Numbered from the stretch's first letter, positions 1-36,137 are shown. The stretch: DNA of 36,137 nt from a virus (IMGVR_UViG_3300033182_000098:1-36137); one strand, 5' to 3'. Numbers and translations are program-made. Notes: a model not told the origin generated them from the letters alone.

Positions 1-141
1 GCATCTTCTTTCTCTTCAGGTGTCATAGTATCATCCGTATCTATAACCTGCTTTAAAACGCCTAATACGCCCTTATCAGGCAATATACCTCCTAGATTGC
101 CTAGAAGCTTACCTACCTTAGTATCTTTAAATGGTTTTTTA
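1..141. repeat. Terminal direct repeat, left copy
   Basis: These 141 bases are identical to 35997-36137. A contig whose ends overlap exactly indicates a circular assembly, so the unit genome is about 35,996 bp. The length equals a k-mer size commonly used by assemblers, so it is probably an assembly overlap and not a biological terminal repeat. The repeat lies inside a coding sequence (holin candidate), which also argues against a true packaging end here. Confidence 0.95.
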
Positions 142-146
142 CTCAT
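1..146 (-). CDS. Holin candidate, N-terminal part (gene crosses contig ends)
   Basis: The ATG at 144-146 begins MSKKPFKDTKVGKLLGNLGG and runs off the left end of the window. After closing the circle it continues at 35711-36137 to give 143 residues. The start overlaps the stop of the upstream thioredoxin-like gene in an ATGA arrangement, typical of a translationally coupled lysis operon. See the entry at 35711 for the membrane segments and the functional call. Confidence 0.85.
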   Translation of the reverse strand, partial: MSKKPFKDTKVGKLLGNLGGILPDKGVLGVLKQVIDTDDTMTPEEKED

Positions 147-457
147 CGTATTGAATCTATATATTCTTGTATCTCTTCTTTTCTGACTCTCAACTTAAAG
201 GACAGGTCTGCTTTCCAGTAGTGGACTAGCTGACCGTCTTTAAATACTAGCACAGTAGGTACAGCTTTAATCTGCTTTCTTAACGCTTCAGGTTGTTCTT
301 CTAGGTAACCAAAAGAAACCCTTGCGCCTCTGATACCATTAAGGTCAATACTATTTCTTTCGTTCCATTCTGCGTTAACCTGTACTATAGAAATCTCTTG
401 CGAGTAGACGCTAGCTGTAAATAATGCCCATAATAACAATAACCAAGCACGAATCAT
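143..457 (-). CDS. Exported thioredoxin-like protein lacking CxxC
   Basis: 104 residues. The first 20 residues (basic start, then a run of Leu/Trp/Ala and an SVYSQ cleavage-like end) look like a signal peptide, so the mature protein should be periplasmic. The rest resembles a thioredoxin fold: AEWN where the active-site strand should be, then KAVPTVLVFKDGQ with the conserved cis-proline motif near residue 67. The usual CxxC is replaced by NERN/NSID, so redox activity is not expected. It overlaps both neighbours (ATGA at each end) within the lysis cassette. Such proteins do occur near phage lysis genes, but the role is unknown. The fold call is by motif only. Confidence 0.7.
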   Translation of the reverse strand: MIRAWLLLLWALFTASVYSQEISIVQVNAEWNERNSIDLNGIRGARVSFGYLEEQPEALRKQIKAVPTVLVFKDGQLVHYWKADLSFKLRVRKEEIQEYIDSIR

Positions 458-738
458 TTTTGAGTAGTTAGATTAAACAACCTTTCTTCAATCTTATCTA
501 GTTTCTTACCGTTTTCGTCTACCTTCTCTTGGGTGTTCATAATAGTTTCCCTGATAAGTTCGTCTTTCAGGTCATACTCTGTTCTGCTGATTTCAGGTTT
601 AGGTAGCTGTTTAGCTTCTTGAATATCTTTCTGCAAGGCAAACCACATACCTGCAAGTGATAATGCACCTGCAATAATCAACCCTACCGTCTTAAGGTCA
701 AGGGTAACTTGCGTATTTTCATTTATTTCTTGCGCCAT
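454..738 (-). CDS. Single-pass membrane protein with coiled coil, lysis cassette
   Basis: 94 residues. A hydrophobic stretch at about 18-38 (VGLIIAGALSLAGMWFAL) is followed by a charged heptad-rich tail to the C-terminus (EKVDENGKKLDKIEERLFNL). This one-membrane-segment-plus-coiled-coil layout is seen in phage holin/antiholin-like and spanin-like proteins, but no family can be assigned. It overlaps the gene upstream by 16 bases and the thioredoxin-like gene downstream by 4, so the cassette is translated together. Confidence 0.7.
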   Translation of the reverse strand: MAQEINENTQVTLDLKTVGLIIAGALSLAGMWFALQKDIQEAKQLPKPEISRTEYDLKDELIRETIMNTQEKVDENGKKLDKIEERLFNLTTQK

Positions 739-905
739 TGGTTGAGTTCTTTTTTAACGTAATAAAAACATTCCTTGCCTAGTAGACCGAAAAAGCCACC
801 GACAAGACCCAAAAATGCAGCCTGAATAAATCCCATAACAGTTATAGTAGATACAGTAGTGAAAAGCCACCCTGCAAAAAACGAAAGTTTAGCGTCTAGT
901 TCCAT
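723..905 (-). CDS. Small hydrophobic protein, holin-like
   Basis: 60 residues, mostly hydrophobic: about residues 7-24 and 25-45 form one or two membrane segments with a glycine-rich middle (GLVGGFFGLLG), ending in a basic tail (KKELNQWRKK). Size, topology and first place in the lysis cassette fit a small phage holin or holin accessory protein. No signature residues allow a firmer call. It is the first gene after the terminator at 1135-1161, so a promoter is expected in 906-1134. Confidence 0.65.
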   Translation of the reverse strand: MELDAKLSFFAGWLFTTVSTITVMGFIQAAFLGLVGGFFGLLGKECFYYVKKELNQWRKK

Positions 906-1134
906 AGTAGGTTCATATATATAGATAACTAGAAACTATGAATCTGTTGTATATTAAAGTTTGGTGATTATGTTCACCGATTATCTAGATATTTGGTGAA
1001 TATATTTCTCGCATTTTGACTATCATTCTTTGGTGTCAAAAGATATATCAATTACCCTCGTTCAGTTTTGACAAGTAAATGCTACACTTATATGCAGATA
1101 CAAGCTGTTGTGTATAGAAAAATCAATTTGCTTT
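906..1134 (-). promoter_or_regulatory. Intergenic region ahead of the lysis cassette
   Basis: There is no credible gene in these 229 AT-rich bases. They contain inverted repeats: GGTGA/TCACC around 963-978, and TTTTGAC/GTCAAAA around 1015-1041. Read on the minus strand there is a TATCTTTTG sequence resembling the Bacteroidetes -7 element TAnnTTTG, with a TTG some 25 bases upstream. This would serve the 905-to-35328 lysis operon. Promoter assignment is tentative because spacing is off the consensus. Confidence 0.4.
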
Positions 1135-1161
1135 ACAAAAAAGAGGGGCTTAATGCCCCTC
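1135..1161 (-). terminator. Rho-independent terminator
   Basis: Seven-base stem GAGGGGC/GCCCCTC (1143-1149 and 1155-1161) with loop TTAAT. On the minus strand it is followed by six or more T. It sits 4 bases after the stop of the 81-residue gene and separates the fibre operon from the lysis cassette. Confidence 0.85.
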
Positions 1162-1164
1162 CTG

Positions 1165-1410
1165 TTACTCTGCTTCTTCAACCTCTTCAGGTATCACCTC
1201 GTAGGTTCCATCCTGAAGGTTGACGTTAATCTTGCCATACTCATCCTCCAGTTGGACTTTGAGTTTGTCCTGTTCTTCTTGGATGTTAGCAAATGCGTGA
1301 AGCAATGCGTGCTTCTGTGTTTCTAGAAGACCAATGTCGTGCTTGATAGCATTCTTCTTGCCTTCTTGTTCTTGTAGCTGTTTAAGCTGTTCTTCTGTGA
1401 TTTTAGACAT
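1165..1410 (-). CDS. Small coiled-coil protein after tail fibre genes
   Basis: 81 residues. Most of the protein is one heptad-like helix (EEQLKQLQEQEGKKNAIKHD, then further Leu/Ile/Glu/Lys repeats to about residue 58), ending in an acidic tail (EEVEEAE). Similar short coiled-coil proteins occur behind fibre genes in marine phages. The function is unknown; fibre assembly or chaperoning is a guess from position. It is the last gene before a strong terminator. Confidence 0.75.
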   Translation of the reverse strand: MSKITEEQLKQLQEQEGKKNAIKHDIGLLETQKHALLHAFANIQEEQDKLKVQLEDEYGKINVNLQDGTYEVIPEEVEEAE

Positions 1411-1442
1411 AATAAACTAGTTTGCTAGCTAATATACGAAAA

Positions 1443-1802
1443 TTATTCCGCACTTGCTTCGCTTGCCACTTCGTCAGGTGGTATCTGTCTATTGCGTACC
1501 GTAGGTGCTACAATTTCAGAAATTTGATTGTCAAGGTTCGCCTGCATCTGTTCTATTTCAAATGTAGGTTCAATCCAAGCAATAACCTGCGATTGTGTTA
1601 AGTCATCAAAAGAAACGAAGCTAGCAGGGTCAGGGTCACTTACTGAAGCTACTCCAATAATGTGTGCTGAATTGCCATCTTCATCTTCTCCAATGTAAGA
1701 CCAATGCACATTGTAAACTACATCTGCAAGGTCAGTTTCCTCAATAGTCTTATTAGTATAAGTATCTACCGAGTTGATTCTAAAACGATAAGTGTTTGCC
1801 AT
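1443..1802 (-). CDS. Tail-associated protein of unknown function
   Basis: 119 residues. The N-terminal half reads as beta strands (YRFRINSVDTYTN, then ADVVYNVHWSYIGEDEDGN). The second half carries the pattern F-DLTQSQVIAWIEPTFEIEQM followed by a helix ending APTVRNRQIPP. This layout resembles small proteins found next to fibre genes in many marine phages, where they are annotated as hypothetical. No catalytic motif is seen. It probably belongs to the fibre or adhesin module. Confidence 0.7.
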   Translation of the reverse strand: MANTYRFRINSVDTYTNKTIEETDLADVVYNVHWSYIGEDEDGNSAHIIGVASVSDPDPASFVSFDDLTQSQVIAWIEPTFEIEQMQANLDNQISEIVAPTVRNRQIPPDEVASEASAE

Positions 1803-1826
1803 TTTTATATTGATTTAAATTATTTA

Positions 1827-2573
1827 CTATTGACTACCGCCACCTGGTGCTGGACCTGGTCCACCGCTACCTCCTGAACCACCGCCTGAACCTGCTGCTT
1901 GCGAAACAACGTAATCGTGTAATAAGTTGGCGGTTGAATAACAACTACCACTAATATACACATCAAAGTTAAGGCTTCTTGCCGAACCAGTATTGGTTGC
2001 TACATTTAAATATCTTGTTGTTGTACCTACGGTTGCGGTAAACGAAATTGTTTGACTACCGCTACCACCAGTTGTATCTGAACTAGTGCTTAATCCTGCC
2101 CAAGTTTGGTCTATTTCCATATAAATTGTAGCACCACTTCCAGGTGGTGTATAAGCTAAAACAAAATCAAATCTAAACGATTGACCTGCATTACTAGCCG
2201 ATAGCGTTGCCGTTGCAGGCGCACAAGCCGTATTGAAGTTTATCTTCATACACCCAAGTTCCCTATTGTGCTGATAGCCTCTAAATTCAGAAAGTGCATA
2301 AGGTGTGTCGTCATAATCTGAATTATCAGGTTGGTCGTAGTCAGGGTTATAAGGTCGTTCTACATAGAAAGGGTCTTGAAACCAACTGTTGTTTTTAGGT
2401 GGACAATACGATACACCTGAACCACCTGCATTACCGCCAATCATAATATCTTTCATTGATATTGGCGAAGTAGGTGTTGAACCGCTAGTATAACCATCTA
2501 TTCCGATTGTGTTATTCCATCGTTCTTTTGCTACACCTAGCATTGATATTTGTCCGCTACTTGGTACTGCCAT
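1827..2573 (-). CDS. Fibre/adhesin-like structural protein
   Basis: 248 residues. It starts MAVPSSGQISMLGVAKE and has SPISMKDI and YALSEFRGYQHN, a start-and-linker pattern I associate with phage tail fibre accessory proteins of flavobacterial phages. The C-terminal half is Ser/Thr/Gly-rich beta structure, with Cys pairs that could form a small beta-sandwich. It ends in a Gly/Ser/Pro-rich tail (GSGGGSGGSGGPGPAPGGGS). The start overlaps the end of the large fibre gene by 17 bases. Likely host-recognition module; the exact role is inferred. Confidence 0.65.
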   Translation of the reverse strand: MAVPSSGQISMLGVAKERWNNTIGIDGYTSGSTPTSPISMKDIMIGGNAGGSGVSYCPPKNNSWFQDPFYVERPYNPDYDQPDNSDYDDTPYALSEFRGYQHNRELGCMKINFNTACAPATATLSASNAGQSFRFDFVLAYTPPGSGATIYMEIDQTWAGLSTSSDTTGGSGSQTISFTATVGTTTRYLNVATNTGSARSLNFDVYISGSCYSTANLLHDYVVSQAAGSGGGSGGSGGPGPAPGGGSQ

Positions 2574-5500
2574 CTAATCTAGCTTTTAGTTCGTCAATCT
2601 GTTTTTGTTGTTCTTTGATAGCTTCAATAAGCAAAGGTACAATACGGTCATATTTAACTGTTTTAAAGTCGTGGTCTGTACCAGTCTTTTCAGTATAAGC
2701 CGTATTCATTGGCGCAGTCATAACTGCTTCAGGAAGCACCTTTTCAATTTCTTGTGCTAGTACACCTGCTTCGTGCATTGTGTTTGGGTGAAAGCCGTAT
2801 TCGCTTTCAATATCATCTACCCAATCGTAAGTTACACCGCTAATTTGCTTAACCTTATCAACCGCATTGTCAATAGGCTTGACATTTGTTTTAAGACGTT
2901 GGTCTGAAGCATAGGCAATAACATCACCAGTAACTCGCAGCGTTCCAGTAGTAGCACCTAATTCCATTTTAGCGGTTGCCGTAGCACCACCACCACCTGA
3001 ACCTCCAGTTTCCCATAACCATCCATAAGTAGATACCCCTTCCATTCTTGAACGCAATGCCCAAGATGAAACTGAAGATATACCACTAGGCGCAGTTAAG
3101 TTACCATTTGCACCACAACCAGTTGCAGTTGCAGGTGCCATATATACTTGCCAGTTGTGATAAGTAGTGTTATAGAAAGATATGCCTGATTTGTTGTTTA
3201 AATCCCTACGAAGGTTTATACCTGCCCTAATATCAGCACCATTTTGTAAAGTATGGTAATAAGCACCAGTATATTCTCCTATGTAGTTATAATTAGCAGC
3301 ATCAATCATTGTTGCGTTATTCTTAACCCAAAAATGTAGATTACCCCTTGCCCAAGAACCTGAAGTACCTGATACTTTTTTAGCTGCAATACCTGCCCAA
3401 GAAACAGTATTACCTGCACCTGAAGCTTCACGACCACCTAGTGCTATTTTAGCCCAAGTGTTATTTGCGCCATTGATATTGTGTACTAATAACCCAACGT
3501 CAGCTTCATCAACACCACCAGTAGAACCATCGTTTGTTCCTGCTATAATTTTAGGTCTGTGATAGTACGCTGAATCTGCATTGGAATAAGAATCATAAAA
3601 CTGTACACCATCGCCTGAAGTTGTAGCGTTTCCGTAACGACCAAAAGCACCCATACTTGTACCATCGCCTCTAATACTATAATAACTAGAACCGTTACTA
3701 TCTGCAATAACATTTAAAGCAATTTGACCAAATACATTTGAACTTGGCGCAATAGTAACCCAACCTATACCAGTACGGTTAGTGTTTACTAAAACTTCGG
3801 CAGTAGTTCTAACCCTACCTCCAACGTGAAGTGCTTGTTGTGGGCTTGTTTCATTAATACCAACCCCACCTGAATTTAGTGTCATCTGAATTGTAGCACC
3901 ATTACCATCACCTGCTAATCTTAAATCACCAGTAGAGTTAATGTACCCATCGCCTATAAATAACATTTGGTTAGGGTCAAACCCTAGCGTAGAACCAATC
4001 TTTAAATAAGCATTGGCAATAGCACTAGAAGTTCCTATTGTTCCGCCTCCACCTCCAATGGTAACATCTCCTCCTGAAACGTGAAGAAGGTCTGAAGGGT
4101 TTGACGTGCCGATTCCTACCGACCTTTCAAATATTGTTCTGTCAGTATCAATATAAAAGTTGCGTTGCCAAGAACCGCCACTTGAATTAACCCAAAAGGC
4201 AAGTCCGTTGGTGGTATTCATAGCATCAATAGCACCAATAGCATTGTTACCGCTAGTCCACCAAACCGAAGGGTTACCACCGTTACCATCAAAATTAACT
4301 ACTCGTTTAGTTCCAGTACCTGAAGCCGTAGCAAGGGTGTGGGTAAATGTAGTACCGCTTGGCGTTGAATCGTAAGTACCATCAGGCGAAGCGTAAAGGC
4401 TACCATTGATATTGGTGTTACCTACATTGGAAACAGAAAATAATCTATCACCATCAACTGCACCTTGCCAAATAGTAAAGTCGTCAAAATTATTTTCAGT
4501 ATCACCTGCGCCACCATCTGAATTAACTACAAAGTGGTGTCCACCTTTAGTATTGTATTCTAGCCAGTACCTTTGTGCTGAAGTGGTATATCCTTGACTT
4601 GGATAGTTTTGCGAACGAATAAAGTTTTCTGTGTTGCCTTGTGCGCCACTACGACTAAAGTAAACCGTATTGTTGGTGTATAGGTTGTCTAGTGTTAGGT
4701 TGTTTTCAATGAAAGCATTACCGCTACCGTTTACTCTAAACACTTCACCACTACCACCGTAACCTGAACCATTGTATAGGTTTTTGACAACGAAAGCACC
4801 ACCATCAGGTGAAGCATAAGTAATACCAAACTTACCTACCGTTCCGCCACCATCGTTTACTTCTATTGCAGCTAGTCCATTGGCGTTTTGCGACCAAGAA
4901 CCATTGTATCCAATATTGATAAAGTCATAATCACCACCACTTGCGGTATTGGTTTTATCAAAAATTAGTTGGTCTGAAACACGAACATTTGAACCTGCAA
5001 TAAAGTCTGCGTAAGAAGTAATATTACCACCACTACTAATTCTTAATGAATCAATATAAGCTGCATCTCGTCTAGTCTGAAATAAAATATCACCCCTTTC
5101 GCCACCACTTGTAACACCAGTCATTTGCGACATCATTCTAGCGTATAGAATATCTTGTGGTGTTGCAGCCGTATTACGACCATAAAACGCAAAAGAACCT
5201 ATATAATCATTGGCGGTATTTCTGTCTGAAGTAACAGACATAGAAGTAAAAGCAGAAGTTCTAACATCAATTTCTTCGTTGGGGTTAGTTGTGCCAACAC
5301 CAAGCACCCCATTAGTGATATAGGTTGTTCGGTATAATTGAATGTTTGAACTGTTAAAGTTAGCCGTAGGGTTTTGGTTGTGCGAAGTTCCGTTACCAAT
5401 TTGTACTGCGCCACCTGCATTGGTTACATAGAATGTTCCTCTATTACCTATGATACCATAACCACTTAATCTGGCTTCATTTGATGCTGGAGTAACATTA

Positions 5501-7188
5501 GCTGTATCTACAGCATCTACACTAACAGCATTATCAAACTTACCAAGACCTGCAACATCTAGTAAATAGCCAGTAGTAGGCGCATCAGTTCCAATACCTA
5601 CCAGTCCTGAACTATTTATTACAAGCCTGCGATAACCTAAAGCGTAACCGCCTGCGAATAGTTCTAATTGATTTGAAGCTTTGATTCTTAAAGCATCTTG
5701 TCCAGTATCGTAGATATAAGAAGAATTTGCCCATTCGCTAGAAGTATATCCTGAACCAATAGAACCTAAAACAAGTTTATCGTCTGCATCGTTCCAAATT
5801 TGCATTTCAGCATATCCATCAGTTGCGGTGCTTTTGTTTTTAAACTTAACCATAGCTGAACCTGCTTGCGAAGATTCAACGTCTAGCGTTACCGAAGGCG
5901 CAGAAGATTTACCTATTGCTATACTATTCGTAGTAGTAGCACCGTTATCAGTTACATCTTGAAGGTCTGAACTTGTACCTGTAGAAGGTAGGTTAGTAAG
6001 TTGGCTACCATCACCAATAAAGTTATCAGCAGTAACATCACCATTAACATCTAAATCACCATCCTTGATATATACGTTATTCTGAACAGAACCTGGACCA
6101 TCACCTCCTAAAGATATAGCACCACCAGCATCAGTTCTAATCTGCATAGAATTATTATACTGGTCTACAGTGCCTGTATAAGTAGTACCGCTTGCCTCCA
6201 TTTGTGCCTTAAAGGTTCTTGCCAAAGCAGTACCATCAACTTCAAGATGATAAGTAGAAGCAGCAGTAGTCTTTCCTACAGCAAGCTTCTCATATACGTT
6301 CATATTACCATCAGAGGCAATAACTACCTTTTCTGTAGCATTAGGTTCAAAGGTGATAGCTACATTGTTAGTAGTCTTAATAACACCTGTACCACCTGTT
6401 CCTGCTGTTAAGTCAAGCCTAGCATCACCAACAGAGTTAGCTTGTATAGTAACTACTCCTGAACCAGTACCTGAAGGTTGTACCGTTATATTTCCTGTAC
6501 TAATACCATAGTTAGTAGTATTGCCATTAGCAGTAACCTGTTGAAGAGTTAGTCCTGCACCTGAATCAGCAGGCGTAAAAGTAAATACACCTGTAGTATC
6601 ATCATAACTTAACGCACCTCCACCACTAGCCGTTCCTGTAGTAACACTTAAATCTCCTAACGTAATAACCTCATCACCTCCTGTAGTAATAGTTCCTGCA
6701 ACAGCTAGATTATTAGTTAAATCCCAAGTGTCATCTGTATCGTCAAATATAAAAGAGGCAGTTGTTACACCATTACCTCTATATATTTCAATACCTGAAG
6801 TTGTAGCAGTAGCTGTATCATTAGGAGTATCAGGTGTTCTATTAAGTTCAATAATATTATCTTCTACTCGTACAGTTTCTGTATTTAAGTAAACAGTAGT
6901 TCCATTGACTGTAAGGTTTCCTGATATTACAATATTACCAGTAACAGTCTGCGTGCCTGTATCAGATAAAGAAAGATAATCTGTATCATCAATACCGATA
7001 GTAATAGTAGTTCCAACCGTATTTACAGTAATGTTTCCTGAATCGGTAATAGTTATATTACCTGAAGCACTATTGACAGTTCCTACACCTGCTACACCAC
7101 TTGTTACGTCTGATTGAAGCTGTAGTATAGCCTCTCTAACTGGGTCAAACTTATTATTGTTTGGTATTCTTGAAACGTCTACCGCCAT
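2557..7188 (-). CDS. Large tail fibre with C-terminal S74 intramolecular chaperone
   Basis: 1543 residues, the largest gene. The N-terminal part (about 1-430) is rich in short beta repeats (GNITITDSGNITV, VSGNLTVNGTT) typical of trimeric fibres. The middle has repeated segments of the type VGIGT(D/T)(A/N)P. The last 120 residues form a peptidase S74/endosialidase chaperone domain: ASDQRLKTNVKPI at the self-cleavage site, then HEAGVLAQEIEKVLPEAV, KTVKYDRIVPLLIEAIKEQ and a terminal coiled coil. In this family the domain folds the trimer and then cuts itself off at the serine of SDxRLK. Probable receptor-binding fibre. Confidence 0.93.
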   Translation of the reverse strand: MAVDVSRIPNNNKFDPVREAILQLQSDVTSGVAGVGTVNSASGNITITDSGNITVNTVGTTITIGIDDTDYLSLSDTGTQTVTGNIVISGNLTVNGTTVYLNTETVRVEDNIIELNRTPDTPNDTATATTSGIEIYRGNGVTTASFIFDDTDDTWDLTNNLAVAGTITTGGDEVITLGDLSVTTGTASGGGALSYDDTTGVFTFTPADSGAGLTLQQVTANGNTTNYGISTGNITVQPSGTGSGVVTIQANSVGDARLDLTAGTGGTGVIKTTNNVAITFEPNATEKVVIASDGNMNVYEKLAVGKTTAASTYHLEVDGTALARTFKAQMEASGTTYTGTVDQYNNSMQIRTDAGGAISLGGDGPGSVQNNVYIKDGDLDVNGDVTADNFIGDGSQLTNLPSTGTSSDLQDVTDNGATTTNSIAIGKSSAPSVTLDVESSQAGSAMVKFKNKSTATDGYAEMQIWNDADDKLVLGSIGSGYTSSEWANSSYIYDTGQDALRIKASNQLELFAGGYALGYRRLVINSSGLVGIGTDAPTTGYLLDVAGLGKFDNAVSVDAVDTANVTPASNEARLSGYGIIGNRGTFYVTNAGGAVQIGNGTSHNQNPTANFNSSNIQLYRTTYITNGVLGVGTTNPNEEIDVRTSAFTSMSVTSDRNTANDYIGSFAFYGRNTAATPQDILYARMMSQMTGVTSGGERGDILFQTRRDAAYIDSLRISSGGNITSYADFIAGSNVRVSDQLIFDKTNTASGGDYDFINIGYNGSWSQNANGLAAIEVNDGGGTVGKFGITYASPDGGAFVVKNLYNGSGYGGSGEVFRVNGSGNAFIENNLTLDNLYTNNTVYFSRSGAQGNTENFIRSQNYPSQGYTTSAQRYWLEYNTKGGHHFVVNSDGGAGDTENNFDDFTIWQGAVDGDRLFSVSNVGNTNINGSLYASPDGTYDSTPSGTTFTHTLATASGTGTKRVVNFDGNGGNPSVWWTSGNNAIGAIDAMNTTNGLAFWVNSSGGSWQRNFYIDTDRTIFERSVGIGTSNPSDLLHVSGGDVTIGGGGGTIGTSSAIANAYLKIGSTLGFDPNQMLFIGDGYINSTGDLRLAGDGNGATIQMTLNSGGVGINETSPQQALHVGGRVRTTAEVLVNTNRTGIGWVTIAPSSNVFGQIALNVIADSNGSSYYSIRGDGTSMGAFGRYGNATTSGDGVQFYDSYSNADSAYYHRPKIIAGTNDGSTGGVDEADVGLLVHNINGANNTWAKIALGGREASGAGNTVSWAGIAAKKVSGTSGSWARGNLHFWVKNNATMIDAANYNYIGEYTGAYYHTLQNGADIRAGINLRRDLNNKSGISFYNTTYHNWQVYMAPATATGCGANGNLTAPSGISSVSSWALRSRMEGVSTYGWLWETGGSGGGGATATAKMELGATTGTLRVTGDVIAYASDQRLKTNVKPIDNAVDKVKQISGVTYDWVDDIESEYGFHPNTMHEAGVLAQEIEKVLPEAVMTAPMNTAYTEKTGTDHDFKTVKYDRIVPLLIEAIKEQQKQIDELKARLDGSTK

Positions 7189-7282
7189 CTGTATTTGAAT
7201 TTTTTGTACGCTCTTTTTCTAGGAAAGCCATTAGCTTCCTAACATTCTCTTCTTTTGGTCTGTACTTGCCTCTCTTATCCAA
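7154..7282 (-). CDS. Small basic protein between adaptor and fibre genes
   Basis: 42 residues with a TTG start at 7280-7282: MDKRGKYRPKEENVRKLMAF and on to GGRRFKNTKQ. It overlaps the end of the adaptor gene by 8 bases and the start of the fibre gene by 35, which fills an otherwise empty 86-base gap. Strongly basic and mostly helical. A shorter product from an internal ATG (residue 18) is possible. Not recognised; support is the open frame, charge pattern and fit in the gene chain. Confidence 0.4.
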   Translation of the reverse strand: MDKRGKYRPKEENVRKLMAFLEKERTKNSNTDGGRRFKNTKQ

Positions 7283-7793
7283 GATAGATGCCACCAAAGT
7301 TTACATCCCTATCAGGGTTCATATCTTCGTTAGCTGTGCTAGTATATTCAGGATATAGTGTGCTGTTGTGGTCCATATAATCCATAAACCTACGAGTATA
7401 AAACTCTGCAGTTTCCAATGCTCTAGCAGCTAACATATTCAGCTCATCCATTGATACGTTATCGCTGTTCTCTGAACGATGCTTATAGATGCCTCCATTG
7501 CCTATTGAGAAGGCTGCAAATGGCATATAATCAGCCTGCGTGTACCATATTAGCATTGGCTTGATATAAGTGTCTAGAAGCGTCTTATAATCGCTATTTC
7601 CTGCATCATCTAGTTCGCCATCAATAATCAGTTGCTGTAGCTTCTTATATAGCTTACCACCTAGATAGTTTTGAATGTGTGTATCTTGAGCGACCTCAAC
7701 AAACTGCACAATCTTATCAGGGTCTACATTACCGCTAATGATAGACTTCTTCTTAATGTCTGCTATGCTTACAAATAGTGCCTTGTTTGCCAT
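7275..7793 (-). CDS. Head-tail adaptor (gp6-like) protein
   Basis: 172 residues, largely alpha helical. Segments such as DKIVQFVEVAQDTHIQNYLGGKLYKKL and LLDTYIKPMLIWYTQADYMPFAAFSIGNGGIYKH match a head-tail connector family common in Bacteroidetes phages (DUF6712-type, by recollection). It would form a ring below the portal. Position directly after the portal gene (2 bases apart) agrees. A stop overlap with a small downstream gene is present. Confidence 0.7.
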   Translation of the reverse strand: MANKALFVSIADIKKKSIISGNVDPDKIVQFVEVAQDTHIQNYLGGKLYKKLQQLIIDGELDDAGNSDYKTLLDTYIKPMLIWYTQADYMPFAAFSIGNGGIYKHRSENSDNVSMDELNMLAARALETAEFYTRRFMDYMDHNSTLYPEYTSTANEDMNPDRDVNFGGIYLG

Positions 7794-7795
7794 AA

Positions 7796-9520
7796 TTATT
7801 TAGTTGTTGGGTAAGCTCCTCCATTAGGCATATCAACTGGTCTTACTGGCACTTCATCAGGATTGTTTGGTGCTGTGTAGCCATCTGCTAATGCTTCATC
7901 TTCGCTTACTTGTGTTTTCTTTTTATATACTCTTTTCTCCCAGAAGTGGTGGCAGTTCTTGCCGCCCTTGAACTTGAACAAGCTGTAGTTTCTGCCCTTA
8001 TGTCCCAGCTCCTTGTTTACACCTCTGAACGACATCATATTGATATCTTCTAGTCTATAGACAACATCTTTGTCTGTTAAAGCTTCCATTCTCTTACAGA
8101 ATGCTCTACTTCCTTCAGATTTTCTAACAGGCATATACGCATAGCGTACCTTATAGCCCTTATTGTCTTGTTTAGAGGCTTCTGCGAGGTCTACTCGTTC
8201 TGTAGACACTAACTCCCAGTCATCAGAGATAACCTCTCCAAACTCCTCTAATTGCTCAAAGATGTCCTCAAACTCATCGTCAGACAGGTCAGTAAGCTCC
8301 TCTGGCTCTTGAGCAGATAGTTTCTCACCAGTCTCTTCTTCTCTCTTAATCTTCGTCTCAATGTTATCAAGCTCTGTGAACTCAATCGGTTGTAGAGTGA
8401 TAAAGTAAAGGTTGAGGTATATCTTGTTAAATGCAAGGATGTCGTTCAGCCCATCAATGATTTGCTGTTGGAATGGTCTAATTACCATATTGTCCATAAT
8501 GATAGACGCTGTACGAAGCTCCTCTGCGTTGTTACCGAATCCAGTATTGTCTTTGATACCAAGCAAGATTGGAGATACAATACGGTGTCCAAGCATAATC
8601 TTTTCTCTAGACTCGTCTGCTAGGAATTGATATTGTGCGTGTGCGTCTGGTAAGTGGATAGGGTCAATGGTCGCTTGGTCTTCTTGAGACTCATTAAAAG
8701 TAAGTATAAATTTACCTGCGTTTGAGCTACCACTAAACTTGTCGTAGATTTTACGCTCTATAAGTTCCTGCGTCTCCTCATTGGGAATACCGTTATTAAA
8801 GTTAACCAGAAGCGAAGGTTGCAAGCCGTTCTGGATGTTATTGATGTGATAGTTAGCCACTTCTTCTTCAAGTTCAGCGTACTGAAGACATCCGTTATAA
8901 TCAACAGGAGCATAGTAGTAGAATCCAGATTTGTAAGGTTTGAATACATATAGTTCAATGACCTCTCCTTTAGAGCCGTTACCGAACGTGGGAATGCGCT
9001 TTGGTTTGTCACTAGGTTTTAGTTCTGACCATTTAGGGTGATAGTAGTATGCTTGACATTTTCCGTTCTTGGCTCTTTCAGCCCTCAATGTTTCCATTGG
9101 GAAGTGGCTTACTTGAGTGATAGCAGTCTTGTTCTTATTGTAAATTACTTGCACAGCACCTTGACCAAGTAGCTTGTAATCATTCACTAGCTTACGCATA
9201 CAAGAAGGTTTAAGAAGCAGCTTCATTTTTGCATACATCTCTGGCTTCTCTTTGCTATCTAGCGCATCAAGACCTCTACCGTAAATCATCTCGGTAATAC
9301 CATTGATACAACAAGCGTTGGTAGGGCTACCTAGATACTTCTCTATTAAAGACTCAAAGTAGTCTTGTCCATCATCTCCGCAGGTGTACATCACCCAGTC
9401 TTTGCGGTCATCTTCAATAACTTCTGGAGATTGGTAGCCACTTAAATTAACAACCTTAATGCTATTCTTGTAGCTCTTTGGCTGTTGTGCTGTGTTTACT
9501 AATTTAACTCTATTCTTCAT
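7796..9520 (-). CDS. Portal protein with C-terminal extension
   Basis: 574 residues. The first ~400 look like a phage portal: KDWVMYTCGDDGQDYFESLI near the start, NDYKLLGQGAVQVIYNKN, HFPMETLRAER, and the late segment HRIVSPILLGIKDNTGFGNNAEELRTASIIMDNMVIRPFQQQI, the usual C-terminal portal helix region. Residues from about 435 form an additional domain with SRAFCKRMEAL, MSFRGVNKELGHKGRNYSLF and KNCHHFWEKRVY, which is Cys/His-rich and not part of a standard portal. It would form the dodecameric ring for DNA entry. It lies downstream of the capsid gene, not upstream as usual. Confidence 0.85.
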   Translation of the reverse strand: MKNRVKLVNTAQQPKSYKNSIKVVNLSGYQSPEVIEDDRKDWVMYTCGDDGQDYFESLIEKYLGSPTNACCINGITEMIYGRGLDALDSKEKPEMYAKMKLLLKPSCMRKLVNDYKLLGQGAVQVIYNKNKTAITQVSHFPMETLRAERAKNGKCQAYYYHPKWSELKPSDKPKRIPTFGNGSKGEVIELYVFKPYKSGFYYYAPVDYNGCLQYAELEEEVANYHINNIQNGLQPSLLVNFNNGIPNEETQELIERKIYDKFSGSSNAGKFILTFNESQEDQATIDPIHLPDAHAQYQFLADESREKIMLGHRIVSPILLGIKDNTGFGNNAEELRTASIIMDNMVIRPFQQQIIDGLNDILAFNKIYLNLYFITLQPIEFTELDNIETKIKREEETGEKLSAQEPEELTDLSDDEFEDIFEQLEEFGEVISDDWELVSTERVDLAEASKQDNKGYKVRYAYMPVRKSEGSRAFCKRMEALTDKDVVYRLEDINMMSFRGVNKELGHKGRNYSLFKFKGGKNCHHFWEKRVYKKKTQVSEDEALADGYTAPNNPDEVPVRPVDMPNGGAYPTTK

Positions 9521-9521
9521 A

Positions 9522-9929
9522 CTATAATACTATGTACTCGTCAGCACCATCATTACGCTCTGTGTAACGCTCTGGATAGGCGAATACTTCTTTTTTATTT
9601 GTCTTACTTGTAATGTACACTAAATCTCTATAGAGTACGTCTGTAGTCGTTGTCAGTTCTAGTGTATATATCTGGTCTTCTTTCAATGTTATCGTAGGGG
9701 TCAAGCTAATCTCAATGTAGTTTCCATTAGAGGATGCTGCCCAAGTAAACGTAACATTACTTTCAGACTTGCTAGTGCCATTTTCTGTTAAAGTAATAGA
9801 AGCTAGGTCTAGGTCCGCTGAAGCAAAAGACGAAGGTATAATACTAAACGTCTGTTCGGTTTCTATTGGTCTTAATCGTATCACAAAAGGATAACCTGAA
9901 GTGTCTGTTTTTGTTTTTATTAGGCACAA
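9522..9929 (-). CDS. Structural protein between tail tube and portal genes
   Basis: 135 residues if translation starts at the TTG at 9927-9929, which lies inside the terminator of the upstream gene; a later GTG (residue 16) is possible. The sequence is nearly all beta strands with Ser/Thr (FVIRLRPIETEQTFSII, YIEISLTPTITLKEDQIYTL), like small phage head-decoration or tail proteins. No family is recognised. It ends 1 base before the portal start. Confidence 0.6.
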   Translation of the reverse strand: MCLIKTKTDTSGYPFVIRLRPIETEQTFSIIPSSFASADLDLASITLTENGTSKSESNVTFTWAASSNGNYIEISLTPTITLKEDQIYTLELTTTTDVLYRDLVYITSKTNKKEVFAYPERYTERNDGADEYIVL

Positions 9930-9954
9930 AAAAAGCAGCCTTACGGGGCTGCTC
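9928..9954 (-). terminator. Rho-independent terminator after tail tube gene
   Basis: Seven-base stem AGCAGCC/GGCTGCT (9934-9940, 9947-9953) with a six-base loop, followed on the minus strand by seven T. It comes 23 bases after the tail tube stop, and its T-run overlaps the proposed TTG start of the next gene. Confidence 0.85.
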
Positions 9955-9976
9955 TTTTAATCAGTTAGCTTGTTGA

Positions 9977-10522
9977 TTATGCACCATCATCAATAGTTGG
10001 TCCATCAGTACCAGCAGTACCGCCAATAAAGCTTCCAGAAACGAAGTTAGCAGGAGTACGCTCCATACCAGTAAGAGTGATAGTATAACCTGAAAGGTCT
10101 CCCATTACAGCTCCTGTTACGATAGTTCCACCAGTAACGTCTGCACCGTGTTCTCTACCTACTAACCAGAAGTTTCCATTGTAGTCCTCTACCACAACGT
10201 GAGGTCTTCCGAATGATAACAACTTGATTTGATAGTTATCTTCTTTGCTCAGTTTAGGTAGGGTAAGCTCTAGCACCTGCTCGAAAGCAGTAGTTCCGTT
10301 CTCACGAGAAGATTGGATATTTTGTGTAAGAGAAGAGTTCCCCTTTAGCGCATACTTATATGCCGTGCTAGAAGCAAAGTCAGTAGCAGCCACCGTATCT
10401 TCAGAACCAGAGGTAGAAATCAAAGTGCTGTCTACTCCGTGATTAATGAAGTAAACATTCTTCAATCCACCAACTTGGTCCTTGCAAGGTAGGAGTCTTC
10501 CGTTTGATAAATCGCAGCTCAT
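9977..10522 (-). CDS. Major tail (tube) protein
   Basis: 181 residues. The N-terminus SCDLSNGRLLPCKDQVGGLK followed by VYFINHG is a pattern I recognise from tail tube proteins of flavobacterial phages. The rest is beta-rich (EQVLELTLPKLSKEDNYQIKLL, PHVVVEDYNGNFWLVGREHG), ending in a Gly/Thr-rich tail. It is flanked by its own terminators on both sides, as expected for a very highly expressed virion gene next to the capsid gene. It would polymerise around the tape measure. Confidence 0.75.
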   Translation of the reverse strand: MSCDLSNGRLLPCKDQVGGLKNVYFINHGVDSTLISTSGSEDTVAATDFASSTAYKYALKGNSSLTQNIQSSRENGTTAFEQVLELTLPKLSKEDNYQIKLLSFGRPHVVVEDYNGNFWLVGREHGADVTGGTIVTGAVMGDLSGYTITLTGMERTPANFVSGSFIGGTAGTDGPTIDDGA

Positions 10523-10534
10523 AGTTTTTTTTTA

Positions 10535-10573
10535 TTAAAAAAGGGTAGGCAGGCTCTTGGCTTACCTACCCTT
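10535..10573 (-). terminator. Rho-independent terminator after capsid gene
   Basis: Nine-base stem AAGGGTAGG/CCTACCCTT (10541-10549, 10565-10573) with a 15-base loop that can pair further. On the minus strand it is followed by TTTTTTAATAAA and a run of A/T. It lies 22 bases after the major capsid stop. Confidence 0.85.
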
Positions 10574-10594
10574 CTTCGTTATACAATTATTTTA

Positions 10595-11539
10595 TTATGC
10601 TAGTGTTAATAACACTAAGTCAGAACCAATACCGTACTGTACACCTGCGGTGAATCGCATAATTACTCGTACGTTTTGTGAACCGTCTAGGTCAGCCATA
10701 TCAATAACTTTAACCTCGTTGTGGTCAGATAATAGACCAGTACCGAAGAATAAGTTAGAAGCCTCACCAGCGATGATGTGGTCAGATGGCATACCTGGAG
10801 CGTGCTGAATCTTAACACCATCAAAAGATAGAGCGTTTCCGTTGTTGTACCATTGAGACCCTTTGTTGTCATAACCAGCAGCACCTAAACCAGAAGCACC
10901 ATATCCACCTAATGAACGGATATAAGCTTTGAATGCTACAGTTGGAGCATAGATAGTAAGGTCTTCTCTACCATAAACAGCAGAAGGAACTGAATCAAGT
11001 ACATTCTCGAATAGAGAAACGATGTTTGATGAGGTGAATGAAGTTGCTGAATCGTTAGCAGCATCGTTTACATCAGAATCAGCAGCCATAAGAACTGTGA
11101 AACCGTCAAACTCACCAGCAGTAGCGTTTACACCACCCCAAATGTTTTGCTCTGTTTTCTCAGCTACTTTTCCTGCTACGTGAGCGATTAGGAAGTCAGC
11201 GAAGTTTGGAGGCAGGTTGTCAAATGCACCAACACCCATTTGGATAGCTTCCCAATCTGAACGGAAGTCTTTTTTACATAGCTCAATGTTCACTTGGAAC
11301 TCCTCTGGCTGAAGGATGCGCTCAGTTAGAGTCACAGTTCCTGTGTCAGCAAAGTCGCAAGTAGCATTAGCGATTAATGAAGAAGTATCAAGTTTCTTGA
11401 TTACTTCCTTGTACTTTACGTTTGGTTTGATACCAATCGCAGATTCATTCAGGGTCTTTCCTGAAAGTAACGCAGCAGAGATGTACTGACCAGCACTTTC
11501 TCCAGCGTAGGTTGTTGTAATACTTGTAGTCGTAGCCAT
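10595..11539 (-). CDS. Major capsid protein
   Basis: 314 residues. Features of an HK97-fold capsid: an N-terminal arm (ATTTSITTTYAGESAGQYIS), a long segment with TLTERILQPEEFQVNIELCKKDF (E-loop/P-domain-like), GREDLTIYAPTVAFKAYIRSLGG, HAPGMPSDHIIAGEASNLFFG, and a terminal strand RVIMRFTAGVQYGIGSDLVLL. The gene follows scaffold and protease genes and is bracketed by a strong terminator. It forms the icosahedral shell. The family is identified from architecture and context, without a database search. Confidence 0.85.
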   Translation of the reverse strand: MATTTSITTTYAGESAGQYISAALLSGKTLNESAIGIKPNVKYKEVIKKLDTSSLIANATCDFADTGTVTLTERILQPEEFQVNIELCKKDFRSDWEAIQMGVGAFDNLPPNFADFLIAHVAGKVAEKTEQNIWGGVNATAGEFDGFTVLMAADSDVNDAANDSATSFTSSNIVSLFENVLDSVPSAVYGREDLTIYAPTVAFKAYIRSLGGYGASGLGAAGYDNKGSQWYNNGNALSFDGVKIQHAPGMPSDHIIAGEASNLFFGTGLLSDHNEVKVIDMADLDGSQNVRVIMRFTAGVQYGIGSDLVLLTLA

Positions 11540-11554
11540 TTTTAATTATTGATT

Positions 11555-12037
11555 TTACTTATTAAACATTTTTTCGTAAACTACGCTCATTGTATTGCGT
11601 GGTTTAGCAGATTTAAAGAAGCTAGGTTTAGCTACTGAGTCAGACTCTGGGCTGTGAGCAATAGGCTCGGCAGCAGGCTCGTCAGCAGATAAATCTACTT
11701 GCTCTTCTTTTGATAGTTCTTCAGCAGGAACTTCTGTTTCCATTGCTTCTGAACCCATCTTTTCAATGATTGCTTCGTACATAGCTTTCATTTCGGCTAA
11801 AGCAGCCTCAAATTCATCTTTTGTAACGTAAGCAGGTTCTTGCTCTGGAGCTTCTTCAGCAGGAGCTTCTCCTTCAGGAGACTCTTCGCCTTCAGCTAGC
11901 TCAACAGCATCGTTTACTTCTATCTCTTCTACAGATAGTTCCACTTGCTTCTCTTGCTCTACAGCAGGTTCAGTTTGTGGCTCTTCAGCAGAAAGTAGAA
12001 CAGACTTTAACTTGTCTACAATTTCACTTGCTTTCAT
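11555..12037 (-). CDS. Scaffold-like acidic protein
   Basis: 160 residues, very rich in Glu, Ala and Pro (for example ELAEGEESPEGEAPAEEAPE). A central coiled coil (KDEFEAALAEMKAMYEAIIEKM, about 72-94) and a basic C-terminus ending SAKPRNTMSVVYEKMFNK follow. Acidic helical body plus basic capsid-binding tail, placed directly between protease and capsid genes (15 bases before the capsid start), is the classic scaffold arrangement. It would be expelled or cleaved during head maturation. Confidence 0.75.
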   Translation of the reverse strand: MKASEIVDKLKSVLLSAEEPQTEPAVEQEKQVELSVEEIEVNDAVELAEGEESPEGEAPAEEAPEQEPAYVTKDEFEAALAEMKAMYEAIIEKMGSEAMETEVPAEELSKEEQVDLSADEPAAEPIAHSPESDSVAKPSFFKSAKPRNTMSVVYEKMFNK

Positions 12038-12092
12038 AAATACTTAATTTATATTAGGTTAACTATTAATTACACAGACTGTTGTATTTTCA

Positions 12093-12242
12093 TCAAATAC
12101 GTCCGATTCCTTGATTAATCATATTGCCCTTACAGCACTTACGGCTATACAGACCGTTATCACATAAACAAGCCCTTCTGTTTTCTCTAGGGCTTGTTCT
12201 GCTTGGGTTAGCTCTTCTTCTAAACTTTCGTCTTTTTATCAT
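12093..12242 (-). CDS. Small cysteine-containing basic phage protein
   Basis: 49 residues: MIKRRKFRRRANPSRTSPRE, then NRRACLCDNGLYSRKCCKGN and MINQGIGRI. The ACLC...YSRKCC...QGIG pattern recurs in very small proteins of flavobacterial phages; I recognise the pattern but not a function. The four Cys could bind a metal. The start ATG overlaps the stop of the protease gene (ATGA). It explains most of what would otherwise be a 200-base gap between protease and scaffold. Confidence 0.65.
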   Translation of the reverse strand: MIKRRKFRRRANPSRTSPRENRRACLCDNGLYSRKCCKGNMINQGIGRI

Positions 12243-13264
12243 TTCTTCTTAACGCAATTAGGAACTCGCTTGCCATCTTTCATTTTCCATCCGTCTTGCT
12301 TGTAACCTTCCCAGCATAAGTCAACATCAACGCTTTCCAGTTCGTCCAATCCTCTTAACTTGGACTCTACCCAGTTTTTCATACTTTTTCCGCCCCAAAG
12401 CAGATACGATATAGTACCGCACGCCTCTGGCTTGGATGCATCGTAATAGGCTTCTGCCCTGCTCAGGTATGAATAAATGCGTTTTAAAGTTGGTAGGGTG
12501 AATTTCTCTTTTCTTGCGAGCTGCTGCGCTCTTACCTTGCCGACCTGAGTTGCGCATTTATTATTTACTTCTTTATTGCGTTTAATACCTAATTTAGCGT
12601 TGTTTGAGGCACTTTCTGGGTACCCACCATAAGATTCTAGCTCTACTTCCTCTTCAAGGGCAGATAATGCCTCTAAAAGAGCATATTCCGCTTGTAATTC
12701 CTCAAAGCAATCTGAGCAAAGCTCTTCTTCAACGTCTTCTTTAGGTCTATTAGAGTCGTCAGTAAAATAACCTTCAATAGAAAAGCCCTTAACACGACCT
12801 GTTTTAACAAATTCTTCCCAAACTTCTTCATTATTGACTTTTACAGAGACCATCCAAGTCCCTTTTGGCATATTTAAGTTATATAGTGCTGATTTGTCTT
12901 TCTTTTCGTCTTCTACAATCCAAGATTCGACCACAGACATACCTTTTAGCTGATATTCGTGTTCTAGAGTCGAATTATTCTGATTTCCTCTGCTTAAAAA
13001 CAGCTGAGAGGCCTTTCTGACGGTATCTTCACTAAAAAAGATGTAATATTCATCTCCAGACTCGTTTTTGCGGTAGATTTTCTTATCTGGAATGAGTGCT
13101 GGACCCATTAAGATACGTTTTTCGTTATTTACTTCCGCTAATTCTATCTTTTGTGCGCTTAACGCTACAAAGTCCTCTTCAATAGCAGGATTCTCTACTA
13201 TGGAGATGGCTTGGATGCCTGAATCTAGGCTATCCTCTTCTATAAATAGTTCAAAGACTTCCAT
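12239..13264 (-). CDS. Prohead serine protease (XkdF-like) with C-terminal extension
   Basis: 341 residues. The N-terminal 180 residues match XkdF-like prohead proteases: RILMGPALIPDKKIYRKN, TLEHEYQLKG (catalytic His region), VVESWIVEDEKKDKSALYN, PKGTWMVSVKVNNEEVW and VKGFSIEGYF (nucleophile Ser). A Cys/Glu-rich linker follows. The last ~130 residues carry a second domain (ASNNAKLGIKRNKEVNNKC, TQVGKVRAQQLARKE, EACGTISYLLWGGKSMKNWV) seen attached to head proteins in other phages. It cleaves scaffold and capsid arms during maturation. It lies after the tape measure gene, which is unusual. Confidence 0.85.
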   Translation of the reverse strand: MEVFELFIEEDSLDSGIQAISIVENPAIEEDFVALSAQKIELAEVNNEKRILMGPALIPDKKIYRKNESGDEYYIFFSEDTVRKASQLFLSRGNQNNSTLEHEYQLKGMSVVESWIVEDEKKDKSALYNLNMPKGTWMVSVKVNNEEVWEEFVKTGRVKGFSIEGYFTDDSNRPKEDVEEELCSDCFEELQAEYALLEALSALEEEVELESYGGYPESASNNAKLGIKRNKEVNNKCATQVGKVRAQQLARKEKFTLPTLKRIYSYLSRAEAYYDASKPEACGTISYLLWGGKSMKNWVESKLRGLDELESVDVDLCWEGYKQDGWKMKDGKRVPNCVKKK

Positions 13265-13294
13265 ATAAGGATAACTTAATAGTTAATATTCGTT

Positions 13295-15235
13295 TTAAAT
13301 TGACGCTCCTTCAACAACCTTACGGTCAAACTCTTGAGCTGTGCTTACGTCAGATGATACTACATAAGCTTTTACTGGTTTAGACTCTGCGCCAGCAATA
13401 GCAGCAGCTAGCTGATTTTGAGCCGAAGAACCAACTACATTGAAGGAAGGAGCTTGAACTCCACCAGCTCCAGCAACTCCTTGAGCCGTCAAGTTAGGAG
13501 TAGGCATAGCTTTTCCAACAAATTGCTGTTTAGAAATCATAGCTACATTAGCTAAACCTGCACCTATAACTGCAATCATACCTGCTATACGAGCAAAAGA
13601 ACCCCCTTTGGTATCACTAAGAACACCGGTAGCGGCAGAAAAAGTATCTACTACGGCCATAGCTATATTTACAGCTTTTTCTTGTTCAAAGCGTCTTTTG
13701 TTTATAGCGTTCTCTTTCTCTACTAACTGAGCTTCGTTTCTAGCTATCTCTTGATTAATTTTATCCCTTTCTTCTGCGGTTAACTTCTCATTAGACAGCC
13801 TCTTTTTAAGTTGGTCATTTAACCTATTTGTTCTATTCGTCTCTATAGCAATTTCTCTTTCGGCTTGAGCAGAGAAAACATCCCCCATAATAGCAAGGCC
13901 TTGTTGAGCGGTGTCTATTGCGGCTCTTATATTCTCCTCACTTACACCAAAAGTATCGACAAAGAAGTTTCTTTCTCCTTGTGAGGCCTGTCTTTTTTGA
14001 AACTCATTAGTAACCGCTTTACCAACCTTCTCAACTTCTCCAGCGGCCCATTTTTGCGCCTCTGTTTGTTCAGGGCCGTCAATTAAGTCTTTTAAAGATA
14101 GCTTCCCCTTTTTCCCTATAACAAGGTCTACCTCTACACTGAGTCTGCTTTTAGCAGTCTGAAGTTCATCAAGAGTTGATTTTAACTCTTTAATCTGGTC
14201 GTTGTAATTTTTTACTTGGTCAGTAGTGGTTGCCGTACTATCTCTTAGCTTTTCTAATTCACTTATTTGCTTCTTGATAGCGTTAATAGTTCCATCTACA
14301 AGCTCTTCTGTATCTCCACTCCCGAAAATTGTTTCTACAAGGCCAATATCTTTAAACAACTCTTGCAGCCTATTTTTTGATAATTGAGACTCTTCTCTAA
14401 TCTCATTAAGCCTTTCTCTTATAGTTTCAACTTGAGCTTTAAGTATATCTACAGGACCACCTCCAACTTCTTGTTGAGCTTTTATTAAGTCAGAAAGAAC
14501 TCCTTTTGACTGATTTAAAAGGTCAAGCCTTTCTTTTTCTAGTCTTGCTATATCATTTGCAAACAATTCAGCAGTAGCCCTTGCAATAGCTAGCCTCTGT
14601 TGAGCTGCTATAAACTCATCTATAGATTGCGTTGTTGGGTCAAATCCTGATTTTTTCAGAGCTTTTAATGCTGCTGTTTGTTGTTCAATAGACGTTGTAT
14701 TATCTCTTACTATATTTGCTAACAACTCAAGCTTTATTACATCAGTATTTAACTTAGACAGCCTATCATTAAAATCTTCTGTTTCTTTATTCGCTTCCTT
14801 ACTCCTCTGAGCGTAAATTGTGACCGCTGCGGTAATTGCTTGAAAAGCAATAAGAATACCTCCCGGACCAAGAATTTGTTGTTTAAGTAATATTAGAGCA
14901 TTTTTAACGCCCTTAGCATTAGCTACAAGTGCAGCAAATAAAGTACCTAACTGCGAAATGTTATTTGATACTGCTACCAATCCAAAAGGTAAATCCGATA
15001 TAGTTCTACCTAATTCGAATGCAGCAGCACCAGCTAAACCAGCAGACCTAGCTTGGTCTTCCTGTAACTTATTAAGCTCTTTTGACTGTTTGCCGTATCT
15101 TTTACCAGCTTCAGATGCTTTATCGTATTGCTTGGCTAAATCGCCAAAGCTTTTGACGACTCTACCAGTCTCATCTGTTATTTTACCTGTCTTGAGGTCT
15201 AGCTCAAACAGTATGGTCTTATTTATGTCTGCCAT
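13295..15235 (-). CDS. Tail tape measure protein
   Basis: 646 residues. Coiled coil at the N-terminus (QYDKASEAGKRYGKQSKELN), then Gly/Ala-rich hydrophobic segments at about 65-150 (AGLAGAAAFELGRTISDLPF, ILIAFQAITAAVTIYAQR), long heptad helices between 160 and 540, and a hydrophobic region near 545-590 (VNIAMAVVDTFSAATGVLS). This is the usual tape measure layout. At about 1.5 angstrom per residue it predicts a tail near 100 nm. The protein sets tail length and is ejected with the DNA. Confidence 0.8.
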   Translation of the reverse strand: MADINKTILFELDLKTGKITDETGRVVKSFGDLAKQYDKASEAGKRYGKQSKELNKLQEDQARSAGLAGAAAFELGRTISDLPFGLVAVSNNISQLGTLFAALVANAKGVKNALILLKQQILGPGGILIAFQAITAAVTIYAQRSKEANKETEDFNDRLSKLNTDVIKLELLANIVRDNTTSIEQQTAALKALKKSGFDPTTQSIDEFIAAQQRLAIARATAELFANDIARLEKERLDLLNQSKGVLSDLIKAQQEVGGGPVDILKAQVETIRERLNEIREESQLSKNRLQELFKDIGLVETIFGSGDTEELVDGTINAIKKQISELEKLRDSTATTTDQVKNYNDQIKELKSTLDELQTAKSRLSVEVDLVIGKKGKLSLKDLIDGPEQTEAQKWAAGEVEKVGKAVTNEFQKRQASQGERNFFVDTFGVSEENIRAAIDTAQQGLAIMGDVFSAQAEREIAIETNRTNRLNDQLKKRLSNEKLTAEERDKINQEIARNEAQLVEKENAINKRRFEQEKAVNIAMAVVDTFSAATGVLSDTKGGSFARIAGMIAVIGAGLANVAMISKQQFVGKAMPTPNLTAQGVAGAGGVQAPSFNVVGSSAQNQLAAAIAGAESKPVKAYVVSSDVSTAQEFDRKVVEGASI

Positions 15236-15368
15236 TTCTTCTCTTTATTAGTTGTTTTGCTTCCTTTAGTGTCTCTGGTAGTTTATTTGCGCCCTTAGCG
15301 AAGTCAATATCTTCGTCACCCATCATCCAATCTGACTCATTGAGCATATTTATAACCTGTCTAATCAT
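15219..15368 (-). CDS. Small protein between tail hub and tape measure genes
   Basis: 49 residues with ATG at 15366-15368: MIRQVINMLNESDWMMGDED, then IDFAKGANKLPETLKEAKQL and IKRRNGRHK. It overlaps the end of the 668-residue gene by 8 bases and the tape measure start by 17, so it is part of a tightly coupled chain and fills the gap exactly. Helical, with a basic end. Function not recognised; a role in tail assembly is inferred from position. Confidence 0.65.
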   Translation of the reverse strand: MIRQVINMLNESDWMMGDEDIDFAKGANKLPETLKEAKQLIKRRNGRHK

Positions 15369-17367
15369 AATAGTTCGTTAATTCAAATTCAGTTCTTCCG
15401 TCCTTCAAATTCGTAGTCATTGAGTTGATTCTGTGCTTTCTGCCATTGACCACAATTACATCTGACAGCTCAATGCTGATTATCTTACCCACTGGCAATA
15501 CAGCAGACAGCTTAGTCAACCTGTTTCTAGTATTAAACACATTTGCTATGTAGTCTTCGTAGAATCTACTGAATAGCGTTGCTGTAGCGTCTTGATTGGT
15601 AAATTCATTGCGTTCTACTTCAAAATGTATGTTATTAGACGAGTTTGTGTCTATAGTCTTCAGGTTGGTAGGCATATTAAGCGTACTAGAGGTAGTTATC
15701 TCTGACACCTCGCCTAGTTTAACAAAGTTGATGTTTTTTAGGCCTGATTTAGCGTTAATAAAAGTAAGTAACGGTTTACCTAAATAAGCTTCTTCGTTAT
15801 CATCTACAAAGTATCCTACCTGAATACCAGTATCAACAGAAAGGTTATAACTATCTAACAGCTTCTCGTACTTAGCGTGATGGAAGTTAGGTTGTACCTT
15901 ATAAATTTCTCCGTCTAAGTTCTGACCATTGCTATACTCATTACCGCCCCATTCTACTTGTCTAATCTGCTGTAAATGCTGTTTAGCCAGAATGGTATCT
16001 GTATCTGCGTACTTAAAGAATATCTCCTTATATGGCAGAGCTACGTTGATTGAAGACTTATCCACGTCTACATACTTGCTGATATCGTGTTCTGTAGTTT
16101 GATAGTAAGTATCTAGTGGCTGCACATCTATATCTCCATTATCATCTACGTAAGCAACCAGATTAAACATCTTAAATAGACTTGACAAGAAGTCTATAAT
16201 GGTCATCTCTGGTATTTGCTCTTGTATATTGAATCTATAAGTGTCATCAAACAGCTCAGAAGTAAGTGAATAAGTATCTGTCTGAGCGGTTGTAGTCAAG
16301 AACTCTAAACTAACATCGGCCGTAAGTGGCTGTTCGTAGACCATTAGCTGAAATGTAAAGTATGTTCCGCTAGTAATTAGAGAGTTATCTGTAATGATAA
16401 ACTCTTGCTCTCCTTTTACATTAGAGAAACGCTCATATAGTGTGCCGTTTCTGTTGATTATAAGGTCAAAAGGCGTGTTATTATTGCTAGGAGTAACTGT
16501 TAATGTCAATGTATCACCAGCAGACCCTAGCGTAAATGTGCTACCAGTAAAATAAGAATAGCTACCTGTACCAGTAAACGGTATATGAATAGTTGTACCG
16601 CTTGTATCTTCTATCTTTCCTTTCTTTCTGTGACACCACATATACAGATGCTTAATGTCTGTATCTTCAGCAGGGTCAAAGAAGCTACCAGAGGCAAAGT
16701 TAATGTCTGTGTATTGACTCTCTATAGCAGAGATAATCTTATCAAGACGGACTGCATATTTCAGCTCATTGTATTTTACTCCTTGAATCTTGCTGCCTCC
16801 AGAGTATAAATTACCAGACTGCTCAGATTCTCTACCAGAATCATAGTACAGCCTTTGGCTGTGAGTGATTAGTGGTAAGGAATATCCATCAGCAGAGCTG
16901 CCAGCTGCATTTGTAGATGTTAGTTGTTTAAGATTAGCTAATAAGCTGTCTGGGTCGTATTTAAAGTCTATATCAAGGTCATCTAGTGATGGAAGCTTGT
17001 CTTCACCCAGAATCTCCTTTAATTCTACTACACTACCAAAGAAAGTGACTCTATAAGCATACGGCTTATTGTCACGCATATCTACACCATCAAGCTTTAG
17101 CTTTCCGCTTCTAAATGGAAGGAAGTTAAGCTCTATAGTAGCATCTTTTCTAGTTCTAGCATCAAATCCGTTGTCGATGTCGTAGTTATAGTAGTGTTTA
17201 AATAGTTTGTTGTTTGCTTTAGAAGCAGGCACGGTAAATTGTCTACTAAACGTAGTAAACACCTTAGAGATGTCTTTTATGTTCTTAATAGACTGAGTGA
17301 TAGAGACGCTCTCATCATCGAACATCTCTACCCTATCCGTCCCTATGTATAATTGTATAGACTGCAT
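15361..17367 (-). CDS. Large tail protein, hub/baseplate-like
   Basis: 668 residues. The opening (QSIQLYIGTDRVEMFDDESV, then FTTFSRQFTVPASKANNKLF) and the middle (IPEMTIIDFLSSLFKMFNLVAYVDDNGDIDVQPL) look like the tail hub or tail-tip proteins that precede fibre genes in flavobacterial phages. Beta-rich throughout, with few charged helices and no catalytic motif. It begins 1 base after the stop of the preceding tail gene. It probably forms the tail tip with the 334-residue protein. Confidence 0.65.
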   Translation of the reverse strand: MQSIQLYIGTDRVEMFDDESVSITQSIKNIKDISKVFTTFSRQFTVPASKANNKLFKHYYNYDIDNGFDARTRKDATIELNFLPFRSGKLKLDGVDMRDNKPYAYRVTFFGSVVELKEILGEDKLPSLDDLDIDFKYDPDSLLANLKQLTSTNAAGSSADGYSLPLITHSQRLYYDSGRESEQSGNLYSGGSKIQGVKYNELKYAVRLDKIISAIESQYTDINFASGSFFDPAEDTDIKHLYMWCHRKKGKIEDTSGTTIHIPFTGTGSYSYFTGSTFTLGSAGDTLTLTVTPSNNNTPFDLIINRNGTLYERFSNVKGEQEFIITDNSLITSGTYFTFQLMVYEQPLTADVSLEFLTTTAQTDTYSLTSELFDDTYRFNIQEQIPEMTIIDFLSSLFKMFNLVAYVDDNGDIDVQPLDTYYQTTEHDISKYVDVDKSSINVALPYKEIFFKYADTDTILAKQHLQQIRQVEWGGNEYSNGQNLDGEIYKVQPNFHHAKYEKLLDSYNLSVDTGIQVGYFVDDNEEAYLGKPLLTFINAKSGLKNINFVKLGEVSEITTSSTLNMPTNLKTIDTNSSNNIHFEVERNEFTNQDATATLFSRFYEDYIANVFNTRNRLTKLSAVLPVGKIISIELSDVIVVNGRKHRINSMTTNLKDGRTEFELTNYYD

Positions 17368-18372
17368 CTATCGTACGTTTTGAATGGTGTCGTGAGCAAA
17401 GTCGACTTCTAGTGTGTAATTAACCATCTTGTCATTAACAGAAGTCAGCATAGTTAAGCTGCTTGTCTTGACATTGATAGGAATTACATCACTGCCGACA
17501 GTCATCCAAGCTTTCTCTGTTAGCAATAGTTGTTTAATTGGCTCGTTATAGTCTTCAGATACGTTTCCTGTATTCAGGACCATAGATTGACGGCCTTTAA
17601 CATCAAAATCTTTGAACTGGTGAGCTGTAGAGCTGTAAGTTTGATTAGCAATGTCAAGTACGTTTGACTTATAGCCGTCTTTCTGTACAGCAATAGACTC
17701 TATGGATTTACCCATAAAGTAAAGGTCTTGTAAAGCTCCAAACTTGTTTACAAAGGTTACTTTGTAAGTGTCGTATTTAGAGCAGTCCATATATTCTACA
17801 GAGAAGCTGTCATAAGAAGCATCTGAGTTATAATATACTCTAACTTCATCTACAGTCTCTGAGGTAAATGGATAAGCAATTTGACCGCTACTCTGGTTGC
17901 TAGAAACAACAGTGTCTGATTCTAACAAGCTGCCTCCGCTATAATACTTAACTGAACTAACAGCGTTGCTAGATGCGCTAGTATATACTGGTATTCTCAC
18001 CTTCTCTGAAGGCGGAACCCAGATAGTAGTATTGCTGATTAATGCTCTGGTGCTTAAAGAAGGATTAGCACCCTCGTCATAATAACCATATCCATCAAAT
18101 GCAGGGAATGCTGCATCAGAATTAATCTTAACCCAAACAGCAGCACAAGAGTAAGTGCCAGTAAAGCTCTGCTCTATGTAATCTCTAACTAACTCGCTTA
18201 TCTCAAATACAGCTTGGCCGCCAACCGCATCTTTGGTTAGTGTATAAGTGTTAGATGCTGGAGGAGATGTGATATCTCCTGTCCATATCTTTAGATTTAG
18301 TGTTTTAGACCCAGAACCTGTCATCTCATAGTATCTAGGACTTCTTACGTTGGCCTTTATGTTCGTTGCCAT
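17368..18372 (-). CDS. Tail protein, possibly distal tail component
   Basis: 334 residues, beta-rich. Notable stretches: SPRYYEMTGSGSKTLNLKIW near the N-terminus, FEISELVRDYIEQSFTGTYS (about 56-75), and CSKYDTYKVTFVNKFGALQD followed by LYFMGKSIESIAVQKDGYKS in the middle. The C-terminal part contains AWMTVGSDVIPINVKTSSLT. These are the layout and context of a tail-tip protein working with the adjacent 668-residue protein. No family name can be assigned with confidence. Confidence 0.6.
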   Translation of the reverse strand: MATNIKANVRSPRYYEMTGSGSKTLNLKIWTGDITSPPASNTYTLTKDAVGGQAVFEISELVRDYIEQSFTGTYSCAAVWVKINSDAAFPAFDGYGYYDEGANPSLSTRALISNTTIWVPPSEKVRIPVYTSASSNAVSSVKYYSGGSLLESDTVVSSNQSSGQIAYPFTSETVDEVRVYYNSDASYDSFSVEYMDCSKYDTYKVTFVNKFGALQDLYFMGKSIESIAVQKDGYKSNVLDIANQTYSSTAHQFKDFDVKGRQSMVLNTGNVSEDYNEPIKQLLLTEKAWMTVGSDVIPINVKTSSLTMLTSVNDKMVNYTLEVDFAHDTIQNVR

Positions 18373-18373
18373 A

Positions 18374-18874
18374 TTACTGTACTTTTATATTTTTATAAGT
18401 GTTTAGTTTAAGCGTGATAGCCTTGTCGATATCCTTTAATACTAAATCACCTAAGTCGTTAGCTAGTGGTTTAAGTTGTTTCTTAATTACAAATCCAATC
18501 AGGTCTGCTCCTCTATATCTGAAACGCTTGATTGTTCCGTTTCTCTTTATTGTTGCCGCCACAGCAAAAGCAAGCCTTTTTGCATCTTTATCATCTAGGT
18601 CTGGGCGCATTTTAGTCTTAACCCATCTTTCTAATCCGTTGTTGCTAGTAGATGGCTTTTTGCCTCTATAGTCAGATGGAAATAGACCTCTATCTAATCC
18701 CTCAACGTGTTTCTTAGAGGTGATACTAAGTTTTCTTTGACTTGCTCTATACTTAATACTCTTGGCTCCAGAGCCGCTAGCATTTAAGTTCAGGTTGTTC
18801 ATACGAGCAACAAGGGCATTTACAAACCTTTCACCGTACAACTCAAAAAGTGCCTTAATATCTGGTCCTAGCAT
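18374..18874 (-). CDS. Tail completion/neck-like protein
   Basis: 166 residues and strongly basic (pI clearly high: KYRASQRKLSITSKKHVEG, IKRNGTIKRFRYRGADLIGF, VIKKQLKPLANDLGDLVLKD). Helical ends with a basic middle and the size recall HK97 gp10-like tail completion or connector proteins. Position next to the 154-residue gene, a candidate tail terminator, supports a neck role. It overlaps that gene by 7 bases. Confidence 0.5.
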   Translation of the reverse strand: MLGPDIKALFELYGERFVNALVARMNNLNLNASGSGAKSIKYRASQRKLSITSKKHVEGLDRGLFPSDYRGKKPSTSNNGLERWVKTKMRPDLDDKDAKRLAFAVAATIKRNGTIKRFRYRGADLIGFVIKKQLKPLANDLGDLVLKDIDKAITLKLNTYKNIKVQ

Positions 18875-19332
18875 ACTGATATGTTATTAGAGATGTCTAA
18901 TTGAAGGTCTACGGACCAACCAGCTAGCTCATTCTCAAATCTATCTTTGAATGGTTCGCATATTGGCTCACCTACTATCTGGAATCCTTCTCTATATAAG
19001 TCACCTCTACGGAACTCACTAATCAACTCATTAGCAATCTGTAGTTGTGTATTGTAAACATCTACTAGATTGGTATCATCTTGCCTGTTTCCTTCGTCGT
19101 TGCTATTAAAGTCCTTGCTGTAGTCTACTACATCAATGAACAGAAAGCTTAATGTAAGCCTGATAGTATGTTCGGTCATCTGAGCTTCTCCTAATAGGAA
19201 GTGACTTAGTGGGAACATAGTAGTCTTGTTGAGGTCAACTTGACTTATGTCACCAAAGGTTACGGTATTGACTATAGGATTAGCTCTCAGGTTCGTCTTT
19301 ACCTTCTCGATTATGTCGTAAATAGTTGTCAT
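18868..19332 (-). CDS. Tail terminator-like minor tail protein
   Basis: 154 residues. MTTIYDIIEKVKTNLRANPI begins a helix, followed by strands (TIRLTLSFLFIDVVDYS), a long helix with DVYNTQLQIANELISEFRRG, and a closing strand (AGWSVDLQLDISNNISV). Helix-strand layout, length and position just after the tail chaperone pair resemble lambda U/HK97 tail-terminator folds. The start ATG overlaps the stop of the frameshifted chaperone frame (ATGA), which supports that extended product as real. Confidence 0.5.
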   Translation of the reverse strand: MTTIYDIIEKVKTNLRANPIVNTVTFGDISQVDLNKTTMFPLSHFLLGEAQMTEHTIRLTLSFLFIDVVDYSKDFNSNDEGNRQDDTNLVDVYNTQLQIANELISEFRRGDLYREGFQIVGEPICEPFKDRFENELAGWSVDLQLDISNNISVC

Positions 19333-20119
19333 TTATAAGCGTCTTTTATTCTCTTGTTTTCTAAGTCGGTTTTCTCCTTTTCAAAGGACAGCCAGACTAG
19401 GCATTTATGGATGTTAAGCTTTGTAATTTCATCAAATCTTGTGACATCTCCTCCAGCGAGTGCATAAAGTGATTGATACCAACCCCATTTTGCTCCAAAA
19501 ATCTGTTCTCTACTTGCAAACGCTCCTCTGGCTTCATCTCCTTCAGAGAAGAGGCTATCGTATGTTTTGACAATTTCATCCCTAAACGATAAAAAAAAAG
19601 CCTAGCACCGATAGCTACGTTGACAGGAGCATACTTCATATAGCCAGCATACTTATCTGTACCTTGATATTCCTCTATATCATAGAACTCTCCCTTGTGC
19701 TTAGTAATAGGTCTGTATAGAACAGCCATTGCCTTGTGCATATCCTGAAAGTCATTGATATAGTTGTCCAAATCAAAGTACTCACCAGAAGTTAAGTTTT
19801 GCAGGTCTGGATGCAATCCAAACTCTACTTCAACTCCGTTACTGCCTCTGAACCAGAACCGCTTTACAAGTGGCGTCTCTTCAGATAAACACTCTGCTAA
19901 TTTTACTAAAACACTATCAAAGGTGCTTATTGGTAGCTTATAGCTCTCCTTTAGCTCAAGCCCACAGAATATATCAAGAGCTTTAAGATTCAAGAAGTCC
20001 ACCGCTTCTTCTGCATCCTTGTCAATAGAGTCTAATACCTTGATGTACCTCTGGTACTGCTCAAGGGTAATGTCCGACAGACTTGCTGGGACTCTAATCT
20101 GTAACTTTACTTTACTCAT
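19329..20119 (-). CDS. Tail assembly chaperone, -1 frameshift product (GT-like)
   Basis: Ribosomes that slip -1 on the T9 run at 19591-19599 leave the 0 frame after ARLFF and enter a frame that stays open for 87 more residues to the TGA at 19329-19331. The extension reads LSFRDEIVKTYDSLFSEG, FGAKWGWYQSLYALAGGD, VTRFDEITKLNIHKCLVWLS, FEKEKTDLENKRIKDAYK. The WGWYQSLYALAGGD...DEITKLNIH...LSFEKEK pattern is what I know from tail assembly chaperones of Bacteroidetes phages. The fusion is about 263 residues from ATG 20119 (272 from 20146). It would recruit the tape measure, as lambda gpGT does. Alternative: a homopolymer indel in the assembly. Confidence 0.75.
19397..20119 (-). CDS. Tail assembly chaperone, 0-frame product (G-like)
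   Basis: 240 residues from ATG 20119 (MSKVKLQIRVPASLSDITLE); an upstream ATG at 20146 would add 9 residues but looks less natural. The body contains QYQRYIKVLDSIDKDAEEAV, LGLHPDLQNLTSGEYFDLDN (read as EFGLHPDLQ...), VLYRPITKHKGEFYD and APVNVAIGARLFFYRLG. After the T9 run the 0 frame continues for about 64 residues ending MHSLEEMSQDLMKLQSLTSI, which also looks like a selected protein sequence. So about 190 bases appear to be read in two frames. First gene of the virion operon. Confidence 0.75.
   Translation of the reverse strand: MSKVKLQIRVPASLSDITLEQYQRYIKVLDSIDKDAEEAVDFLNLKALDIFCGLELKESYKLPISTFDSVLVKLAECLSEETPLVKRFWFRGSNGVEVEFGLHPDLQNLTSGEYFDLDNYINDFQDMHKAMAVLYRPITKHKGEFYDIEEYQGTDKYAGYMKYAPVNVAIGARLFFYRLGMKLSKHTIASSLKEMKPEERLQVENRFLEQNGVGINHFMHSLEEMSQDLMKLQSLTSINA
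19591..19599 (-). other. Programmed -1 frameshift slippery run (T9)
   Basis: Minus-strand RNA reads C-UUUUUUUUU-A in the 0 frame as CUU UUU UUU UAU. This contains the canonical U UUU UUU heptamer. Slipping back one base continues UUA UCG UUU AGG into the extended chaperone frame. It lies at codons 183-186 counted from 20146. Confidence 0.75.
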
Positions 20120-20184
20120 ATTCGTTTTACTCGTAGTCCATTTCATTGCCTACAAATAGATAACCTTTATTTGCCGTTTTGTAC

Positions 20185-20214
20185 CACTATAAGTTTTTCT
20201 TATGGCACTATAAG
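20185..20214. repeat. Direct repeat CACTATAAG, 21-bp spacing (operator candidate)
   Basis: CACTATAAG occurs at 20185-20193 and again at 20206-20214, exactly 21 bp apart (two helical turns). Between them is ATAAG/CTTAT dyad symmetry. They sit in the 288-base region separating the leftward virion operon from the rightward GIY-YIG gene, where a regulator could bind. A weak TTATCTTTATG sequence at 20247-20257 resembles a Bacteroidetes -7 element for rightward transcription. Nothing else gene-like is seen in 20147-20434. Confidence 0.4.
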
Positions 20215-20434
20215 AATTATTGATGAACACTATTGGTGTCTTTTGGTTATCTTTATGTAATAAATCTTCCCTGCAATAGTAATTGCTAAAACACGCCAGA
20301 GTGAGCCGAGTGGGTAAGGCTTGGGAGTTTGGTCAACGATGACCCAGTTATCTCAATAATGTCTGGTAGGAGAGACTCTTCCGCAAAACGTGACAAGCGT
20401 TATAAGGGAGAGGTGTATAAAGTTATCAACAGTT

Positions 20435-20884
20435 ATGAAGCATACTAAAGCAAGAAGAGTAGGTAAGAAGAAGTTTAACCAGATACTTAATGACGAAATC
20501 AACAAGATAGAAGCGCACAGACCCAACAGGGTCAAGCGCAACGGCAAGGAAATCAAGCCAGAACTACAGCAGGAGTACATACAAGACAAAGAAGAACTGT
20601 CTGCCACAGCAAAACCTTCTACTAAACCAATCAGCAAGTCTGGAACACTCAAAGTAGCTTACTTCAATAAACCTTGCATTTACTTACTGTATAAAGCCAA
20701 CAAGATAGTCTATGTAGGTCAAACAGAATGTCTGGCTCGCAGAATAGCCGAACACTTAAACACAGACAAAGACTTCGACTCCTTCGTTGTTCACTCTTTC
20801 ATAGACAGTCAGTACATCAGACTAAAGAAAGAAGAAATACTCATCCGCAAGTACAAGCCTAAGTACAACACTACTCATAAGTGA
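20435..20884 (+). CDS. GIY-YIG endonuclease (homing-type), only plus-strand gene
   Basis: 149 residues from ATG 20435 (MKHTKARRVGKKKFNQILND); a GTG at 20390 could add 15 residues. The N-terminal 70 residues are highly basic and helical. From about residue 75 comes a GIY-YIG nuclease domain: KPCIYLLYKANKIVYVGQTE gives the variant IYLL-x9-VYVG pair, followed by the catalytic Arg of LARRIAEHL and the Glu/Lys of RLKKEEILIRKYKPKYNTTH. Stand-alone GIY-YIG enzymes in phages are usually homing endonucleases that spread themselves or nearby DNA. Opposite strand to all other genes, at the edge of the G+C-rich island and directly followed by a tandem repeat. Confidence 0.85.
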   Translation: MKHTKARRVGKKKFNQILNDEINKIEAHRPNRVKRNGKEIKPELQQEYIQDKEELSATAKPSTKPISKSGTLKVAYFNKPCIYLLYKANKIVYVGQTECLARRIAEHLNTDKDFDSFVVHSFIDSQYIRLKKEEILIRKYKPKYNTTHK

Positions 20885-20982
20885 TTGAAATCATCGAAAT
20901 GGGTTACTAACACTCCACCGACCTCGATTTACGTTGAATTCATCGAAATGAGTTACTAACACTAGGCCGACCTCGATTTACG
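20885..20982. repeat. Tandem direct repeat, 2 x 49 bp
   Basis: Two 49-bp units (20885-20933 and 20934-20982) share 44 of 49 positions, including TTACTAACACT and CGACCTCGATTTACG. The array begins on the base after the stop codon of the GIY-YIG gene and ends where the CCWGG-rich DNA begins. It may be a scar of insertion, a nuclease target or a binding site. No coding frame is credible here. Confidence 0.9.
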
Positions 20983-21299
20983 TTCCCACTACCTGGAGCG
21001 GTCCCCAGGACGACCCAGAAGGACCACCAGGACCACCAGGACCACCAGGGCGACCAGGGCAACCACCAGGACCAGGACGAACCCAGAACCTGGAGCAATT
21101 GTGAAGGCCCCCCAGGCCTGAACCTGGAGCCTGGTAAATTGGCTTGAGATTGTTACCCCCAGGACTTATCCCAATACTAAGCCCCAGGAACTTAGAAAAA
21201 ACCTAGGACCTTATTTAAGGCACTTTTTAGGCCTTCTCCTGGACGTTCTCCTGGTCCTTGGTATAAGTACCCCAGTTAATAGGAGAAACGCCCGCAAAT
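20983..21299. other. G+C-rich, CCWGG-dense non-coding stretch
   Basis: About 317 bases without a credible gene. CCAGG or CCTGG occurs about 16 times here. Around 21026-21052 the 9-base unit GGACCACCA is repeated, which in one plus frame reads like collagen (Gly-Pro-Pro), but that frame has no start codon. The same CCWGG density continues through the following genes, so it acts at the DNA level and is not a protein effect. Confidence 0.7.
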
Positions 21300-21338
21300 A
21301 AAAAAACCTAGTAACCAGGGCGGGTCCCAGTCACTAGG
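21300..21338 (-). terminator. Rho-independent terminator (distal of two)
   Basis: Minus-strand RNA forms a 13-bp stem CCTAGTGACTGGG/CCTGGTTACTAGG (with three G-U pairs) and a short loop, followed by seven U. The G-U pairs form only in the minus-strand transcript, which fixes its direction. Second terminator after the metallopeptidase gene. Confidence 0.85.
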
Positions 21339-21347
21339 TAAAGGACA

Positions 21348-21377
21348 AAAATAAACCCCCACGTTTCCGCAGGGGTT
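21348..21377 (-). terminator. Rho-independent terminator (proximal of two)
   Basis: Minus-strand stem AACCCCTGCG/CGTGGGGGTT (10 pairs, two G-U) closed by a GAAA tetraloop, followed by TATTTTTG. Located 25 bases after the stop of the metallopeptidase gene. Confidence 0.85.
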
Positions 21378-21402
21378 CGAGTGCCTCCAGGAGGTCCAGG
21401 GA

Positions 21403-22374
21403 TTAGATTTCCCAGGAGTTCACATCGTCCAGGGTATAAGCCCCGCAACTGGAGCAGTAGTGGCCCCACGCGTCCTCCAACATCTTAAGGCCCCCGCACT
21501 TATCGCAGGACTTAGGTTCGGCCTCCTCCTCTGGTGCGTCCGTTGACCAGTTCGCAGGCGTGAGCCCGTTCCAGTAGTACCCACCATAAACGGGCGTGTA
21601 CTGGGCGCGCTTGTGCGTGTGCTTGTACTTATTAAGGCCCAGGGCCTGGATTGCCTCCAGGTTGAACCTCAACGTCGCCTCCAGTTCGCGCACGTCTATA
21701 AACTCCCCGCTTGTGTGCGGGTCGTAATAACTGCAAGCAATATTGAGTGCGCTAATATTAAGCCCGCGGGTGGCCAACTTATAAACGTCCGTTAACCCTC
21801 CGTTATCACACCAGGCGCGCCCGTACTTTGGGACCAGGTGTTGGATAACGTCCTGGAACTCCTGGGACGCTACCTCCAGAGAACAGATTGTACGCGCTAA
21901 GTCAACCGACCCCCTGCGGTCGTTTTGTAGCAAATAACCCACGTCCTGGAACCAGTCCAGGGAGCAGGCCCCAGAACCTTCGCACCCTACCTCCTCATCA
22001 ACGAAAAAAACCGCCTTCGCCTGGTTAAGGTGCGCCAATACCTGGACCGCAATATAAATACCGCACTTATCGTCCCCGCCAATACCTGTAAACTGCATTT
22101 TTACGGGATTGACCGCAAACGCTTTACCGCCCGCCTCGAGTACCTGGTACTGGTCCTCTGGGAGAATATCGTGTACGGAGTCCAGGTGCGCAACTGCGCA
22201 GGGGTGGGATTGCCCCTCCTGGAGGTGTCCTTTGGTTGCGAAAACGTTTCCGAACTGGTCGACCTCAACCGAGGCCCCCGCGCGTTCGCATAAGTCGATA
22301 ACTAATAGTTGCATATCGGTTTGCTCATAAGATACCGACTGAGTATTAAGTATTTTAAAAAGTGTCGAGTTCAT
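21403..22374 (-). CDS. M20/M42-type zinc metallopeptidase with C-terminal zinc ribbon
   Basis: 323 residues. The di-zinc peptidase ligand pattern is complete: VAHLDSVHD (H63, D65), TGIGGDDKCGIYIAV (bridging D101), FVDEEVGCEGSG (catalytic E127, ligand E128), LLQNDRRGSVD (D152) and YYDPHTSGEFIDV (H220). A C-terminal zinc ribbon follows at about 290-312 (CDKCGG...YCSSCGAY). These enzymes hydrolyse peptides or other amide bonds in the cytoplasm. The substrate cannot be told. It is the last gene of the island operon, 4 bases after the membrane protein gene. Such peptidases occur sporadically in large phages. Base use is unlike the rest of the genome. Confidence 0.85.
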   Translation of the reverse strand: MNSTLFKILNTQSVSYEQTDMQLLVIDLCERAGASVEVDQFGNVFATKGHLQEGQSHPCAVAHLDSVHDILPEDQYQVLEAGGKAFAVNPVKMQFTGIGGDDKCGIYIAVQVLAHLNQAKAVFFVDEEVGCEGSGACSLDWFQDVGYLLQNDRRGSVDLARTICSLEVASQEFQDVIQHLVPKYGRAWCDNGGLTDVYKLATRGLNISALNIACSYYDPHTSGEFIDVRELEATLRFNLEAIQALGLNKYKHTHKRAQYTPVYGGYYWNGLTPANWSTDAPEEEAEPKSCDKCGGLKMLEDAWGHYCSSCGAYTLDDVNSWEI

Positions 22375-22378
22375 AAGA

Positions 22379-22600
22379 TTATAAATTAAGGTTTTTAATA
22401 AGATTAACCGCGTAACGTACCGCGACCAGTTCCAGGATTAGAACTGGGGTCCCCAGGGCGAACCTAAGGACGTTTTTAATAGCGTCCGAGGTGTTGGGAT
22501 TGGAAACCAGTTCCAGGCACTCCAGGAGGCCGTAAACAACCGACCCGCTCAGGTAGGTAAAAATTAGGATTGATAAGATTGTAAAAATTGAACGTTTCAT
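22379..22600 (-). CDS. Small two-pass membrane protein of the island
   Basis: 73 residues. Hydrophobic segments at about 5-27 (IFTILSILIFTYLSGSVVYG) and 46-66 (FALGTPVLILELVAVRYAV) joined by a short polar loop, with a basic start (MKRS). It lies between the peptidase and the 398-residue gene in the same direction, with gaps of 4 and 23 bases. Not recognised; a holin is possible by shape, but the gene is far from the lysis cassette. Confidence 0.65.
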   Translation of the reverse strand: MKRSIFTILSILIFTYLSGSVVYGLLECLELVSNPNTSDAIKNVLRFALGTPVLILELVAVRYAVNLIKNLNL

Positions 22601-22623
22601 ATTGAATAAATTAAGATTAGTAA

Positions 22624-23820
22624 TTAGCCCCAGATTTGGTCCGCGTCGCCTCCAGTATTGCGCAACTCGTACGCCTGGGACCCGTCGAACTCCACTAGGT
22701 CGCGCTTGTTAGTAATAAAGCCCCCTTCATCGTCACTCCAGGAGTAAAAACAGAAGGTGTCCATATATGGAACCTCCTCATCATAAATTGCTCCCAGAAG
22801 GTCGCCCACCTCAATTTTAAACGTTGCGGTTGTATGCTCCCCGTCAGGTTGGACCCAGTCGAACCGCTCCGCGTAACTCTGGAACTGCTTATAAATAACG
22901 CCCTGGGCCTGGGCCTCCTTTTTAACTCGTTGGATTAGGTGGTCATTCGTATAAATGCGGTCCAGAACCTTAGTTTCTCGAATAGTGGTCCACTCCAGGG
23001 CGCGCCCCAGGAGTTCGCCCGCCTCGTTCTCCCAATACCAGGCGCGAACGTTTCCGCTTGATTGTAAAGCCTCGTAAAAGTGTCCTTTATTACGCATACA
23101 AGAATCAAGGAGCGTTCCCGAGTTCTCCGCCACGTCCTCGCGGTTATATAACCACTCCAGGTCCTGGGTATACTGGATATTTAAGGGAGCGTTAACCGCC
23201 TTAATTTCGTTCACTATTTTCTCCAGTTCCTGGTCCGTTGCCTCGATACCCACGCAGTCCAGGATATAACGCACCGCGCGTCCTATTTTCATTTCCTGGT
23301 AGTTGCCCAGGTAGTCCGCGCCCGTTGCCTTATCAACTAGGGCGGGCTTGTTTCCTGGCAGAAACTTTGCCGTTTCCTGGTTATCAAAAATGAACTCCGC
23401 GGGCGTGGTTGGCGTGGCCAACTCAAAACCGCTCTTATACCCCCAGGCCGAAACGTGGTCCGCACTATTGAACTGGAGGGGCATACTGCGCTCAATTGCG
23501 CTTGTTAATAGGTCGCGGCTCGAACCCTTAACCAGGGCGCGCAGGTTTCCAGTTCTGGACCAACCCACCAGGCGAACTCCACGGGCGGGATAAGTATCCG
23601 TCCTCATAACTAAGCCGTTGGAGTTCTTACGAGTGTTGACCCACTGGGCCACGTTCGCTCCTTTGCCGTTGGTGTACTTAACCAACTGGAGGTCAGAAAT
23701 ACGGACGCGCACCTGGTCGTTGCCCCACCCCCAGGATAACGAAACGAGGTCGTTTCCCTGGTCCTGGAGTGCCTGGATTAGCGTTTCCTGGTAGTCGAAA
23801 AAATCTACTTTTTTGCTCAT
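22624..23820 (-). CDS. Phage protein of unknown function, first gene of the island
   Basis: 398 residues. The C-terminal half contains a pattern I recall from uncharacterised proteins of several large phages: NSGTLLDSCMRNKGHFYEAL, VRAWYWENEAGELLGRALEW and ETKVLDRIYTNDHLIQRVKK. The N-terminal half has WGWGNDQVRVRISDLQLVKY and two basic Arg-rich stretches. No known catalytic motif or membrane segment is visible. Its co-occurrence with the M20-type peptidase in one operon suggests a shared task. About 25 CCWGG sites fall in this gene. Confidence 0.7.
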   Translation of the reverse strand: MSKKVDFFDYQETLIQALQDQGNDLVSLSWGWGNDQVRVRISDLQLVKYTNGKGANVAQWVNTRKNSNGLVMRTDTYPARGVRLVGWSRTGNLRALVKGSSRDLLTSAIERSMPLQFNSADHVSAWGYKSGFELATPTTPAEFIFDNQETAKFLPGNKPALVDKATGADYLGNYQEMKIGRAVRYILDCVGIEATDQELEKIVNEIKAVNAPLNIQYTQDLEWLYNREDVAENSGTLLDSCMRNKGHFYEALQSSGNVRAWYWENEAGELLGRALEWTTIRETKVLDRIYTNDHLIQRVKKEAQAQGVIYKQFQSYAERFDWVQPDGEHTTATFKIEVGDLLGAIYDEEVPYMDTFCFYSWSDDEGGFITNKRDLVEFDGSQAYELRNTGGDADQIWG

Positions 23821-24049
23821 AACTAATTGATTTTAAGATAGTTAAACGTTAAACAATACGGGCGGTTCCTCCGCTCGTTGAAACGAATATAGGGCCTTTA
23901 AATAACTTATATATATAAGCCAGATTGAAGGATTCACAAAGAAATTGCCGATTTATTGAAAAAAATGCAATACATTTGCAAAATGGGACCAGAAAATGAA
24001 ATATTAGCAACGAAAAACGCGGTTTTCTTGAGAATATCGCAAAAACGCT
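23821..24049 (-). promoter_or_regulatory. Leader/promoter region of the island operon
   Basis: Non-coding, and AT-rich compared with both sides. On the minus strand a TTTG about 19 bases upstream of a TATATATATAAG run (around 23907-23933) could be a promoter for the 398-residue gene. There is also a GAGCGG/CCGC small hairpin near 23857-23873 and the dyad TGCAA/TTGCA at 23967-23980. All are tentative. Confidence 0.3.
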
Positions 24050-24235
24050 CTGCTTATATGAACGCAACGCCCGCGCATACGTCACGCGCGCACCTGGACC
24101 CGCGTTCGTATCTCGCGCACATACGCCCGCACCTGGGCGCGTACGCATACGCCCGCACGCCTGCGCCTGGGCGCGCACCTGCGCACACGCATACACGCGC
24201 GCATACGCGAATAAGTAAAAGAATTGACACCCGCA
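24050..24235. other. CGC-rich low-complexity tract with alternating purine/pyrimidine runs
   Basis: About 180 bases built from GCGC, ACGC, GCATACGC and CACCTGGGCGCG motifs. Positions 24180-24209 alternate purine and pyrimidine without a break for 30 bases, and 24137-24152 does so nearly as long; such DNA can adopt the Z form under negative supercoiling. Several overlapping frames are open here only because stop codons are scarce in such sequence; I do not accept any as a gene. Confidence 0.8.
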
Positions 24236-24240
24236 AACGA

Positions 24241-24287
24241 TTTCCGATAGTTTCCGATATTTTTTATCAACAGGCCTTAACGCCTGT
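24241..24287. promoter_or_regulatory. Origin-like cluster: TTTCCGATA repeats, DnaA-box-like site, inverted repeat
   Basis: TTTCCGATA occurs twice, 10 bp apart (24241-24249, 24251-24259). It is followed by TTATCAACA (24264-24272), one base off the DnaA box TTATNCACA. An inverted repeat ACAGGC/GCCTGT (24270-24275, 24282-24287) follows. The phage also encodes a DnaA domain IV-like protein. A replication origin or regulator site is an inference. Confidence 0.4.
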
Positions 24288-24318
24288 CAACGCAAGCAAA
24301 AATCGCAAATTTTGGGGG

Positions 24319-24396
24319 TCCTATATTAAAGAGGGGGGGTCCTATATTAAAGAGGAACCCTCCTGCATTAAAGAGCAACCGTCCTGCATTAAAGAG
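24319..24396. repeat. Iterons: four 15-bp cores at 21-bp period
   Basis: TCCTATATTAAAGAG at 24319 and 24340, TCCTGCATTAAAGAG at 24361 and 24382, each 21 bp apart. Two more cores lie at 24493-24505 and 24508-24520, the second within the dyad GGGTC/GACCC and covering the stop codon of the 88-residue gene. The first two share one core variant (TAT) and the next two another (TGC). Exact 21-bp phasing suggests a protein bound to one face of the helix. Confidence 0.85.
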
Positions 24397-24401
24397 GAAA
24401 T

Positions 24402-24436
24402 AAAAAAAGCTGGCTACTTAACTTCACCAGCTTTTA
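24402..24436 (-). terminator. Terminator of the terminase operon (possibly bidirectional)
   Basis: Nine-base stem AAAAGCTGG/CCAGCTTTT (24405-24413, 24427-24435) with a 13-base loop. The minus-strand transcript continues TTTTTTTATTT. It lies about 75 bases beyond the stop of the 88-residue gene, with iterons on both sides. The plus-strand copy is followed by CTTTTAATT and could also act. Confidence 0.8.
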
Positions 24437-24492
24437 ATTATAAGAAATAGACAGTTCAAAGATACAAAAAGGATATCAAACATACAACACCC

Positions 24493-24520
24493 TCCTGCAT
24501 TAAAGGGTCCTATATTAAAG
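24493..24520. repeat. Iteron pair at the end of the terminase operon
   Basis: TCCTGCATTAAAG (24493-24505) and TCCTATATTAAAG (24508-24520), the same two core variants as in the array at 24319-24396, here 15 bp apart. The second copy contains the stop codon (TAG on the minus strand) of the 88-residue gene. Confidence 0.8.
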
Positions 24521-24776
24521 ACCCAGTTGCAACAAAGTCTCTGTGATTTATCTCACCTAATTTTATGAAGTGGTCAAGAGCTAGCACTCTGAACATTAGT
24601 GGCATTCTATTTAGATAGATGCCTGCGTCATCGTGTGTCTCTACTGGCAAGTATAGTCTTCTTGCTGTTCTTGTTTCATATTCTAATACCTTGAAGAAGT
24701 CAAGTACGTCTTCGTGCTTTACTCCAAGTACATCTGCTAATTCTCTGCTAGTTCTAGCCGCTAATAATTTTTCCAT
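24510..24776 (-). CDS. Small Rha-like regulatory protein, tentative
   Basis: 88 residues. The N-terminal part TSRELADVLGVKHEDVLDFF resembles the first helix pair of Rha/antirepressor-type phage regulators (SREIAE..GK.H..V pattern), where it binds DNA or partner proteins. The rest (LYLPVETHDDAGIYLNRMPL) is not clear, and the protein is much shorter than a full Rha. It follows terL with 2 bases between and ends in an iteron. It could be an antirepressor remnant or a terminase accessory. Confidence 0.5.
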   Translation of the reverse strand: MEKLLAARTSRELADVLGVKHEDVLDFFKVLEYETRTARRLYLPVETHDDAGIYLNRMPLMFRVLALDHFIKLGEINHRDFVATGSLI

Positions 24777-24778
24777 TG

Positions 24779-25990
24779 CTATCTGATTACATACCTGCCT
24801 AAACTTCTGCCTTGTACCAAGTATTGCAGGGCATACCTGATGGCATCTAAAAAGTGATTAAAGTTATCTATAGGCTTTGCATTACGCTCCTGCCATATAT
24901 AATTGTTTAGCTCTCTGATTATACCGTGAGAACCTTTGTCTACTACTATATCATAGTCCTGCATTAAAGCAATACCAGACAATATAGAACCAGACTTCTT
25001 TATGGTTGGCCTAATGTTTAAGTCCATAGACTTCAGCTCCGATATCAAACGAGGCTCCGAGTTATCACAGACTATCAAATCTATATTACAGAACTGCTTA
25101 TTCTTTCTAGCTATCTCTGAAGTAGTTAAGTTCTTCTGTCCGTAACATTCTCTAACCCACATCGTCTTACTATCATTATCTATGCTGATTTGCACCAGCG
25201 TTGTTAAGTCAGTAGAGAAACCAAAATCCTGCCCAAAGCAGGTAAGCTCCGTTTGCTGGTAGTCACCTACCTTCCATCGCTTATAGATAGTTCCTTCTGC
25301 CTTACTTAACCATCCACCAAGAATAGCGTGTAAGTATTTATCTGGACGCTTCTGCTTCATATCTAATACCTGCTCCAAGAAAGACTCTGATAGATTCTCC
25401 TTGTTGTCCATATAGGTAGTATGGATATAGCTGGCATTGCCTTCCTTACCATTCCACCCTTCAGGTACACCGACATTCTGGAACCATCTCTGATAAATCC
25501 AATGCTCCTTAGTGGTTGGGTTTAGAATAAGAATACATCTATTCTGTCTATCCTGCACCCTGACCGACAGGTCAATCTTATTAAACGTATCCTCGTCTAT
25601 AAGCTCTTCTGCCTCATCGAGTACAAAGGTAGTAATTCCATTTAAGGATTTCAAGGCTGCGGTCTGATTTCCTGATGAAGTTCTAATACCCTTGAAGATA
25701 ATAGAGTTCCTAGTAGTTAGGTTGATTATCTCATCCTTAGTAATACGGAAGTCTTCCTGTACACCCATAAGCTCAATCTTCTCTACGAACTCTGGGATAA
25801 TAGAAGTCTGCGCTGAGGTCATTGTATAACGGCTAAACAGTATCTTATGTCCTTCCTCGTAGGTTAGGTTCAATAAGAATACTGCTACACCGAAAGACTT
25901 ACCAGACCCTCGACCACCAGTAATAACAAAGTACCTGCTATCGTCTTTAAATAGAGGTAGGTACCTTTCATTCAGTTGTACTTGACTCAT
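24779..25990 (-). CDS. terL: Terminase large subunit
   Basis: 403 residues. ATPase: Walker A TGGRGSGKS (24-32), Walker B TTFVLDEAEEL (D125, E126), coupling motif ILILNPTT (153-160). RNase H-like nuclease: GQDFGFSTD (D255), LIVCDNSEP (D309) and HFLDAIRYALQYL (D382). This is the PBSX/Terminase_3-like type. It pumps DNA through the portal and cuts it. It overlaps terS by 23 bases. The sequence around 24956-24969 (minus strand, codons for ALMQDY) is 14 bases identical to an iteron in the array downstream. Confidence 0.95.
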   Translation of the reverse strand: MSQVQLNERYLPLFKDDSRYFVITGGRGSGKSFGVAVFLLNLTYEEGHKILFSRYTMTSAQTSIIPEFVEKIELMGVQEDFRITKDEIINLTTRNSIIFKGIRTSSGNQTAALKSLNGITTFVLDEAEELIDEDTFNKIDLSVRVQDRQNRCILILNPTTKEHWIYQRWFQNVGVPEGWNGKEGNASYIHTTYMDNKENLSESFLEQVLDMKQKRPDKYLHAILGGWLSKAEGTIYKRWKVGDYQQTELTCFGQDFGFSTDLTTLVQISIDNDSKTMWVRECYGQKNLTTSEIARKNKQFCNIDLIVCDNSEPRLISELKSMDLNIRPTIKKSGSILSGIALMQDYDIVVDKGSHGIIRELNNYIWQERNAKPIDNFNHFLDAIRYALQYLVQGRSLGRYVIR

Positions 25991-26375
25991 CTTCTTCTGG
26001 AGTTATATCTATTGTCTTCTCGTCAGGTTGATTGTTAAAAGAGAAGTTAATAGTAGGTGCTGACTTGCTAGGCGTGTGATTCACCTCGCCTTTCTCTAAG
26101 TGGTCCAGATACATCTTGATAGCATTTAGCTTGACTGTATCTGACTCTCCGCTTTTAATAATCTCAGCCAACTGCTCAAAGATTCCAGCAGCTCCGCCTA
26201 GACTCTTGATTGCTACGCTCTCTGCTATCTTGGGCAGCAGCTTCTTCTTAGCATCGTTCATACGGGCGGGCTTCGAAGTCACCTGACCTCTTATCTCTAC
26301 TTTAGACGGTAGTCGCTTGTTATGCTTCCTACCATCCGTACTTCTAATCTCATTACTCTTTTGTCTCTTTGCCAT
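25968..26375 (-). CDS. terS: Terminase small subunit-like protein
   Basis: 135 residues. A basic N-terminus (AKRQKSNEIRSTDGRKHNKR) is followed by a helical core (KLLPKIAESVAIKSLGGAAG, FEQLAEIIKSGESDTVKLNA) and an acidic Ser/Thr-rich tail (DITPEEDESSTTE). Size, layout and overlap with terL support a small terminase subunit that recognises the packaging site. The core does not show a textbook helix-turn-helix, so the call rests mainly on position. Confidence 0.65.
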   Translation of the reverse strand: MAKRQKSNEIRSTDGRKHNKRLPSKVEIRGQVTSKPARMNDAKKKLLPKIAESVAIKSLGGAAGIFEQLAEIIKSGESDTVKLNAIKMYLDHLEKGEVNHTPSKSAPTINFSFNNQPDEKTIDITPEEDESSTTE

Positions 26376-26643
26376 AATTCGTGTTGTATATTTCTCTGTA
26401 TGTATCCCAGATAGCTGTCATTATATCGTCTTTGTTATAGACGAACTCTGACTGTCTATACTTGTCCCCATACCTGATAGTAAGTGCATACATATTAGTT
26501 TGCTTCCAATACTGTCCGTCCTTGATTGCTTCTGGCTTGCAGCTAACAAAGATATGTTTAGCTACGCACCAAGACATCTCTTTCATAGGATGCTCGCCTC
26601 TAGGCGAACCAAGTCGGTATAGGCTTTTCTTTATTCTGGGCAT
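26353..26643 (-). CDS. Hypothetical protein before terS
   Basis: 96 residues: MPRIKKSLYRLGSPRGEHPM, then WCVAKHIFVSCKPEAIKDGQ, YWKQTNMYALTIRYGDKYRQ and a C-terminal helix. It reads as a small alpha/beta protein with several aromatic residues; not recognised. It overlaps terS by 23 bases and abuts the DnaA-like gene. Neighbours suggest a role in early DNA metabolism or packaging. Confidence 0.65.
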   Translation of the reverse strand: MPRIKKSLYRLGSPRGEHPMKEMSWCVAKHIFVSCKPEAIKDGQYWKQTNMYALTIRYGDKYRQSEFVYNKDDIMTAIWDTYREIYNTNYGKETKE

Positions 26644-27224
26644 TATCTATAAACTCTGCTTCTAATGGCCCTTACCATTATGCTTAACTTGTCGTGAATC
26701 TCTTGAAGCTCATCTTGACTAAGACCTTCATAAAGAGGCTTAAACATATTGTTAGTCGCCTCCATTAATCTAAACTTGGTTCTGTAGTTTTTGTTCTGGT
26801 CTATCAGCTTGTAGATTCTTTCCTTGAGCAAATCTTCTGTTTTACACGATTTAAGCTCATATAACGGACTTTCTTGCTCTGGCTGGAATATCATACTCAA
26901 ATCATCGTAAAGTTCCTTAAACGTCGCCTCACGCATTGCAAAATGGAATATTACATTTAGATTGTGTAATACAGTAGAATGGTCTCTCTTCATCGACTCA
27001 CCTATTTCTTTGTGAGTAATCGTTTCGTTGCTCATTTCTCTAGCCACCTTGCAATAGACCGCTCTGGCATAGGTGTAATGCCTCTTCTGCATAGGCGTAT
27101 CTATTCTGTGACCCACTCTTTTCTCAACTTCTCTTTTAAGTGTTTGTAATCTACGATTCATTTGTGTCTTGTTTGCTTTGCGTTTCATCTTGCGCTTCTC
27201 TAATCTGCGACTCATAAACTTCAA
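26643..27224 (-). CDS. DnaA domain IV-like DNA-binding protein
   Basis: Up to 193 residues; an ATG at 27161 (MNRRLQTLKREVEKRVGHRI) would shorten it by 21 and reduce the overlap with the previous gene to 11 bases. Residues 69-90 contain ITHKEIGESMKRDHSTVLHN, very close to the DnaA box-binding signature (IG..F..RDHSTV.HA) of bacterial DnaA domain IV. The AAA+ domain of DnaA is absent. A long helical tail follows. It may bind DnaA-box-like sites to steer host replication proteins or to repress host initiation. Such genes are common beside phage terminases. Confidence 0.8.
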   Translation of the reverse strand: MKFMSRRLEKRKMKRKANKTQMNRRLQTLKREVEKRVGHRIDTPMQKRHYTYARAVYCKVAREMSNETITHKEIGESMKRDHSTVLHNLNVIFHFAMREATFKELYDDLSMIFQPEQESPLYELKSCKTEDLLKERIYKLIDQNKNYRTKFRLMEATNNMFKPLYEGLSQDELQEIHDKLSIMVRAIRSRVYR

Positions 27225-27537
27225 ATAATATGTCTTTAAATATTTCTCTACTTACTCTTTTGTATTCTTCAGCGTCATATATCTTCTCACCTTCGGTTTC
27301 AGACATAACAGCTGCTTCATCAAATCGCTTTTCTATGGTCTCCTCTATTTTGTCTATTGCCTTCTTGATACCAAAGCAAACTAAATACTGCTCTTTCTCT
27401 TGGAAATGACTGAGGACCTCATCGAATATTTCTAGCTCATTATTGAGCAGCCAATACATAAGCGTAGCTATGTAAAAGTGTTCCCCTGTCTCCTTGTCGT
27501 CTGACGCATTGTATTTATAAAGTTCTTCGAATAACAT
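27151..27537 (-). CDS. Hypothetical acidic helical protein
   Basis: 128 residues, strongly acidic and mostly helical (ELYKYNASDDKETGEHFYIA, EIFDEVLSHFQEKEQYLVCF, EYKRVSREIFKDILFEVYES). No signature motif. It lies between the RecE-like nuclease and the DnaA-like gene with overlaps on both sides, so it belongs to the same early operon. Confidence 0.6.
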   Translation of the reverse strand: MLFEELYKYNASDDKETGEHFYIATLMYWLLNNELEIFDEVLSHFQEKEQYLVCFGIKKAIDKIEETIEKRFDEAAVMSETEGEKIYDAEEYKRVSREIFKDILFEVYESQIREAQDETQSKQDTNES

Positions 27538-28303
27538 TGTTCTTGATTAGGGTTTCAGAATCTGGTGACAGAAAGAACTTCTTATAGTTCTCAATGCCCT
27601 TTGCAATGTGCATACGTCCCATTTCTAGGAACTGCTCACTACAATCAAATATACCAATTTCTTTGGTACCCTTATCAACTACCAAGAAGATAAAGTCTGT
27701 AGCTCCAAATATCTCCATATACAATACGGCTTGCAGCGCATACTTAAATCTTCTTGCAGACCAGTAAAAGTCCTCGCCCTCTTCGCCAATGCTAGATGTG
27801 GTCTTAATGTCTATAATGGTAGAACCATCTTTAGTAATAGCATCAGCTTTTGCTCTGAATGGCAGGTCTTTAATCATTGCTACATTAGGCACTTCGTAAT
27901 TACAGTTTTCCAATAGAAAACTTGAAGTATGGTTACTCTTAACAGCGTCAGCTATCCAGTAAGCAGACTCCATCTCTGACTGTGTATATACTTTATGTTC
28001 TCCGTATTCAGCCACAGCATCTTTAAACTCCTTTCTAGCTTTAGTTCCTTCTGTGATTACAAGGTCCTTTAGCTTGTGTGGCTCCAAGATAGACAAGTGT
28101 ATAAGCTGTCCATCTCTAAGGGCCTGAGAACTATCTGACTGCTTTAAAGAGGATTGGTAGGCCTTCGGCCCTTCAATTAGCTTTTTAAGCGCAGAGCTGC
28201 TTAGAGCGTACTGGCCTAAGTGTCCGTAGTAATACGAATCACTTTCCATTTTCTTGAGCAGCTCCGCTTTCGTAATCTGCTCTCCGTTCAGTAGCGTTAT
28301 CAT
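27515..28303 (-). CDS. RecE/YqaJ-like PD-(D/E)XK exonuclease
   Basis: 262 residues. N-terminal LSSSALKKLIEGPKAYQ and ALRDGQLIHLSILEP are typical of the RecE/DUF3799 exonuclease group. The active site reads FRAKADAI (D154) and TIIDIKTTSS (D165, K167), with FKYALQAVLYMEIFG supplying the conserved Gln. The enzyme would degrade one strand of linear double-stranded DNA and feed the ERF annealing protein encoded at 33.6-34.2 kb. Its ATG directly follows a perfect 27-bp tandem duplication. Confidence 0.85.
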   Translation of the reverse strand: MITLLNGEQITKAELLKKMESDSYYYGHLGQYALSSSALKKLIEGPKAYQSSLKQSDSSQALRDGQLIHLSILEPHKLKDLVITEGTKARKEFKDAVAEYGEHKVYTQSEMESAYWIADAVKSNHTSSFLLENCNYEVPNVAMIKDLPFRAKADAITKDGSTIIDIKTTSSIGEEGEDFYWSARRFKYALQAVLYMEIFGATDFIFLVVDKGTKEIGIFDCSEQFLEMGRMHIAKGIENYKKFFLSPDSETLIKNNVIRRTL

Positions 28304-28598
28304 TGTAAGAGTATAATTCGTGTTCTAATTTGTAAGAGTATAATTCGTGTTCTAATTCTTTTATCTTCTCGTTCAGCTTAACCTCGTTAATGGTTCTGCG
28401 CTTCATAAACTCATTGTAAGCGAACCGTTCCATTCTAAGGTCATTGACATAGAAGATAATATCTTGTACATCCTTGCTCATCTGTACTAACTTAGAGCTA
28501 GGCTTCTTCTTAATAGCTTCCGTTATTGTACTTAACAAGTCAATAATAGCTGCATCGTACAAGAGGTCCTTATGATTCTTTGATAGTTTGTCAATCAT
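28239..28598 (-). CDS. Hypothetical coiled-coil protein with internal 9-residue duplication
   Basis: 119 residues. Helical (LYDAAIIDLLSTITEAIKKK, MSKDVQDIIFYVNDLRMERF), then the near-identical peptides KLEHELYSY twice in a row near residue 82-100. The duplication is a perfect 27-bp tandem repeat at the DNA level. The 3' end overlaps the first 65 bases of the nuclease gene. Function not recognised. Confidence 0.6.
   Translation of the reverse strand: MIDKLSKNHKDLLYDAAIIDLLSTITEAIKKKPSSKLVQMSKDVQDIIFYVNDLRMERFAYNEFMKRRTINEVKLNEKIKELEHELYSYKLEHELYSYNDNATERRADYESGAAQENGK
28304..28357. repeat. Perfect tandem duplication, 2 x 27 bp
   Basis: 28304-28330 and 28331-28357 are identical. In frame with the 119-residue gene it adds nine residues (LEHELYSYK-type). 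The right-hand gene start (nuclease ATG at 28301-28303) abuts the array. Perfect identity implies a recent duplication. Confidence 0.95.
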
Positions 28599-28605
28599 AG
28601 CTACG

Positions 28606-28629
28606 ACTTCCTAACTTCCTAACTTCCTA
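28606..28629. repeat. Three 8-bp direct repeats at a gene junction
   Basis: ACTTCCTA three times in a row at 28606-28629. It covers the last codons and stop of the 73-residue gene; slippage here would change its C-terminus (RKLGS). Confidence 0.9.
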
Positions 28630-28832
28630 ATTTCCATTGTATTCAAGTTAACAGAATACCAATGCGAAGTCATATCAGTAAGCTTCTCCCCATAATCAAC
28701 TACAGGAACATTAAGCCAATGGTCTTGAAACTCTCCTGTTACTGCGCAAACAGAAGACGTAACATCATTTCTATCTAACGCTCTATGAGCGGCAGATAAA
28801 ACCTTTTCGAGGTGTCTTTGTGGTATTTCCAT
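28611..28832 (-). CDS. Hypothetical small protein
   Basis: 73 residues: MEIPQRHLEKVLSAAHRALD, SVCAVTGEFQDHWLNVPVVD, and a C-terminal strand MTSHWYSVNLNTMEIRKLGS. A helix followed by beta strands; not recognised. It starts 1 base after the stop of the 50-residue gene and ends in an 8-bp repeat array. Part of the early operon. Confidence 0.6.
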   Translation of the reverse strand: MEIPQRHLEKVLSAAHRALDRNDVTSSVCAVTGEFQDHWLNVPVVDYGEKLTDMTSHWYSVNLNTMEIRKLGS

Positions 28833-28833
28833 A

Positions 28834-28986
28834 TTACTTCACTTTGTTTCTGTCTCTCCAAGTAACATAGCACACAGCTAGTCTTTGGTCTTGACGTTTA
28901 TACTCAATCATCATCTGATTGTCTGACATACATCTGCTAACAAACTCGTCCTGAGTCTCGTTAGCTTTTGGTTTTGGTAATGGCAT
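28834..28986 (-). CDS. Small conserved phage protein
   Basis: 50 residues: MPLPKPKANETQDEFVSRCM, SDNQMMIEYKRQDQRLAVCY, VTWRDRNKVK. The pattern MPLPKPK.NE.Q..FVSRCM...QR.AVCY..W is one I know from short proteins and from segments attached to head-maturation proteases in many phages. Function unknown. Two Cys. It overlaps the upstream diphosphohydrolase gene by 26 bases. Confidence 0.7.
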   Translation of the reverse strand: MPLPKPKANETQDEFVSRCMSDNQMMIEYKRQDQRLAVCYVTWRDRNKVK

Positions 28987-29269
28987 CTTGCTCTGATTTT
29001 TCTAATTCTAATTGTAAATTTGCTAATGCTCGCCAAGCTACTTTAGCGGAGTGACGTACTCCATCATCGTCAACTTCACCTGCTTGGATAAGGTGACGTG
29101 CTAAAGCGTCTAAGTGGTCGTTGGACTTCCCTCTGTCCCAATGGAGTGGCTTCTCTGGGTGGTGCTGTTGATTACCTGCCCAAGAACATTTAGCTACTTC
29201 CATAATAGCATCTGGAAAGTACCTTAGTACACCAGAGAATACTGGCTTCTCTTTTCTAGTAGATGGCAT
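28961..29269 (-). CDS. dATP/dGTP diphosphohydrolase-type domain protein
   Basis: 102 residues. KEKPVFSGVLRYFPDAIMEV, KPLHWDRGKSNDHLDALARH, GVRHSAKVAWRALANLQLEL together match a phage family annotated as dATP/dGTP diphosphohydrolase (DUF5664-like), in which the HWDR...DH.D..RHL..G..D..G.RHSAKVAWRAL residues line the active site. It would remove or remodel dATP/dGTP, affecting nucleotide pools or modified bases. This is a single small domain. Enzyme activity is inferred from the family. Confidence 0.75.
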   Translation of the reverse strand: MPSTRKEKPVFSGVLRYFPDAIMEVAKCSWAGNQQHHPEKPLHWDRGKSNDHLDALARHLIQAGEVDDDGVRHSAKVAWRALANLQLELEKSEQDAITKTKS

Positions 29270-29417
29270 TGTCGAGCTGCTGGATTAAATACCTAACTTC
29301 CCAATGCTCGAACCTACCTGAGATTTTCTCTTTGTAGGTCTTTAATTCTACATCGTACTGGTTCTTGTCGGTCTTCTCGTCTTTTGGGACTGGAGTGACC
29401 TTTACCGAAATTTGCAT
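29256..29417 (-). CDS. Hypothetical small protein
   Basis: 53 residues from ATG 29417 (MQISVKVTPVPKDEKTDKNQ); an upstream ATG at 29438 would add 7. The pattern is beta strand, polar turn, then helix (HWEVRYLIQQLDNAIY). Not recognised. It overlaps the next gene by 14 bases, which supports real translation. Confidence 0.5.
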   Translation of the reverse strand: MQISVKVTPVPKDEKTDKNQYDVELKTYKEKISGRFEHWEVRYLIQQLDNAIY

Positions 29418-29473
29418 AGTTATTAATTTTAAGTTCATTACGAAGATAGGAACAAAATGTTAATAACGCAAGG

Positions 29474-29869
29474 CTACAATAAAATATCTGCTTGGTCTAC
29501 ATTAAAATATCCGACCTCTTTAGCTATGAAGTTGTTGTTAGCAAACTGAGTAGTCTTAGGCATACCTCTGACTTCCCAGAAGCCGTCGTGGTGTAGCATA
29601 TTAAAACGGAATACTCCTTTGGGCGTACTGTTGATATAAACAGGAACGTCTAGGTTGTCATTGCATTTCCTTACAACGGCATCGTATTTCTTCTTCTCAA
29701 CCAGAAGGTCAGGGTAATGCTTGTCTCTGCATTTAAGCTCTATACGATGTCTTGTGTTTGGAGAATAGCAATCCCACCTGCTCATAGGGTTTTTAGCTAC
29801 AAGCAGGTCTGGATATACATTGTCTTTGAGCCAATCGAATAACTCTTGTTCGTTACTGATAAGACTCAA
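29474..29869 (-). CDS. PD-(D/E)XK nuclease-like protein
   Basis: 131 residues. The nuclease core reads MSRWDCYSPNTRHRIELKCR: D33, E44 and K46 in PD-(D/E)XK spacing, followed by YPDLLVEKKKYDAVV. The rest is a small beta-rich half with FWEVRGMPKTTQFANNNFIA. Similar small endonuclease-fold proteins occur in flavobacterial phage replication modules. The substrate is unknown. It overlaps the next upstream gene by 17 bases. Confidence 0.65.
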   Translation of the reverse strand: MSLISNEQELFDWLKDNVYPDLLVAKNPMSRWDCYSPNTRHRIELKCRDKHYPDLLVEKKKYDAVVRKCNDNLDVPVYINSTPKGVFRFNMLHHDGFWEVRGMPKTTQFANNNFIAKEVGYFNVDQADILL

Positions 29870-30305
29870 AATACTGTTTTAGTTGGTCATAAGTAGACTT
29901 CAAGCAAGGTCCACAAGAAGATACCTTCTTGTTAGCTCTAAACACCCTGTTGTATATCTTGATAAGTCTTACCTTGTCTTCTCCAGAGATAACATTTCTG
30001 TCTACAGAATAAAAGTCAGACAAGTAGTTGTACTCATCTTCTTTTAAACACTCTGGCTTACCATACCTAAAAATCTGATTTAATTTTTGTCTACGCTCTT
30101 CGCAACCGCAGTCATCTCCTGCTAAGAATTTAACAGCAGCTTTGATGCCAGTTGCTTCTGTAAACGACTCAATGCTGTCCCCCAGACCCTCTGGTGCTGC
30201 TTCTTGATTCGCTTTCCATTCGGCGTAAGACTTGTACTCCTTAGTACGCTTGTCCAAGTTTTCATAATACCCTTGATTTTCTTCGTATTTACTAATACTG
30301 TCCAT
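29853..30305 (-). CDS. Conserved phage protein, Cys-rich
   Basis: 150 residues. The core GLGDSIESFTEATGIKAAVK FLAGDDCGCEERR, then C...CGPC near residues 131-133, is a pattern I recall from conserved unknown proteins of flavobacterial phages. The Cys groups (DCGCEE and CGPC) could bind zinc. It lies between the sigma-like factor and a nuclease. No function is proposed. Confidence 0.65.
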   Translation of the reverse strand: MDSISKYEENQGYYENLDKRTKEYKSYAEWKANQEAAPEGLGDSIESFTEATGIKAAVKFLAGDDCGCEERRQKLNQIFRYGKPECLKEDEYNYLSDFYSVDRNVISGEDKVRLIKIYNRVFRANKKVSSCGPCLKSTYDQLKQYFESYQ

Positions 30306-30306
30306 A

Positions 30307-30858
30307 TTATTTATTGATTAAGTGATAGTCTCCGTTTTTAAAGTCTTCCCAGTCCTCACGGAACTTGTCCTTGAGAATCTTCTTATTGTTCCTGATTGAG
30401 TTGAATATACTAGTTAAACTAATGCCAGCTCCTTTTGCAATGTCTCGTAAGCTGTAGTCGCTTTTAAAGTACTTCTCCGAGAGGATTCTGTCGTATCTAT
30501 GCCAAGTACCCATCTCGCTTGCAATCTTCACCATAAGCACCTCAAATGCGCTTTCCATAGCTCTATCAAATGCAATCTCCATAAGCTCTGTGTCTATAGC
30601 ATCATCTTCTCTAACTTCATACCAGACAAACTTGCGCTCTGCCGCTATGTAAGTCTTGTACATATTTTTTAATGTTACATAAACAAAGAAGCGGTTGACT
30701 TCATCGTCCTTGTACATTATTCGACCTTCGTCCTTGACGTACTTATGCATTCTAAGATACATAGATTGAACGATGTCTTGAGCTGTGTCATAATCACAGC
30801 CAAAGCCCAGAACCATACTAAGCCACAGGTTATGTTTGTCTGCTAATAATTCAAGCAT
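30307..30858 (-). CDS. Sigma-70-like (ECF-type) transcription factor
   Basis: 183 residues. FGCDYDTAQDIVQSMYLRMH matches region 2.1-2.2 of ECF sigma factors, and YSLRDIAKGAGISLTSIFNS with IRNNKKILKDKF a region 4 helix-turn-helix. The linker between is short and acidic. It could redirect host RNA polymerase to late phage promoters, which do not follow one clear consensus here. It is a divergent copy, and a DNA-binding role other than promoter recognition remains possible. Confidence 0.7.
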   Translation of the reverse strand: MLELLADKHNLWLSMVLGFGCDYDTAQDIVQSMYLRMHKYVKDEGRIMYKDDEVNRFFVYVTLKNMYKTYIAAERKFVWYEVREDDAIDTELMEIAFDRAMESAFEVLMVKIASEMGTWHRYDRILSEKYFKSDYSLRDIAKGAGISLTSIFNSIRNNKKILKDKFREDWEDFKNGDYHLINK

Positions 30859-31268
30859 TGTATTTCTATTATTATAGCATCTTCTTTACCGTAGTACTTT
30901 TTTACATTGTCCATTGCAACTACATTCTGGTCTCTTTCCCATAGGACTCCTTCGAGGGCATCAAAGAGTGCTTTGTTTAGGTTGTCGTGTAAATCAGGCT
31001 TTGTAACCTTGTATTGAATATACGAAGAATTTTGTTTATACTTCGACATACTCTTAGGGTATTGGAACACATAATGTAGTTTAGTAACTGCTATTGGTGT
31101 GTCCGCCTTAATGCAAAAGAAGCCACTAGGGAGTTGTTCCCTAACGGCTTCTTGGATTTGCTGTTTATAGTCAGTAATACGCTTAGGCTGATAAGTGCGC
31201 CCGAATCTGGTCACTCTCACCGACTGGTGCGGTACTGGCTTTATTGGTATGTTTAACTTTACGTCCAC
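30843..31268 (-). CDS. rusA: RusA-family Holliday junction resolvase
   Basis: 141 residues. VTKPDLHDNLNKALFDALEG plus WERDQNVVAMD gives the RusA acidic set D92, D95, D103, D113 with K99. The N-terminus IPIKPVPHQSVRVTRFG is also typical. It resolves branched DNA before packaging, together with the ERF and exonuclease proteins. The first 86 bases overlap the end of the ATPase gene in another frame. Confidence 0.9.
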   Translation of the reverse strand: MDVKLNIPIKPVPHQSVRVTRFGRTYQPKRITDYKQQIQEAVREQLPSGFFCIKADTPIAVTKLHYVFQYPKSMSKYKQNSSYIQYKVTKPDLHDNLNKALFDALEGVLWERDQNVVAMDNVKKYYGKEDAIIIEIQCLNY

Positions 31269-32106
31269 CTATTAGGTCGATTATTTCTATATCTTGGTCC
31301 GCCACTTCTGGCAGACCTAAGTTGTTTATAAAGAAGCTAAAGTCCTCAAAACTTCTACCTCTACTTGATTTACACTTTACAACTATAACACTTGGGTCGG
31401 CCTCTGCTCTTTCTAGCTGTATCTGCGTTTCAGCTTTCTTCTCTAATGCACTACCCAAGTGGCCAGTAGGTTTAGTACTGCCCCAGTTGCTGTGGATTAC
31501 GGTGACAATATGTATATCAAACTTCTCAGTCCAATACATCAATTTCTGCACCACCATATTAGCTTCGTCTATATTATTAACATCGCCAATAAGGTCAGCT
31601 ATCCCATCTATGATTACAACACCCAGATTATCTGCGTATCTAATCTTGTAATCTATAAAAGCTAATCGTTGCTTAGGCGATAGGCTTCTAAGACCGTAAG
31701 TCCTGTAACATCCACTATCCACGTTTGACATTTCAATAGGTCTTCTGAAGACACGCTGTGCGTGAAAACGCCCTTGCTCGGTGTCAAAGTGAAATAAACA
31801 TTTGCCATCTCTAAATCCTTTTAGCTTTCCAGTAAACTTATCATTACCGCCTCCTAAGTAAGCAGCTGATAATAAGCTAACTAAAAATGTCTTCTGGTGT
31901 TTTGGCGGGCCTTGTATAAAACTAAAATTACCATAGGTTCCTATCGGCGTTGGATAGGTCTTTAATCCATCTCTAGTGTTATACGAGTGTTCCTTATAAC
32001 TTATTGCGACTGGCGGATACTCTATCTTCTCATTAGGGTCAATATAGCAGTCTGCCTCTAGTGCTTCCATCTGAAGCATCAATGTTTCCTGTTCCTCTGT
32101 TAGCAT
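31183..32106 (-). CDS. RecA/RepA-like AAA ATPase (replicative helicase candidate)
   Basis: 307 residues. FSFIQGPPKHQKTFLVSLLS (61-80) sits where Walker A should be but has Gln in place of the conserved Gly before Lys-Thr. Walker B: LGVVIIDGIADLIGD (D167). Sensor-like segments IHIVTVIHSNWGSTKPTGHL and LEKKAETQIQLERAE match RepA/DnaB-type hexameric ATPases. It would drive DNA unwinding or loading during replication. The altered P-loop may be natural for this subfamily. Confidence 0.8.
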   Translation of the reverse strand: MLTEEQETLMLQMEALEADCYIDPNEKIEYPPVAISYKEHSYNTRDGLKTYPTPIGTYGNFSFIQGPPKHQKTFLVSLLSAAYLGGGNDKFTGKLKGFRDGKCLFHFDTEQGRFHAQRVFRRPIEMSNVDSGCYRTYGLRSLSPKQRLAFIDYKIRYADNLGVVIIDGIADLIGDVNNIDEANMVVQKLMYWTEKFDIHIVTVIHSNWGSTKPTGHLGSALEKKAETQIQLERAEADPSVIVVKCKSSRGRSFEDFSFFINNLGLPEVADQDIEIIDLIGGRKVKHTNKASTAPVGESDQIRAHLSA

Positions 32107-32160
32107 TATTGTTAGTTAAAAAGAGCCTTAGACCCTTTTGTTAGTTAATTACTTCTTGCA

Positions 32161-32802
32161 TTAAAATAGTCTTTGTTGTGCTTTGTGTTGCTCTAATCGT
32201 TTCATAGCTGCATCGTAGTAGTCTTTGTCTAATTCACAAGCTGTTAATTCGAATCCTAAATTATGACAAGCTATTGCAATACTTCCTGAGCCTAAGTGCG
32301 TGTCTAATATCTTATCACCTTCTTTAGCGTAATTCATAAGTAGCCACTCATATAGCTTTACGGGTTTCTGTGTGGGGTGTATTCTATGCTCTTTGTTTTT
32401 CATATCGTGCTGAATCATCCCGTGCCAAGCTATATCTACAAAATCTATCTTATTAAGCCAAGATAACCAAGCTAACTCACCTTGACTGTATGTAGGCATA
32501 GTTACTTGTTTGTGCCAATAAAGCATACCTCCCTGTAGATTAAAAAAATTTGCTCCCCATACTATCTGTCTTTTACTTACTCTTTTTAACTCAGCAAAAT
32601 ACTCGTCAGAAGGTATTGCACTATCCCACTCTTGATTACCATAATCTTTACTTAATCCTGCTGATTTTTTACTTTGTAATTTTTTAGCACTATTTTTTTT
32701 ATCTGCATCTATACCATAAGGAGGGTCAACTATTGCAAGGTCGAAGTAGTTATCCTCGTATCTTGCCATTAGTTCCATATTGTCCTCGTTAGTAATTTTC
32801 AT
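32161..32802 (-). CDS. DNA methyltransferase, beta class (N6-A/N4-C)
   Basis: 213 residues. Motif IV DPPYG at 26-30, then HPTQKPVKLYEWLL (142-155), then motif I variant LDTHLGSGSIAIACHNLGFE (167-186): motif order IV...I is beta class. There is almost no room for a target-recognition domain, so the site may be short. It methylates DNA with SAM, likely to protect phage DNA from host restriction or to mark it. No cognate restriction enzyme is present. It shares a short intergenic region with the HNH cassette. Confidence 0.9.
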   Translation of the reverse strand: MKITNEDNMELMARYEDNYFDLAIVDPPYGIDADKKNSAKKLQSKKSAGLSKDYGNQEWDSAIPSDEYFAELKRVSKRQIVWGANFFNLQGGMLYWHKQVTMPTYSQGELAWLSWLNKIDFVDIAWHGMIQHDMKNKEHRIHPTQKPVKLYEWLLMNYAKEGDKILDTHLGSGSIAIACHNLGFELTACELDKDYYDAAMKRLEQHKAQQRLF

Positions 32803-32832
32803 ATTTCAAAATCAAGGGGCCGAAGCCCCTTG
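32801..32832 (-). terminator. Rho-independent terminator after the HNH gene
   Basis: Eight-base stem CAAGGGGC/GCCCCTTG (32813-32820, 32825-32832) with loop CGAA. The minus-strand transcript continues ATTTTG. It lies 2 bases after the HNH stop. The sequence ATCAAGGGGCC here (32811-32821) also occurs on the other side of the HNH gene. Confidence 0.75.
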
Positions 32833-32834
32833 TG

Positions 32835-33263
32835 TTAACTCACTACCTTCTTCTTTAAAAGTAGCTGATATCTTCCAAAGCTTTTTTTGATTATAGTAAC
32901 GCTCTTAGAACGCCTACCCTTAGTTAATCTAAGGAAGTCTGCTCTGTTGTCAGCAGCATCTCCTATACAGATATTGTTCCTTGAATTGTTCTTCTTATTG
33001 CCGTCCAAATGTCTGCAATGAACTCTTTTAGCTAACATCGCATCTCCATACTTTTGATAAGCCTGAAGTCTATGAACTTTGATTGGTCTATGGACATTTC
33101 TTCCATCTCTTACAAAAGAGAAGTTGAAGGCTGCATATCCCTTGTCGTCAATATAAACATCAATGATGTCTCCGTTTGGATATAATGGAGTTCCGCTGTT
33201 GTTAACTGCATACCCTTTTCTAGCAGCCTTTTTAAGGGCTAATGATTGGTCTGATAATCTCAT
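32835..33263 (-). CDS. HNH endonuclease (HNH_3-like)
   Basis: 142 residues. The nuclease core reads IKVHRLQAYQKYGDAMLAKR, VHCRHLDGNKKNNSRNNICI: His-His with Asn-Asn positions of the HNH_3 group, ending GDAADNRAD. A basic C-terminal tail follows. Stand-alone HNH genes of this type are common homing endonucleases in phages. It breaks the methyltransferase-to-SSB operon and is flanked on both sides by hairpins sharing an 11-bp direct repeat, which fits a mobile cassette. Confidence 0.85.
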   Translation of the reverse strand: MRLSDQSLALKKAARKGYAVNNSGTPLYPNGDIIDVYIDDKGYAAFNFSFVRDGRNVHRPIKVHRLQAYQKYGDAMLAKRVHCRHLDGNKKNNSRNNICIGDAADNRADFLRLTKGRRSKSVTIIKKSFGRYQLLLKKKVVS

Positions 33264-33280
33264 ACTTACGAGTGTTATGT

Positions 33281-33301
33281 ATCAAGGGGCCAGAGGCCCC
33301 T
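33281..33301. terminator. Hairpin upstream of the HNH gene
   Basis: Stem AGGGGCC/GGCCCCT (33285-33291, 33295-33301) with loop AGA. It lacks a clear T-run on either strand, so it may be a weak terminator or an mRNA structure before the HNH gene. The first 11 bases, ATCAAGGGGCC, repeat the downstream flank at 32811-32821. Confidence 0.6.
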
Positions 33302-33319
33302 ATCAACTATTCAACTAAA

Positions 33320-33622
33320 CTAAAACGGTAAATCAATATCGTCTGTTGCAGATACTGCTTCTTGCTGCGCTACACCTGAAGGTGCCGCAGTAATACTTCC
33401 GTCAGTCCAAACGACCTTGCCGTTGCCGACGTAGTTTCTATTAGCCTTTGATTGACGCTCTTCTTTTGACTGCGTATCATAAACAGATACGTTGTCACCG
33501 AACTGGCTAATCTCGTCATTAATACTTAGGGTGAGGTCATAGTATGTCCCCTTTTTCCCTTTTACGACCTTAGACTTGTCTAACTTGTCTAAGTTCAAGC
33601 TGTAGCGAATGATTGCTCCCAT
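33320..33622 (-). CDS. Small SSB-like protein
   Basis: 100 residues. Strand-rich N-terminal half (IIRYSLNLDKLDKSKVVKGK, GTYYDLTLSINDEISQFGDN) and a disordered Gln/Ala/Thr linker end in the acidic tip DDIDLPF, as in bacterial SSB tails. Location next to ERF agrees. The N-terminal fold is only partly SSB-like, so a functional analogue is also possible. Confidence 0.6.
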   Translation of the reverse strand: MGAIIRYSLNLDKLDKSKVVKGKKGTYYDLTLSINDEISQFGDNVSVYDTQSKEERQSKANRNYVGNGKVVWTDGSITAAPSGVAQQEAVSATDDIDLPF

Positions 33623-33626
33623 AACT

Positions 33627-34193
33627 TTACTTGTTTAATAATTGTTCTACTTGTTTACTTACATTATACTTGGCCTTAATCATATCTATAGAGCCACCGC
33701 CCTTTAGATACGCTTTAGCCGCTTGAAATTTCTCCCCTGACTTAGGCAATGTTTCTTTTGCGTTCTTAGGCTCAGGGGTCTCCTTTCCGTGTGTGTTTAT
33801 TGCGTCAGCGTCTTTAGTGTCATCAATTAAGAACAGACCGTTTAAAGCATACTTTCTAGCGTAGCTACTTGCAGACCCAAAAGACTGCGATAAGTCCATT
33901 CCCTTCTTGTCGACATCTATTCCAGCTGGTGCAGTAACCTCAGCAGAGGTTCCGTCATTATCCCAGACGGTTGCTCTAGCTTCAATAAACAAAACACCAC
34001 CGAGTTCAATTACAGTATCACTTAGTTTTAGTGCTAGTCCGTACTTAGCCAATAAAGGCTTTGCAGCTTCCAAGATGTCTTCTTGATTGCGGTACTTGTA
34101 CTTACCAAAACTGTTGAACTGATTTTTTGGGGCCTTTAGCTGTGTCTGCACAGCTGTTAGCCGCTCTCTGAATGTTAATGATTCTGTTGACAT
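33627..34193 (-). CDS. ERF-family single-strand annealing protein
   Basis: 188 residues. The ERF core is clear: KNQFNSFGKYKYRNQEDILE, KPLLAKYGLALKLSDTVIEL, and DLSQSFGSASSYARKYALNG followed by LFLIDDTKDADA. The C-terminal part is Lys-rich and polar with a helical end (IDMIKAKYNVSKQVEQLLNK). It anneals complementary single strands for recombination and genome circularisation, and pairs functionally with the RecE-like nuclease at 27.5 kb. Confidence 0.9.
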   Translation of the reverse strand: MSTESLTFRERLTAVQTQLKAPKNQFNSFGKYKYRNQEDILEAAKPLLAKYGLALKLSDTVIELGGVLFIEARATVWDNDGTSAEVTAPAGIDVDKKGMDLSQSFGSASSYARKYALNGLFLIDDTKDADAINTHGKETPEPKNAKETLPKSGEKFQAAKAYLKGGGSIDMIKAKYNVSKQVEQLLNK

Positions 34194-34229
34194 AAACGAA
34201 TGATTTTTAACAAATATATAAATTATTTT

Positions 34230-34412
34230 CTATCGTCCAAATTCTCTTGCCATCTTTTCTGGCGTAATATCTCTTCCCAATGAGTCAAGTAATCTGGTTT
34301 GTGGCCTGTTATTAAGTTTAACTTTTTTGCTGTCCAGTCTTCGACTAACTCTGGCTTGTTCTTCATAAACGTCTTTTAGCTGCTTAAACAATGTAATTAC
34401 TGCTGAATCCAT
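34230..34412 (-). CDS. Hypothetical small basic protein
   Basis: 60 residues: MDSAVITLFKQLKDVYEEQA, then RVSRRLDSKKVKLNNRPQTR and LLDSLGRDITPEKMAREFGR. A helix, then a basic stretch, then a second helix: could be a small DNA-binding protein. Not recognised. It overlaps the upstream membrane protein gene by 16 bases, supporting coupled translation. Confidence 0.55.
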   Translation of the reverse strand: MDSAVITLFKQLKDVYEEQARVSRRLDSKKVKLNNRPQTRLLDSLGRDITPEKMAREFGR

Positions 34413-34534
34413 AAGATAAATAAATTAGAAATTAGACCAATAAGACCGATTAGTGCGGTAACAACTAATATCATCACCGAAGTATTCTGTCTTTCAGGGT
34501 TTCTCCCTTGATTGCTTCTGTACTGTCTTTTCAT
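34397..34534 (-). CDS. Small membrane protein
   Basis: 45 residues from ATG 34532-34534: MKRQYRSNQGRNPERQNTSV followed by one strong membrane segment MILVVTALIGLIGLISNLFI. A basic, polar N-terminus of 20 residues suggests a cytoplasmic start. It is the first gene after the promoter-like region at 34555-34584. It overlaps the next gene by 16 bases. Role unknown; early host-takeover membrane peptides often look like this. Confidence 0.6.
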   Translation of the reverse strand: MKRQYRSNQGRNPERQNTSVMILVVTALIGLIGLISNLFILWIQQ

Positions 34535-34554
34535 CTGTTGTAGTTTTATAGACG

Positions 34555-34584
34555 CAAGCTACAATATAAAATTGACATACACAA
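34555..34584 (-). promoter_or_regulatory. Candidate early promoter (TTG-N20-TAGCTTG)
   Basis: On the minus strand a TTG and a TAGCTTG are 20 bases apart, near the Bacteroidetes consensus TTG-N17-23-TAnnTTTG. It would start transcription of the early operon 34534-24510. Directly upstream lies TTATACACA (34586-34594), a perfect DnaA-box match, and the terminator of the preceding gene. Confidence 0.45.
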
Positions 34585-34585
34585 G

Positions 34586-34594
34586 TTATACACA
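34586..34594. other. DnaA-box match TTATACACA
   Basis: An exact match to TTATNCACA, upstream of the candidate early promoter and overlapping the T-run of the terminator. A host DnaA protein or the phage DnaA-like protein could bind here. One such match can arise by chance in AT-rich DNA. Confidence 0.35.
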
Positions 34595-34627
34595 AAAAAA
34601 GGAGGCCGCCCTTTCAGACGACCCCCT
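34594..34627 (-). terminator. Rho-independent terminator after the M15-like gene
   Basis: Minus-strand RNA forms an 11-bp stem AGGGGGTCGTC/GGCGGCCTCCT with three G-U pairs and a six-base loop, then seven U. The G-U pairs exist only in this strand, fixing the direction. Confidence 0.85.
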
Positions 34628-34655
34628 AACCAAACAACAGAATCAGGAATGATTG

Positions 34656-35042
34656 TTACCAGAGATATATAGCAGGCGGTTTCATTTCGTCAGTATCAAA
34701 ATAAACAACTTCCCTACCGATAGCAAATCTTTGTACCCCTTGTTCCATAAGCGAACGAACGAGTTTAAGACGCTTTTTATGTCCGACACACCTAATTTGA
34801 ACAGCTTTACCGATGCGATGAGAGTTATTGCTAACCAGACCAATACCATCAGCATAGCTTTTAGAGGTGTAACCGAGAATAATGTTAGGGATAAATTCAT
34901 AATAACTTGCAGCTCTATCTAATGCTACCACAGGTTCTCGTTCCATAAACATATAGCCAGAGCCTTCTTTGTCAGGTGAATCAAACATCGACCACCTTAG
35001 TACTTTAAGTCCTTCTCTGTCTAGTTCTTCTTCTTTTGTCAT
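34656..35042 (-). CDS. M15 peptidase homologue with lost zinc ligands
   Basis: 128 residues. Layout follows phage M15_3 peptidases: MFDSPDKEGSGYMFMEREPV, then IPNIILGYTSKSYADGIGLV, then SNNSHRIGKAVQIRC, and a closing VVYFDTDEMKPPAIYLW. In active relatives the set is S-x-H-x6-D and H-x-D. Here H75 remains, the Asp is Gln (Q82), the second His is Tyr (Y114), and the Arg of the SxYR segment is Thr. So it should not bind zinc normally. The frame is intact and has its own promoter-like region and terminator, so the protein is probably used, perhaps as a wall-binding or regulatory pseudoenzyme. Confidence 0.75.
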   Translation of the reverse strand: MTKEEELDREGLKVLRWSMFDSPDKEGSGYMFMEREPVVALDRAASYYEFIPNIILGYTSKSYADGIGLVSNNSHRIGKAVQIRCVGHKKRLKLVRSLMEQGVQRFAIGREVVYFDTDEMKPPAIYLW

Positions 35043-35275
35043 AGCTTTTAGTATTGGGGAGGCGGTCCAAACCAGAATCCAAATAAGTTCGCTCCTCCCC
35101 TATACCGTTTAACTAACTTAATTTACCATTATGGAAACAAGACAAATATAATGATACTTGTTGTTATTACCTAGTTATTTCGAAATAAATTTCCAACTAG
35201 GGGGTGTTTGGTCCTTTTACTTGACATTGTCAAAAAAAAGTAGTAACTTCGCCTTCACTATGTGGCTTGACTACG
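35043..35275. promoter_or_regulatory. Palindrome-rich regulatory region between the two M15 genes
   Basis: No gene. It contains TTATTTCGAAATAA (35175-35188, perfect 14-bp palindrome) nested inside CCTAGTT/AACTAGG (35170-35176, 35195-35201), and TTGACATTGTCAA (35221-35233, perfect 13-bp palindrome). TATATTTG on the minus strand at 35143-35150 is a good -7 element for the 128-residue gene, though no -33 TTG is well placed. The leader RNA of that gene can form a GGGGAGG/CCTCCCC hairpin (35055-35061, 35092-35098). Confidence 0.5.
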
Positions 35276-35299
35276 AAAAGAGCCGCCTTAAAGCGGCTC
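35276..35299 (-). terminator. Rho-independent terminator after the endolysin gene
   Basis: Seven-base stem GAGCCGC/GCGGCTC (35280-35286, 35293-35299) with a six-base loop, followed by TTTTCG on the minus strand. It closes the lysis operon. Confidence 0.85.
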
Positions 35300-35327
35300 G
35301 CAGCTTACTAGTAGTGTTAAGGGATAA

Positions 35328-35714
35328 TTATGCCGTTGTGTAATCCCAACGAGCTTTAGTTCCTCTGATGTCGTAGTGAGTAAAGGTATCATAGCGTCCT
35401 AGACCGCCCTCCTTCATTAGACCACAGTCTATTAAAAATTCAATAGCATCTGCTACTTCACTAGGTGGAATACCGTCCATTACAACGTCAGCTGCTTTTC
35501 CAGACAGGTGTTGGCTGTTTACAGCCCCACCTACGCTTCTATTATAAACTGGACTCCTGTAGGCACTATTGATGTTTACAGGTGTATTAAAGTGCGCTCT
35601 AACAACTTCTAGGTTCTCAGCCACTTCTATTACGTTATTAAACACTTCTAACGGCATTTCGCTGCCATCAGAACACTCAAACTCACTCTTACTAAAATTA
35701 GCTGTTAGTTTCAC
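35328..35714 (-). CDS. Endolysin, M15 peptidase
   Basis: 128 residues. Zinc-binding residues are all present: SQHLSGKAADV (H69, D76) and FTHYDIRG (H113, D115), with INSAYRSPVYNRSVGGAVNS before them. This is a peptidase M15_3 (VanY/L-alanyl-D-glutamate type) that cuts peptide links of peptidoglycan. No signal peptide, so it needs the holin to leave the cytoplasm. It overlaps the holin candidate stop by 4 bases. Last gene of the lysis operon. Confidence 0.93.
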   Translation of the reverse strand: MKLTANFSKSEFECSDGSEMPLEVFNNVIEVAENLEVVRAHFNTPVNINSAYRSPVYNRSVGGAVNSQHLSGKAADVVMDGIPPSEVADAIEFLIDCGLMKEGGLGRYDTFTHYDIRGTKARWDYTTA

Positions 35715-36137
35715 TTCTTATCGTCTTTCATTGATGTACCAAAGTAGTAACCAAAGATTGATAAAGAAACTCCTTCTACAATTCCGATTAAGTGGTAGAA
35801 AAGTTCTTTATTTGTCTCTGGAATGTCTAATGCAAGGATAGCCCAAATAATCACACCAAACGCTCCTAGACCTACTAACCCTGTTATATTAAACAGCCAA
35901 TCCTTTCCACCTGCTTTAGCAACCTCTACTTCTCTCTGTCTTGCAGAGTCTCTATCTGCTACTTCCGCCTTATAAGCCTCTATAAGAGCTTTGTGGGCAT
36001 CTTCTTTCTCTTCAGGTGTCATAGTATCATCCGTATCTATAACCTGCTTTAAAACGCCTAATACGCCCTTATCAGGCAATATACCTCCTAGATTGCCTAG
36101 AAGCTTACCTACCTTAGTATCTTTAAATGGTTTTTTA
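35711..36137 (-). CDS. Holin candidate, main part (continues at 1-146)
   Basis: 143 residues when joined to the start at 146 across the circle. The first 60 residues are soluble and amphipathic with DTDDTMTPEEKEDAHKALIE, then KDWLFNITGLVGLGAFGVII and GIVEGVSLSIFGYYFGTSMK mark two membrane segments near residues 85-105 and 115-135. The order and GIxEGVSLSIFGYYFG end match a holin-like family found in flavobacterial phages. It would permeabilise the membrane for the endolysin encoded directly downstream. A TTG at 36079 is only an internal codon. Confidence 0.75.
   Translation of the reverse strand, partial: KKPFKDTKVGKLLGNLGGILPDKGVLGVLKQVIDTDDTMTPEEKEDAHKALIEAYKAEVADRDSARQREVEVAKAGGKDWLFNITGLVGLGAFGVIIWAILALDIPETNKELFYHLIGIVEGVSLSIFGYYFGTSMKDDKK
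35997..36137. repeat. Terminal direct repeat, right copy
   Basis: Identical to 1-141; see the left copy. The sequence encodes part of the holin candidate, so joining the copies restores an uninterrupted gene. Confidence 0.95.

Follow-up and report, generated by a model that had tools for sequence, protein, structure and literature searches.

Within a virus record of 36,137 bases (the window in the following) lies a G+C-rich island (20,990–24,235; 51.8 % GC) that is saturated with the short word CCWGG, which raises the question whether this word serves a function at the locus, was brought there with foreign DNA, or merely reflects a faulty assembly.

CCWGG saturation and gene content of the island

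The island contains 66 CCWGG by exact count, compared to 7.0 predicted from base composition, in good agreement with an earlier note that had estimated ~65 sites in 3.2 kb and an about eight-fold excess. Outside the island (~32 kb) only 5 CCWGG are present (Table 1) where composition predicts ~28–30, i.e., even fewer than the about ten supposed before. The island differs in its word usage from the remaining genome, as the note had held. In a 4.2-kb stretch covering most of the island (L002), 55 CCWGG were found versus 8.2 ± 2.7 in dinucleotide-preserving shuffles, with none of 200 shuffles reaching 55. The best two-fold-degenerate palindromic 5-mer attained a z of 21.6 in the island, the top value being 8.9 among 610 background segments of 3.2 kb (other fetched DNA, mostly from phages).

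Coding and non-coding parts alike are affected. The density is highest in the 3' non-coding part (45 per kb), where the cluster consists in part of a 9-bp quasi-tandem repeat (21,020–21,074), and amounts to 16.5 per kb in the peptidase gene, 20 per kb in the gene for the 398-aa protein and 7 per kb in the 5' non-coding part. At the two codon offsets that hold nearly all sites of the two long genes, CCWGG exceeds synonymous-codon shuffles about three-fold (6 versus 2.1 and 33 versus 10.5; third offset, 1 versus 0.5). Therefore, the excess is a DNA-level effect, as previously claimed, and pure codon usage is ruled out as its source. A search of Rfam for structured RNAs within the island yielded no match. 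The CCWGG saturation is hence a real and striking anomaly; the functions proposed for it are not supported (see below).

Table 1 Coordinates of the island, its borders and flanking genes in the window
Feature	Position	Strand	Basis or remark
CCWGG sites outside the island	1843, 1855, 2140, 6092, 10794		
Conserved gene for a 249-aa protein in tail-region position, downstream of the slot	19397–20146	-	Homologues downstream of relatives' slots
GIY-YIG nuclease gene, an insertion just beyond the cassette border	20390–20884	+	Pfam PF01541
Pair of 49-bp direct repeats marking the downstream slot border	20885–20984		Tandem repeat, 90 % matches
3' non-coding part of the cassette	20985–21402	-	19 CCWGG in 418 bases, including the 9-bp quasi-tandem repeat
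323-aa M42/M20-like metallopeptidase	21403–22374	-	16 CCWGG; Pfam PF05343, PHROG 4191
73-aa hydrophobic protein	22379–22600	-	Translation and comparison
398-aa protein, weakly GNAT-like in residues 211–388	22624–23820	-	24 CCWGG; model, relatives
5' non-coding part with CG-rich alternating tract (~24,064–24,215)	23821–24235		3 CCWGG; sequence, counts
Repeat units of 21 bp containing CTCTTTAATATAG / CTCTTTAATGCAG at the upstream slot border	24297–24521		Repeats
88-aa conserved gene between terminase and slot	24510–24776	-	Homologues in L001, L003, L005–L007
Terminase large subunit, conserved backbone upstream of the slot	24779–25990	-	Pfam PF04466, E 1e-30

The island encodes three proteins: (i) a predicted metallopeptidase matching its Pfam family just over the cut-off and the PHROG peptidase family with an E-value of 3e-47, (ii) a small hydrophobic protein, probably residing in the membrane, and (iii) a 398-aa protein without Pfam match. 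The AlphaFold2 model of the latter (pLDDT 83) suggests a weak resemblance to GNAT acetyltransferases (best Foldseek E 0.04; VIA-align Z up to 7.1, rmsd 3.8 with 107 aligned positions across residues 211–333). A small hydrophobic gene lies between the genes for the 398-aa protein and the peptidase in the window, and precedes the former in the related contigs L001 (1,874–2,089) and L003 (7,797–7,994). Cellulophaga phages as well as huge phages encode relatives of the 398-aa protein; five of the huge phages (LR756501–LR756504 and LR745206; 634–735 kb) carry them at 3–7 places per genome. In phi38:1 and Calle_1, both Cellulophaga phages, the peptidase and the 398-aa protein have homologues encoded by neighbouring genes, and this gene pair displays the GC content and words of its own genome without any saturation, which rules out that the word bias is a property of the gene family.

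A fixed slot with exchangeable cassettes

The sharp composition borders of the island could be taken to indicate an assembly chimera, a possibility which the earlier note itself had raised. However, contig L001 (IMGVR_UViG_3300024581_003121; 4,904 bases) independently presents the same order of terminase, 88-aa gene, island and 49-bp repeat. Its island shares ~82 % DNA identity with that of the window, the two long proteins having counterparts there with 89 and 91 % aa identity, and contains 57 CCWGG, with a comparable density in the 3' non-coding part even though the sequence there is partly unalignable with the window. Since L001 carries the island with the same junctions, misassembly is excluded, and with five further contigs holding homologous cassettes at the same place its residual probability is negligible.

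Comparison was extended to 34 contigs with related terminases, plus more that were found via the downstream gene. In all relatives spanning the region, the slot is located between the terminase/88-aa gene and the 249-aa gene. A peptidase/398-aa cassette homologous to that of the window is present in L001 and L003 to L007, whereas the slot is filled with GP88-family genes in L018 and L030 (by Pfam) as well as L017 and L136 (by sequence likeness), and with other genes in L008 and L015. The terminase genes of the window and L003 are 97 % identical at the DNA level and diverge at 8.6 % of four-fold sites, but aa identity of the cassette proteins is as low as ~52 % (peptidase) and 34 % (398-aa protein), indicating that the cassette was swapped as a unit. 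Judged from these alignments, the island is an exchangeable accessory cassette, fixed in its place and differing in allele or content between close relatives of a phage family that is marine and probably flavobacterial.

The borders of the slot coincide with repeats, as the earlier note had stated, i.e., the 49-bp pair downstream and the 21-bp units upstream. Elements related to the 49-bp repeat are found at the equivalent site in L001, L003, L004, L005, L007, L008, L014, L018, L030 and L136. The homing-type nuclease gene, to which the border had likewise been assigned, is situated just outside: it falls into an alignment gap (20,257–20,884) against L003, L005, L006 and L007, and the cassettes of L003 to L007 fill the same place without it. 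Thus, the nuclease is not what defines the border. At the upstream border, most members of the family contain CTCTTTAANATAG arrays (L012, L013, L014, L017, L018, L020, L030 and L136), several of them in two clusters; members with two arrays apparently hold two cassettes, and the arrays may represent promoters, operators or exchange sites. GC-rich hairpins are visible at the cassette besides the border arrays. A GC-rich alternating (CG/CA) tract adjoins the border array in the window, L136 (~5,150–5,240) and L015 (13,751–14,000), i.e., in phages with differing cassette genes.

Two mirror-image word dialects

Two types with opposite word preferences are found among the homologous cassettes. In type A (window and L001), the abundant CCWGG (~7 expected in either case) is accompanied by a lack of AGCT (0 and 1, respectively; 13 expected) and near absence of CAGC and GCNGC, the window cassette being devoid of both AGCT and CAGC. 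In type B (L003, L005 and L007), AGCT is present 51–53 times (12 expected) and CAGC and GCNGC are frequent, while CCWGG, CGCG and GCGC occur 0–1 times each (L003: one CCWGG, no CGCG or GCGC). The low CCWGG count of 0–1 applies to all five homologous cassettes from L003 to L007, and the cassette of L006, like those of L003, L005 and L007, differs in dialect from that of the window. GATC and CCGG are almost wholly missing from both dialects. Profiles of all 4-mers correlate at 0.90 within A and 0.86 within B, but only at 0.00–0.07 between A and B; compared to the backbones, values are –0.08 to –0.25 for A and about +0.35 for B. Hence B resembles the backbones, whereas A does not.

When protein sequence and codon usage are kept constant, both dialects have the same leading context word, namely CCAG/CTGG (z 10.3 and 9.3), for which the backbone genes tested show no enrichment. 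CCAG is extended mainly by G or T in A, and by C or A in B. Thus, CCWGG represents one lineage's form of a common CCAG bias. Third codon positions within CCWGG are more conserved than those of the same codons elsewhere (0.86 versus 0.65, both directions pooled; p = 0.036, stratified one-way permutation), implying that the words were maintained while the type-A cassettes diverged (~40 % at four-fold sites). This maintenance could have taken place in a donor population or in the present location.

Slots with other contents are likewise peculiar in their words. That of L136 is GC-rich and AGCT-rich, those of L017, L018 and L030 are rich in CCGG/GGCC, and that of L015 is rich in GCGC. Of 19 relatives, 16 have their strongest palindrome window within the slot, compared to an expectation of 6.5; the count includes some near-duplicate contigs, and the slot is itself delimited by its foreign cargo. 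Thus, the dialect tracks slot and lineage rather than genes. The CCGG- and GGCC-rich stretches of the GP88-type cassettes extend over 12,751–14,250 (L018), 13,501–14,500 (L017) and 1,250–3,500 (L030), and the remainder of L017 and L018 lacks CCGG. A general rule that slot words are palindromes avoided by the backbone was discarded, since the backbones do not avoid AGCT, and CCCC, CAGC and CCAG are likewise favoured in slots.

In the window outside 20,390–24,500, GATC and CATG are absent (~116 of each expected over the other 32 kb), CGCG is missing (49 expected) and CCGG is nearly so, a strong avoidance of the kind left by restriction. A gene for a DPPY-type DNA methylase, with relatives in many flavobacterial phages, is located at 32,145–32,814 and missing at the same place in L003 and L007. 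Modification of CCWGG by this methylase was rejected, as the DPPY motif points to an enzyme probably acting on adenine.

Origin of the dialect

On balance, it appears probable that the island is an exchangeable accessory cassette whose own DNA-level dialect was acquired from another gene pool, rather than a CCWGG device. The cassette occupies the repeat-bounded slot of the phage family and is passed on as a whole between phages, as the comparison of relatives shows, most likely by homologous recombination in the conserved flanks. Each cassette lineage carries its own oligonucleotide dialect across genes and spacers, that of the window extending CCAG/CTGG by G to CCWGG at the exclusion of AGCT, CAGC and GCNGC, and that of the relatives extending CCAG by C or A and favouring AGCT at the exclusion of CCWGG, CGCG and GCGC. 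The dialect probably arrived together with the cassette, out of a gene pool in which other pressures on words prevail, conceivably differing restriction avoidance together with context-dependent mutation or codon-context bias. The suggestion of the earlier note that CCWGG reflects the word bias of a donor genome fits these data, but a donor with such a dialect was not found: neither the type-A proteins in IMG/VR nor the peptidase profile in genome contigs led to one, the island DNA had no match among annotated phages, and these protein, profile and DNA searches brought up neither a phage nor a bacterium whose whole genome is written in dialect A. Furthermore, 16–45 CCWGG per kb are hard to imagine across a whole donor genome, and dialect B, seemingly resident in the family, goes beyond its backbones in word bias as well.

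The excess of dialect B over its backbones and the similar leaning of the L136 slot with its other genes suggest that something acts on the slot itself. The iterated word (CCWGG, or AGCT in the other lineage) could accordingly have been selected in place as target of a protein that binds, modifies or recombines DNA at the slot and might serve, e.g., in marking, regulation or exchange of the cassette. Its extreme density, highest in non-coding DNA, the conserved third codon positions, the two alleles with mirror-image words and the frequent location of the top palindrome window in the slot are all compatible with such selection. It is nevertheless unlikely, since the word common to both dialects is the non-palindromic CCAG, L004 has the genes without any saturated palindrome, other slots favour CCCC, CAGC or CGGC rather than palindromes alone, and the cassette proteins are enzyme-like (peptidase, weakly GNAT-like) and not DNA-binding-like. 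A reading in which a lineage-specific recognition word works on the slot, e.g., as allele-specific marks that steer exchange or protect the region and are mirrored in competing alleles, is to be rated as decidedly improbable. The roles for CCWGG considered in the earlier note, i.e., chi-like, methylation or packaging signal, are unlikely as well: the word is not conserved at the locus across related phages, being practically absent from the cassettes of L003 to L007, and the dialects share CCAG instead, which argues against a CCWGG-specific signal.

Mutational processes and avoidance account for the data even less. Very-short-patch repair or methylation of the Dcm/Vsr type, turning CTWGG into CCWGG, with a cognate process for AGCT in the other lineage, would agree with the shortage of CTWGG/CCWAG in A (7 versus 13.7 expected; z –2.1 against synonymous shuffles) and its surplus of AACT/AGTT (63 versus 44), as well as with the surplus of AGCT (82 versus 49) and shortage of AACT/AGTT (16 versus 30) in B. 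However, CTAG is about as frequent as in synonymous shuffles (5 versus 5.7; z –0.4), gains and losses of neighbouring words are not limited to C–T transitions, a Pfam scan of 30 window proteins (a subset of the ORFs of a possibly incomplete record) revealed no cytosine-5 methylase or Vsr family, and the process would have to spare the backbone, rendering it highly unlikely. Mere release from restriction avoidance, by which the backbone shuns CCWGG (5 of 30 expected) and CGCG (0 of 49) and the cassette does not, would yield ~7 CCWGG and not 66, leaving the nine-fold excess beyond reach; since type B is moreover saturated with AGCT, a word that the backbone does not avoid, this explanation has very little probability.

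Acquisition of the dialect with an exchangeable cassette is therefore preferred here, and the near-identical phages with sister cassettes in opposite dialects constitute a clean natural pair for short-word usage, bearing on whether host restriction, mutation context or selection shapes short words. The case also cautions against taking a methylation-type motif to be functional just because it is dense in a metagenomic island. A literature search on over-represented palindromes in phages yielded nothing pertinent. The locus may be viewed against several known systems. With the accessory (moron-type) cassettes in hypervariable slots of tailed phages, it shares the fixed place, variable genes, foreign composition and exchange between close relatives, but differs by allele-specific short-word saturation in genes and spacers and by border arrays recurring in most relatives. 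The adjacent homologues in phi38:1 and Calle_1 correspond in gene content, but not in base composition and words. As in case of HIP1 (8 bases compared to the 5 of CCWGG) and other highly iterated palindromes of bacterial genomes, a short palindrome greatly exceeds its expected number in genes and spacers alike, yet in the island it is confined to one cassette rather than genome-wide and the sister allele has another word. Over-representation of CCWGG associated with Dcm methylation and Vsr repair in Escherichia coli concerns the same word, whereas the excess in the island is far stronger and local, without CTAG depletion beyond codon usage or such enzymes among the scanned proteins.
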